DNA of 45,966 nt from a virus, in IMG/VR virus record IMGVR_UViG_3300032006_000016, positions 1-45,966 of that record. The stretch is one strand, 5' to 3'. A program made the position numbers and the translations under genes. The notes beneath the pieces were generated by a model, which was not told where the DNA came from, made no database searches, and saw only the letters and a program-made list of their open reading frames with translations. Positions 1 to 45,966 of the stretch are shown one piece after another. Within the stretch, counting starts at the first letter, position 1. Each line of letters starts with the position of its first letter.

Positions 1-247
1 CGCAGCAATCATGTGTATGCTGACAGTAATCAGTACTTGAAAAATGCTGTGGTAGCATAACTACTAAGGAATCTCGGGTCACTAGGTGTTTGCCCAAATT
101 TACATGGACATGGTAAAAGTAGTATCTAGTTGTACCGTCTTCAATTTCAGAACCTAATCCGACTCCTAAACGTGCGTCAAAAGCACGCACAAAGCCGGCT
201 ATTTCAGTTCCGAACTTATCCTTAATCTGATTATACTCCCACAGCAT
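1..247 (-). CDS. Hypothetical protein, cut by the window edge
   Basis: An open frame runs leftward from an ATG at 247 to the edge without a stop, giving the first 82 residues. It begins MLWEYNQIKDKFG and includes the segment RLGVGLGSEIEDGTTRYY. An AGGAGA ribosome site lies five bases before the ATG (reading leftward), which fixes the start. I do not recognise the family. It follows the small regulator-like gene at 363-683 with a 115-base gap in which I see no convincing promoter, so it is probably on the same leftward transcript. The last visible residues contain several His and Cys, but this is too little to assign a role. Confidence 0.7.
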   Translation of the reverse strand, partial: MLWEYNQIKDKFGTEIAGFVRAFDARLGVGLGSEIEDGTTRYYFYHVHVNLGKHLVTRDSLVVMLPQHFSSTDYCQHTHDCC

Positions 248-362
248 AATTTTCTCCTGAAAGTAGGGCTGAGAGTTAAGGGTTTTTCTTCGCTCTCAAT
301 TAAGTTCTTATCTTTGTCGTACCTGAAAGGATCGACTACGCCTACGAACACCCTGATTACTC
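248..362. other. Short gap between leftward genes
   Basis: No TTGACA/TATAAT-type promoter is visible on the leftward strand. A weak inverted repeat (TGAGAG ... CTCTCA, about positions 269-298) could form a small hairpin before the ribosome site of the gene at 247. Nothing else is supported. Confidence 0.3.
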
Positions 363-683
363 TTAGCTGTTCAAAGCACCAGCGATTTTTTCCAAATCTC
401 CGAAGCCAGCCTTGCTCAAAGAAGGAAGTTCCATCTCCAGAGCTGACTCAATCTGAGCCACGAAGTCTGCCTTACGTACCTGAGGTGGACGCTTGGTAGG
501 CTTAGGCTGTGCAACGTAAACTTCCAAAGAAGAGAGCTTAGCGATGACAGAACGCTCAGTCTTGTTAAATTGCTCAGCAAGAGCAGCGACAGTAGCGCGA
601 GTAGGGTTAGCGGTATACTCAGAAACCATAGTGTCAATGACTTCTTGAGGGTAGTTACCAGATTTTACAGCAGTTGCATTCAT
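363..683 (-). CDS. Small regulator-like protein, family shared with 3255-3551
   Basis: The product has 106 residues. The N-terminal half has a helix-turn-helix-like pattern (NPTRATVAALAEQFNKTERS, then VIAKLSSLEVY), followed by a linker and a conserved C-terminal block (VRKADFVAQIESALEMELPS). The same two-part design occurs in the product of 3255-3551 (SVIAKL/SIIAKA, then KADFVAQIE/KADLVREIE). I recall similar small proteins in many marine phages, but their role is not known to me; DNA binding is an inference from the helix pattern. The start is supported by GGGAGA six bases before the ATG. A near-consensus leftward promoter (731-759) sits directly upstream, so this is the first gene of its transcript. 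Confidence 0.8.
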   Translation of the reverse strand: MNATAVKSGNYPQEVIDTMVSEYTANPTRATVAALAEQFNKTERSVIAKLSSLEVYVAQPKPTKRPPQVRKADFVAQIESALEMELPSLSKAGFGDLEKIAGALNS

Positions 684-730
684 AATTTTCTCCCGAAATT
701 AAATTGTTGTACCTCGATTTCTTAAAATAT

Positions 731-759
731 ATTTTACAGGTTTTTAACCGAAATGTCAA
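731..759 (-). promoter_or_regulatory. Leftward sigma-70 promoter with upstream A-tract
   Basis: Read on the minus strand: TTGACA (759-754), a 17-base spacer, then TAAAAT (736-731). CAAAAAGTTC directly precedes the -35 box, as in the promoter at 1240-1268. The -35 box overlaps the TGA stop of the metalloprotease gene. It should drive 363-683 and the gene beyond. Confidence 0.8.
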
Positions 760-1214
760 GAACTTTTTGACATGTTAGTCCAAATATCTGCAAGTTTTTT
801 CTCCCAGTGAATAGCATCCTTTTCCCAAGGCGTATTCTCGTATGAGTGCCAGTCTTCAGCAGTATCAGTATCGTACTCGTCGCCTTTCCAGTAAGTAGTG
901 CCAGCTTCGTTATCAAAGCCGAAGTGTATCATCTGGTATACGTGACGTAATTCGTGCGCGATTGTAGCAATCAAAGAATCAGTCGTCCAATCACTATTGT
1001 GAGTCGCAGATAAGCGTACTTGATAGCGATGGTCGCCTAACTTAACAGCATCACCGAATACTTCTGGCATGTCCATTAGTTTTATAGTAAGTTTACCATA
1101 GATTTCCCAATTCATTTGGTATACAATAGTACACCACTCAACCATTTCTCTGACCACTGCCCTTCTTGACGGTGACCAACCACGAGTAGCTTTGACTTTG
1201 TATTTTATTCGCAT
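756..1214 (-). CDS. Zinc metalloprotease-like protein (HExxH)
   Basis: The product has 152 residues. Residues 87-91 are HELRH, the HExxH zinc-binding motif in a helix (IAHELRHVYQ). Glu131 in ENTPWEKDA is in a good place to be a third ligand. This matches small phage proteins of the SprT/zincin type; substrate unknown. I chose the ATG at 1214 because it has GGAG seven bases upstream and a consensus promoter just beyond (1240-1268). The frame stays open to 1667, but that extension crosses promoters and repeats, has no ribosome site, and is low-complexity. Alternative view: a structural zincin fold without activity. Confidence 0.78.
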   Translation of the reverse strand: MRIKYKVKATRGWSPSRRAVVREMVEWCTIVYQMNWEIYGKLTIKLMDMPEVFGDAVKLGDHRYQVRLSATHNSDWTTDSLIATIAHELRHVYQMIHFGFDNEAGTTYWKGDEYDTDTAEDWHSYENTPWEKDAIHWEKKLADIWTNMSKSS

Positions 1215-1239
1215 GGTATTCTCCTTAATTTGAAAAGAT

Positions 1240-1268
1240 ATTATACTTAAAAGTGAAGAGGAAGTCAA
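1240..1268 (-). promoter_or_regulatory. Leftward promoter of the metalloprotease-like gene
   Basis: Minus strand: TTGACT (1268-1263), 17-base spacer, consensus TATAAT (1245-1240), start of transcription predicted near 1233. The box is preceded by GCAAAAAGTTC, the A-tract arrangement seen at the other promoters of this class. The ATG is 19 bases further on, after a GGAG site. Confidence 0.85.
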
Positions 1269-1433
1269 GAACTTTTTGCCCCAAATGGTCGAAAAATTAC
1301 GCAAATGAATTCCGGGGGGCCGCGCGCGGGGTCGCAATGTCAAGGAATTTTTGCGGGTTTTGCCCAAATTTTCTCGAATTTTCGCACCCGTGCCGAGGAC
1401 TACGCAATTTTCCGAACTTTTTGGAGCATTGCC

Positions 1434-1473
1434 GCAAAAAAAGCTTGACAAAACCCGCGCGGGCGGGTATAAT
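1434..1473 (+). promoter_or_regulatory. Consensus rightward promoter P1
   Basis: GCAAAAAAAGC, then TTGACA (1445-1450), exactly 17 bases, then TATAAT (1468-1473). This is a perfect sigma-70 consensus, yet no rightward gene follows: the next 2.5 kb codes on the other strand. Transcription should start near 1480. Confidence 0.85.
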
Positions 1474-1492
1474 GGCGCAGGGACCACTTTTA

Positions 1493-1520
1493 ATCGTCGT
1501 CGTACTACTACTTTGGCGCA
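1493..1520 (+). repeat. TCG/ACT element, copy 1
   Basis: A 28-base unit reading ATCGTCGTCGTACTACTACT followed by TTGGCGCA. It lies about 20 bases after the -10 box of P1. It differs from copy 2 at one base (GCGCA/GTGCA). Confidence 0.8.
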
Positions 1521-1533
1521 CGGCGGGGTTAAA

Positions 1534-1561
1534 ATCGTCGTCGTACTACTACTTTGGTGCA
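1534..1561 (+). repeat. TCG/ACT element, copy 2
   Basis: Same 28-base unit as copy 1, with T for C near the 3' end, 13 bases after it. Both are in the stretch transcribed from P1. Confidence 0.8.
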
Positions 1562-1600
1562 GAAAGACTGATAAAATTGTAAATAATTTGCTCCACACCC

Positions 1601-1640
1601 GCAAAAAAGACTTGACAATCCTCGCTTTTGCACTTAAAAT
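1601..1640 (+). promoter_or_regulatory. Rightward promoter P2
   Basis: GCAAAAAAGAC, then TTGACA (1612-1617), 17 bases, TAAAAT (1635-1640), then GGCGC as in P1. P1 and P2 look like duplicated units: A-tract, promoter, GGCGC, then a TCG/ACT element. Confidence 0.8.
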
Positions 1641-1665
1641 GGCGCGCGGTACACCAAATGCGGTC

Positions 1666-1687
1666 ATCGTCGTACTACTACTGGCGC
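1666..1687 (+). repeat. TCG/ACT element, copy 3 (shorter)
   Basis: ATCGTCGTACTACTACT followed by GGCGC. One CGT and the TTT of copies 1-2 are missing. It lies about 25 bases after the -10 box of P2 and runs into a GC-rich inverted repeat (GGCGC ... GCGCC, 1682-1695). Confidence 0.75.
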
Positions 1688-1799
1688 GCCGGCGCCGAAT
1701 TTATCATCCGACGCCTCGTGTCCTTGCGCTCTCTCGACCTATGAGCTTCTATGTGCCGTTACCTTAGTCCATGATTGCGATCTCCTATTCAATGTGACC

Positions 1800-1827
1800 A
1801 TTATACCATAGTGTGCAAGTTTGTCAA
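1800..1827 (-). promoter_or_regulatory. Leftward promoter P3 facing P1 and P2
   Basis: Minus strand: TTGACA (1827-1822), 16-base spacer, TATAAT (1805-1800), start predicted near 1793. It has no A-tract; a 14-bp palindrome (1829-1842) abuts the -35 box instead. Downstream, AGGAG (1782-1778) is followed seven bases later by ATG GAC TAA, a two-codon frame at 1770-1762, and then no gene until 1214. Confidence 0.8.
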
Positions 1828-1828
1828 G

Positions 1829-1842
1829 TGTGAATATTCACA
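1829..1842. promoter_or_regulatory. Palindromic operator site A
   Basis: TGTGAATATTCACA is a perfect 14-bp palindrome, one base upstream of the P3 -35 box and centred near -42 from the predicted start. Half-sites recur in sites B (3638-3651) and C (3787-3800). The binding protein is unknown. Confidence 0.65.
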
Positions 1843-1878
1843 TGTAACACATTCTTTTCCCAGGTATCCGAGTCTATG

Positions 1879-1913
1879 GCGCCGCTAAGTCCTTGATTTA
1901 TAAGGACTTTTTC
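1879..1913 (+). terminator. Terminator hairpin for rightward hub transcripts
   Basis: AAGTCCTT (1887-1894), loop GATTTAT, AAGGACTT (1902-1909), then TTTC: an 8-bp stem with a T-run on the rightward strand. An outer GGCGC (1879) / GCGCC (to 1918) pair can lengthen it. It lies just past the end of the leftward gene at 1925, but on that strand no T-run follows, so it best serves rightward RNA. Confidence 0.6.
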
Positions 1914-1924
1914 AGCGCCTCCTT

Positions 1925-2044
1925 TTAGTAGAGTTTTACGATCAGAAAAATCTGTCCGACTAGCATTAAAATTGGGCAAACCGTGCGGATTATTTCCATG
2001 TTGTAGCGGAGTTTTATCAACTCCGCTTCTTGTTGCTCTGTCAT
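1925..2044 (-). CDS. Small one-pass membrane protein
   Basis: The product has 39 residues: a charged N-terminus (MTEQQEAELIKLR) followed by one hydrophobic helix (about residues 20-38, containing ILMLVGQIFLIV). The ATG at 2044 has GAGAGG six bases upstream and overlaps the stop of the previous gene as ATGA, which suggests coupled translation. A longer frame starting at 2113 has no good ribosome site. It is last in the leftward operon. The size and layout would fit a small holin-like or membrane-modifying protein, but nothing proves it. Confidence 0.6.
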   Translation of the reverse strand: MTEQQEAELIKLRYNMEIIRTVCPILMLVGQIFLIVKLY

Positions 2045-2601
2045 GCGTAACCTCTCTCTGTTGGATTGTCCTGTGGCTCTGGGCAACCATAAATTCCGTT
2101 TGCCCTTTTCCAATTTACCGTCTCAAGTCCAATATTTTTGCAAACTTCACGCTGTGCGCTTGCGAATTTTGCTTTAGCCATTTTCTCTGGCATGTTGAAA
2201 AATTCGCTATGGCCGCCCGCAGGTTTTGGAGTAACTTTCAAATCTCGGAATAGTCCGGCAAGCCGAAAATCTCGATTTGATTTGTGAAAGTATTGCTCAC
2301 TCGCTAGGGTTTCGTCATACGTTCCGAAAGTGCAAGCGATCAATTCGCCCTCTAATATGCCACGCTCGATATTAAAAGAAACTTCGATTTCTTTTAATGT
2401 CTCGATGATGCGAGATTGAACGCCATCCTTATCACCAGATCGAACCAGTTTTGCAAATCCGTCTTTGATTACGGTCATGTTGCGAAATGCCGGAATGACC
2501 GCACCCAGATTATAGCAACGCCATAAATAGTTCGCTCCGGTGTCTGACCATGGATCACCAATTCTGGTGGCGGGTGTTGAAAGTGATGTTAGTCTGCTCA
2601 T
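2041..2601 (-). CDS. Hypothetical protein of the leftward operon
   Basis: The product has 186 residues. I do not recognise it. It appears soluble and mixed alpha/beta: no signal peptide, no membrane helix. Visible stretches are SDTGANYLWRCYNLG near the N-terminus, an acidic middle (KEIEVSFNIERGILEGELIA), and a lysine-rich segment (MPEKMAKAKFASAQREV) near the end. The start at 2601 has GAGAGG eight bases upstream and overlaps the stop of the HAD gene by ATGA; its own stop overlaps the next start the same way. The chain of four-base overlaps indicates one polycistronic, translationally coupled message. Confidence 0.75.
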   Translation of the reverse strand: MSRLTSLSTPATRIGDPWSDTGANYLWRCYNLGAVIPAFRNMTVIKDGFAKLVRSGDKDGVQSRIIETLKEIEVSFNIERGILEGELIACTFGTYDETLASEQYFHKSNRDFRLAGLFRDLKVTPKPAGGHSEFFNMPEKMAKAKFASAQREVCKNIGLETVNWKRANGIYGCPEPQDNPTERGYA

Positions 2602-3071
2602 GCTGTTAGCCTCTCATTTGCTAGTGTTGCGTTAATTGTCTTGATTCCCATTGATTCCATGATATCCAATACCGCTAGATTATCGTCAAAGAAAACCGCG
2701 TTTTTTCTCATCCACGCCATAGAGCGTTGAAGTTTTTTCGCCAGTTTTAAAATCGCCCTTCTCTTGAGTAGATCATCGGGAGTGTGATTGCCCTCTGCCC
2801 TAGAGTAAAGAAAGTCAAATTTTAAATCATTGCGTTTCAGAAATGCAAGGTCAGCGTCTTGGATAACTCTCGCAGTAATTACCGCGACAGTATCCTTTAC
2901 CGAGCGCACCGAGCGCATTTTTTCAGCCAGTGGTAGAAGTGAATCCGCAAGGATTTTATCAACCGTGTTATTCTCTACCCAGTGCGCCAAGTCTAGCGAC
3001 CCATCGGGTAGCGTGTTCTGGCGGTGGCTAGAGTCAATCACCGTTCCGTCAAGATCAAATATATAAAGCAT
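2598..3071 (-). CDS. HAD-family phosphatase (polynucleotide 3'-phosphatase-like)
   Basis: The product has 157 residues with the HAD motifs in order: DLDGT at residues 6-10 (Asp6 nucleophile, Asp8 acid/base), ITAR at 65-68 (motif II), a Lys-rich stretch near 103-113 (motif III), and FFDDN at 127-131 (motif IV metal ligands). Length, the IDSSHR after motif I, and the small cap recall phage HAD enzymes related to the phosphatase domain of T4 polynucleotide kinase. There is no kinase domain. A role in DNA/RNA end repair or nucleotide dephosphorylation is inferred. The start overlaps the end of the upstream membrane protein gene by 17 bases. Confidence 0.85.
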   Translation of the reverse strand: MLYIFDLDGTVIDSSHRQNTLPDGSLDLAHWVENNTVDKILADSLLPLAEKMRSVRSVKDTVAVITARVIQDADLAFLKRNDLKFDFLYSRAEGNHTPDDLLKRRAILKLAKKLQRSMAWMRKNAVFFDDNLAVLDIMESMGIKTINATLANERLTA

Positions 3072-3258
3072 AAGCGTAGCCTATTGATGCGGCAAGATTC
3101 AGAAATACCAAGTTATAGAGCCGCTTATCTATCGCTTGGATCGTTAGCAATGCGAGGCCAATTATAGAAATAATTTTTCCGGCATCAGTGTCAATGAAAG
3201 GGGGAGCGATCACCAAAGCGACCGCACCCAACCAACCAAAGGAGCGAATGAGCATCAA
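3055..3258 (-). CDS. Small hydrophobic membrane protein
   Basis: The product has 67 residues, nearly all hydrophobic, with about three membrane segments (around residues 5-20, 28-43 and 48-66) and the short polar links DTDAGK and DKRLYN. I recall small membrane proteins of this style in other marine phages, without known function. The start overlaps the stop of the regulator-like gene as ATGA, and its end overlaps the HAD start, so it is expressed with them. A second ATG follows immediately (MM), so the exact first residue is uncertain. Confidence 0.7.
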   Translation of the reverse strand: MMLIRSFGWLGAVALVIAPPFIDTDAGKIISIIGLALLTIQAIDKRLYNLVFLNLAASIGYAYALYI

Positions 3259-3551
3259 CCGATGCTCATTAAGAGGGCTTGCAAGGAGCGCATAGACGCA
3301 CCCTGTAAACCGTCAAGGCTTTCGCCTTGGAGTGAACGCTCGATTTCTCGAACGAGATCAGCCTTTGTAGGCCGATCAGAGGAAGAAGAAGAAACAGCCT
3401 TCTTCTCGTAAGTTAAGCCGAGGCTTAATGCCTTGGCTATGATGGAGCGATGGCTATAGCCAAACTCCGCAGAGAAAGATTTCGCTTTCTCAAGATTGAG
3501 AGGTTGAGCCGCGCTCATCTTCTCAATCATAGTTGGTGTGTATTTAGACAT
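3255..3551 (-). CDS. Small regulator-like protein, relative of 363-683
   Basis: The product has 98 residues and the same plan as the 106-residue protein at 363-683: an N-terminal helical region ending in YSHRSIIAKALSLG, a serine-rich linker, and a conserved tail (RPTKADLVREIERSLQGESL). The ATG at 3551 was chosen because GGAGA lies five bases upstream; an upstream in-frame TTG would add four residues. It is the first gene of the leftward operon 1925-3551, behind a block with two leftward promoters and two palindromic sites. A DNA-binding role, perhaps in its own control, is inferred from the helix pattern and position. Confidence 0.78.
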   Translation of the reverse strand: MSKYTPTMIEKMSAAQPLNLEKAKSFSAEFGYSHRSIIAKALSLGLTYEKKAVSSSSSDRPTKADLVREIERSLQGESLDGLQGASMRSLQALLMSIG

Positions 3552-3567
3552 AGTAGTCTCCAAATAA

Positions 3568-3590
3568 ATTGATTAGCCCATCTAATCAAT
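3568..3590. promoter_or_regulatory. Inverted repeat in the leader of the leftward operon
   Basis: ATTGATTAG, five bases, CTAATCAAT: a 9-bp perfect inverted repeat between the predicted start of the 3598-3627 promoter (near 3591) and the ribosome site of 3551. It can be an operator at +1 to +23 or an RNA hairpin before the ribosome site. Confidence 0.55.
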
Positions 3591-3597
3591 AGCGTAA

Positions 3598-3627
3598 TGA
3601 TAACATGAGAATAGGGGGGTCTGTCAA
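3598..3627 (-). promoter_or_regulatory. Leftward promoter, proximal, weaker
   Basis: Minus strand: TTGACA (3627-3622), 18-base spacer, TTATCA (3603-3598). The -10 box is a poor match, which fits a promoter that needs an activator. Site B (3638-3651) lies 10 bases upstream. Confidence 0.5.
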
Positions 3628-3637
3628 ACGATTTCGG

Positions 3638-3651
3638 TGTGAATATTACCA
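3638..3651. promoter_or_regulatory. Hybrid operator site B
   Basis: TGTGAATATTACCA joins the left half of site A to the right half of site C. It is centred near -53 of the proximal promoter. Confidence 0.6.
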
Positions 3652-3737
3652 AAACCGAGCGCCCTATTTGGCATGGATTTTGCCTAGCAAAAAGCGTGCC
3701 AACCCTCGCGCTGTTCTTCTCTGATTTCATGGGGCAT

Positions 3738-3766
3738 ATTATATCACCGAGCGCGCGCCTTGTCAA
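3738..3766 (-). promoter_or_regulatory. Leftward promoter, distal, full consensus
   Basis: Minus strand: TTGACA (3766-3761), 17 bases, TATAAT (3743-3738), start predicted near 3731. No A-tract; site C lies 20 bases upstream. An ATG (3730) falls at about +2, but its 67-codon frame runs through the operator sites and looks non-coding, so the likely target is the gene at 3551 with a 180-base leader. Confidence 0.8.
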
Positions 3767-3786
3767 CCCCTAGAAGAGAGAAAGTT

Positions 3787-3800
3787 TGGTAATATTACCA
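3787..3800. promoter_or_regulatory. Palindromic operator site C
   Basis: TGGTAATATTACCA, a perfect 14-bp palindrome centred near -62 of the distal leftward promoter. It shares the AATATT core and one half-site with site B. Confidence 0.6.
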
Positions 3801-3970
3801 TCGCACCCTAAAAAAGCGTCACAAAATAAAAGAAAAAATCCTTATAAATCAACAGCTTAGCGCGCGGTGTCCAGGACTGTATATGGGGGGGCGGTAATGA
3901 GACTCATTCTCATCTCGCGCGCGCCGGCACCCTTTCACGTACTACTTTGGGTTTTTTCAAAACACCTTTA
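3801..3970. other. Divergent spacer before the late genes
   Basis: No gene. It contains the 14-mer TCCTTATAAATCAA (3839-3852), exactly complementary to the loop side of the 1879-1913 hairpin, a run of seven G (3884-3890 region), and a fourth partial TCG/ACT element (3938-3950). Confidence 0.5.
3938..3950 (+). repeat. TCG/ACT element, partial copy 4
   Basis: CGTACTACTTTGG matches the 3' part of copies 1-2 with one ACT fewer. It lies 30 bases before the first late promoter; copies 1-3 lie after promoters. Confidence 0.45.
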
Positions 3971-4009
3971 AAAAAATTTCTTGACTTCGTATCTCTAATT
4001 TAGTATAAT
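3971..4009 (+). promoter_or_regulatory. Late promoter 1, leaderless
   Basis: A-tract and ATTTC, then TTGACT (3981-3986), 17 bases, TATAAT (4004-4009). The ATG at 4016 is exactly at predicted +1, and no ribosome site fits between, so the message should be leaderless. Confidence 0.85.
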
Positions 4010-4015
4010 CTTTCT

Positions 4016-6085
4016 ATGTCAACATTTGAATTCAATATTGCACTAACCACAGGCGCATACCCCGATTTAGCGGGAACTTCTAGTAATAGGGCACAAATTC
4101 AAGCTGGAGATACCATACAAGTTAATATAACTATAGCAAGTTCTGTTTTATCGCAATATAATATATCAGGCGGAGTTGATTCATTAGGTGTCTCCTTAGT
4201 TAACAATCCATATGCAGGAACTTTTAATAATCAGGGAACACCTAATGGTTCCTATAGTTTTAGTTTTACTGCTGATACCTCCTGGGTAGGAAATAATTTA
4301 AATCCAATGTCTTTTTTCACAAGAAACAATGGAGCTGTAATTGGAACACAGGCCGCCGGAACATTAGTATCAGGAAGAATTTGGTGGGCAGTATACGCAG
4401 TCCCAAACCAGAGCCATGGATATTTAAATGCTGCCCCTGTAGCAGATAATACTGCATCAGAACGTCCCACCTATAATGTACAATCATCCAACATGGTAGG
4501 AACCACAGGGAATAGACAAATTGGTTATAGTACAAGTGCAAGTACTCAACCTACCTCGTTCTGGAACTGGTCAGGAGGAATATCTGGGAACACCGCCCCC
4601 ACTAGAGGAGGTTGGGACTCTAATGGTGATGGTATAAAAGATGCACCTTTTTACTTCTGGGTACGATCCTCCAATTACTGGGCAACTAACCAAAGCCTGG
4701 CTACCCCTGTAGCATATACTCCGCCTTATTTAACTACAGACCTTTCAATAAGTATTACAGATGATACACTCACTTCATCCAATGGAACATGGACAGTTAA
4801 TTTTACAGGTGGAGGTTCTAACGAAAATTACGCAATCGCTAATAGTGATACTTCTACTGCGAATCCTTACTATAGTTCCGGAACAACCAAAGTAGACTCA
4901 GGAGTAGGAGGTAGTAGTATTTATAATAGTAATGCATCAAATACTCCTTCGGGAACTACTACGTATTATATTTGGGGAAGTCGTACAAAAGTATCTGGAG
5001 GAAGCGGAGGACAGGGATGGAATACGACCGGGTGGGCATATACTGGACAATCATTCACAGTTGAAATGGGAGTAGATGAAACATGTGATGACCCTTCGGG
5101 AAAATGGTTTGATACAACTAGTTCTGCCGTAGACCCTAGTAATAGTGATAATGCGTTACGCACCCGCGCAAATTTTTCAGGTTTATCCGTTAATAAATAT
5201 TATGTAGTTGTATACCAAGACTCAGGAGGAAATTGGCAAACTGCCAACTCGTGGTGGTCTGGCTCCACAGCTGTAGCAAAAACATTCACAGACCCATTAG
5301 CTGCCCTAGATACTCAACGTACGTACAAATTATTTAGTAATTCAAGCCAATCATTCACAAATGCGACTGATGAACTATCTTTTACTAGAACTCGTATAAC
5401 TCCTGAGGTTCTAGAATCCCCGGTATCAGTAGATATAGGTGCAACGTCTTATACAGTTACACTGGGAGATACAGACGTAGGAATTACATATTATATAATG
5501 GATGGTTCAGGAACTGGAGCAAATAGTTTAGCTTCAGGAACAGCTACTGGAGACTCTTTAACTTTAACAGTGTCCTCTGGTTTACCAGGAGCTTCTGCAG
5601 GTTCAACAACTACAGTTTATGTTTGGGCTCTTTCTCCTCTAAATTGGTATCATACTACTGCCTTCGCCACCGGAGAGTCTATAGTTGTTACTAGGGTTTC
5701 TCAAGGTAGTACCGGAGGCAGTACAACTCCTGCAAACCCAGGAGATTACGGAATGATCGTTAAAAATGACGCAGGAAATATAGTTGTAGATACTACTTCT
5801 AGGTTTGGAAGAATCGTTGGAAGCGGTAGCTTAGATGACGGAAGTGGTGGTTATATTGCGGCCGGTGCTACCTCCCCACAAGTACAGGTTTCGGGCATGG
5901 ATACAAGTGATAATACAGCAATGACCTGGCATATAGTAGTAACCGAGGTCGACCATACAGTTACAGGAGTAGAAGCAGACAAGCATAGTGTAACTATAGG
6001 AAGTGGATTCTTTACAATCACAAATAATTCTTACTATACTAGTAACGGACATAAGTATAAGTATGTAATAGTGAGATCGAGATGA
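4016..6085 (+). CDS. Receptor-binding/fibre-like protein
   Basis: The product has 689 residues, rich in Ser, Thr, Gly and Asn, and looks like a chain of beta-sandwich repeats: at least two related units end in FTVEMGVDETCD and ITPEVLESPVSV, with repeated patterns such as YYIW/YVWALS after TTTT/TTVYV. No catalytic motif is visible. The C-terminal about 110 residues begin YGMIVKNDAGNIVVDT and resemble the start of the next protein (YGFIVRNADGDTLLST), so the two share a module. A surface-exposed virion adhesin is inferred. Its ATG coincides with predicted +1 of the late promoter; it overlaps the next gene by ATGA. Confidence 0.7.
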   Translation: MSTFEFNIALTTGAYPDLAGTSSNRAQIQAGDTIQVNITIASSVLSQYNISGGVDSLGVSLVNNPYAGTFNNQGTPNGSYSFSFTADTSWVGNNLNPMSFFTRNNGAVIGTQAAGTLVSGRIWWAVYAVPNQSHGYLNAAPVADNTASERPTYNVQSSNMVGTTGNRQIGYSTSASTQPTSFWNWSGGISGNTAPTRGGWDSNGDGIKDAPFYFWVRSSNYWATNQSLATPVAYTPPYLTTDLSISITDDTLTSSNGTWTVNFTGGGSNENYAIANSDTSTANPYYSSGTTKVDSGVGGSSIYNSNASNTPSGTTTYYIWGSRTKVSGGSGGQGWNTTGWAYTGQSFTVEMGVDETCDDPSGKWFDTTSSAVDPSNSDNALRTRANFSGLSVNKYYVVVYQDSGGNWQTANSWWSGSTAVAKTFTDPLAALDTQRTYKLFSNSSQSFTNATDELSFTRTRITPEVLESPVSVDIGATSYTVTLGDTDVGITYYIMDGSGTGANSLASGTATGDSLTLTVSSGLPGASAGSTTTVYVWALSPLNWYHTTAFATGESIVVTRVSQGSTGGSTTPANPGDYGMIVKNDAGNIVVDTTSRFGRIVGSGSLDDGSGGYIAAGATSPQVQVSGMDTSDNTAMTWHIVVTEVDHTVTGVEADKHSVTIGSGFFTITNNSYYTSNGHKYKYVIVRSR

Positions 6086-6939
6086 GTAACGATTATGGGT
6101 TTATAGTAAGAAATGCCGATGGAGATACGTTACTTAGTACCCAAGATGATAATCAATTTATGTGGATTGACGATTATGTATCATCAGGAGTCACTTATTA
6201 TGCAAGTGGTGCTGCTACTGTTACCGGACAATCAAGTAATACATATCAAACCCTTGACGCAATCGCTGAAGCAAAAAATAGTAATGGCACAACACATACA
6301 ACTCTAGATACTACCAGCAAATTATTGTTTTTACATATCCCTGCTTCAAGTATAATTGATGATACACAAAGTAATGCACATAAGTGGGGTGATGGTACTA
6401 GCCCTAATTATAAAGGAGGCGCTTTTTATACCGGAGGCAAGCTATTTGGAGTTAGTGGAAATATAAACTGGATGTCTCCAAGAATAATGAATAATTTTAC
6501 TGGAGCAATGTCAGGATATGGAATAAATGTATTTAACTCAAACGGAGCAGCCCAGGCAAATCTAATATGGAGTTCCAATGCACAAGGACATTTGGATATT
6601 GTAGCAGCCGGTAAGTTTGATAGTATTGGCAATAATCTATGGATAGACTATACTTTTAATGCAAGTACTGATTATTATGTATTAGTTAACCAAGCAACGT
6701 ATTGGACAGGCGGTGCCTGGTCTCTTGCTTACAGAGCCGGAGTAGAATTCTATTATGGTAGTGATGGTAATTCTACAGGTGGAAATGTCAGAATAAGAAT
6801 TATAAATAGTGGTAATAGTCCTAGCTCTGGAATGGGTGGGATTGCTAAAATTGTAAGTGGACGTATGTCAGGGACCGGAGACGTTTGGTTTGCGGGTATT
6901 GGAACAGGCTGGTATATGATTGTAAAGAAAAGAGTATAG
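6082..6939 (+). CDS. Fibre-like protein sharing the YG-IV-N module
   Basis: The product has 285 residues. The N-terminus (YGFIVRNADGDTLLST) is homologous by eye to the C-terminal module of the preceding protein. The middle is aromatic and glycine-rich, with SPRIMNNFTGAMSGYGINVF, and it ends with GIGTGWYMIVKKRV. No enzyme motif is seen. It resembles the short tail-tip or fibre proteins often found next to an assembly chaperone in marine phages. Start and upstream stop overlap (ATGA); the next gene starts nine bases after its end with AGGAG between. Confidence 0.65.
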   Translation: MSNDYGFIVRNADGDTLLSTQDDNQFMWIDDYVSSGVTYYASGAATVTGQSSNTYQTLDAIAEAKNSNGTTHTTLDTTSKLLFLHIPASSIIDDTQSNAHKWGDGTSPNYKGGAFYTGGKLFGVSGNINWMSPRIMNNFTGAMSGYGINVFNSNGAAQANLIWSSNAQGHLDIVAAGKFDSIGNNLWIDYTFNASTDYYVLVNQATYWTGGAWSLAYRAGVEFYYGSDGNSTGGNVRIRIINSGNSPSSGMGGIAKIVSGRMSGTGDVWFAGIGTGWYMIVKKRV

Positions 6940-6948
6940 GAGATAACT

Positions 6949-7413
6949 ATGGGTGATTTTGCATTAGTAGACGAACAAACCGGACACGTCAGTCAAATTG
7001 TAACATTTGGTAATAAAGCAGATGTTGAAGAAGCAGGGTATTTAAAAGGCACTAATTTACAAGTAATAGATTTACCTACTAATTATAATGCCGCACAAAT
7101 TATTAATACTAGCTATTATGACCATGATGATAACGAGTTTAAAACCAAGCCAGAGAAACCTATTGGTTTTTATGAATGGACAATAAATAAAAAGTGGGAG
7201 ATTGATAGAACCACGTTAATGCTAAGAGTAAGAGCAGAACGGGATGATCTACTTTACCAATCTGACTGGACACAATTAGCAGATAGTCCTTTCTCAGACT
7301 CTAAAAAAGCAGAATGGGCTACATACCGACAAGCATTGCGTGATATGCCGGCAGGCGTATCTGAAGAAGCAGATGGACTAGAAGGATTAAACTGGCCTAC
7401 GAAACCATCATAG
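6949..7413 (+). CDS. Tail/fibre assembly chaperone-like protein
   Basis: The product has 154 residues. The C-terminal part has the recognisable signature of phage tail assembly chaperones: RAERDDLLYQSDWTQLADSP, then SDSKKAEWATYRQALRDMP. This pattern (Phage_tail_APC-type family, from memory) is usually encoded directly after a fibre gene and thought to help fold or trimerise it. That fits its place after two fibre-like genes. AGGAG lies seven bases before the ATG. The N-terminal half (VDEQTGHVSQIVTFGN) is variable in such proteins. It closes the first late block; a new promoter follows at once. Confidence 0.8.
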   Translation: MGDFALVDEQTGHVSQIVTFGNKADVEEAGYLKGTNLQVIDLPTNYNAAQIINTSYYDHDDNEFKTKPEKPIGFYEWTINKKWEIDRTTLMLRVRAERDDLLYQSDWTQLADSPFSDSKKAEWATYRQALRDMPAGVSEEADGLEGLNWPTKPS

Positions 7414-7453
7414 AAAAAAATTTCTTGACATTCAACTCTTTTGAGGTTATAAT
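7414..7453 (+). promoter_or_regulatory. Late promoter 2, leaderless, before terminase
   Basis: A-tract and ATTTC as in late promoter 1, then TTGACA (7425-7430), 17 bases, TATAAT (7448-7453). The ATG at 7460 is exactly at predicted +1. Confidence 0.85.
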
Positions 7454-7459
7454 TCTCTC

Positions 7460-7921
7460 ATGGCTAAAGAAGTAACAACAATTTCTCCGGAAGGACTGGA
7501 AGTAGCTAACTCTTATCTACAATTCGGAAACATTCGGGGAGTTTGCGACCAACTACAGGTCGAGGAGAAAAAGGTAGTAGATATACTAAATAAACGTGAA
7601 GTAAAGAAATATATCGACACGGTTTATTTGGACATGGGGTATAGAAACAAAAATAACATTGCGTCTCTCTTAGATGAGATGATACAATCAAAGCTCGAAG
7701 AAGCACAAGAAAGTGGTGTGTATTCCAGCAAAGACTTGGCTGACCTATTGCAGATGGCACACAAAATGAGAATGGATGAAATAAAAGCTCAGGCAGAGCT
7801 GGAAAAAGCATCCGCGTCTAGTATCAAAAATCAAACTAATGTTCAGATTAATGAAGGCGTTCCATTTGGGCAAGGCAATTACGGCAAGTTAATGGACAAA
7901 CTTCTAAATGGGGCACATTGA
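7460..7921 (+). CDS. terS: Terminase small subunit
   Basis: The product has 153 residues. The N-terminal part is a helix-turn-helix-like region (FGNIRGVCDQLQVEEKKVVD, then ILNKREVKKYID), followed by a helical oligomerisation segment (NIASLLDEMIQSKLEEAQES and DLADLLQMAHKMRMDEIKAQ) and a short flexible tail. This is the usual plan of the DNA-recognition subunit of the packaging motor, and the large subunit lies 1.6 kb downstream. Its message is predicted leaderless, starting on the ATG. It overlaps the next gene by 14 bases. Function rests on family resemblance and synteny. Confidence 0.82.
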   Translation: MAKEVTTISPEGLEVANSYLQFGNIRGVCDQLQVEEKKVVDILNKREVKKYIDTVYLDMGYRNKNNIASLLDEMIQSKLEEAQESGVYSSKDLADLLQMAHKMRMDEIKAQAELEKASASSIKNQTNVQINEGVPFGQGNYGKLMDKLLNGAH

Positions 7922-8108
7922 TTATAACGATATACACAGTCGTTTAGTAGCACATGAAGCAACTTGCGAAGAGCGATGGAAGACTATTTTTCATAGAATG
8001 GAGGAGCTAGAAGGAAAAATTGATAGATTACAGTTCATGTTGTTGGGAGCGACTGGAACAGTAGTTATCTTTTTAGCAGGAATAATACTCACGTTACTAG
8101 ATAAGTAA
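7908..8108 (+). CDS. XhlA-like small membrane protein
   Basis: The product has 66 residues: an amphipathic, coiled-coil-like N-terminal half (WKTIFHRMEELEGKIDRLQ) followed by one membrane helix (LLGATGTVVIFLAGIILTLL) and a short charged tail. This matches the plan of haemolysin XhlA-type phage proteins, which sit in the inner membrane and are often lysis accessories. No endolysin is recognisable in the window, so a lysis role is only inferred. The start overlaps the terminase small subunit by 14 bases. Confidence 0.65.
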   Translation: MGHIDYNDIHSRLVAHEATCEERWKTIFHRMEELEGKIDRLQFMLLGATGTVVIFLAGIILTLLDK

Positions 8109-8135
8109 CACGTTCCCCGAGAACGGAGACAAATT

Positions 8136-8585
8136 GTGGAGCCAATAACCGTTGCTGTGACGGCATTTAGTGCTGTTAAAGCAGGAATTAAAGCCGGTCG
8201 TGAATTACAAGACATGGCAGGAGACCTGGGAAAACTATGGGGTGGTTTAGATACCGCTCGAGCTTCTCACAACCAGAAACGAACTAAAGCAATGCGGAAT
8301 GAGTTTGTATCTGTTGAGGAAGAAGCTTTAAAAACCTTTGCAGCCAAACGTAAAGCAGACGAAATTGAAAAAGAATTACACGAATTTATAGTCTATACGT
8401 TAGGTGGGGAAGCTTGGAACGAATTGATTGCCCTTCGGGGTAAAATAAGGAAAGAGCGACAACAGGCAGCCAGAGAGGCTGAACTAAAAGCTCGAAGAAA
8501 CATGGAAATAGCCGCCGTACTAGCTACTGTTGTAATTGGAGTAGGTTTATTATGGATGGCAGTCTATTACCTAGTTATACAGTAG
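8136..8585 (+). CDS. Membrane-anchored protein of the packaging block
   Basis: The product has 149 residues, starting at a GTG with CGGAGA seven bases upstream. The N-terminal part reads VAVTAFSAVKAGIKAGRELQ, then GDLGKLWGGLDTAR, followed by a long charged helical region and a C-terminal membrane helix (AVLATVVIGVGLLWMAVYYL). I recall similar proteins beside terminase genes in other marine phages, without a known function. Topology would place the helical domain in the cytoplasm. It may belong with the other membrane proteins here (7908-8108, 9163-9534) in lysis or membrane docking; unproved. Confidence 0.65.
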   Translation: MEPITVAVTAFSAVKAGIKAGRELQDMAGDLGKLWGGLDTARASHNQKRTKAMRNEFVSVEEEALKTFAAKRKADEIEKELHEFIVYTLGGEAWNELIALRGKIRKERQQAAREAELKARRNMEIAAVLATVVIGVGLLWMAVYYLVIQ

Positions 8586-8594
8586 GAGATTATT

Positions 8595-8663
8595 ATGTGT
8601 GAAGTCTGTCTCTGTATCCCTTGCAGGTGTACTCATACCTTATTGGAGTGTACTTATGCCTAA
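8595..8663 (+). CDS. Tiny six-cysteine peptide
   Basis: A 22-codon frame with AGGAG seven bases before the ATG. It has Cys at positions 2, 5, 7, 10, 12 and 19 (C-x2-C-x-C-x2-C-x-C) and one His at 14, a metal-binding or disulphide-type pattern. Its last codons overlap the start of the basic peptide at 8656 in another frame. I know no family for it. The strong ribosome site and the exact overlap with the next start are the main reasons to think it is translated. It might instead act only as a coupling leader. Confidence 0.5.
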   Translation: MCEVCLCIPCRCTHTLLECTYA

Positions 8664-8718
8664 AGGAATTGGATACGGTAAAAAACGGAAGAAGAAGCGT
8701 GGCAAGAAAAAGAAGTAA
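8656..8718 (+). CDS. Tiny lysine/arginine-rich peptide
   Basis: A 20-codon frame starting MPKGIGYGKK, with 12 basic residues of 20. GGAG lies eight bases before the ATG. I recall short basic peptides beginning MPKG-GYGKK in other marine phages near structural genes. A nucleic-acid-binding or virion-packaged role is plausible, but not shown. It overlaps the cysteine peptide by 8 bases and the next gene by 20, each in a different frame. Confidence 0.6.
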   Translation: MPKGIGYGKKRKKKRGKKKK

Positions 8719-8998
8719 AAAAGACCCGCGTTTAAAAAGAGCAGGGGTTAAAGGTTTTAATAAACCAAAGCGTACGCCTTCTCACCCTAAAAAATCCCAT
8801 ATTGTTGTAGCAAAAGTTGGGAGTAAAATTAAGACTATTCGTTTTGGTCAGCAAGGTGCTAAAACCGCTGGTAAGCCAAAGAAAGGCGAAAGTCAAGCAA
8901 TGAAGAAAAAGCGCGCGAGTTTTAAAGCTCGACACGCTAAAAACATTGCAAAAGGAAAAATGAGTGCGGCGTACTGGGCAAACAAAGTCAAGTGGTAG
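8699..8998 (+). CDS. Basic phage protein ending MSAAYWANKVKW
   Basis: The product has 99 residues from the GTG at 8699, strongly basic. It ends with the tail FKARHAKNIAKGKMSAAYWA followed by NKVKW, which I recognise from small conserved proteins of marine phages of unknown function; IRFGQQGAKTAGKPKKGE in the middle is also typical. A GAAGAAG stretch before the GTG may serve as ribosome site. The frame can extend upstream to a TTG at 8621, but that extension overlaps two other small frames and has no ribosome site. A virion or DNA-associated role is inferred from charge and position. Confidence 0.72.
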   Translation: MARKRSKKDPRLKRAGVKGFNKPKRTPSHPKKSHIVVAKVGSKIKTIRFGQQGAKTAGKPKKGESQAMKKKRASFKARHAKNIAKGKMSAAYWANKVKW

Positions 8999-9011
8999 AG
9001 ATTACATCGTA

Positions 9012-9170
9012 ATGAGGCAAGCTCAACTCTCAGAAGACCGAGATAAAGCTTCCAAAGACTACGATAAGCAGTGGTATACTCGCCTAATACAAGAATTAGA
9101 CTGGGCGCAGCAAGCCATGAATAAAACATATACAGGTAACTGCTATATGGAAGGAGGAACATATGAGTGA
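9012..9170 (+). CDS. Small acidic/helical protein
   Basis: The product has 52 residues, beginning MRQAQLSEDRDKASKDYDKQ and containing RLIQELDWAQQAMNKT, mostly helical. The ATG at 9012 lies 13 bases after the previous stop with a weak AGAG site; the frame is open a little further upstream inside the previous gene. It ends overlapping the start of the membrane protein at 9163 (8 bases). I do not recognise it. Conserved spacing in the packaging block suggests a real gene. Confidence 0.55.
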   Translation: MRQAQLSEDRDKASKDYDKQWYTRLIQELDWAQQAMNKTYTGNCYMEGGTYE

Positions 9171-9534
9171 GTATGACAGCAGATTTTCAGGAGATATGAG
9201 TCGTAATGAAGTTGAACTCGATCTTAATAAGTTTATGGAGCTTCTCCAAGAAAAGTCTGCACTAAAGGATCGTATTCGAGAATTAGAAGATGTTGCGAAT
9301 AACAATCCTTGGCAAAAAGTCATATTTATGGCACAAGCTGTAGACGCATGGAGAATATTCCCAAGAGTATTTTTAAGTGTATATATTTTCTTACTGTACT
9401 ACAGTACTATGTGGTTCATGGCATTACCAGAGCCTAGCTTAGAACAATCCGGACTTATTTCAATAATAGTAGGTGCCGGTGCTGCTTGGTTTGGCTTGTA
9501 TGCAGGAACTAGTAAAGGAAAAACAGACCACTAG
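9163..9534 (+). CDS. Two-pass membrane protein, holin candidate
   Basis: The product has 123 residues. The N-terminal half is charged and helical (NKFMELLQEKSALKDRIREL). The second half holds two membrane helices (VFLSVYIFLLYYSTMWFMAL and LISIIVGAGAAWFGLYAG) and a short basic tail. GGAGG lies five bases before the ATG, one of the best ribosome sites here. Similar proteins with NPWQ and a mid-protein AQAVDAWR occur beside phage terminases, from memory. Size, two helices and basic C-terminus suit a holin, but there is no adjacent endolysin to support that. Confidence 0.65.
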   Translation: MSEYDSRFSGDMSRNEVELDLNKFMELLQEKSALKDRIRELEDVANNNPWQKVIFMAQAVDAWRIFPRVFLSVYIFLLYYSTMWFMALPEPSLEQSGLISIIVGAGAAWFGLYAGTSKGKTDH

Positions 9535-9542
9535 AGGTACAA

Positions 9543-10847
9543 ATGGCAATAGAAATTAGCAGGAGAGATATAGTCTCCGAGCAAATTTTAGATTTACAAT
9601 CTGAGACGAGGTTTCTTAAATTACCAGTAGATCCATATTTGGAACTGCTCGGCGTTGAGCCTCTTGCATCGCAAAAGGCTATCATAAACGCGATAAATAA
9701 TCCGAAATACCGTTTTGTATGTGCGGCAGTTTCAAGGAGACAGGGTAAAACCTATATCGCAAATATAATTGGGCAGCTAGTTTCACTAGTGCCCAATTCT
9801 AACATACTAATAATGTCCCCCAACTATGCCTTGTCTCAGATTTCTTTTGATTTGCAAAGAAATCTGATCAAGCATTTTGATTTAGAGGTTGCAAAAGATA
9901 ATGCAAAAGATAAGGTTATTGAACTTACAAACGGTTCAACAATACGCATGGGTTCTGTTAATCAAGTTGATAGTTGTGTCGGTAGGAGTTACGACCTTAT
10001 CATCTTTGATGAGGCCGCTTTGGCTGATGGAAGAGACGCCTTCAATGTTGCCCTTCGTCCGACACTCGATAAAGATAACTCAAAAGCCATCTTTATAAGT
10101 ACACCAAGAGGGAAGAACAACTGGTTCTCCGAGTTTTTCTACAGAGGATTTCAAGATGATTTTGAAGAATGGGCATCTATACGAGCAACTTATAAGGATA
10201 ATCCTCGCATGTCTGAAAGCGATATTGCGGAAGCTAGAAAATCTATGTCCGACGCCGAATTTAGACAAGAGTATGAAGCCGACTTCAATACTTATGAAGG
10301 TCAAATCTGGAACTTTAACCACGAGGAATGTATAGGTAATTTTAGCGAACTAGATACTTCTAAAATGGATATGTTTGCAGGTCTTGACGTAGGTTATAGA
10401 GATCCTACTGCTTTCTGTGTTGTAGGATATGATTGGGATGAAGAAAAGTACTACTTAGTAGATGAATATTTAGACGCTGAAAAAACTACTGAGCATCATG
10501 CTAAAGAAATACAAGACATGATTGAAAAATGGAAAATAGATTATATCTATATTGACTCCGCAGCTCAGCAAACTCGTTTTGACTTTGCTCAAAATTATGA
10601 TATTTCTACTATTAATGCTAAGAAAAGTGTACTTGATGGAATAGCACACGTCGCAGGAATAGTAGATAATGATACTTTGTTAGTAGAGCAAACCTGTGCA
10701 GAAACATTAGCAGCATTAGATCAATATCAATGGGATCCAAACCCAAATCTGGCTCGTGAGAAACCGAAACATAATCGTGCTTCGCACATGTCAGATGCCC
10801 TCAGATATGCATTGTATTCATTTGAAACGTCTGCAACAAGTTTTTAG
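9543..10847 (+). CDS. terL: Terminase large subunit
   Basis: The product has 434 residues. It is the ATPase-nuclease of the DNA packaging motor that docks on the portal. The ATPase half has Walker A SRRQGKT (64-70), Walker B IIFDEA (153-158, Glu catalytic) and the coupling motif STPRG (186-190). The nuclease half has the RNase-H-like acidic residues Asp282 (LDVGYRDPTA), Asp338 (YIYIDSA) and Asp418 (HMSDALRYAL). Length is in the usual range. It starts eight bases after the previous stop with a modest AGAGG site and is transcribed from the leaderless terminase promoter. Confidence 0.95.
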   Translation: MAIEISRRDIVSEQILDLQSETRFLKLPVDPYLELLGVEPLASQKAIINAINNPKYRFVCAAVSRRQGKTYIANIIGQLVSLVPNSNILIMSPNYALSQISFDLQRNLIKHFDLEVAKDNAKDKVIELTNGSTIRMGSVNQVDSCVGRSYDLIIFDEAALADGRDAFNVALRPTLDKDNSKAIFISTPRGKNNWFSEFFYRGFQDDFEEWASIRATYKDNPRMSESDIAEARKSMSDAEFRQEYEADFNTYEGQIWNFNHEECIGNFSELDTSKMDMFAGLDVGYRDPTAFCVVGYDWDEEKYYLVDEYLDAEKTTEHHAKEIQDMIEKWKIDYIYIDSAAQQTRFDFAQNYDISTINAKKSVLDGIAHVAGIVDNDTLLVEQTCAETLAALDQYQWDPNPNLAREKPKHNRASHMSDALRYALYSFETSATSF

Positions 10848-10864
10848 GAGACCTCTGAAAAATA

Positions 10865-10942
10865 ATGTTTGACATAGTATCTCAAACTCGATATAATTCT
10901 GATATTGAAAATAGAAGTTTTAAAACCCAATGGCCGAATTAA
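10865..10942 (+). CDS. Possible 25-residue peptide spanning a promoter
   Basis: A 25-codon frame starts at ATG 10865 (MFDIVSQTRYNSDIENR) and overlaps the HNH gene start by 13 bases. The whole late promoter 3 lies inside it. GGAG is too far upstream (about 15 bases) to be convincing. Listed because the frame overlaps neatly with the next start; it may be chance. Confidence 0.25.
   Translation: MFDIVSQTRYNSDIENRSFKTQWPN
10869..10897 (+). promoter_or_regulatory. Late promoter 3, before HNH and head genes
   Basis: GAAAAATAATG, then TTGACA (10869-10874), 17 bases, TATAAT (10892-10897), start near 10904. It would drive HNH, portal and capsid genes. Confidence 0.82.
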
Positions 10943-11295
10943 AACGAGATATAGTAAAATATATCCGAGATAGAGCGAAGAATAAGTACGAAAAGGGCTC
11001 GGAATGCTATATCTGTGGTGCTGAAGTCAAACTAGATTTTCACCATTATTACAGCTTAGCACCTCTCATTCATAACTGGATGAAAAAGACCGGACACGAC
11101 CCTAAATATATTCTTTCAATTCGGGATGACTTTATAGAAGAGCATTGGGCAGAATTATATGAGCACACTGTCACTTTGTGCTATGGACATCATAAGCAAC
11201 TGCATAAAGTATATGGCCGCAACCCCGCATTAACAACAGCAAAGAAACAAATGCGCTGGGTACAGATTCAAAGAGATAAACATGGCATGGTATGA
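10930..11295 (+). CDS. HNH endonuclease
   Basis: The product has 121 residues. Zinc knuckles CYICG (26-30) and CYGHH (84-88) flank the HNH core, with the His pair in DFHHY (38-39) and a later His92 (QLH). HNH nucleases next to terminase and portal genes are common in HK97-like phages and can assist terminase cleavage; that partnership is inferred here. It has only a weak ribosome site, but a promoter starts 26 bases upstream. It overlaps the portal gene by 14 bases. A homing-type nuclease is the alternative, less likely given the compact operon. Confidence 0.88.
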   Translation: MAELKRDIVKYIRDRAKNKYEKGSECYICGAEVKLDFHHYYSLAPLIHNWMKKTGHDPKYILSIRDDFIEEHWAELYEHTVTLCYGHHKQLHKVYGRNPALTTAKKQMRWVQIQRDKHGMV

Positions 11296-12481
11296 CAGAT
11301 TCTTTCGTACGGAAGATACAGAAGAAAAATTAAATACTTCTCAACACCTTTTAGGTGGCTCCTCCGAAACTACTAGAGAGCCTACTACTAGTTATGAGAG
11401 ACAGTACGAAGAGTTAGAGATTGTTAATCGCGCGGTTAACATGATTGTTGACGATGCTGCTGAAATACCCTCTATAATTTCGGGGTCTGCAAAACTTCCC
11501 GGTATTATAAAAGGAATTAAACGAGCAAAAGTAGATACCCTTCTAAACTATGAACCGAATCTGTTTCAAGACATTAATACATTTAAAAGGAATCTTGTAA
11601 CAGACTTTATACTAGACGGTAATATTTTTGTTTATTTTGATGGAGTACATTTATACCATCTTCCATCAAGTAAAATGGCGATACATGCTAGTAAAGATAC
11701 TTATGTGGAGCGCTATACATTCTCACAGGAAATAGATTATTCTCCTAAAGAAATTATACATATTAAAGAGAACTCTTTTTATTCTATTTATAGAGGAGTT
11801 CCCCGCCTAAGCCCTGCCTTAAGAACAATGCAACTTATGGCAGCCATGAGAAAATTCCAAGATAACTTCTTTAAAAATGGAGCCGTTCCAGGACTAGTCC
11901 TAAAAAGTCCAAATACTCTCTCAGAAAAAATAAAGGAACGAATGATACAATCTTGGGGTGCTCGATATAAGCCAGAAGCAGGCGGACGAAGACCACTTAT
12001 TTTAGATGGTGGCATAGAAGTTGATAATCTGACAAATGTTAATTTTAAAGAGTTGGATTTCCAAAGCGCAATAACAGAAAACGAAAAGATAATACTGAAG
12101 GCGCTAGGCGTACCTCCAATTATGTTAGATTCAGGAAACAATGCCAACATTAGACCAAATATGCGATTGTACTACTTAGAGACTATACTACCTATAGTAC
12201 GAAAAATTAATTTTGCATTTGAAAGATTTTTTGGATTTACAATTAAAGAAGATGTTACCGATATACCGGCTCTTCAACCAGAATTACGAGACCAATCTCA
12301 GTATTACACCTCATTAGTAAATGGTGGAATTATAACTGTAAATGAGGCTAGAGAACAGTTAGGCTTCGAGCCTGTAGATGGACAAGATGATGTAAGAATT
12401 CCAGCAAACATAGCTGGAAGTGCTGCAAACCCAGATGAAGGTGGAAGGCCTGTAGAAGAAACCGAGGAAGAGGAAGAATAA
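11282..12481 (+). CDS. Portal protein (HK97 type)
   Basis: The product has 399 residues. It forms the dodecameric ring at the packaging vertex through which terminase pumps DNA. Family signs: an N-terminal YEELEIVNRAVNMIVDDAAE, a middle GNIFVYFDGVHLYHLPSSKM, then GVPRLSPALRTMQLMAAMRK and FFKNGAVPGLVLKS, and the late GVPPIMLDSGNNAN followed by RLYYLETILPIV. The end is a very acidic tail (EETEEEEE), common in portals. Order after terminase and before protease-capsid is canonical. It abuts the next gene with a one-base overlap (TAATG). Confidence 0.92.
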   Translation: MAWYDRFFRTEDTEEKLNTSQHLLGGSSETTREPTTSYERQYEELEIVNRAVNMIVDDAAEIPSIISGSAKLPGIIKGIKRAKVDTLLNYEPNLFQDINTFKRNLVTDFILDGNIFVYFDGVHLYHLPSSKMAIHASKDTYVERYTFSQEIDYSPKEIIHIKENSFYSIYRGVPRLSPALRTMQLMAAMRKFQDNFFKNGAVPGLVLKSPNTLSEKIKERMIQSWGARYKPEAGGRRPLILDGGIEVDNLTNVNFKELDFQSAITENEKIILKALGVPPIMLDSGNNANIRPNMRLYYLETILPIVRKINFAFERFFGFTIKEDVTDIPALQPELRDQSQYYTSLVNGGIITVNEAREQLGFEPVDGQDDVRIPANIAGSAANPDEGGRPVEETEEEEE

Positions 12482-12816
12482 TGGCAGGTAGTTCAAAACA
12501 AAAGAAACAAATGGCAACAACTATGGCTATGTACTTTGCGGAAGCAGGATACGTAGCTTCGCCAAAAGAATTTGCGGGGGATGAAAATCGGCCCCCAATG
12601 ATAAAGATTCCAACTATTAAAAAGATATTTGGATCTTGGTCTCTTATGGAAAAATTTACGAGATCATTCTGTCCTGAGCTTATGCGAGGACTAACCGATA
12701 AAAAGCCTAAAGTAGAGGAGCCGACGCCAAAAGCAGAAGTAAACCCTCTAGAAGAATTACAGGCAAAGACCGCTAGTCCAGCGGAAGATGAGGGAGTAGA
12801 TGGAAAAGATATTTAA
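12481..12816 (+). CDS. Hypothetical head-block protein
   Basis: The product has 111 residues. It lies between portal and protease-capsid. The first 70 residues look folded (MYFAEAGYVASPKEFAGDEN, then IPTIKKIFGSWSLMEKFTRS); the rest is a Pro/Glu/Lys-rich flexible tail. No known motif. The start follows a GGAAGAGGAAG stretch, and its end overlaps the protease gene by 17 bases, so translation is coupled. Position suggests a minor capsid or assembly factor; not shown. Confidence 0.65.
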   Translation: MAGSSKQKKQMATTMAMYFAEAGYVASPKEFAGDENRPPMIKIPTIKKIFGSWSLMEKFTRSFCPELMRGLTDKKPKVEEPTPKAEVNPLEELQAKTASPAEDEGVDGKDI

Positions 12817-14770
12817 TCTCACGTCCACTTTTAAATCAGAAGCACAAGAAGATGGTAGTGTTATGATTCGTGGTATGGCCAGTACAACTGAATTTGATCG
12901 CGCGGGCGATTCTATTTCAGCTGATGCTTGGACGAAGGGTGGATTAAATAATTTTGAAAAGAATCCCATAATTCTTTTTAATCACGACTATAGCAGGCCT
13001 ATCGGTCGAGCTAAAAAAGTCACGGCAACTGATGATGGTTTACACTTAGAAGCTAAAATAAGTAAATCAGCAGGTGATGTTGCTGAGCTAGTTAAAGACG
13101 GTGTCCTTGGAGCCTTTTCTGTTGGTTTTCGAGTCAAGGATGCTGATTATGTAGAGGAAACCGACGGATTAAGGATAAAGGACGCTGAGTTGTTTGAGGT
13201 ATCGGTAGTATCTGTACCTTGCAATCAAGCAGCTACTTTTTCACTGGCGAAGTCCTTCGACTCTAAATCAGAGTACGAAGATTTCAAAAAAACTTTCACT
13301 AATAGTGACGGGGCGCAAGTCCAAAAGGAGATACAAATGTCTGAAGAGACAAATCAACCCGTTGACTTGGAAGCTTTTGCTAAAAAAGTAGCTGAGGAAA
13401 CTGCTGCTAAAATTGCAATGAAGCAAGCCGAGCAAAAAGCAGCCGAAGAGGCTGTACAAAAAGAAGTTGAGGAAAAAGCTGCTGCTGATGCAGAAGCTAA
13501 AGCTCAACAAGAAGAAGAAGTTAAGAGTGCTGTTGTAACTGCCGTTGAGTCAGGTACAGAGCGACTACTTAAGGATGTCGAAGCTCAAATAGCTGAGAAA
13601 GATGCTCAAATGGACGAAGTCCTGAAGAAGCATGAAGCGGATCTCAAAGAGAAATCTGAAGAGATTGAGAAGATGCGCGATTCAAAGCGTGTTTTTGAAA
13701 ATCGTGGACGTAGTGACATGGCTTCTCATAAAAAGGAGCTACTCCAAGCTCATATACTTGGAAAAGTTACTCGAAAAGGTTGGGATACTAACTACGGTAA
13801 GGATATCCTCCAAAAAGCAGGCGTTACCTACGATGCTACCAGTGCAGCTGGTATCGACGTAAGTGTTTCTCAAGCTTTTGAAGAAGAAGTACGACTTGAG
13901 CAAAAAGTCGCGCCTCTTTTCCGAGAAATACAAGTGGCTTCTGGTGCAACTGTACTACCAATTGCTCCTGATACTGAGGACGCCAACTGGAATGCAACTG
14001 GTCTAGAGACTACTGCTAACTTGTTGGAAGAGTCAGGTGCAAGCGATAATAACTATAACGTTAATCGCGTATTGTTACAAGCGTTCAGACTAATCTCTGG
14101 TACGTTCATAGCGAACGATACAGACGAGCAAGTTGTTATAAGCGTTCTGCCTATAATTACTTCAGCTCTTGCACGTGCACATGCGAAAGCAATCGACGGA
14201 GCAATCCTCAAAGGTAATTCATCCTTTGCAGGTCTCGTAGGTGGAGCTGGTACTGACGGCGGTGGATCTTTCCTCGCTGCTGACTCCGCTCTCGTAGCCG
14301 ATCCTGATGCATCTGGTACTTCCGATGCGATCACAGGTGCAAACTTGCTTTCAATTCGATCAGAAATGGGCAAGTATGGTGTCAACCCCAACGATGTAGC
14401 ATACATTGTAGGTATTGACCAGTACTACAACTTAATTAGCGATGCTGCCTTCTCTGACGTTTCAGAAGTTGGTTCAGACACCGCAATGAAGTTAATCGGT
14501 GCGGTAGGAAGCATGTACGGATCACCCGTAGTTGCTACTGATGCACTTGCTCAAGGCACCAAAGAAACTGGAGCCTTCACAGGTACAGCTGCTTGCGCAG
14601 TTAACGTACGTAACTATGTTATCCCCCGACTGAAGGGTGTTAGCATTGAGACTGACTACGAAGTAGCTGGTCAGCGTACGGCCATTGTTGCAGCACAATC
14701 ACTCGGATTCAACGAGTTAGTTGCTGGCGTAACAAACAATGAGCCTTCTGTTAGAATCGAGTATCAGTAA
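12800..14770 (+). CDS. Prohead protease - scaffold - major capsid fusion
   Basis: The product has 656 residues in three parts. Residues 1-150 are an HK97-type (U35) prohead protease: His62 (LFNHD) and Ser107 (GAFSVGF), with the following SVVSVPCNQAA strand typical of the family. Residues about 190-298 are a Glu/Lys/Ala-rich coiled coil, like a scaffold or delta domain. Residues about 305-656 are an HK97-fold capsid protein (WDTNYGKDILQKAG, then VSQAFEEEVRLEQKVAPLFR). Most relatives have separate protease and capsid genes. An in-frame ATG at 13337 with AAGGAG six bases upstream could make scaffold-capsid alone. Self-cleavage near the scaffold/capsid border is expected by analogy. Confidence 0.92.
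   Translation: MEKIFNLTSTFKSEAQEDGSVMIRGMASTTEFDRAGDSISADAWTKGGLNNFEKNPIILFNHDYSRPIGRAKKVTATDDGLHLEAKISKSAGDVAELVKDGVLGAFSVGFRVKDADYVEETDGLRIKDAELFEVSVVSVPCNQAATFSLAKSFDSKSEYEDFKKTFTNSDGAQVQKEIQMSEETNQPVDLEAFAKKVAEETAAKIAMKQAEQKAAEEAVQKEVEEKAAADAEAKAQQEEEVKSAVVTAVESGTERLLKDVEAQIAEKDAQMDEVLKKHEADLKEKSEEIEKMRDSKRVFENRGRSDMASHKKELLQAHILGKVTRKGWDTNYGKDILQKAGVTYDATSAAGIDVSVSQAFEEEVRLEQKVAPLFREIQVASGATVLPIAPDTEDANWNATGLETTANLLEESGASDNNYNVNRVLLQAFRLISGTFIANDTDEQVVISVLPIITSALARAHAKAIDGAILKGNSSFAGLVGGAGTDGGGSFLAADSALVADPDASGTSDAITGANLLSIRSEMGKYGVNPNDVAYIVGIDQYYNLISDAAFSDVSEVGSDTAMKLIGAVGSMYGSPVVATDALAQGTKETGAFTGTAACAVNVRNYVIPRLKGVSIETDYEVAGQRTAIVAAQSLGFNELVAGVTNNEPSVRIEYQ
13325..13339 (+). promoter_or_regulatory. 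Internal ribosome site and start inside the protease-capsid fusion
   Basis: AAGGAG (13325-13330), six bases, ATG (13337-13339), in frame with the fusion at residue 180, exactly between protease and coiled coil. It would give a 477-residue scaffold-capsid protein. This Shine-Dalgarno match is stronger than the one before 12800, where GGAG lies only three bases from the ATG. Confidence 0.72.
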
Positions 14771-14780
14771 AAACTGATAC
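14761..14780 (+). terminator. Hairpin 1 after capsid, over the stop codon
   Basis: GTATCAGT AAAA ACTGATAC: 8-bp perfect stem, 4-base loop, with the TAA stop at the stem/loop edge. No T-run, so likely an RNA-stability or pausing hairpin rather than a terminator on its own. Confidence 0.6.
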
Positions 14781-14787
14781 CCTTAAT

Positions 14788-14809
14788 TAGAATTACAATA
14801 GTGATTCTA
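14788..14809 (+). terminator. Hairpin 2 after capsid
   Basis: TAGAATTAC AATA GTGATTCTA: 9-bp stem with one G-U pair in RNA. It is followed by no T-run. Confidence 0.5.
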
Positions 14810-14816
14810 GTAACTC

Positions 14817-14845
14817 GGGGGAGGCAACCCCTCCCCCAAGTTTTT
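14817..14845 (+). terminator. Rho-independent terminator after capsid
   Basis: GGGGGAGG, loop CAACC, CCTCCCCC, AAG, TTTTT: an 8-bp GC-rich stem with a T-run. The tail genes continue in the same direction only 12 bases later without a recognisable promoter, so it probably attenuates rather than blocks, raising capsid mRNA over downstream mRNA. Confidence 0.85.
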
Positions 14846-14857
14846 AAAAATTGACTT

Positions 14858-15445
14858 ATGGCAGATTTAATAACTTTACAAACATATAAAGATGCAGAGG
14901 GTTTAAGTACTCCTAAAGAAGACTTGCGAATCAATGCGTTGATTCCCTCCGTTAGTCAATTAGTAAAAACTTATTGTGCTAATAGCTTTGTTGACTACTA
15001 TTCGTCAGCAAAAACAGAGATTATTAATGTTGATTGGGGAACTCATATTGTACAACTAACAGAGAGCCCAGTCAACAGTATTACTAGCGTACAAGAGCGC
15101 ACATCCTATAGTGGCGCTTACACTACACTAACAACAGGGGCATATGAATACTACTTAGAATCTAGTACTGATAGTGTTCTTAGAACTACTTCGGCAGGAT
15201 ATAAAAACTGGCCTACAGGTGTAGGAGCCGTTAAAGTAGTCTATACTGCAGGTTGGAGTGCAGTCCCAAAAGATTTAGAATTAGCAGTAATTGATTTAGT
15301 TACCTACTACTTGAAAGATGAACATAAAGAAAGACGTGTTCTTGGAGGAGCAAGTATACAAAACTCTTCCAGTAGTACCCAAAGTGATAATGTTGCTTTT
15401 CCAGACCACATTAAGAGAGTCTTAGACTTATATAAGAATTTCTAA
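14858..15445 (+). CDS. Head-tail connector (gp6-like)
   Basis: The product has 195 residues. The N-terminal helical part (LITLQTYKDAEGLSTPKEDL, then NALIPSVSQLVKTYC) and the C-terminal VYTAGWSAVPKDLELAVIDL are the signature of HK97 gp6-like connector proteins, which form a ring under the portal. Position right after the capsid gene agrees. The tail carries HKERRVLGGASIQ. The start follows the terminator closely and lacks a clear ribosome site (a TTGACTT stretch precedes ATG), so translation may be modest. It overlaps the next gene by one base (TAATG). Confidence 0.85.
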   Translation: MADLITLQTYKDAEGLSTPKEDLRINALIPSVSQLVKTYCANSFVDYYSSAKTEIINVDWGTHIVQLTESPVNSITSVQERTSYSGAYTTLTTGAYEYYLESSTDSVLRTTSAGYKNWPTGVGAVKVVYTAGWSAVPKDLELAVIDLVTYYLKDEHKERRVLGGASIQNSSSSTQSDNVAFPDHIKRVLDLYKNF

Positions 15446-16812
15446 TGGCAACGATGTATACAAAATCCTTAGATCAATTAATCAAGCATATGTCGTCCGG
15501 AAATTTTATCCGAGCAAAGTATATTCGAAGAGGTATTGATAGGCAAAAAGAAGCAGTAAACTGGTTGCAATTAGATAGAGAGTATATGCAAAGATTTAAT
15601 GCCCTTAAAAAAGTTGTAGAAGCCTCTGATAAAAAAGAGACACAAATGGTAAAATTTGAGGGAGAAGAATTCGGAGAGTTTTCGGGAAAACGTTTGAAGA
15701 TGAGTAAAGCAAGAAGATTTATACATACAGTAGAAGATACAGAAGGTAAAGGCCCAAAAGATCGTTTAACTTTTAGAGAATTAAGTGAGACGGTTTTACC
15801 TAAGATTTATTCAGAGCTTAAGGATATAAAAGAAATGGGTCATAAGGATATAAGTATTTTAAGAGGTACAATGGCTATGGTTTTAAATGACCCAGAAATG
15901 CGTAAGCCTGAAAATGTTAAAAAGAGACAAGCACTCAAAGCTATGTATGTAACTCTTGAAGAATTGGATAAAGTAACAGATCCAAATATGATACAAGATC
16001 CTACGAATCCTGACATGGGTAGTTTAGAAAGATTGCTTTCTGGTCAGACAGTTCAAGATATTCTTACTTCTGATTATAGTATAGAAGCAAGTGCACAAAT
16101 AGCAGTAGGAGCTTTTACGGGTATTGAGGGCAGAGTAACTTTTGAACTAGAAAATGAAAAACTAAATCAATTAAAAGGCCATGTTGCTAGGAAAATGGGG
16201 GATGTTTTAAAAGGTGTAATTGAAAGCGACCCAAGAGAGTTTGAAAAACTATATAAAAACCTTGATATTTCGAGATTAAGAGGCTCCAAAAACATATTAG
16301 AAAGAGTAGGAGATCAAGTAACTCATGTTTTAGACCCAAAGAGAAGGGGGAAGCCTAAACTATCTGTTCTTAAACCGAAGCCCTCTTCCGGAAGAGTTAG
16401 AAAAGGCAAGGCAGTAAAGAAAAAATCAAAGTCATCTAGTTTGACGGCTATCAAGTTACAATCAAGAAAGAAACATAAAGCAAGAGCAAGCAACGTTTCT
16501 TTAGTAAATATCTTAGGGATAATTAATGCTCGATTACCTGAGAAAGTTGCAACAAATATGCGGTCCCCAGGTCTTGAAAATAGAACGGGACGATTTGCTG
16601 GCAGTGCACGAGCTGTAGATATTAATGTAACACCTCAAGGGTACCCTAGTATTGGATATACTTATATGAAGAATCCATATCAAGTTTTTGAAACAACAAG
16701 TGGTACTAGGTTTTCTAGTTCGGAGAGAGACCCTAGAACCCTAATAGGACGCTCCATAAGAGAGATAGCTTTAGAATCAGGAATAACGAGATTATTTACT
16801 AGGAGGGTTTAA
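15445..16812 (+). CDS. Neck/tail-joining structural protein
   Basis: The product has 455 residues. The N-terminal 270 residues are helical and highly charged; a Lys/Arg/Ser-rich linker follows near residues 305-355. The C-terminal 100 residues are a compact domain (ENRTGRFAGSARAVDINVTP, then IGYTYMKNPYQVFETTSGT and DPRTLIGRSIREIAL). I recall this C-terminal domain in marine phages where a head-completion or HK97 gp10-like protein is expected, the same slot as here between connector and tail terminator. The large N-terminal extension is unusual for gp10-like proteins (about 130-170 residues) and has no assigned role. Confidence 0.65.
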   Translation: MATMYTKSLDQLIKHMSSGNFIRAKYIRRGIDRQKEAVNWLQLDREYMQRFNALKKVVEASDKKETQMVKFEGEEFGEFSGKRLKMSKARRFIHTVEDTEGKGPKDRLTFRELSETVLPKIYSELKDIKEMGHKDISILRGTMAMVLNDPEMRKPENVKKRQALKAMYVTLEELDKVTDPNMIQDPTNPDMGSLERLLSGQTVQDILTSDYSIEASAQIAVGAFTGIEGRVTFELENEKLNQLKGHVARKMGDVLKGVIESDPREFEKLYKNLDISRLRGSKNILERVGDQVTHVLDPKRRGKPKLSVLKPKPSSGRVRKGKAVKKKSKSSSLTAIKLQSRKKHKARASNVSLVNILGIINARLPEKVATNMRSPGLENRTGRFAGSARAVDINVTPQGYPSIGYTYMKNPYQVFETTSGTRFSSSERDPRTLIGRSIREIALESGITRLFTRRV

Positions 16813-17264
16813 TGACTGCAAGAACATACGCATCAAGAAGAGCCCAAATAATAAGTGCATTAGTTACTAAGTTAAAAACAATAGACGGACAAGGATCCTT
16901 TCTCACAGATGTAGGAGAGAATGTTCATCCTAGGTTAAAATTCTGGGACGAAGTAGATGAATTCCCAGCAATACATTTAAATGCTGGAGCGGAAACTAGA
17001 GAGTACCGATCAGCAGGAGTTAGAGATAGATTTTTAACCGTTACTATTAGGTGCTATGTTCAAGATGAAGATGCTCAAGAGGCTTTGAACGAGCTAATGG
17101 AAGATGTTGAAACAGTTGTTGAAGATAACTCACGACTTACGTATACGGATAAACAAAATAATGTCCATTATACACAACAAATCACAGTTGTCAGTATTGA
17201 TACTGATGAAGGTGTACTCGAACCGCTAGGTGTTGGCGAGATACTTATAGAGGTTCGTTATTAG
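16812..17264 (+). CDS. Tail terminator protein
   Basis: The product has 150 residues. It shows the plan of lambda gpU/HK97 tail terminators: an N-terminal helix (RRAQIISALVTKLKTIDGQG), a beta sheet (EFPAIHLNAGAETREYRSAG, RDRFLTVTIRCYVQ), a helix (AQEALNELMEDVETVV), and a final strand (GEILIEVRY). It caps the tail tube and joins it to the head. It lies directly before the tube gene, as expected. AGGAGG lies five bases before the ATG. Confidence 0.82.
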   Translation: MTARTYASRRAQIISALVTKLKTIDGQGSFLTDVGENVHPRLKFWDEVDEFPAIHLNAGAETREYRSAGVRDRFLTVTIRCYVQDEDAQEALNELMEDVETVVEDNSRLTYTDKQNNVHYTQQITVVSIDTDEGVLEPLGVGEILIEVRY

Positions 17265-17325
17265 AAAATTCTGGCACGAATAAATATTCACGACCAGTCT
17301 TTTCAGGATCATAGGAGAATATACT

Positions 17326-19014
17326 ATGGCAGAATATTTACACTATAGTAGAGACTCGCGACTCTACATGGAAAAAGACGGATATCTCTGGTCGATTCCG
17401 GTGCTTGATGGATTTAGTTTCTCTCAGGCAACGAACGCATCAGAAATAACGTTGAACGAGATGGAGGACTCTACCGGTAAATCACGTAGAGGTCGTAAAA
17501 TGTTTACTGACTCTCTATCCGCGGCAGAATGGTCTTTTAGTACTTATATTAGACCTTTTAAATCTGCAGGATGCTCAGGAGACCTAGATGGTGGTGCTGT
17601 TGGAGCAGCAGGAGCAGCGGGCGGGTCTAAAAAGGGTATCGCAGATAGTACTGCGAATACTCATCACGCTGTTGAAGAAGCCCTTTGGGTTGCAATGGCA
17701 GGTAAGAATACTTATACAGCAACTACTGGACGTTGGGCGGCTCCTTCAGCAAGTGGTGGTGCAATTTCCTCGTTCACTCTTGGTGGAACAACCGAAGGTA
17801 ATGGAGGTACAGCTAGTACTACTCCTTACACTTTTACAGTAAGTAACAGTACTCTCGGAGGTAGTACAACAGGGGCAAGCACAAATAGTACAAACGGAGC
17901 AAATGCAGTTATAAGTCTTACTTTAACTGATGATGGTTCTGATGCAGATGTTACTGCAACTATCTCAGAAAGAGGAATTGGCTGGGTTACTGGTGATGTA
18001 ATTACAATCACAGGCGCTTCTCTTGGTGGTAGTACTACTGCTGATAATGTAACTCTTACAGTGACTTCAACAAGTGCAGCAGCAGACACAACGGATCTCG
18101 ATATTAACTTTTATGACTCCAGCCGTGCAGCATTAGGTACATTTAACTTATACTATGTATTTAGTGATAGAACTGATGGACGATTGCTTTATAAGTTAGA
18201 AAATGCGGTTGTTAATGAGGCTTCGATTGACTTTGATATTGATGGTATAGCAGCAGTTAACTGGTCAGGAATGGCGGGCCAGATTAAGGAAGTACAAGAA
18301 GATACTACCGATGCAAATACGATAACGGCAGGAATGTATCATGCAGATAATACTTCTCCTGTATCTGGTTCTCATGGAGCAGGGGCAATATGGATTGATA
18401 CTAATGATAGTGACCGATTCTACATTAACCCAACTGCAGGAAATAACTGGTGGGCAGCTATTGATGAAGGTACTACTGATACTGGAAACTTTATCCGTAA
18501 CCGACTAACCCAGCTAACACTAGCGCCTGAGAGTACTTTCCAGAGTTCTACAACGTTTACAAACGCTGCAGGAGCTTCTGATACTTATGAGACTAGTTAC
18601 TCAGTGGCATTAACAGGCGGAAACGTTACTATTAGTAACAATATTTCTTATCTAACTCCAGAAGAACTAGGTAAGGTTAACCAGCCGATCGAGCACGTTA
18701 CTGGAACACGAACTATCACGGGAAGTGCAACTTGTTATTTAGCAAGTTCAGACGCTGCCACTAACCGTAGCCGGGACTTGTTTGCGGACTTAGTATCAGA
18801 CGTTAATACTGTTATTAACAAATTTGCAATTACATTGCAAGTTGGCGGAACGGATACTACGAAACCTCGCTTTGAAATTTCATTGCCTACCGCACACTTA
18901 GAAATACCAAGCCACTCTGTAGAAGATGTGATTTCTCTTGAAACCAACTTCCACGGGCTAGGTACAGGTGCTAGTGAAGGAGACGAAGTAACACTTAAAT
19001 ATATAGGTGTATAA
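17326..19014 (+). CDS. Major tail tube protein with large insertion
   Basis: The product has 562 residues. The ends look like a tail tube fold (WSIPVLDGFSFSQATNASEI, then EWSFSTYIRPFKSAG; near the end HVTGTRTITGSATCYLASS and RFEISLPTAHLEIPSHSVED). Between them is a long Gly/Ser/Thr-rich stretch (around residues 140-260) with beta-repeat character and RFYINPTAGNNWWAAIDEG later, probably surface domains decorating the tube. Typical tube proteins have 150-350 residues. AGGAG lies eight bases before the ATG. A promoter and hairpin follow the gene. Confidence 0.78.
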   Translation: MAEYLHYSRDSRLYMEKDGYLWSIPVLDGFSFSQATNASEITLNEMEDSTGKSRRGRKMFTDSLSAAEWSFSTYIRPFKSAGCSGDLDGGAVGAAGAAGGSKKGIADSTANTHHAVEEALWVAMAGKNTYTATTGRWAAPSASGGAISSFTLGGTTEGNGGTASTTPYTFTVSNSTLGGSTTGASTNSTNGANAVISLTLTDDGSDADVTATISERGIGWVTGDVITITGASLGGSTTADNVTLTVTSTSAAADTTDLDINFYDSSRAALGTFNLYYVFSDRTDGRLLYKLENAVVNEASIDFDIDGIAAVNWSGMAGQIKEVQEDTTDANTITAGMYHADNTSPVSGSHGAGAIWIDTNDSDRFYINPTAGNNWWAAIDEGTTDTGNFIRNRLTQLTLAPESTFQSSTTFTNAAGASDTYETSYSVALTGGNVTISNNISYLTPEELGKVNQPIEHVTGTRTITGSATCYLASSDAATNRSRDLFADLVSDVNTVINKFAITLQVGGTDTTKPRFEISLPTAHLEIPSHSVEDVISLETNFHGLGTGASEGDEVTLKYIGV

Positions 19015-19035
19015 ATAACTCCTAAAAAATAATTC

Positions 19036-19064
19036 TTGACATTTATGGTGTTTTGAAATATAAT
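19036..19064 (+). promoter_or_regulatory. Late promoter 4, before tail genes
   Basis: AAAAAATAATTC, then TTGACA (19036-19041), 17 bases, TATAAT (19059-19064), start near 19071. Confidence 0.85.
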
Positions 19065-19079
19065 ATAGGGTAAAGATTA

Positions 19080-19104
19080 GGGGGTCTTTTTGACCCCCTT
19101 CTTA
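19080..19104 (+). terminator. Leader hairpin between promoter 4 and its gene
   Basis: GGGGGTC (19080-19086), loop TTTTT, GACCCCC (19092-19098), then TTCTTAT. In the predicted RNA it begins about ten bases from the 5' end. It can terminate the tube-gene message coming from upstream, attenuate promoter 4, or protect the new 5' end. The T-run is imperfect. Confidence 0.65.
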
Positions 19105-19118
19105 TATGAAGAGCTAAA

Positions 19119-20003
19119 ATGGCAAATTTTACTTATAAAAAAGAAGAGGTAAAAGTATATGTTGTATACAACAGCCTTAAATATAGAATAGATATAAGTG
19201 AGATAAACTTCAATCAAACATTTAAAGAAAATAGTTATAGTGTAAAAACGCTTCATGACCAGAACTATTTTGAAGATTCGGTAATTAATCAGGCAACTGC
19301 TGCAAAGTTTTCTTTTAATACTCCGATTCTACAAGAAGCAACAAATAGGGTAGTATTTGATAGACTCCTTGATGTTGCAACTTTTGATTTATACATTTCT
19401 GGAAAGCATGATGCTTGGAAGCTAGAAAAATGCGGTATTACTTCAGGGTCGTTCGTGATCGAGGGATCAAAACCTCTAAGATTATCCGTAGAAGGCGAAG
19501 CATCAAAGCTATCACGTTTTACTGGTACTATACCGGGTACTTTACAAAATACAGGTATTACTACTAGTACTTATTTGCTATCAAAGTTTACTACTTTGAG
19601 TATAGGAACTGCAACGGTTTCGCCTCTTAAGGTATCTATCGAACTTCAAAATGAAGTACGATGGAATAGGTATACTACAGTTAATGGAGCAATTACTGCA
19701 ACAAATGCTTCTAATTCAATGTATCCTTCTTCTTTCACATTAATGAAGAAAATTCTTGGAGGTTCAATAGAGTTATATTTAGCAGATGATTCTTCAAGCA
19801 TGCTAACTTGGAACAGTGATACATCAATAAGAATAAAAGTAGGTACTACTACAGGGACTTTTTACGGTCTTGATTTTAATTTAGCAAATTGTTCATTTAC
19901 GAACAGAATGAAATCCGGTAATGTTTTTACTGAAGAATATAACTGGAGAATGATACAAAACCCTACGGCGTTAAGTGATGTCGTAACTTATACCACAACA
20001 TAG
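19119..20003 (+). CDS. Second tube-like/minor tail protein
   Basis: The product has 294 residues, mainly beta strands (KKEEVKVYVVYNSLKYRIDI, then KFSFNTPILQEATNRVVFDR, and SGSFVIEGSKPLRLSVEGEA). The motif pattern of short strands with a mid-protein DLYISGKHDAWKLEKCGI resembles tube-like baseplate or tail-tip proteins. No clear homology to 17326-19014 at the residue level is visible. It has its own promoter and leader hairpin, and GAAGAG five bases before the ATG. Synteny (between tube and chaperones) makes a tail role very likely, the exact role not. Confidence 0.6.
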   Translation: MANFTYKKEEVKVYVVYNSLKYRIDISEINFNQTFKENSYSVKTLHDQNYFEDSVINQATAAKFSFNTPILQEATNRVVFDRLLDVATFDLYISGKHDAWKLEKCGITSGSFVIEGSKPLRLSVEGEASKLSRFTGTIPGTLQNTGITTSTYLLSKFTTLSIGTATVSPLKVSIELQNEVRWNRYTTVNGAITATNASNSMYPSSFTLMKKILGGSIELYLADDSSSMLTWNSDTSIRIKVGTTTGTFYGLDFNLANCSFTNRMKSGNVFTEEYNWRMIQNPTALSDVVTYTTT

Positions 20004-20017
20004 GAGTATGTGATTTT

Positions 20018-20470
20018 ATGGAACTAAAAAAATTAATGGTGGATAGTAAAGCCGCCTGGATTGATTTTCCTGGGCTAAACGGCTTCTCAGTAGAAGTTGT
20101 AAATCTTTCTAGAAAAGAGCTCACTGGAATAAGAAAAAAATGTACAACAAATAAATTTGATAGAAGAACTCGCCAACTTACTGAATCTCTTGATGAGGAT
20201 AAGTTTGTTGAAGAGTTTGCATCAAAAAGTATTAAAAATTGGAGAGGATTAAAATTAAAATATGTAGAATCTCTTCTTTTAATTGATGCAGCGAATGAAG
20301 ACCCAGAAAAAGAACTCCCTTATAGCAAGGATAATTGTGAAACTTTAGTTCAAAACTCAAATGAATTTGATACATGGCTCAACGAGGTAGTCTTTGATCT
20401 AGATAACTTTCGTAAAGAACCAACAACAGGAAGTGATAAACCGACTGGAAAAACTGTACAAAAATCTTGA
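20018..20470 (+). CDS. Tail assembly chaperone, short form (lambda gpG-like)
   Basis: The product has 150 residues. It lies between tube proteins and tape measure, the invariant place of chaperones that hold the tape measure during tail assembly. It starts MELKKLMVDSKAAWIDFPG and contains a zone common to such proteins (WRGLKLKYVESLLLIDAANE). The C-terminus becomes Lys/Thr-rich where it overlaps the next frame. The end of the frame holds A-runs suited to frameshifting (20447-20455 and 20459-20467), by which a longer fusion with 20433-20810 can be made. GGAG lies 11 bases upstream of the ATG. Confidence 0.8.
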   Translation: MELKKLMVDSKAAWIDFPGLNGFSVEVVNLSRKELTGIRKKCTTNKFDRRTRQLTESLDEDKFVEEFASKSIKNWRGLKLKYVESLLLIDAANEDPEKELPYSKDNCETLVQNSNEFDTWLNEVVFDLDNFRKEPTTGSDKPTGKTVQKS

Positions 20471-20810
20471 TACAGGGTTAACTAGAGATCGTTATTTTGA
20501 AATGCAAGAACAAATGGGAGTTGAACCCAAAGAGGAAGACGTTCCTCCTGACTGGGAGGATTTTCCAGAAATTGTTATTGATGCAGTAAATACTTTTAAT
20601 CAACTAGGAGATAGAGCATACCCTGATATTGGATATATAGGAAAAGATTATACAAATTTACATCTATTTATTGAATTATACGATATTACAGATAAAGAAT
20701 TTTTTATAAACGTTTTAACTTGGTTAGATTCAAGAGCTATAAAAAAATCCCAAGATCAATTAAAACGAGAGCATGAAAAGCTAAAGAGGAAAAACTCTAG
20801 TGGCCGGTAA
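20433..20810 (+). CDS. Tail chaperone extension made by frameshift (gpGT-like)
   Basis: A 125-codon frame, of which about 118 codons follow the candidate slip sites. It is acidic then basic: DVPPDWEDFPEIVIDAVNTF, then IGYIGKDYTNLHLFIELYDI and a Lys-rich end (KSQDQLKREHEKLKRKNSSG). I recall this domain as the second half of frameshifted chaperones in marine phages. Its only upstream start is a GTG one base from an AGGA, too close to work, so access by frameshift is most likely. Relative to the short form the shift is +1 (or -2). It overlaps the tape measure start by 11 bases. Confidence 0.78.
   Translation: MINRLEKLYKNLDTGLTRDRYFEMQEQMGVEPKEEDVPPDWEDFPEIVIDAVNTFNQLGDRAYPDIGYIGKDYTNLHLFIELYDITDKEFFINVLTWLDSRAIKKSQDQLKREHEKLKRKNSSGR
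20447..20467 (+). other. Candidate programmed frameshift sites
   Basis: Site 1: GGA AAA ACT (20447-20455); Lys-tRNA on AAA can move +1 to another AAA and continue CTG TAC. Site 2: CAA AAA TCT (20459-20467); a 2-base backward slip AAA to AAA continues AAT CTT. Both enter the downstream frame before the TGA at 20468. Sequence alone does not choose between them. Confidence 0.6.
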
Positions 20811-23800
20811 CGAAATTAAATTAAGTATAAGAGTAGATGACAATGGTAGTCTTTCTATTGTAGGTCAAGAAGCAGAAGCAGCCTCTGATAAATTAGGTAA
20901 TGTTACTGATGCTTCCGATAAAGCAGGAAAAAGCCAAAATACTTTAAGAAGAAATTTACATGGTACTGCTAAGATGACTTCTAACAGTACTAAAGGTTTT
21001 GCTAAAATGTCTCAAGGCATAACCGGCGGGTTAGTTCCTGCGTACGCAGTTTTAGCTTCGAACATATTCGCTCTTTCAGCCGCTTTTAACTTTCTGAAAA
21101 GGGCTGCTGATGTGCAAATTCTTGAAGAATCCCAGATTAAATTTGCACAAAATAGTGGAATCGCCTTAGCTTCAATTACACAAAGATTAAGAGAAGCAAG
21201 TGATGGTATGCTTGGTTTTAAAGAGGCTGGACAGGCGGCAGCTATAGGTCTTGCTAAAGGCTTTACTCCTCAACAATTAGAAGCTCTCGCTGTAGGAGCG
21301 AGAAAAGCCTCTACAGCACTTGGAAGAGATTTTGAAGACTCTTTTGATAGATTAATCAGAGGTGCTTCTAAAGCAGAGCCGGAATTACTAGATGAACTAG
21401 GTATTACTCTTCGTCTTGAAGAAGCCACAGAAAATTATGCCAGAGCCATAGGTAAGAATAGAGACGAATTAAATTCTTATCAACGTAGTCAAGCAGTATT
21501 AATTGAAACCCAACGACAATTAAATAAAAATTTCGGGGATTTTGAGGCTGCTACTAATCCTTTTGTAAAACTCTCAAAAACGTTTGAAGATATTATTAAA
21601 AAGGTTACTCAATTTTTCCTCCCTATATTTACCGCTCTAGCTGATATAATAAGTCGAAGTGCTCTTGCTGCTGTGGCTGTTTTTGCCGCTATTGGTATTG
21701 CGATTTTTAAAGCAATGGTTCCTATGGATGGATTTAGAGAACGAGTTAAAAAAATGGGGGAGGAATCTAAAACAGCACATCAAGAATCTAAGGAAGCATT
21801 AAGTGCTTATATTGCTAAAATGAAAGAGGCGGCAGCACAAGCCGCAGCTACACAAAAGAAAGGAAAAGCAGGAATGCAAACTGGAGCAGCGGCAATGGTT
21901 GCTTCAGGAAGTAAAAATAAAACACTACAAAAAGTAGCTTCGGGAGAGACTTTAAGTGGTCTTGATAAGCATAATATTGCTAAAGCTATAAAATCGGCGG
22001 AAACCCAATATAAAAAGCATGGTGAAGTTAGAAACGGCATGTTTCAAGGTCAAAATATCAAGATGGTTAGAGATTTTGATAAAAGTATGAAAATGATGAC
22101 TGTTAGTGGGGGGCGATCCTTTAAAAGAATAGCTGCCTCTGGAAAAACTGCCGCTATGGCGGTAGTAGTGTCTATGAAGTGGATGGGAGTTCAAAGTAAA
22201 GCAGCATTAATAGGAATGGCAAAAGCCGCAGACTGGCTTGGTGGAAAACTAAGCAAACTTATTAGTATAGCTAGTGGTATTGGAATCGCTGTAATGTTAT
22301 ATGAAATGGGGAAACAAATAGCAGAAAATATATACAGTATTGGATTAATGTTCTCCAAAGTACTAGATAGTATTCTGAACTTTATAGCCCCTTTTGTTAA
22401 TATGACAGTTAAGTGGTTCCTTGGAATGGTAGATGAAATTATTGATGCTTGGAACTGGTTAAAAACATCAGTCGCAAAGATAGTTAATAAGATAGCTAGT
22501 GGTATTGCTGATGGTTTATCGGCTGCAATTAATAAAGTTATTGATGGCGTAAATGCTGTTATTGCTGGCGTGAATATGCTTCCAGGCTGGAAAGATGACC
22601 CTATTAGTCCAATTAATAATGTTGATTTTGCAAAGAGTCTTACACTGATGGACGAATCCACAAAGGCCGCTAGTAATTTGGCCGCTTCTTACGAAGAAGT
22701 AAACGAATCAGGCGATAGAATGGAACAAATGTATAAAAACACTATAGGTGGAGCTTTATACAAATTTCAGGAAGGCATGAAAAGAGATAAAAGAAACAAT
22801 GCGAATTTAAAAGAATATAATGATCTATTGGAAACGTCCGCGATGGATCTTAATAACATAATAGATGCTAGAAATATGGAAACAGATGCTGTCAAAAAGC
22901 AAAGAATTGCTTTCTCAGGTTTAGTATCTCTAGGTATTCCCGACCTTTATGCAAAAATTAATGCTCAGTCGACAAGGGTTGTTACTCAATTAGATGGAAC
23001 AAAGAAAAAAGTAAAAGAATATATCATGTCAGAAGAAGGCAGGGTAGAAGCTTTAGAAAACTTGAAATTAATGCTGGGAGATATTACAGAGCTTTCTCCC
23101 AAAATGGGTGAAGCTTTATCAAAAGCCACTTTAGATAGTGACGCAGGATTAGTAGAATTAGCTACAAAGGTTAAGAATGCAAATACTCAATTAAAAGCTT
23201 TTGAGGAAGGCTTAACAGGTGTAAAACAAGAAGTAAAAGAAAGCATTAGTTCAGGTAGCTTTAGAGATGCCTTTTATGCATTGAAGCAGTTAAAGGATTC
23301 GGCTACTGAAGCTGGAACCGCTATATCTGATTTAACTAATGATAAAAAGCAAAAAGCTCTTGCCGATTTACTAGACAAATTCAAAGAAATGTTTGGCCCA
23401 GATATGAATGCGGACGAGTTATTAGAAAATTTAGAAAAAATTGTAGCAGCAACGAATAGGATAGAGATACTAGAACAAACTGCCGCTGCTACAACAGGCA
23501 AAAGAAGAACGCTATCAGAAGCATTAGCTGCGCTAGAGAAGAATAGACTTAAAATTTCGGAAAAAGAACTTCAACTTAAAACCGAGTCGGATAAAGGCAA
23601 AAAAGAAGAGCTACGAAATGAATTAGAGATACTCAAGACGTTAGAACGGCAGCACGAGCTTAGAAAGAATATGGCTTTTCAAGGTATGTATGAGTCATAT
23701 GGTGCTGGTCCCGAAATAGGACAAATACAAGCTACCTTCTTAAATTTATCCACCACTCTATCTCCGTTAGCAAAAAGATATGCTGAGTTGAACGAGAAAA

Positions 23801-24909
23801 AGAGAGAAGGCATTGAATTAACAAAAGAAGAGCAAAAAGAACTAGATCGGCTAAAACTTCAGATGATGGGAATGGCTACGACTGGTTTTGGTGAGTTTTT
23901 ATCAACTATTGGGCAAAGTTTAAAAGCATTAGGTCCCGAAGGCGAGTATATGGCGGGAATACTAAACTCAACCGGACAATTAATTAGTATTACTGGCGTT
24001 TTCATGGAACAACTCGCGAGTGGTATGGAGAAGTGGACAGAAAAACTTTCTGCAGGGTTACAGTTTGCTAGTGGTATGTTATCTGTTATTCAGGGAATAT
24101 TAAATGCCCAGTCTCAGCAGAGAATTAAACAAATCGATAAAGAGATTGCCGCAGAAAAGAAAAGAGATGGAAAATCTAAAGAGAGCCTTGCAAAAATACA
24201 AGCTTTAGAAGCAAAAAAAGAACAGCAAAAGAAAAAAGCTTTTGAAATGAATAAAAAAATGGTTATGGCTCAGATAGTTCTGCAAACAGCCCTCGGTATG
24301 ATATCTGCTTTTGCATCTGGTATGATGTTGGGTCCGATTTTGGGTCCACCTGCTGCCGCAGCATTTGTAGCTATGGTTGCTGCTATGGGTGCGGCCACTC
24401 TAGCAATTGCAGCTGGAATGAGTTATCAAGGAGGAGGTGGCAGTGCTGATGCTCCAACACCCACAGCAAGCGTTGCCACAGGCCAGAGAAAATCAACAGT
24501 AGATATAGCCAAATCTCAGTCAGCAGCAGGAGAATTATCCTATTTACGTGGAGAACAAGGAGTAGGAGGCCCGGAAAACTTCCGAGGAGCGTTCTATGGA
24601 GTGAAACATAGAGCAGAAGGAGGTCCTGTAGGTTATGTAGTTGGCGAGCAGGGTCCAGAACTATTTATGCCCAATCAAGCAGGAGCAATCGTTCCAAACG
24701 ATGATATAGCAGAAATTGGGGGCGGTACAAACGTAACTTTCAATATTAGTACTATTGATGCATCAGGAGTTGAAGATGTTTTAACACAACAGCAAGGAAA
24801 CATAATTGGAATGATACGATCAGCCGCAAATGAATACGGAGACCCTTTTCTTGAGAATATAGATACAAGCATTTATAGTGCTCCAACTGCAGGGTACGGG
24901 AGAGCATAA
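20800..24909 (+). CDS. Tape measure protein
   Basis: The product has 1369 residues from a GTG with AGAGGA nine bases upstream. It is the longest helical protein here, directly after the chaperones, and sets tail length: at roughly 0.15 nm per residue, near 200 nm. Several hydrophobic segments are visible (about residues 73-97, 280-310, 482-503 and a long one near 1155-1207), as usual for proteins that help DNA enter the cell. Coiled-coil stretches (GKKEELRNELEILKTLERQH) fill the rest. The C-terminus has the glycine-rich AEGGPVGYVVGEQGPELFMP seen in many tape measures. No peptidase domain is recognised. Confidence 0.92.
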   Translation: MAGNEIKLSIRVDDNGSLSIVGQEAEAASDKLGNVTDASDKAGKSQNTLRRNLHGTAKMTSNSTKGFAKMSQGITGGLVPAYAVLASNIFALSAAFNFLKRAADVQILEESQIKFAQNSGIALASITQRLREASDGMLGFKEAGQAAAIGLAKGFTPQQLEALAVGARKASTALGRDFEDSFDRLIRGASKAEPELLDELGITLRLEEATENYARAIGKNRDELNSYQRSQAVLIETQRQLNKNFGDFEAATNPFVKLSKTFEDIIKKVTQFFLPIFTALADIISRSALAAVAVFAAIGIAIFKAMVPMDGFRERVKKMGEESKTAHQESKEALSAYIAKMKEAAAQAAATQKKGKAGMQTGAAAMVASGSKNKTLQKVASGETLSGLDKHNIAKAIKSAETQYKKHGEVRNGMFQGQNIKMVRDFDKSMKMMTVSGGRSFKRIAASGKTAAMAVVVSMKWMGVQSKAALIGMAKAADWLGGKLSKLISIASGIGIAVMLYEMGKQIAENIYSIGLMFSKVLDSILNFIAPFVNMTVKWFLGMVDEIIDAWNWLKTSVAKIVNKIASGIADGLSAAINKVIDGVNAVIAGVNMLPGWKDDPISPINNVDFAKSLTLMDESTKAASNLAASYEEVNESGDRMEQMYKNTIGGALYKFQEGMKRDKRNNANLKEYNDLLETSAMDLNNIIDARNMETDAVKKQRIAFSGLVSLGIPDLYAKINAQSTRVVTQLDGTKKKVKEYIMSEEGRVEALENLKLMLGDITELSPKMGEALSKATLDSDAGLVELATKVKNANTQLKAFEEGLTGVKQEVKESISSGSFRDAFYALKQLKDSATEAGTAISDLTNDKKQKALADLLDKFKEMFGPDMNADELLENLEKIVAATNRIEILEQTAAATTGKRRTLSEALAALEKNRLKISEKELQLKTESDKGKKEELRNELEILKTLERQHELRKNMAFQGMYESYGAGPEIGQIQATFLNLSTTLSPLAKRYAELNEKKREGIELTKEEQKELDRLKLQMMGMATTGFGEFLSTIGQSLKALGPEGEYMAGILNSTGQLISITGVFMEQLASGMEKWTEKLSAGLQFASGMLSVIQGILNAQSQQRIKQIDKEIAAEKKRDGKSKESLAKIQALEAKKEQQKKKAFEMNKKMVMAQIVLQTALGMISAFASGMMLGPILGPPAAAAFVAMVAAMGAATLAIAAGMSYQGGGGSADAPTPTASVATGQRKSTVDIAKSQSAAGELSYLRGEQGVGGPENFRGAFYGVKHRAEGGPVGYVVGEQGPELFMPNQAGAIVPNDDIAEIGGGTNVTFNISTIDASGVEDVLTQQQGNIIGMIRSAANEYGDPFLENIDTSIYSAPTAGYGRA

Positions 24910-25985
24910 TGGCAGCATTTACCACTGGATATACAGATATTCTACCTGATCCTAATAATAAGATAGGAGATGCAGGACAAACTGATGCGACTAATGGTAC
25001 AGCAGGACCTGGCTATGCGTCTGTTTCACTAAGCTCCGAACAAAAACTTATTATGTCTAGAACTAACTCTCAAAGAGTATCCGCTCGAGCGATAGCAGGT
25101 CATAAATGGAATATTGATATTGGGTACAATCCTATGACACAAACAGAGTTTAATCCTGTTTACTCCTTCCTATTACAAAGAAATGGAGAAATCGACCCTT
25201 TTTATGTTTCTCTACCTCAGTATAGAACTCCTCAAAATAGTGTGTTTAGTACGTATTTGCAAGAGACAACACATCCACTAGTAATGTTTGCTAGCACATC
25301 TGTTGCTGCAGGTTCTACTTCCATGATGATTAGAGGACTACGTAGTGGAGCTTCAAAAGGAGTAAAAACATTATCTAGTATTCAAACTTATACTGTTACT
25401 GCTGGTAATCAAGGAAAAACTTATACTAATGTTCCTGGAACTGGTGGTGGTGGAACCGGCGCTACTTTTAATGTGACGCCTGCAAGCTCGGGGGTAGTAA
25501 CTCCCGCAGTAACTGTGTATAACCCTGGATATGGGTATACGGGAGCTATTACTATTAATGGCGCTAATGCCGGTGGGAGCGGTAATTTTACTGTAACTCC
25601 TAATGTAGATTCAGGATCAGGATCAGATAGATACTTTCAATATAACTATCAAGGATTGGGTACTCCTACACCTGGAGACTTATTTACCATAACTGATGAT
25701 AAGTTTTCTAACCATAAAAAAGCATATATGGTAACTAGAGTTGAAACTAATGACATTTATAAATCTGGAACTACTCAACCTACAGTTAATGAATTATTAA
25801 TTCATTTCACCCCTGGCCTATCGAAAAATATAAGCGCTAGTGATGCCGCTGCAGGCAGTTATGAGATAAACTTTTTTAATCCTTTAATACGTGTAGTGTC
25901 TTCTTCTAAGGGGCTGCAAAAATATTCTTTAAATGCGAATAACTTATATAAATTTAAACTCAGTTTACAAGAAGCCTTGCCATGA
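24909..25985 (+). CDS. Distal tail / minor tail protein
   Basis: The product has 358 residues. It follows the tape measure, where lambda gpM/gpL or distal tail proteins sit. The N-terminal part contains SLSSEQKLIMSRTNSQRVSA and WNIDIGYNPMTQTEFNPVYS with an aromatic FYVSLPQYRTP, like distal tail folds. A middle Gly/Thr-rich segment (GTGGGGTGATFNVTPASSG) looks like an inserted beta-repeat. The end is FKLSLQEALP. It starts one base from the tape measure stop and overlaps the hub gene by ATGA, so it is coupled with both. Confidence 0.72.
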   Translation: MAAFTTGYTDILPDPNNKIGDAGQTDATNGTAGPGYASVSLSSEQKLIMSRTNSQRVSARAIAGHKWNIDIGYNPMTQTEFNPVYSFLLQRNGEIDPFYVSLPQYRTPQNSVFSTYLQETTHPLVMFASTSVAAGSTSMMIRGLRSGASKGVKTLSSIQTYTVTAGNQGKTYTNVPGTGGGGTGATFNVTPASSGVVTPAVTVYNPGYGYTGAITINGANAGGSGNFTVTPNVDSGSGSDRYFQYNYQGLGTPTPGDLFTITDDKFSNHKKAYMVTRVETNDIYKSGTTQPTVNELLIHFTPGLSKNISASDAAAGSYEINFFNPLIRVVSSSKGLQKYSLNANNLYKFKLSLQEALP

Positions 25986-28900
25986 CAGTAAAAGTAATAC
26001 GTCCATTAGAAAACGAAGTTAGCTCAAAACTTTTAAGTAATGAGGGGTTTTTATATGCCCATTTAGTAAAATTTGAAAAACCTATAAAAACTGTAACAGG
26101 GGCGGTTGCTGAAAAGGCACAAGATTATTCTTATTTAACTGATGCTTCTTATAACCTTCAATTTGATGATGAAAGTACAGACTCTTTAGGCTCCAGTAAT
26201 GGAACACAAACATACGTAGCAGAACGACTATTAAAAGTTGGTCAAGTTGCTGAAACCATACAAGCAAAAGCCACAAGCATGGCGTTAACTATTGATAGTA
26301 CTGCTTTAAATACTACTCTATCCCCTACTTCCACTACTATTAATCTAACCACTAAGCTTATAACTATAGGAGAAAGCTGGATAGAAGCTGGCTTTTCCGA
26401 AGGTGATAAGTTAAGAATATCATCTAATGACGGAAATGATGATAAATTTGTCATTATTAATAGTTTTCAATCAGATGGTACTAATGATGATAGAATTATT
26501 GATGTAACCTTTGGAACAGGTGTTGTAGCTGCTACTAATAATACCACATATACTTTTACTATAGAGACCGAGGAACACTCGAGCCCTTTTATGAGCAAAG
26601 AGGAAGGTACTTACGCACATTATATTAATAGAGAAGTTTTTGTTTACAAAGCTATAATTAACCCTGAGGATGGCACCATCGTTGGAATGAATAGTACAAC
26701 TAAAAAAGATGGGCCTTTTTTAATTTTTAAGGGTATTATTGGTGCAGTAAAAATAAAAGAAGATCCTTCAAAGTCCTCAGAAGTTGTATGGACTCTTACT
26801 AGTCATTGGGGTGATTTTGTAAAAATTAACGGACGTGTAACTTCTGATACAGAACATAGGGGTATAAATGGTCAGGGACAAACTGATTATGCAGCATTAA
26901 TTAGACCCGAATATATTAATGATTATGGGTTTATGCACTCTGAACAAGCCCTAAACCTTATTGTTACTTATAAAGCGACAGAGACTAAATATAGATTCAA
27001 AAAAACAGGGTTTCTTGGAATGGGGTCAGGAAAAACTATAGAGTACGAAGTTGAAGTAGACAGAGAGTTAGAGTTAAGGATGAATTTAGAGGCCAGACGA
27101 CTACCTGTCGTTTATGGTGTCAATAGAATAGACAGTTTCCCAATTTTTGTTGACTTAGATAGAACCAGAACAAATGAAGTATATGTAGCATACGCACTAT
27201 GTGAGGGGGAAGTTGCTGGTTTATATGATATTTATTTAGACAATAAGAGCAGAATTTGTGCAGATGCAAATGATTCAGCAAGTAGAGGAGGCGGTTCTGA
27301 CGCAGTAAGTGTTATATGTGAAGGAAGAAAAGATAAGGGGGATACTCTTTCTTCTAAAGATTTGCAAGCCGCTTCAGCATCGGGGTCAGTAATAGCAGGG
27401 CCATACGGCTCCATTAATTTAGGTGGAGTTAACTTTATGTCCGGCCCTAGAGAACAGATGTATTACGATCCTGTTACTGGCTGGGAACCAATTACAGGAG
27501 ATGCTGATATTACTGCTCCTGCAACAGGAATTCGTCATGAAAAAGGACACCATTTTAACACCCCTATTAATGGAAGAATAATATTCCACAGAGGAAAGCC
27601 TAATCAAGACGCAGATAATATGCTGGTCGCAAAAGCTGCGGAAACAACTACTAATGGGGGTTTTCTATTACAGCATCAGTATTTTAGTGACAATAATAGA
27701 TCTAATTACTGGGGACCAAATCACAGACTACTAGATACGGCATACGTAGTTGCAAAATATGAAATAACAGAAGAAGACTTAGAGATACCTGAGTTAGAGT
27801 TTGTTGTACGAGGCAGAATACTTGATTGTTATAATTATGATTTTAGTTATAGAAATGATCCTGATGCTTCCCTAACTTCGGCTAGTTTTAGTAGCTTTAA
27901 TCTTGGAGATACAGTAACTTTACATAAAACTAGCGATGATACTGCTATTGGATCAAGTAATGTAATAGCAGATTTCTCTACTTATTATGATGAAGATTAT
28001 TCAGAGGATGGAGATCAACATTATGTAATGCGGTTTAGTAGTGATCCTGGATTGGGAGATACTACAAAGTTTTATGCTAAAGTAGGTAGTAATAAATGGT
28101 ATATGGTTGCTCATGATCACCAAAGCCTTTCAGGAACAATTGCTACGGAATTGCGTGTTGGTATTGCGAGTATTGCGGCACAGTCTCCTTCTACTAATGG
28201 AGTAAATATTGTTTTAGCAGATGAAAGCGGTCATGGAGCTTTCATAGCTTCGGTTATAGATTATGTAGAAGAGGTAAGCCCTATTGCAGCTACGACTGCA
28301 CCAGATGAAGTACGTGCAAAAATGCATTTTGCAACTTTTATTGCTGATAGTGTAAATACAGGAACAAGAACACTACAACAAGTTTCTAATTTTACAGATG
28401 GATGGAATACCACGGATATCCCCTCTGTACGTGTTCCTAAGGCAATTGTTTTAGAGAGCGGTAATACTACTCTTAACTACTACCAAGGAGAGTATGTAGA
28501 ACTATCAAGAACTAAATCAGACGGAACCATTAAAAAACAAAAAAGATTAATTATAGGCAGTAAGCAAATTGGAAGCAAAGTTGTAGCAATGCTAGACAGG
28601 GATTGGGAGGTAGATGCAGACAGTGATTTTACTTTAGAACCCAAAACTTTTTCTGGTGTTACAGGAAGAACAGCAGACACATTTAAAGTACTATCAAAAG
28701 GGGATCAAAGAGTTTCTCTTAATCCTGCTATGCAACTATTAGATTATATTACTAATAAAAGATATGGAAAAGGCTTAGACTTAGAAAAGGATATTGATTT
28801 AGATAGTTTTAAAACTGTTGCTAGACTTTGTGATACTCGTTCTGATATTACTGTTATTTTTCAGGCAACCGGTGGAGATGCTGCTAGTTTTACTGTAGGA

Positions 28901-31900
28901 ACTGCTTATAAATATCCTGCCTCTGGAACCGTTTTATGGCAAGGAACAGTAAAAAGCACTGAAGACGTCACTTATAATAGTACAACATATAGACAAGTAG
29001 TATTCACAGACTGTATTGGAAAATTAGCACATAGATGGTTCGATTATAAGTACTATGATGCTAATATGGTTCTCTATGATAAGTCTAAAGGCAGGGCATG
29101 GATAAATGGTAGTAATGGAACCACAACAGTTCCTAATAGCTTTCTCGATAATACAGGACTAGTTCTTACTAGAGTAGGCTCTGGAGGAACTGCGTCCCCC
29201 AAAGTATGGTTAGGTACGTTTTCCGGAGAAGGGGATGCAGCAACTGGAAGTATTACATTTGATGGGAATCCTGTTGTTAAATCAACATTATCAGGTGTTA
29301 TAGGTTTTGGTACGACTGGATATTCTTTATATGATTCAGATGATGTTAAATATTGGAGATATTTAGGCTGGCAATCACAAAATCAACGAGAAGTTACTCG
29401 TCACCAATGTTGCCCGATTTTAGACACTAATACTAGCGTTTTTGAGAATATAAATAGTTTATTAGCGCATTTTAATGGAATATTACGATATTCTAATGGA
29501 AAGTATGAATTAGATATTCAATCATCAGCAACTTTGAGTGCATATACTGCTAATGATCCTCGAATAATTAGAGAGAGTGATTTAGTTGGCGCAATCAATG
29601 TACAGGATAATGGACAAAAAGGTTCAAAAAATACAGTAAGTGTTAGTATTCCTGATCCACAACAAGACTATGGAAGTCGTGATGTAACTTATTTCAATTC
29701 TAAATATTTAGCAGAAGACAGGAATATTCCTAAAAAAGATGATATTAAAACTCCTCATATTTTAAACTATTTTAACGCTAGAATTAATGCTAAACAATAC
29801 TTAGACCAAAGCAGGTATGGTAAGAAAATTAATTTTATTATGCAGCCTAAAGGAAACCTTCTTTTAGCAGGTACTATTGTACAAATGTATTACCCTAGAT
29901 TTGGATGGGGTAGTGATGATCTTGTTGTACAGCAGTTTTCTGGGCAAACTACAACCACATTTGTTCCTCATGGGTTTAAAGTAGGCGATATTGTACGGTA
30001 TGAAGATATTACCAATACTAGTGAAAGCATGAATAGTGAATATAATAATAAATATTTTACTATTTCTGCTGTACCTTCATCTACTACTTTTACTACCGAC
30101 CAGCCCAGTATTTCAACATATTCGGCAAATAACTTAGGAAAAGTTTATAAAAAAGGCGAATATTATAGAATTACTAATCTGAACTTTAAAGAGGACTGCT
30201 CTGTGCAAGTAACCGCACTAGAGCACAATGACGAATCCTTTCTAATAAGCAAAAGAAAGAGCGATGTTGTAGGATTGGTAGAATCTCCAAATGTAGGAGT
30301 AGAAGATAATCCTCCTGCCCCTACTGCTCTGGCTGCCTCCGCAGTAGACGAAGCAAAAGCTATAAAAGTGCGGTGGACAAACAATGCTGAAGCATATAAA
30401 ACTCAGGGTGGAGTTACTACATGGAAAAAAGCGTGGTTTACTGAAATTTGGATTAATAATCAAGCAAGCTTTACTGCAACAGATAACTCATCTCACAATC
30501 AAAAGTTTGCGGGTGGAGCCGTTCTTTTAGAAAGATTACAAGATAAAGTAGATTATATATACACTCCTGAGGGTGCAGGAACCCAAACAAGATATCACTG
30601 GGTTAGGCATGTTAAAGAATTTGTTCCTGTTGGTGGAAGTCCAAATAATGTAATTGAATTAGCATCCGATTTTTATCCTGCTAGTAATACTGATGGTGTC
30701 AGTGCTTCGGCAACAGGTACTGTTCCAAATAAAACTATTGAAATTGTTCCTGTTAATGGAGTTGTAGTTACGTATGAGGGACCTAATAGAATATTACCTG
30801 TAGACGGCTCGGGTAATACACTTAATTTAGCATTTAAAATAAAATTAAATAATTTTGATACAAGCAAGAAGTGGTACTATAGATATTATACTACTACAGG
30901 TAATTATATTTTATCGGGTAATGGCACCGCTAGTAGTAATTCAAGTGATAATCAGTACAAAGGTGTACATCACTGGAGCGGGTCGTCAAATAGTCAATCG
31001 TTTGATGAATTTACTCTTCATCCTAATTTTGAACCAAAGTCTCCTGCTAATAGTTCACTATATTCGGTAGTTCTAAATGTACAAGTTTTTGAACTAGATG
31101 ATACTAATGGCATAACAAATAGTGATACACCTATCATAGAGGACAATATTGCATTAAGTGCTGTAAATATTGGCCGTCCAAATTACCAAGTTTCATTTAG
31201 TAATGCTACTCATACATTTATTGCGGAGGCAGATGGAACTGCAGATGTTACGGGATTTTCATGTCTACCTACAATCTTTAGGAACTCAGGAAAGGGGCTA
31301 GTTGAATTAACCTATGCACCTTATACTAGTTCAGTAGGAGATGATACTTTTAGTTATGGAGATGACTCAAGTCATACTGCGAATCAAAGTTCTGGAAGTT
31401 TAGATGGAATAACTACTACTAATTGTACCGCTGTAAATGCCGCTAACGGTACCATTACTATAGACTCTAATAGCAGTATTGCAACCTCCGGGTTAACGGT
31501 AAACCAAGCAACAATAAAAGTTGAAATAAAAGATAATAAAGCCATCAAAAATGGTTTAGCAGCTGATGAATGTGATATTACAACTGAAGTATATCATCTA
31601 TCTAAAGTACCAAACCCTGTCAGAGAAGGCACAACATTAATAGTAGATGTAGGTGATAGCAATACTGATCAGATTACCGTTGATGTTTATAATGATTTTG
31701 TCGCTAGTGGTAATTTAAGTACCGCTAATGCACGGGCTTGCGCTGCATATGTAATTAGTCAAACAGTAGATGATTTTATAAGACCAAATGATATTTTAAC
31801 AATTACAAATGGTAATGCTGCTCAAGCATCAAGAATTTTTACAGGCACTGGCACAGCGAGCAGCTCCTCTGTTGGATCAGGAAACTGGAGTTCAAAAGTA

Positions 31901-32473
31901 GTTCAAAAGTTTGATGGTAGTGTAATTGTTGATGGTACTCTAAGTGCGGATAAAATTACTGCAAATACAACATTTACAAATAACTTAAATGTAGCAAGTA
32001 TACTAAAAGTTGGAGATGGTACGAATGCAGGACAGATTCAATCCCCGAATAAATCCTCTTATACTGATAATGATAATGGATTTTTCTTAGGATCAGATGG
32101 TAGTGTTTATATTGGAAACGCAAGTAACCATTTAAAGTATGATGGAGCAAACGGGTTCCAAGTAGCAGGTAGTTTGTCTGTTGCTGGCCCAGCAGGAAAT
32201 GTAGGAGCGAGCGTGGCCCTTGTCTACTCTAGACAAGCTAGTCAACCTACAAAACCGCCTAATACTAATACGACTGTTGCGGCAGCAGTAGCTGCGGCTA
32301 ATGCATCTGCGGGATCTACTGTTTGGTATACAGTGACCCTGGTGGCACAGCTCAGCTATGGACTTCTTCAGGTTCTAGAGCAGAGCATGCATCCGCGAAT
32401 GATAGTACTACGTATTGGTACTGGCAAAATGCCGTTAAGTTTGAAGGTCCGGCAGGATCGGATAGTACCGTAG
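25982..32473 (+). CDS. Central tail hub / host-specificity protein (J-like), main part
   Basis: The product has 2163 residues. The first about 250 residues are a hub-entry domain (GFLYAHLVKFEKPIKTVTGA, then FLIFKGIIGAVKIKEDPSKS) of the kind usually encoded separately, here fused to the J-type protein. The middle contains RRLPVVYGVNRIDSFPIFVD, a region near 900-1300 with PILDTNTSVFENINSLLAHF, typical of J, and a fibronectin-III-like domain near residue 1445 (APTALAASAVDEAKAIKVRW). The C-terminal part has FDGSVIVDGTLSADKI and a Gly/Ala/Pro collagen-like start. About 50 residues before its stop, the sequence turns non-homologous; the true continuation lies in the -1 frame (see 32323-32907). Confidence 0.85.
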   Translation: MTVKVIRPLENEVSSKLLSNEGFLYAHLVKFEKPIKTVTGAVAEKAQDYSYLTDASYNLQFDDESTDSLGSSNGTQTYVAERLLKVGQVAETIQAKATSMALTIDSTALNTTLSPTSTTINLTTKLITIGESWIEAGFSEGDKLRISSNDGNDDKFVIINSFQSDGTNDDRIIDVTFGTGVVAATNNTTYTFTIETEEHSSPFMSKEEGTYAHYINREVFVYKAIINPEDGTIVGMNSTTKKDGPFLIFKGIIGAVKIKEDPSKSSEVVWTLTSHWGDFVKINGRVTSDTEHRGINGQGQTDYAALIRPEYINDYGFMHSEQALNLIVTYKATETKYRFKKTGFLGMGSGKTIEYEVEVDRELELRMNLEARRLPVVYGVNRIDSFPIFVDLDRTRTNEVYVAYALCEGEVAGLYDIYLDNKSRICADANDSASRGGGSDAVSVICEGRKDKGDTLSSKDLQAASASGSVIAGPYGSINLGGVNFMSGPREQMYYDPVTGWEPITGDADITAPATGIRHEKGHHFNTPINGRIIFHRGKPNQDADNMLVAKAAETTTNGGFLLQHQYFSDNNRSNYWGPNHRLLDTAYVVAKYEITEEDLEIPELEFVVRGRILDCYNYDFSYRNDPDASLTSASFSSFNLGDTVTLHKTSDDTAIGSSNVIADFSTYYDEDYSEDGDQHYVMRFSSDPGLGDTTKFYAKVGSNKWYMVAHDHQSLSGTIATELRVGIASIAAQSPSTNGVNIVLADESGHGAFIASVIDYVEEVSPIAATTAPDEVRAKMHFATFIADSVNTGTRTLQQVSNFTDGWNTTDIPSVRVPKAIVLESGNTTLNYYQGEYVELSRTKSDGTIKKQKRLIIGSKQIGSKVVAMLDRDWEVDADSDFTLEPKTFSGVTGRTADTFKVLSKGDQRVSLNPAMQLLDYITNKRYGKGLDLEKDIDLDSFKTVARLCDTRSDITVIFQATGGDAASFTVGTAYKYPASGTVLWQGTVKSTEDVTYNSTTYRQVVFTDCIGKLAHRWFDYKYYDANMVLYDKSKGRAWINGSNGTTTVPNSFLDNTGLVLTRVGSGGTASPKVWLGTFSGEGDAATGSITFDGNPVVKSTLSGVIGFGTTGYSLYDSDDVKYWRYLGWQSQNQREVTRHQCCPILDTNTSVFENINSLLAHFNGILRYSNGKYELDIQSSATLSAYTANDPRIIRESDLVGAINVQDNGQKGSKNTVSVSIPDPQQDYGSRDVTYFNSKYLAEDRNIPKKDDIKTPHILNYFNARINAKQYLDQSRYGKKINFIMQPKGNLLLAGTIVQMYYPRFGWGSDDLVVQQFSGQTTTTFVPHGFKVGDIVRYEDITNTSESMNSEYNNKYFTISAVPSSTTFTTDQPSISTYSANNLGKVYKKGEYYRITNLNFKEDCSVQVTALEHNDESFLISKRKSDVVGLVESPNVGVEDNPPAPTALAASAVDEAKAIKVRWTNNAEAYKTQGGVTTWKKAWFTEIWINNQASFTATDNSSHNQKFAGGAVLLERLQDKVDYIYTPEGAGTQTRYHWVRHVKEFVPVGGSPNNVIELASDFYPASNTDGVSASATGTVPNKTIEIVPVNGVVVTYEGPNRILPVDGSGNTLNLAFKIKLNNFDTSKKWYYRYYTTTGNYILSGNGTASSNSSDNQYKGVHHWSGSSNSQSFDEFTLHPNFEPKSPANSSLYSVVLNVQVFELDDTNGITNSDTPIIEDNIALSAVNIGRPNYQVSFSNATHTFIAEADGTADVTGFSCLPTIFRNSGKGLVELTYAPYTSSVGDDTFSYGDDSSHTANQSSGSLDGITTTNCTAVNAANGTITIDSNSSIATSGLTVNQATIKVEIKDNKAIKNGLAADECDITTEVYHLSKVPNPVREGTTLIVDVGDSNTDQITVDVYNDFVASGNLSTANARACAAYVISQTVDDFIRPNDILTITNGNAAQASRIFTGTGTASSSSVGSGNWSSKVVQKFDGSVIVDGTLSADKITANTTFTNNLNVASILKVGDGTNAGQIQSPNKSSYTDNDNGFFLGSDGSVYIGNASNHLKYDGANGFQVAGSLSVAGPAGNVGASVALVYSRQASQPTKPPNTNTTVAAAVAAANASAGSTVWYTVTLVAQLSYGLLQVLEQSMHPRMIVLRIGTGKMPLSLKVRQDRIVP

Positions 32474-32907
32474 CAGGACCAGCAGGACCCTCTGGTCCGG
32501 GAATGTTCAGAATTGATTCCGGTAATAATAACACTCCCGCGGCTACTGATATAACAGCGACCAAAATAGATGGTGCTATAAATAGAACCTATGCAATCGA
32601 AGGCGATGTTTGTATTGTTGTAAATCAATCAGGGGTTACAAGAGCTTTTACTTGTACAACTACTACAACATCAGGTACTTATGATACTTCTGTATGGGCT
32701 TCCGCTACAGCATTTATTGGTGGAGATCTAATAGTTAATGGTGGAATTACCGGTAATAAATTAAGTATAGTATCAGACGGAGCATCAGATAGTGGTATCT
32801 TTATGACAAATACCGGCGGAACTGCAAAAATGGAAGTAAAAGAGTATAGTAATATAGGTGGTACAACTGCACAGAGAGTTCGGGTAGTAATTGGTTATTT
32901 AGGTTAA
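32323..32907 (+). pseudogene. Displaced C-terminus of the hub protein
   Basis: About 194 codons in the -1 frame relative to the hub gene, with no ATG or ribosome site at the junction. Reading TATA at 32327-32330 as a single TA joins GSTVWY directly to SDPGGTAQLWTSSGS, a smooth hub-like sequence, then collagen-like GPAGSDSTVAGPAGPSGPG and a final about 150 residues (GDLIVNGGITGNKLSIVSDG). So hub and this segment were one protein of about 2307 residues. Either a two-base duplication, a programmed -1 shift, or an assembly error separates them. Confidence 0.7.
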
Positions 32908-32931
32908 TACTAACCACCTCAAAAATAAAAC

Positions 32932-32960
32932 TTGACTAAATATGTCCTTTGAGATATAAT
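32932..32960 (+). promoter_or_regulatory. Late promoter 5, before the fibre cassette
   Basis: CAAAAATAAAAC, then TTGACT (32932-32937), 17 bases, TATAAT (32955-32960), start near 32967. GGAG follows nine bases before the ATG at 32980. Confidence 0.85.
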
Positions 32961-32979
32961 TTCAGAATGGAGAATATAC

Positions 32980-33318
32980 ATGACCGCAGCAACATATGAC
33001 TTAGTGGTCGACCAAGGCTCCGACTTTGCCATTGACTTGACAATTACGGAGGGAGGATCGGCTAAAAATCTTACTGGCTACTCAGGCAGGGCACAGATGC
33101 GTTCAACTCATGCATCCTCTAGTGTTGCGGCAACCTTTACATGTAGTGTGGTTAATGCTACAGCCGGAACAATGAAAATGGAGTTATCAGCGTCTACTAC
33201 GACCGGTATTACTGCAGGAAGATATGTATATGACTTAGAAATTTATACCTCTAGTGATGCTATAGTTAAGCGGTTAATACAAGGAAGTGTAACTATTAAC
33301 CCAGAAGTTACTAGATAA
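32980..33318 (+). CDS. Small virion protein, first of the fibre cassette
   Basis: The product has 112 residues. It reads like a small beta-sandwich: YDLVVDQGSDFAIDLTITEG, then LTGYSGRAQMRSTHASSSVA and GRYVYDLEIYTSSDAIVKRL ending QGSVTINPEVTR. I recall this pattern (DQGSDF...DLTI, GRY.YDLEI) as a frequent small protein in phages near the baseplate, similar to N-terminal domains of baseplate upper proteins. It probably anchors fibres. It starts from its own promoter and is joined to the next gene by TAATG. Confidence 0.68.
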   Translation: MTAATYDLVVDQGSDFAIDLTITEGGSAKNLTGYSGRAQMRSTHASSSVAATFTCSVVNATAGTMKMELSASTTTGITAGRYVYDLEIYTSSDAIVKRLIQGSVTINPEVTR

Positions 33319-33731
33319 TGCCAGATTCTGCAGGAACAAAAGTTGATATTACCGAAGCAGTAACCACAGTAGATGTTACAAATGCTACTGATGTTGCTGT
33401 TACTCTTGAGGATACAACTACTACGGTAACAGTAAATAATTATGCGGTTCCTTCTGCTTATCAGGATGCTGCAAATACTGTCTTTACTCCTTATAATACA
33501 ATTACTGCAACGAATGTTTCAGACGCATTGAAACAATTAGCAGACCAAGATTTTCGTGGTACAAGTACTCCTACTGGATCAAATATTCAAGAAGGAGATA
33601 CTTGGTATGATACCGATGATGAACAATTCAAAGTCTATAGAGAAACAAGTACAGGCACATTTCAGTGGGTTCCCATAATAGTGGGTGCAGCTGCAGGCGA
33701 TTCTGATACAATAGACGCAGGATCCTATTAG
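33318..33731 (+). CDS. Small fibre-attachment-like protein
   Basis: The product has 137 residues. The Thr/Val-rich N-terminus (TVDVTNATDVAVTLEDTTTT) forms repeating beta strands. The middle VSDALKQLADQDFRGTSTPT and QEGDTWYDTDDEQFKVYRET are a recurrent module of marine phage fibre proteins (a short 'GDTWYDT...LKVY' linker domain, from memory). It is linked by TAATG to the gene before; the next gene has GGAG upstream. A structural role in fibre assembly is inferred. Confidence 0.62.
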   Translation: MPDSAGTKVDITEAVTTVDVTNATDVAVTLEDTTTTVTVNNYAVPSAYQDAANTVFTPYNTITATNVSDALKQLADQDFRGTSTPTGSNIQEGDTWYDTDDEQFKVYRETSTGTFQWVPIIVGAAAGDSDTIDAGSY

Positions 33732-33752
33732 GGATAATTCGGAGTTTTATAA

Positions 33753-34868
33753 ATGGCTCAAACAATTCAAATTAAAAGAACTACGGGAACTGGCAAACCT
33801 ACTAGTGTTGCTCAGGGCGAGCTATTTTATGCCTATGGTGATAATGGAACGTATGGAAAACGTCTCGCAATAGGAAACGAGAGCGGAGGTGGAAATACTC
33901 CAGAGATTATTGGTGGCAAGCACTTCATGGATATGCTTGATCATACCCCTGGAAACCTTACTGCAAGTAGTGCATTAATTACTGATTCTAATTCTTATCT
34001 TGATGAAATCAGATTAAAAGCTGAAGGGGAATTGAAACTTTATGAAGCAACTGCTAATGGTACAAATTATATATCATTAAAATCTCCTGCAACAGTTGGA
34101 TCTGACTTAACTTATACTCTTCCTGCTACTGCCACAAATGGATATGTACTCTCTACAAACGGATCAGGCGTACTTAGTTGGATTGCACTTGGAGGAACTC
34201 TTCAAGTCGCTGCAGATAGTGGATCAAATGATAATGTTGCATTAGCTACAGACACACTTACTTTTGAAGGTACAAACAATGAAATTGAAACTACAGTATC
34301 TAATAATAAGATTACTATTGGACTTCCGGATAATGTAACCATTTCTGGAAATTTAACAGTTTCAGGAACAACTACTACTGTTTCTTCAACCACTGTTACT
34401 GTTAATGATCCTTTAATGCATCTAGCTGCAAATAATGTTTCTGCTGATAGTGTAGATATTGGCTTTTACGGAACTTATGATGATTCAGGCTCACAAGATG
34501 AATATGCCGGTCTTTTTCGAGACGCAGGCGATCAAAAATGGAAACTATTCAAAAGTCTACAAGCAGCTCCAACCACTACTGTAAATACAAGTGGAACAGG
34601 GTATGCGGTAGCAACTCTCGTTGCGCATCTTGAAGATTCAAGTGTAGCTATTACGGGCGGATCAATAACAGGAATTACAGACTTAGCCGTTGCAGATGGT
34701 GGAACAGGACTTTCAGCAGTTGCTAAAGGTTCAGTACTTGTAGCAAACTCAGCCAATACTTTATCCGCTTTAGATGGCGGCGGATCAGCAGATGGAATGT
34801 TACTATATACATCTTCATCTGATACTATTTCATGGTCGACAACTGTAGACGGCGGAACTTATACATAA
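33753..34868 (+). CDS. Tail fibre protein
   Basis: The product has 371 residues. It begins with IQIKRTTGTGKPTSVAQGEL, the common N-terminal attachment module of marine phage fibres ('qiKR..g...P..la.GEla'). Later TISGNLTVSGTTTTVSSTTV and NDPLMHLAANNVSADSVDIG are typical fibre-shaft text, followed by ADGGTGLSAVAKGSVLVANS. It is rich in beta strands with Thr/Ser and probably trimeric. GGAG lies nine bases upstream of the ATG. The next gene begins with a related module. Confidence 0.75.
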   Translation: MAQTIQIKRTTGTGKPTSVAQGELFYAYGDNGTYGKRLAIGNESGGGNTPEIIGGKHFMDMLDHTPGNLTASSALITDSNSYLDEIRLKAEGELKLYEATANGTNYISLKSPATVGSDLTYTLPATATNGYVLSTNGSGVLSWIALGGTLQVAADSGSNDNVALATDTLTFEGTNNEIETTVSNNKITIGLPDNVTISGNLTVSGTTTTVSSTTVTVNDPLMHLAANNVSADSVDIGFYGTYDDSGSQDEYAGLFRDAGDQKWKLFKSLQAAPTTTVNTSGTGYAVATLVAHLEDSSVAITGGSITGITDLAVADGGTGLSAVAKGSVLVANSANTLSALDGGGSADGMLLYTSSSDTISWSTTVDGGTYT

Positions 34869-34880
34869 TAGGATAATACT

Positions 34881-36023
34881 ATGGCCGTAGTAATTAAACC
34901 TAAAAGAGGTACTAACACTCCAGGTACAGATGACATTACATCTGGAGAAATTGCTATTGATACTTCTGCAAAGAAGTTATATATCAATGATGGCGGTACT
35001 GTAAAAGAGATTGGTGGAGCAGGCGGCTCAACCACAGATATAACCCAATCTAGTCATGGATTTTCAGCAAAAGACTGCATTCGTCATAATGGCTCATCTT
35101 GGGTAAAAGCACAAGCAAATGTTGCTACTACTTTAGCACTTGGAGTTGTTACCGAGGTCGCTGATAGTAATACTTTTACAGTTGCACAATCAGGAAGATT
35201 TACAATATCTTCACACGGTCTTACAGTAGGACAGTGGTACTACTTAGATGCCTCAACTGCGGGTGCACTAACTGCTACTGAGCCATCAATTTCACAACCC
35301 TTAATATATGTAGAAAGTGCGAGTGTTGTATTTGTTTTTCCTTATCGTCCAACGCAATTACTCGTAAATGGTGGTGCTTCTGTAGTACCTGGCGATGATA
35401 CAGTTACATCAGCAAAAATTGTAGATGGTACTATCGTAACTGCTGACCTAGCAGATGATGCAGTAACTACTGCTAAAATTGCAGATGATGCGATTACTTC
35501 AGCCCTTATAGCAGATGATGCAGTCGTTACCGCCGCTATCGCTGATGATGCGATTACTTCAGCTCTTATAGCAGATGATGCAGTAGGAGCAGATCAAATA
35601 GCAGCCGTATCAACTATTGATATAAATGGCGGATCTATAGATGGGGCAGTAATAGGAGCAAACTCAGCAGCAGCAGGAACATTTACTACAGTTACAGATT
35701 CGGACGGATTGTTAAGAAACATTCCTCAGTCAGGATCAGCAAAGACTTCATCCTACACTTTAGTGGCTGGAGATGCCGGTAATTTTATTGAAGTAGGCGC
35801 AAGTGGATCAATAACAATTCCTAATAATGTAATGAGTGCTGGAGATGCTGTTACTCTTTTTAATAACACTACTGGAAACGTAACTGTTACTTGTTCTATC
35901 ACTACAGCGTATAAAGCAGGAACTAATACAGACCAGTCAAGTGTTACACTAGAAACCAGAGGATTAGCTACAATTTTATTTATTTCCCAGAGTACTTGTG
36001 TGATTTCAGGAAATTTATCTTAA
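34881..36023 (+). CDS. Tail fibre protein with ADDA repeats
   Basis: The product has 380 residues. The N-terminal attachment module (VVIKPKRGTNTPGTDDITSG, EIAIDTSAKKLYINDG) parallels the preceding fibre. A central region has five to six copies of a ten-residue repeat (ADDAITSALI, ADDAVVTAAI, ADDAVTTAKI), which likely forms a trimeric beta-helical shaft. The C-terminal beta domain (FIEVGASGSITIPNNVMSAG) may be a tip. The same repeat occurs in the products of 37900, 39300 and 44122. Confidence 0.75.
   Translation: MAVVIKPKRGTNTPGTDDITSGEIAIDTSAKKLYINDGGTVKEIGGAGGSTTDITQSSHGFSAKDCIRHNGSSWVKAQANVATTLALGVVTEVADSNTFTVAQSGRFTISSHGLTVGQWYYLDASTAGALTATEPSISQPLIYVESASVVFVFPYRPTQLLVNGGASVVPGDDTVTSAKIVDGTIVTADLADDAVTTAKIADDAITSALIADDAVVTAAIADDAITSALIADDAVGADQIAAVSTIDINGGSIDGAVIGANSAAAGTFTTVTDSDGLLRNIPQSGSAKTSSYTLVAGDAGNFIEVGASGSITIPNNVMSAGDAVTLFNNTTGNVTVTCSITTAYKAGTNTDQSSVTLETRGLATILFISQSTCVISGNLS
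35445..35590 (+). repeat. DNA repeats coding for ADDA units
   Basis: Near-identical 30- to 60-base units, for example GCAGATGATGCGATTACTTC at 35482 and a close copy (GCTGATGATGCG...) at 35542. They could promote recombination within and between the fibre genes that carry them. Confidence 0.65.
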
Positions 36024-36024
36024 T

Positions 36025-36894
36025 ATGAGTGGAATGTTACAAATGCTTCTTGGAGCAGATGTCGGAGGACCTTATACTGTAGCCGCTTTAATTATTGCAG
36101 GCGGTGGCGGAGGAGCAGGCGGTCATGGAGGTGCAGGAGGCGGTGGAGCAGGTGGAGTACAAGAGCAATCCTCAATTGTAATTCCTTTAGTAGCGTATAC
36201 AGTTACTATAGGTAGTGGAGGCGGAGGTGGAAATACCAGCACATATTCTGCCGGTCATGGAGGAAATTCTACTTTTAATGGAACAACCTCTACTGGAGGC
36301 TCCGGACAATTATATAGTAACACATCTACTCAGGGAGGCTCAGGCCACGGAGGCGAAGCCAATCAAAAACCTGCCGGAACAGGAATATCTGGACAAGGAC
36401 ATGACGGAGGATCTGGCTCAAGTTCTGCACCTTATATATACTTAGGTGGAGGCGGTGGAGGTAAGGGCGAAGCCGGTGATACAGATGGAGCTGCAGAAGG
36501 CGGCGATGGCTCTAATACTTGGTCTGCTTGGGCAACGGCTACTTCTACTGGGGCAAGTGGTTACTACGGCGGAGGTGGCGGTGGCGGCGGATCGGCACAA
36601 AGAAGTTATGCTAATGGAGGCTCCGGAGGAGGAGGTAGAAGTGGCTACAGTAATGTACCTTATGGTACATGGACTCCAGTTTACTCAGGAGCTTCAGGAA
36701 CTGCAAACACCGGAGGCGGTGGAGGCGGAGGTCATAAAAAGATCAACCAACATAGATCCAGTGGCGGAAGTGGTGGATCAGGCTTGGTAATTATTAGATA
36801 TGCAGGCGGCCAGAAAGGCTCCGGAGGAACCATAGTAACTACAGGAGGCTATACTTATCACACATTTGCTTCCTCAGGAACATTCACAGCTTAA
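36025..36894 (+). CDS. Glycine-rich fibre-tip-like protein
   Basis: The product has 289 residues, about one third glycine. After a short hydrophobic start (GPYTVAALIIAGGGGGAGGH) come many runs of Gly with Ala/Ser, then GSGGSGLVIIRYAGGQKGSG near the end. The GGSGLVIIRY motif closes many glycine-rich phage tail proteins. Such regions can fold into polyglycine-II bundles at fibre tips that bind receptors; that is established for some adhesins and inferred here. It starts one base after the previous stop without a strong ribosome site of its own. Confidence 0.7.
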   Translation: MSGMLQMLLGADVGGPYTVAALIIAGGGGGAGGHGGAGGGGAGGVQEQSSIVIPLVAYTVTIGSGGGGGNTSTYSAGHGGNSTFNGTTSTGGSGQLYSNTSTQGGSGHGGEANQKPAGTGISGQGHDGGSGSSSAPYIYLGGGGGGKGEAGDTDGAAEGGDGSNTWSAWATATSTGASGYYGGGGGGGGSAQRSYANGGSGGGGRSGYSNVPYGTWTPVYSGASGTANTGGGGGGGHKKINQHRSSGGSGGSGLVIIRYAGGQKGSGGTIVTTGGYTYHTFASSGTFTA

Positions 36895-36903
36895 GGAAAT
36901 AAA

Positions 36904-37221
36904 ATGTCGCAATATGCACATGTACACGACGAAAATGTACTACAAGTTATAGACGCGGATGCAACCCATATAGCAGAACGTCCTGAACTAGATGTAGGAA
37001 AATGGGTGTTAGTTCCAGAAGGCCAACAAGTTTATATTGGCGGAACATACAATGAATCCGCAAATGTTTTTATCCCACACTGTCCATTCAATGGGTGGGT
37101 ATTGAATGAAAACTATGAATGGGTACCTCCAATACCGTACCCAGATAGTTGGACTGACCCAGATATTTCTGTAGAGTGGAATAACACTACTTTATCTTGG
37201 ACGGAAACAGCAGTACCATAG
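36904..37221 (+). CDS. Small fibre-accessory protein
   Basis: The product has 105 residues. It is aromatic and acidic (YAHVHDENVLQVIDADATHI, then FNGWVLNENYEWVPPIPYPD). The 'W.l...y.w.pP.pyP' text is often seen in short proteins paired with phage fibres and tail assembly chaperones (N-terminal half of the Phage_tail_APC type, from memory). It lies right after the glycine-rich protein, so it may help that fibre fold. AAGGAA lies five bases upstream. Confidence 0.6.
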   Translation: MSQYAHVHDENVLQVIDADATHIAERPELDVGKWVLVPEGQQVYIGGTYNESANVFIPHCPFNGWVLNENYEWVPPIPYPDSWTDPDISVEWNNTTLSWTETAVP

Positions 37222-37230
37222 GAGAATTAA

Positions 37231-37560
37231 ATGTCAACATCACCAGTAGCTTCATCAGTTTCAGATATAACAGCAACCATTAATACGGCTTCTGTTACTG
37301 AATTTGTAGCTTCTTCCAGTCAGACCACTTTTACGGTTGATTATACAGTAGGAGAAATACTTGTATTTTTAAATGGTATATTACTAGATAATGGTGTTGA
37401 TTATACGGCAACAAATGGAACTTCAGTAGTATTAACAAATGGAGCAGCAGCAAATGATGTGTTAACTACTGATACTGGAAAGCTAACATTTACAGCGGAT
37501 GCATCAGGAGGCTTTGCATCAGTAGACGACGCCACAGCATTGGCAATAGCACTAGGATAA
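37231..37560 (+). CDS. Small fibre module protein
   Basis: The product has 109 residues. It contains the well-marked module SSQTTFTVDYTVGEILVFLN followed by GILLDNGVDYTATNGTSVVL and AAANDVLTT. In many marine phages this module is one domain of a larger fibre; here it is a free-standing gene. A related version (SLMVSLNGVTQAPIAAYTVS) sits at the start of the product of 39300. AGGAG lies seven bases upstream. Confidence 0.65.
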   Translation: MSTSPVASSVSDITATINTASVTEFVASSSQTTFTVDYTVGEILVFLNGILLDNGVDYTATNGTSVVLTNGAAANDVLTTDTGKLTFTADASGGFASVDDATALAIALG

Positions 37561-37564
37561 AATT

Positions 37565-37900
37565 ATGGCAAATACATTTAAAAACGCTTTTGCGGCAAAC
37601 GTAAGTAACTCAAGTTATGTTGACTTGTATACTGTGCCGTCTTCAACAACTACAATCATTCTTGGTTTGGCACTTTGTAATAAGACAGCGAGTGCTGTAA
37701 ATGTTACAGTTCAAATGCAAGATACTTCAGATTCTAATAATGACTTTCAAGTTCTTGATACTGTGAGTATACCAGCAAGAACAACTTTGGAAGTACTAGC
37801 AGGACAAAAGTATGTTTTGGAAACCACAGATGTTTTACGAGTAAAAGCAGGAACAGGCTCAGCAATTGATGCTACTCTAGGGTTTATGGAGATCACTTAA
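37565..37900 (+). CDS. Small beta-sandwich virion protein
   Basis: The product has 111 residues: YVDLYTVPSSTTTIILGLAL, then VNVTVQMQDTSDSNNDFQVL and SIPARTTLEVLAGQKYVLET, with TTDVLRVKAGT near the end. I recognise this as a common small protein of marine phages in fibre regions, of unknown fold and role. Spacing is tight: it starts four bases after the previous stop and overlaps the next start (TAATG). Confidence 0.65.
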   Translation: MANTFKNAFAANVSNSSYVDLYTVPSSTTTIILGLALCNKTASAVNVTVQMQDTSDSNNDFQVLDTVSIPARTTLEVLAGQKYVLETTDVLRVKAGTGSAIDATLGFMEIT

Positions 37901-39111
37901 TGGCTTTAACCAAGCTAAATACTTTAAGTCTAGCAGATGACGCTATTACATCAGCAAAAATTGCGGATGATGCTATTACCAGTGCTTTAATTGCTGATAA
38001 CGCAGTAGTCACAGCTTCTATTGCCGACAGTGCTGTAACTTCTGCTAAAACTACAGTAACAAGTACAAATCCAAATCTGATAATAAATGGAGATATGTCT
38101 ATAGCTCAGAGAGGGACTTCAAGCACTTCTACAGGAATAAAAACTGTTGACCGCTGGAATGCTTTGTGGACTGGAGGAGGAATTACTCAATCTCAAGTTG
38201 CTTTAACATCTGGAGGAGCTTACGACGAAGGCCATAGACACGCTTTAAAAATGGCCGTAACTTCTACAAATAGTGCGAATAATAGGTATGCACAAATACG
38301 CTACATACCAGAAGCAAAAGATATTAGAAACTTTGGTTGGCAGTATACATCAGGCAGTTCTTACATAACGGTATCTTTCTGGGCAAAATCTTCTTTGGCG
38401 GGAACTTACTTTTTTAGTATGTACGGGCCAGATTCAGGAACTGCTCAAATTTATAGTACCCCCTTCACTTTATCCGCAGACACTTGGACGAAGGTAACAA
38501 AAACTATTCCTGGCGGGTCAAATATTGTATTAAACGATGATACTGGTGTCGGGTTTTATATAGATATACGGCTTGATTTAGGTACAGATTATACAGCTTC
38601 TGACGCTACTGTTAACGCTTGGAATGACAGAGTGGCGTCAGACGCTAAGACTACTACAGACTTTGCACAGTCATGGTTTAATACTGGAAGTGCAACTTTT
38701 GAGGTTACAGGAGTTAAATTAGAAGTTGGTCAAAGTGCAACCACGTTTGAAAAACTAGATTACACCGCGCAGTTCCAAAAATGCCAGCGTTATTACTGGA
38801 CAATTCGAGGAGATGAAGGACAAGACTACAGCTCGACTAATTATGGTTTTCTACTGCAATGGAGTTCAGTACGTGTTTCTAGCGGGTGGAGCCCTTTCTG
38901 GACAGTGCATTTTCCAGTAGAAATGAGAGGAATTCCAACAACTACGATTGTAGGTACTTGGGGTACAAGTAACGCAGGGTCTTGGAGTCTTTCTGGATAC
39001 AGAAGTAAAATGAGCGCAGGAATGGGTTTTAGTGGTACTACTGAAACTGCGGGTGCGTATGCACATTTTAATTCTACAGACGATGCGATTACTTTCGATG
39101 CGGAGCTTTAA
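37900..39111 (+). CDS. Tail fibre protein with ADDA repeats and lectin-like domain
   Basis: The product has 403 residues. The N-terminal part has four ADDA units (ADDAITSAKI and variants). Then comes a carbohydrate-binding-like domain: NLIINGDMSIAQRGTSSTST, KTVDRWNALWTGGG, and YITVSFWAKSSLAGTYFFSM, GVKLEVGQSATTFEKLDYTA, which is a typical jelly-roll layout of fibre and glycoside-binding domains ('NGDM..aQRG' to 'E.G..aTpfe'). The C-terminal 130 residues are a further beta domain. It probably binds a surface sugar. Confidence 0.72.
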   Translation: MALTKLNTLSLADDAITSAKIADDAITSALIADNAVVTASIADSAVTSAKTTVTSTNPNLIINGDMSIAQRGTSSTSTGIKTVDRWNALWTGGGITQSQVALTSGGAYDEGHRHALKMAVTSTNSANNRYAQIRYIPEAKDIRNFGWQYTSGSSYITVSFWAKSSLAGTYFFSMYGPDSGTAQIYSTPFTLSADTWTKVTKTIPGGSNIVLNDDTGVGFYIDIRLDLGTDYTASDATVNAWNDRVASDAKTTTDFAQSWFNTGSATFEVTGVKLEVGQSATTFEKLDYTAQFQKCQRYYWTIRGDEGQDYSSTNYGFLLQWSSVRVSSGWSPFWTVHFPVEMRGIPTTTIVGTWGTSNAGSWSLSGYRSKMSAGMGFSGTTETAGAYAHFNSTDDAITFDAEL

Positions 39112-39300
39112 ATGAATATTACTTCAGCGAAATGGGAAAAAGTCTATGCGGGGGAAACTCTTCTTACTGATAAAGGAGGAATTGTAGCTACAATTGATGG
39201 AGAACAATGTCATGTACCTACTGATCCAATGAATAGACACTATGCAGAAATACAAGCACAAGTAGCGGCAGGTACGCTAACAATACAGGATGCAGATTAA
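39112..39300 (+). CDS. Small fibre-associated protein
   Basis: The product has 62 residues: NITSAKWEKVYAGETLLTDK, then GIVATIDGEQCHVPTDPMNR and YAEIQAQVAAGTLTIQDAD. The 'v..d......VP.d..NrhY.ei..wv..Gn.i' text is common in tiny proteins after phage fibre genes and may be a folding partner. The start abuts the previous stop, and its stop overlaps the next start (TAATG). Confidence 0.6.
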   Translation: MNITSAKWEKVYAGETLLTDKGGIVATIDGEQCHVPTDPMNRHYAEIQAQVAAGTLTIQDAD

Positions 39301-40391
39301 TGCCATTTTTAGGAAAATCACCATCAGACGGAAATCATAATGTATTGCTAGATGCAATTACTACTTCGGCTACCGCTACATATAATTTGACAAAGGATAG
39401 CGTAGCGTATACACCAGTAAGCGCACAATCTTTGATGGTTTCTTTAAACGGTGTAACACAAGCACCGATAGCCGCATATACAGTAAGTGGATCGCAAATA
39501 GTTTTCGCAAGCGCACTTACAAGTAATGACGTAATTGACTACGTTATAGCCTTTGAAGGCCCAAAAGTTAGTCCAAATATAGACGATGGTAGTATAACTA
39601 CTGCAATGATAGCGGACAATGCAATTACATCAGCTAAAATCGGAGTGGATGTAATTGTAGCGGAAGATTTAGCAGCAAACTCAATTACAGTTTCAGAAAT
39701 AACAGACGATGCTGTAACACAAGCAAAAATTGCAGACGAAGCAATAGATGAAGCCAGGATGCAGATTTCTAATGCGGGTACTAACGGTCAATTTCTAAGT
39801 AAGCAGTCTGGAAATACTGGCGGACTTACTTGGGCAGATGCGGGCATAACTGGAATTACAAGTAGTGCAGACGGTACAGCTATGACTATTGATAGTAGCG
39901 AGCGTATTGTTATGCCTTATCAACCAATGTTTTCTGCACATACTATAAGTGCGGTAAGTGGAGGCTCATTAGCCACAGAAACAAGTTATATTTATAATAC
40001 TGCCGGACAAACATCAGGCAATATACAAGCAGTAGAATTTGAAAAAATATTAGTTAATATTGGTAGTCATTGGAGTACTAGTACAGGACAATTTACTTGT
40101 CCTATTGCTGGGAGATATTTTGCATATGTTAACTTTAATTGGCATGGAAATACTAACTGGCCTAACTCATATATGATGCATAGTGTAGATGGAGGCACTA
40201 CCTCTGTTGTAGCAAATGCGTGGACGAAACATACTGAAAGTGCAGAAAGCTATTCCGAACTTGTATCCCTGGCTATTGTTAATGCCGCAGCAAATGATAA
40301 GATTTGGCCTGGGTATCATAGTAGTTATAATCCTCCCAATGTCGGTACTACTTGGGGGTATAACCAGTGCATTATATATCTTTTAGGATAG
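39300..40391 (+). CDS. Tail fibre protein with C1q-like tip
   Basis: The product has 363 residues in blocks: an N-terminal module (FLGKSPSDGNHNVLLDAITT, SLMVSLNGVTQAPIAAYTVS), a repeat shaft (ADNAITSAKI, TDDAVTQAKIADEAIDEARM), a link (ISNAGTNGQFLSKQSGNTGG), and a C-terminal C1q/TNF-like jelly roll (NIGSHWSTSTGQFTCPIAGR, YFAYVNFNWHG ... NQCIIYLLG). C1q-like tips are trimeric receptor-binding domains in several viruses. The link, and the jelly roll in outline, recur in 44122-44907. Confidence 0.78.
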   Translation: MPFLGKSPSDGNHNVLLDAITTSATATYNLTKDSVAYTPVSAQSLMVSLNGVTQAPIAAYTVSGSQIVFASALTSNDVIDYVIAFEGPKVSPNIDDGSITTAMIADNAITSAKIGVDVIVAEDLAANSITVSEITDDAVTQAKIADEAIDEARMQISNAGTNGQFLSKQSGNTGGLTWADAGITGITSSADGTAMTIDSSERIVMPYQPMFSAHTISAVSGGSLATETSYIYNTAGQTSGNIQAVEFEKILVNIGSHWSTSTGQFTCPIAGRYFAYVNFNWHGNTNWPNSYMMHSVDGGTTSVVANAWTKHTESAESYSELVSLAIVNAAANDKIWPGYHSSYNPPNVGTTWGYNQCIIYLLG

Positions 40392-40400
40392 GAGAATAAT

Positions 40401-40541
40401 ATGCCTTTTATAGGAGAACAACCAGCAGAAGCAGCAAGTTTAAAAGTAGTGAGTAGATCCACTACAGTTACAGTCGAATTAACAGCCGGTACCATAACAG
40501 TAACAACTAGGTCCGGAACGGTGAGCGTAGGAGTAGAATAA
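40401..40541 (+). CDS. Tiny fibre-region protein
   Basis: A 46-codon frame. AGGAGAATAAT directly precedes the ATG, the same leader as at other genes of this cassette. It begins MPFIGEQPAEAASLKVV (similar to the start MPFLGKSPSDG of 39300) and continues with a Thr/Val-rich beta strand repeat. The stop overlaps the next start (TAATG). It may be an isolated N-terminal or shaft module. Confidence 0.6.
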   Translation: MPFIGEQPAEAASLKVVSRSTTVTVELTAGTITVTTRSGTVSVGVE

Positions 40542-41179
40542 TGGCAGATAGGTACGCACTTGTTGTAGACGCAACAAACAATAATATAAAGGAAATCCCT
40601 GCCGCAGACAGGTTAGTAGCTGATAATTTATTATTGTCGGGCACTACTCCAACATTAACGATTGGAGATGCCGGTGCGGAAGATACAAAAATAGTTTTTG
40701 ATGGAAATGCACAAGATTTCTACATTGGACTAGATGATTCAGCAGATGATTTACTAATCGGACTCGGTTCCGCAGTAGGAACTACACCCGCTATAAGCAT
40801 TGACGAGAATCAAGATGTAGTCGCTAATCAGGAATTTAGAGCAGTATCATACAATGAAACTTATGTAGCTCCTACAAGTTCTTCAAATGCTACTACTATA
40901 GCATGTGAGTCGGGAAATTACTTTAAGCATACACTCACAGAGAATACTACATTTACATTCTCGAATCCTCCTGCAAGTGGAACAGGTTTTTCTTTTGTAC
41001 TTCATTTGATACAGGATAGTAGTGCTAGAACTGTTACATGGCCTAATTCAGTAGACTGGGCATCGGCAACAGCACCAACAATTTCAACAGGAAACGGAGA
41101 CGATGATTTCTTTGTATTTGCAACTTCAGATGGCGGAACAATCTGGTACGGATTTACCGCAGGACAGGCAATGGCGTAA
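40541..41179 (+). CDS. Tail fibre protein
   Basis: The product has 212 residues. The shaft-like module GTTPTLTIGDAGAEDTKIVF, then AQDFYIGLDDSADDLLIGLG occurs in many marine phage fibres. A C-terminal domain follows (HTLTENTTFTFSNPPASGTG, TVTWPNSVDWASATAPTIST, TIWYGFTAGQAMA), typical of a small beta tip found across fibre proteins. Start and stop overlap both neighbours by TAATG-type junctions, indicating coupled translation. Confidence 0.7.
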   Translation: MADRYALVVDATNNNIKEIPAADRLVADNLLLSGTTPTLTIGDAGAEDTKIVFDGNAQDFYIGLDDSADDLLIGLGSAVGTTPAISIDENQDVVANQEFRAVSYNETYVAPTSSSNATTIACESGNYFKHTLTENTTFTFSNPPASGTGFSFVLHLIQDSSARTVTWPNSVDWASATAPTISTGNGDDDFFVFATSDGGTIWYGFTAGQAMA

Positions 41180-43629
41180 TGAGTAGAACTGCACATAAAT
41201 TGATGGCAAGTTCAGGTAGTAAAGGCTATGAGATAGATCAGTCTTTGCTTTGTTCTCAAGCAGATGCGTCTAAACTAAGACGTACTCCTTCGTCAGAAGG
41301 AAACAGAAAAACCTTTACTTTCTCGACTTGGTGTAAAAGACATAGACTTGGACTGGATGGCTCAAGTGGTACTGGAAGTAACTACAATATTATTATGGGA
41401 GCATACGCTGGAAGTGCTTCAGATAACTCTCATTACTGGGCATTTGGATTTACTAATACTGATGCAATTGTGGCTCAAGGTTGGGTTAATAACTTTCGTG
41501 TAACAAATAGACGTTTTAGGGATACTGCTGCTTGGTATCATTTAGTCCTTCAAATAGATACTACTCAATCTACAGCAAGTAATAGAACAAAAATATTTGT
41601 AAATGGAGTGCAAGAAACTTCTTTTTCTTCATCCTATGATCCAGCCCAGAATTTTGATTTAGCTATAAATAATACTGTTCCGCAATCAATAAGTGATACG
41701 GCTTACGATGCAGGAACTGGGCCTTATCATTTTGATGGTTATTTAGCAGAAACACATTTATTTGATGGTGCTGTAGTAGCTGCAAGTGAGTTTGGAGAAA
41801 CAGATTCGGATACAGGGCAATGGATTCCTAAAGAATATACGGGTACAGCTTCTTATGGCACGAATGGCTATTACATGAAGTATGTATCAGGAGCAATAGG
41901 CACAGATAGTTCTGGTCAAAGTAATAATTATACAACAACTAACTTAGCAAATTCAGATGTCGTGCTTGATACCCCGACTAATAACTTTCCTGTCTTCAAC
42001 TATAATAATACTGGAAGCAATATGACTTTAACTCAAGGAGGTCTAAAAACGACTGGTAGTGGATGGGCAGATACATTTGCTACAATGAAAGTTCCTTTCA
42101 CAGGAAAATGGTATTGGGAGCTTGCAAATACTACTGACGGTAATGGATATTTTGGAATTTGGACTGATAACTATACTGATACGGATGCAAGTCAAGATTA
42201 TGGAACAGGAAAACAAGCTACCTCTCCTGGAAATCTAAGTGGAGTTTCTGGTTATTTTTCTAGTGCTTGGTCAAGCGGTGATATTATTGCTATAGCTGTT
42301 GATTGTGATAATGGAAAACTATGGTGGTCTAAAAATGGAACGTGGGGAAGTAGTGGAAATCCTGCAACTGGTGCAAATCAGGGATTAACCTTTACAGCTA
42401 CAGATGGCTGGAATATAATTCTGGCTGGAGCATCCGGCTTTGTTGCAAATATTAATTTTGGACAAAATGGAACGTTTACTGGAACTAAAACGGCTCAAGG
42501 AAATGCGGATGGAGCAGGAGTAGGGAATTTTTATTATGCGCCTCCTTCTGGTTTTAAAGCGTTGTGTAGCAAAAACCTTCCTACACCAGCAGTTAGACCT
42601 ACAGAGCATTTTAAAACAATACTTTATACAGGCACTGGTAATACAGACTATGATATAACCGGAGTTGGTTTTCAACCTGACTTAAACTGGATTAAAAAGA
42701 GAAGTGAAGCTGATAATCATGTAATTACTGATGCTGTTCGTGGTGCTGGAAAGGTTATTAAATCAGAGGCTAATACTGCTGAAGCAGATTGGACTGATTA
42801 CGTTGGGCCTTTTTTAGCTGACGGAATTCGCTTAAATGATGTTCAACAAGGTGATGCGGTAAATGAGTCTGGTCAAACTTATGTAATGTGGAACTGGAAA
42901 GCGGGTGGCGGTGCTGGGAGTTCAAATACAGATGGAACACTAAATACTACTACAACAAGCGTAAATACAGCAGCAGGTATAAGTATGGGTACTTATACTG
43001 GGGAAGGAGGAGTTAAAACTGTTGGACATGGCTTAGGAAAAGTTCCTGCCCTTATAATGCTTAAATCTCGTAGTCATGATATTGATTGGTGTATTTATCA
43101 TAAAGGTGCAGCTAGTAGCCCAGAAGATGGTTCTTTAACTTTAAATGACGCTAATGGCTTTGATGACAACGATAATCGCTGGAATGACACGGCTCCAACA
43201 TCATCTGTTTTTACTATTTATTCCAGTAACGAAGTAAATGATAGTGGTAAAACTTATGTATATTATGCGTTTGCTGAAATTGAAGGTTTTAGTAAATTCG
43301 GTTCTTACGAGGGAAATAATAATTCAAACGGACCTTTTATAACTACTGGGTTTACTCCCGCGTGGATAGTATTTAAGCATACTGATGCTGATGGTGAGTG
43401 GTGGTGGATGGTGGATACCACACGAGATCCTTATGGTAATTTAGTAACTGAAGTTTTATATGCCAATGCTAATTCTGTTGAAGGAGGTATAGGCAGTGGT
43501 GGTGGTCTAGACATACTGTCTAACGGTTTTAAACTTAAATCAACAAATGGCGGTTTTAATGGGTACACTAATACGTTTGTATATATGGCTTTCGCTGAAT
43601 TCCCTTTCAAATACGCAAATGCAAGATAA
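41179..43629 (+). CDS. Large adhesin with LamG-, SPRY- and DUF7483-like domains
   Basis: The product has 816 residues. Residues about 45-195 resemble a LamG/concanavalin domain (RKTFTFSTWCKRHRLGLDGS, WYHLVLQIDTTQSTASNRTK, IFVNGVQ, HFDGYLAETHLFDG). Residues about 300-470 resemble SPRY (GKWYWELANTTDGNGYFGIW, IIAIAVDCDNGKLWWSKNGT). Residues about 480-816 hold two copies of a marine phage domain (GVGFQPDLNWIKKRSEADNH, YVMWNWKAGG; then GLGKVPALIMLKSRSHDIDW and FTPAWIVFKHTDADGEWWWM). All are surface or sugar-binding types. Probably the main receptor-binding protein of the cassette. Confidence 0.78.
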   Translation: MSRTAHKLMASSGSKGYEIDQSLLCSQADASKLRRTPSSEGNRKTFTFSTWCKRHRLGLDGSSGTGSNYNIIMGAYAGSASDNSHYWAFGFTNTDAIVAQGWVNNFRVTNRRFRDTAAWYHLVLQIDTTQSTASNRTKIFVNGVQETSFSSSYDPAQNFDLAINNTVPQSISDTAYDAGTGPYHFDGYLAETHLFDGAVVAASEFGETDSDTGQWIPKEYTGTASYGTNGYYMKYVSGAIGTDSSGQSNNYTTTNLANSDVVLDTPTNNFPVFNYNNTGSNMTLTQGGLKTTGSGWADTFATMKVPFTGKWYWELANTTDGNGYFGIWTDNYTDTDASQDYGTGKQATSPGNLSGVSGYFSSAWSSGDIIAIAVDCDNGKLWWSKNGTWGSSGNPATGANQGLTFTATDGWNIILAGASGFVANINFGQNGTFTGTKTAQGNADGAGVGNFYYAPPSGFKALCSKNLPTPAVRPTEHFKTILYTGTGNTDYDITGVGFQPDLNWIKKRSEADNHVITDAVRGAGKVIKSEANTAEADWTDYVGPFLADGIRLNDVQQGDAVNESGQTYVMWNWKAGGGAGSSNTDGTLNTTTTSVNTAAGISMGTYTGEGGVKTVGHGLGKVPALIMLKSRSHDIDWCIYHKGAASSPEDGSLTLNDANGFDDNDNRWNDTAPTSSVFTIYSSNEVNDSGKTYVYYAFAEIEGFSKFGSYEGNNNSNGPFITTGFTPAWIVFKHTDADGEWWWMVDTTRDPYGNLVTEVLYANANSVEGGIGSGGGLDILSNGFKLKSTNGGFNGYTNTFVYMAFAEFPFKYANAR

Positions 43630-43641
43630 TAGGAGAAAATA

Positions 43642-44121
43642 ATGTATGCAATAGTAAAAGACGGAGCAATCACTGCAACTGCATCAACAGTTCAAAAATT
43701 GTTTCCAAACACATCGTTTCCTAGTGTCCCGAATACTGATTTTCTCACTGAAAATAATGTAAAGGACGTAGTAAACGGGGAGCAAAAAGATAGAACATAT
43801 TACTTTGTTACTCAAGGAAATATAGAATTAGTAGACGGAGTACCTACTCAAAAGTATACTAATACTGCTAAAGACCTTGCGGGGCTAAAAACTAGCATGA
43901 CAAATAAAGTAAAGTATAATGCTGGACAACTACTGTCAAAAACTGATTGGATGGTTATACGAAAGTATGAAAGAGACGTAGCAATACCTTCAGCTACCGC
44001 AACTTATCGAGCCGCAGTAATTACTGAATGCGCAAGATTAGAGTCAGCGATAGCAGGAGCCGGAGATGTGGATGCATTAGCAACTGTAATGGCAGCACAG
44101 AATTGGCCCACGGAGTCCTAA
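43642..44121 (+). CDS. Fibre assembly-like protein
   Basis: The product has 159 residues. It starts YAIVKDGAITATASTVQKLF and has a C-terminal helix region GQLLSKTDWMVIRKYERDVA, then ATYRAAVITECARLESAIAG. The 'LL..tDWm..R..E......p...a.yR' text is that of phage fibre assembly chaperones, as in 6949-7413 (LLYQSDWTQLAD). Following the large adhesin, it is its likely folding partner. AGGAG lies eight bases upstream of the ATG. Confidence 0.72.
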   Translation: MYAIVKDGAITATASTVQKLFPNTSFPSVPNTDFLTENNVKDVVNGEQKDRTYYFVTQGNIELVDGVPTQKYTNTAKDLAGLKTSMTNKVKYNAGQLLSKTDWMVIRKYERDVAIPSATATYRAAVITECARLESAIAGAGDVDALATVMAAQNWPTES

Positions 44122-44907
44122 ATGGCATATTCTAAAGCCAGAAGATTAGCTGATATAATGAGTACGAGCGCAGGAATACCTACTGCTTCTATTCAAGATG
44201 ATGCTATTACGTCGGCAAAAATTGCAGATGATGCTGTTACGAGTGCTCTGGTAGCCGATGACGCTGTAGTTCAAGCGCTGATAGCGGATGACGCGGTGGA
44301 TGAAGCACGACTACAAATTAGTAACTCTGGTACTAATGGTCATGCTTTAACATATCAATCAGGAAATACCGGCAAGTTAACATGGGCAGAGATAACTGGT
44401 GGAGTAACTGGAATTTCAACTAGCGCAGATGCAACCGCAATAACTATTGATAGCTCAGAAAGAGTTTTAATACCTAATCAACCCGGATTTCATGCTAAAT
44501 GTAATGCAGGTAACTTTCAATGTGGAAATAACGCAACTTGGACAGATTTAATATTTGATCGTACCGCAACTGTTGATGGAGGCTGTTATAATACTGGTAG
44601 TCATTACGATACGTCGAACGGCAAATTTACCGCCCCAATAGCGGGGTTTTACATGGTTGACGCATGCTTTAGAGTAGATAACTATACTGGCGGTGCTTCT
44701 GGGTATGTGTATTTTAAAGTAAAGATTAATACTGATACTGCTTTTATCGCACTTTATCAGTATGAAGCAGAACCAGATACTGCAAATCTACATGGTACAG
44801 TAAAATTAGACGCAAATGATTACGTCCACTGCAGAACATATGCAACAGGGGATGATACATATAATTTAGATGCTGATTCCACATTCACAATGCACTTTTT
44901 AGGATAG
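44122..44907 (+). CDS. Tail fibre protein with ADDA repeats and C1q-like tip
   Basis: The product has 261 residues. Four ADDA units (QDDAITSAKIADDAVTSALV and on) lead into LQISNSGTNGHALTYQSGNT and TAITIDSSERVLIPNQPGFH, the same link as in 39300-40391 (QISNAGTNG, TIDSSERIVMPYQP). The C-terminus is again a C1q-like jelly roll (YDTSNGKFTAPIAGFYMVDA, NDYVHCRTYATGDDTYNLDA, TMHFLG). It is a paralogue of that fibre without the N-terminal module. It follows the previous stop without space. Confidence 0.75.
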   Translation: MAYSKARRLADIMSTSAGIPTASIQDDAITSAKIADDAVTSALVADDAVVQALIADDAVDEARLQISNSGTNGHALTYQSGNTGKLTWAEITGGVTGISTSADATAITIDSSERVLIPNQPGFHAKCNAGNFQCGNNATWTDLIFDRTATVDGGCYNTGSHYDTSNGKFTAPIAGFYMVDACFRVDNYTGGASGYVYFKVKINTDTAFIALYQYEAEPDTANLHGTVKLDANDYVHCRTYATGDDTYNLDADSTFTMHFLG

Positions 44908-44916
44908 GAGAATAAA

Positions 44917-45189
44917 ATGGCAAAAACAATTTCAATAGAGTTATCAGATACAGATTATAAAGTTTTTGAGTATGTAAATGATACTCCTGAAGCATGGAGC
45001 GAGAATGCAATTACTAATAGAATAAGAATTGCTCGGGAAGAAATTATCGCTACTTATACTAACAAAGCCCTGGATGAAGGAGTTAGTATACCCTCAAATA
45101 CAGCATCTATAATTGATGATGCTTATTCAAGAGGTTGGGTTAAAACAGCGAAGCAAAGAGCTGCTGAAGCAGACGCAAAATTAAAATAG
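44917..45189 (+). CDS. Conserved small phage protein
   Basis: The product has 90 residues, helical: YKVFEYVNDTPEAWSENAIT, then RIRIAREEIIATYTNKALDE and DDAYSRGWVKTAKQRAAEAD. I recall this small family at the ends of fibre regions in marine phages; function unknown. AGGAG lies seven bases upstream of the ATG. Confidence 0.65.
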   Translation: MAKTISIELSDTDYKVFEYVNDTPEAWSENAITNRIRIAREEIIATYTNKALDEGVSIPSNTASIIDDAYSRGWVKTAKQRAAEADAKLK

Positions 45190-45217
45190 GGCTTAGCCCA
45201 AGAATATAGGAGGTTTT

Positions 45218-45904
45218 ATGAAAAAACTATTGACCATTGGCATTTTATTTCTTAGTGCTTATATGGTCGGGTGTGCAAACACTCAAAGTACCGAGTATTA
45301 CACTGCTGTGCAGAACGCGGCTATCGCACAGTCAAAAATGATGCAAGCTCGGTATGATGCACTAGGAAAAATTGCAGGAAACGGAGGGGAGGCGTCAACA
45401 GCAGCAGTAATGGCTTTAGCTATGACAAGTCAAACTCCTATAGTTCCTCAGCCACAAAAATCAGAAGCATTACAATGGGCACAAGTATTAGCCGGTCCAG
45501 TAGCTGGACTAGGTTCAATGTGGTTGTCTAATGATGCTACTAAAACAATGGCAAGATATAACAAAGATACACAGATATCTAGGATAAATGCAGATCAGCA
45601 GAATACTACTGAGCTTTATGGTCTCATGGGCAATAATTCAGATAATATGATGAATTTAGGTCTAGGAGGTTATGACGCGCTAACTACTTCAATGGAGTAT
45701 ATGAATCCTTCGGATTATCCTGATTATTCTACTAACTTCGGTAATATTGACAATTATCTATTACAAATAATAAATAATTTAAATACTAGTAGTGATGAAG
45801 ATAATCAAATCTGGGTTCCTGGCGTTAACTGTATTAATGCAGAGTCCGGTGGAGTTATTGGTGTTGGTGCAAGTGGAGTTACAATACCTGTTTGTCCGCA
45901 ATAA
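45218..45904 (+). CDS. Lipoprotein
   Basis: The product has 228 residues. A signal peptide (MKKLLTIGILFLSAYMVGC) ends in a lipobox (MVGC, Cys19), so the mature protein should be lipid-anchored, in the inner or outer membrane of a Gram-negative host. The body is helical and Ala/Met/Gln-rich (YTAVQNAAIAQSKMMQARYD), with an Asn-rich end and two Cys near the C-terminus that could pair. AGGAGG lies six bases before the ATG. Candidate roles are superinfection exclusion or lysis accessory; neither is shown. A terminator follows directly. Confidence 0.75.
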   Translation: MKKLLTIGILFLSAYMVGCANTQSTEYYTAVQNAAIAQSKMMQARYDALGKIAGNGGEASTAAVMALAMTSQTPIVPQPQKSEALQWAQVLAGPVAGLGSMWLSNDATKTMARYNKDTQISRINADQQNTTELYGLMGNNSDNMMNLGLGGYDALTTSMEYMNPSDYPDYSTNFGNIDNYLLQIINNLNTSSDEDNQIWVPGVNCINAESGGVIGVGASGVTIPVCPQ

Positions 45905-45907
45905 AAT

Positions 45908-45933
45908 AAAGGGGCTTTCGCCCCTTTTTCTTT
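45908..45933 (+). terminator. Rho-independent terminator of the late region
   Basis: AAAGGGGC TTTC GCCCCTTT then TTCTTT: an 8-bp stem with a four-base loop and a T-rich tail, directly after the lipoprotein stop. It probably ends the fibre cassette transcript started at 32967. Confidence 0.9.
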
Positions 45934-45939
45934 AGAAAT

Positions 45940-45961
45940 TCCACGCTATTCCTATCGTGGA
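45940..45961. other. Small inverted repeat at the window end
   Basis: TCCACG, ten bases, CGTGGA. It is too near the edge to interpret; no tRNA shape is seen. Confidence 0.3.
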
Positions 45962-45966
45962 TTCCT

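Follow-up and report, generated by a model that had tools for sequence, protein, structure and literature searches.

In phage T5 the genes follow from the genome end in the order pre-early genes, injection stop signal (iss), end of the terminal repeat and early genes, and the pre-early protein A1 is required in the second step of DNA transfer. The iss (AY543070, 9140-10149) is thought to block this second-step transfer through its repeats, palindromes and sites for a host protein, DnaA (PMC13250531). In bacteria, the palindrome TGTTCCACGTGGAACA is the parS2/parS3 site of Pseudomonas aeruginosa, and parS sites are located near oriC (PMC4368675). ParB represses promoters close to parS (PMC5521831), and the element SGI1 hijacks the parABS system of IncC plasmids (PMC10954446).

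The block described here is best explained as a non-coding region with a control function, conserved across an uncultured T5-like clade. Like the T5 iss, it is non-coding, rich in repeats and palindromes, and situated between the early genes and those that would be first to enter the cell; both regions also carry sites for proteins of the host chromosome, DnaA boxes in the T5 iss and parS in relatives of the block. On the other hand, the sequences are quite different, with CTTGACA at the repeat boundary as the sole common item, the block is about 0.5 kb long against 1 kb for the iss, and the early genes of this clade run in the direction opposite to those of T5. Tandem promoters, TCG/ACT operators and (in relatives) parS are features by which the block differs from the iss.

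The intergenic block and its promoters

The stretch of DNA analysed, called the window below, is a virus record of 45,966 bases and represents a genome fragment. Its TerL was 49% identical over 97% to that of Vibrio T5-like phages, and TerL, portal, fused head protease/major head protein and tail genes stood in the T5 order; by these genes the phage is T5-like (Demerecviridae-like), uncultured and marine. The features of the region were as follows.

363..683, minus strand: p106, a small DNA-binding-type protein with N-terminal HTH-like helices (phrog_1725 'DNA binding protein', E=1.7e-4)
756..1214, minus: first leftward gene past the block, an open reading frame (phrog_16532, E=1e-13, unknown function)
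1240..1268, minus: predicted leftward promoter TTGACT-17-TATAAT, 11/12, kept in relatives, leading away from the block
1307..1332, no strand: GC element GAATTCCGGGGGGCCGCGCGCGGGGT, conserved, where the terminal repeat may have its inner boundary
1338..1344, minus: CTTGACA, -35-like with an A-tract upstream and no -10, the setting of the T5-like terminal-repeat inner boundary
1436..1473, plus: predicted rightward promoter 1, A-tract and CTTGACA-17-TATAAT (promoter 1445-1473), 12/12, 17-nt spacer, conserved
1474..1478, plus: GGCGC discriminator of promoter 1, directly after the -10
1494..1512, plus: bipartite element TCGTCG-N3-TACTACT(ACT), copy 1, from repeat and motif search
1535..1553, plus: bipartite element, copy 2, without a promoter of its own
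1612..1640, plus: predicted rightward promoter 2, CTTGACA-17-TAAAAT, 11/12, conserved, with GGCGC at 1641-1645
1667..1682, plus: bipartite element, copy 3, from motif search and relatives
1683..1696, no strand: palindrome GGCGC-N4-GCGCC, a stem-loop without a T-tract or a protein site
1703..1922, no strand: segment unlike the relatives, missing the parS-like site and leftward gene of locus L003
1800..1827, minus: predicted facing leftward promoter, 12/12, 16-nt spacer, without a gene in the window
1925..3551, minus: leftward pre-early-like operon, faced by the rightward promoters
3255-3551, 3055-3258, 2598-3071, 2041-2601 and 1925-2044, all minus: genes of that operon, the first encoding p98 (a paralogue of p106) and the third a HAD/PNKP-type phosphatase
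3738..3766, minus: predicted leftward promoter of the operon, 12/12, extended -10
3887..3950, plus: T5-like genome-end element GGGGGCGGTAATGAGAC...CACCCTTTCACGTACTACTTTGG, common to T5 and Vibrio T5-like phages

The first-pass annotation had placed four promoters here, and all four were recovered at those positions with 11-12 of 12 consensus positions. Such sites (>=11/12) numbered four in window 1200-1900, whereas 300 dinucleotide shuffles averaged 0.017 of them and never had more than 1. The block was then found in 46 sequences (the window plus IMG/VR loci), which formed 33 clusters at 90% identity; an exact 20-mer retrieved 19 viral contigs, a relaxed pattern 39 and the spacer form 9. Alignment among relatives, which had been proposed as a check, revealed a fixed order in all 33 clusters: leftward promoter, GC element (GAATTCCGGGGGGCCGC), TGTCAAG, rightward promoters each with GGCGC, TCGTCG-N3-TACTACT, and GGCGC-N4-GCGCC. 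Rightward promoters numbered two to four per block, usually two or three, and the distance from the GC element to TGTCAAG was almost always exactly 31 nt. Promoter-GGCGC units of the fetched loci lay inside the block in 67 of 71 cases, all in the same direction, and 50 of the 52 GGCGC palindromes were within it as well.

It had also been claimed that no gene lies between the promoters. Open frames are present in the block, yet indels between the window and its relatives were mostly not multiples of three (2/3 in L004, 5/6 in L002, 20/21 in L006 and 13/14 in L009), hence no reading frame is conserved and the claim holds.

We take the block promoters to resemble rrn P1-type sigma-70 promoters and the early promoters of T5 and T7 in their upstream A-tract, consensus hexamers, GC-rich discriminator and tandem arrangement. 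They differ in having a putative operator in the spacer or downstream, and in being aimed at an opposed operon without a gene of their own.

The contig of locus L009 (G001; 82,805 bases) has identical ends of 4,911 bases and is a complete genome of the clade, with a unit of 77,894 bases given by that overlap. Its translated genes, by eye, included T5-type PolA, primase, helicase, SbcCD-like proteins, a split NAD ligase and NrdAB. Possible metabolic genes were seen at 48887-49625 and 65873-66475, by eye for Fe-S cluster assembly (HesB/IscU-like) and polyphosphate kinase 2.

The remaining element of the early description was a switch, in which collision would let the leftward promoter at 1827 and the rightward ones silence each other. 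Both sides do have consensus promoters that are oriented face-to-face in the window, but the facing promoter occurred in only ~4 of 46 blocks, outside the conserved part and lacking in most relatives. The close relative L003 equals the window up to the hairpin and then continues with TGTTCCACGTGAAACC and a 170-aa leftward gene behind the same leftward promoter; there the facing-type promoter precedes the gene, and a parS-like site lies past it. The window retains this promoter and has lost both the gene and the site, so its face-to-face layout is probably a deletion product. Neither was a lysogeny or early switch apparent: the facing pair is unconserved, reading the translations of the G001 early region by eye revealed no integrase or repressor, and no lysogeny gene was seen among the predicted proteins of that genome. 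Thus a regulatory hub of duplicated units is borne out by the 33 clusters and the 67/71 units, whereas a switch between facing promoters is highly improbable. A role in opposing transcription, directed at the pre-early-like operon that runs leftward from 3551 to 1925, is possible and forms part of the barrier proposed below. Palindromic or half-palindromic sequences adjoin leftward promoters at window 1829-1842, 3640-3651 and 3788-3799 (TGTGAATATTCACA, GTGAATATTACC and GGTAATATTACC), and these are likely operators of another regulator.

The TCG/ACT element and its candidate binding proteins

The duplicated promoter-operator units noted initially were real, and the repeat proved to be a three-copy family at 1473, 1514 and 1640. 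The window thus holds three TCG/ACT copies, two of which have their own promoter. With one mismatch or fewer allowed, the window had 11 occurrences of TCGTACTACT where 2.8 would be expected, and the three perfect copies were all inside the block. In 11 of 11 large contigs the motif was limited to the block, bar two one-mismatch matches, and inside the block it always lay on one strand. Its three central bases varied across loci while both halves were kept.

The position of the motif relative to the promoters took two forms. At 32 sites it lay downstream, starting 20-67 nt (mostly 20-27) after the -10; at 12 sites it made up the complete 17-18-nt spacer, in the form TTGACA-TCGTCG-N3-TACTACTG-TATAAT. 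Since spacer copies are not transcribed by their own promoter, the TCG/ACT element is most likely a DNA operator rather than an RNA element, and for the same reason the antisense-RNA reading of the first-pass annotation is weakened. This placement bears also on the view that the units are small-RNA genes, whose short transcripts would end at the GGCGC stem-loop and act in trans or antisense to the leftward operon. Many loci do present a promoter, about 60 nt and a GC-rich stem-loop, with no conserved coding frame. Against this, the stem-loop is without a consistent T-tract, the motif also sits untranscribed within promoter spacers, Rfam gave nothing above the gathering score, and the stem bases are nearly invariant, so that the stem gains no covariation support. 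We regard small-RNA genes as very unlikely.

Two further candidates were rejected. A coding leader peptide, with the TCG/ACT repeat read as VVVLLL/SSSYYY, was discarded as neither frames nor start codons were kept and indels break the frames; for a known RNA family or RNA element, Rfam returned sub-threshold chance matches only. Searches beyond the clade yielded no copy of the motif in bacterial genomes (GTDB scan) or in cultured phages (block query).

As for the protein that would bind this operator, p106 or p98 is the candidate that the sequence data suggest: nearly every locus has homologues of both flanking the block, one per side, with p106 on the early side. An AF2 model of p106 consisted of helices (mean pLDDT 81, pTM 0.48), and neither the fold search against solved structures nor Pfam gave a significant match. 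The adjacent gene 756..1214, served by the predicted promoter 1268-1240, encodes a product with an HExxH-type motif, HELRH, seen by eye.

Map position at the genome end

The location of the block was compared with the genome ends of T5-like phages. Window 3887-3950 matched the left genome end of T5 (GGGGGTGGCGGTTAGCAGAC...GGACA|CACCTTCATGTG) and also the stretch of Vibrio T5-like phages between the dmp/other first-entering genes and the terminase genes; its 3887-3903 portion is common to T5, PG07, 234P1 and Achelous, and the element is also conserved in marine T5-like phages. Contig ends were dropped as evidence for the genome end, being uninformative because repeats break assemblies. Fur-box-like ATGAGA..TCTCAT repeats were seen next to the genome-end element (window 3896-3912; L014 about 1290-1310), and repeats like these fill the T5 iss. 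The genome-end element also contains CGTACTACTTTGG, which recurs in block copy 1.

Leftward from the genome-end element come small leftward genes, the block and the early genes. The block thus lies 2.1-2.6 kb inside the element, between pre-early-like genes (called so because of their map position) and early genes, and on this gene order its place on the map is that of the T5 iss. In relatives, the GC element was 2.3-4.2 kb from the genome-end element; this would be the length of the terminal repeat, the repeat itself being deduced from sequence, and the GC element is a candidate for its inner boundary. A CTTGACA that lacks a -10 is present at the inner ends of T5-like repeats, on the same strand as in the block, and homology between the two is suggestive only.

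These likenesses would also fit a packaging or terminus function, in which the block is the second site that terminase recognises and cuts, where the repeat has its inner boundary: the GC element would be the cut, TGTCAAG, TCG/ACT and GGCGC would be terminase or nickase sites, and the promoter look would be partly incidental. The same-strand CTTGACA at repeat inner ends, the shared CGTACTACTTTGG and the near-fixed 31 nt between GC element and TGTCAAG all favor such a site, and localised nicks at TACT-type sites have a precedent in phage tf (PMC3517423). The nick sites of phiKMV-like phages and tf (CGACxxxxxCCTA/CTCCGG; TACT/RTGMC) loosely resemble TCGTCG-N3-TACTACT(GG). However, those known sites are scattered genome-wide, whereas the TCG/ACT motif is confined to one block; the T5 nick site GCGCGGTG was not enriched in the window. 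Cutting does not need tandem -35/-10 pairs at 17-18-nt spacing with GGCGC discriminators either. With a marine-boundary PWM, the top-ranked site was of the boundary type in 234P1, Eos and Klebsiella phages, whereas the real boundary of T5 or phiR2-01 did not stand out. A packaging site is accordingly judged unlikely.

A replication origin, primed by transcription from the tandem promoters and with parS adjoining as on bacterial chromosomes, was weighed as well. In the 77.9-kb G001 the GC skew reaches its minimum at the block, and the closeness of bacterial parS to oriC (PMC4368675) fits such an arrangement. Yet the skew tracks gene direction and in G001 stays level between 69.75 and 72.25 kb, its minimum was 2.6 kb off the block in a second genome (G002) and 3 kb off in the window, an AT-rich unwinding region was not noted, and DnaA boxes were present in only 6/35 blocks (7 boxes in total, with 3.2 expected by chance), so that the block does not share this trait of the T5 iss. 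Strong promoters followed by GC-rich stretches presumably resemble ColE1/T4-type priming, which we counted for an origin. On balance we hold an origin to be quite unlikely. DnaA, IHF and Fur sites showed no consistent occurrence in the block.

Candidate parS sites and a proposed barrier

Beyond the palindrome, 26 of 35 non-redundant blocks carried the parS-type TGTTCCACGTGGAACA or a variant with no more than three changes. Of 34 contigs, 24 had the exact TGTTYCACGTGRAAC as a single copy in the block, while a reversed control pattern gave 0; exact or near-exact copies of the palindrome TGTTNCACGTGNAACA were non-random in the relatives. Carriers included L007, L010, L012, L017-L019, L021, L025 and L027, with the site 20-260 nt past the last palindrome. 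No parS was found in the window or in six cultured T5-like phages. Across IMG/VR the exact parS occurred in at least 120 contigs, and the matches listed included one further block-like locus and were otherwise a mixed set. One contig (L174) had five exact sites in 11.5 kb unrelated to the block, where an own partition system is possible.

The 16-bp palindrome of many relatives is identical to P. aeruginosa parS2/parS3, and the variants are within the natural parS range. Compared with chromosomal parS, the phage site is single per contig, without a detected ParB and absent from the window. A ParB_N domain was found in none of the 35 records, mostly fragments, and for this reason host ParB is the likely ligand of the candidate parS. 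SGI1 offers a parallel, as a mobile element that exploits the ParB of another replicon through its own parS-like sites (PMC10954446), although SGI1/IncC is an integrative element with a plasmid and the clade described here is a phage. It can further be imagined that host ParB clamps on parS to stop, anchor or tether the incoming genome, and that the window lineage, having lost the site, depends solely on its promoters; we consider this doubtful.

Taken with the arrangement described above, we tentatively propose, at somewhat less than an even chance, that the block acts as a regulated barrier separating the pre-early genes from the early ones, to which host ParB would be recruited in most relatives. 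The small leftward genes by the genome end would enter the cell first, with the block at the inner edge of the presumed repeat. Two to four strong predicted sigma-70 promoters would fire at this first-entering operon, each bearing the putative bipartite operator TCGTCG-N3-TACTACT in its spacer or downstream of its -10, and a phage regulator, most likely p106 or p98, would set them. Outward transcription and DNA-bound host proteins (ParB at parS, in most relatives) would together form the barrier, which would separate pre-early from early transcription and possibly pause DNA entry.

What argues for this barrier is the observed anatomy and its conservation: the fixed order, the confined motif with its one-strand orientation and its two placements, promoters in excess of shuffles, the shared genome end and the T5-like gene order. 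The presence of parS in 26/35 blocks without a ParB gene, the flanking p106/p98 and the TerL similarity support it further, as does the stress laid on host-protein sites, repeats and palindromes in a review of the iss (PMC13250531). Counted against it were the window without parS, the different sequence of the T5 iss, the p106 fold search without a significant match, a terminal repeat that we infer, and the A1 search, in which the Achelous protein as query gave 0/35 records (one complete genome among them) without a positive control. The packaging-boundary and origin readings may be partly true alongside the barrier. Our verdict is to read the block as a terminal control region of the T5 type, one in which most relatives unexpectedly have a host centromere site.

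The pausing of T5-type DNA entry at the iss is an old open question, and the block provides a compact comparative counterpart of the iss in which operator, tandem promoters, GC boundary and parS are each testable singly. TCGTCG-N3-TACTACT also serves as a sequence signature for recognising the clade. If many lytic phages with no detected ParB retain one chromosomal parS at a constant position, this would be a new use of host machinery; if the proposal is true, these phages would employ the bacterial chromosome-segregation machinery during infection.
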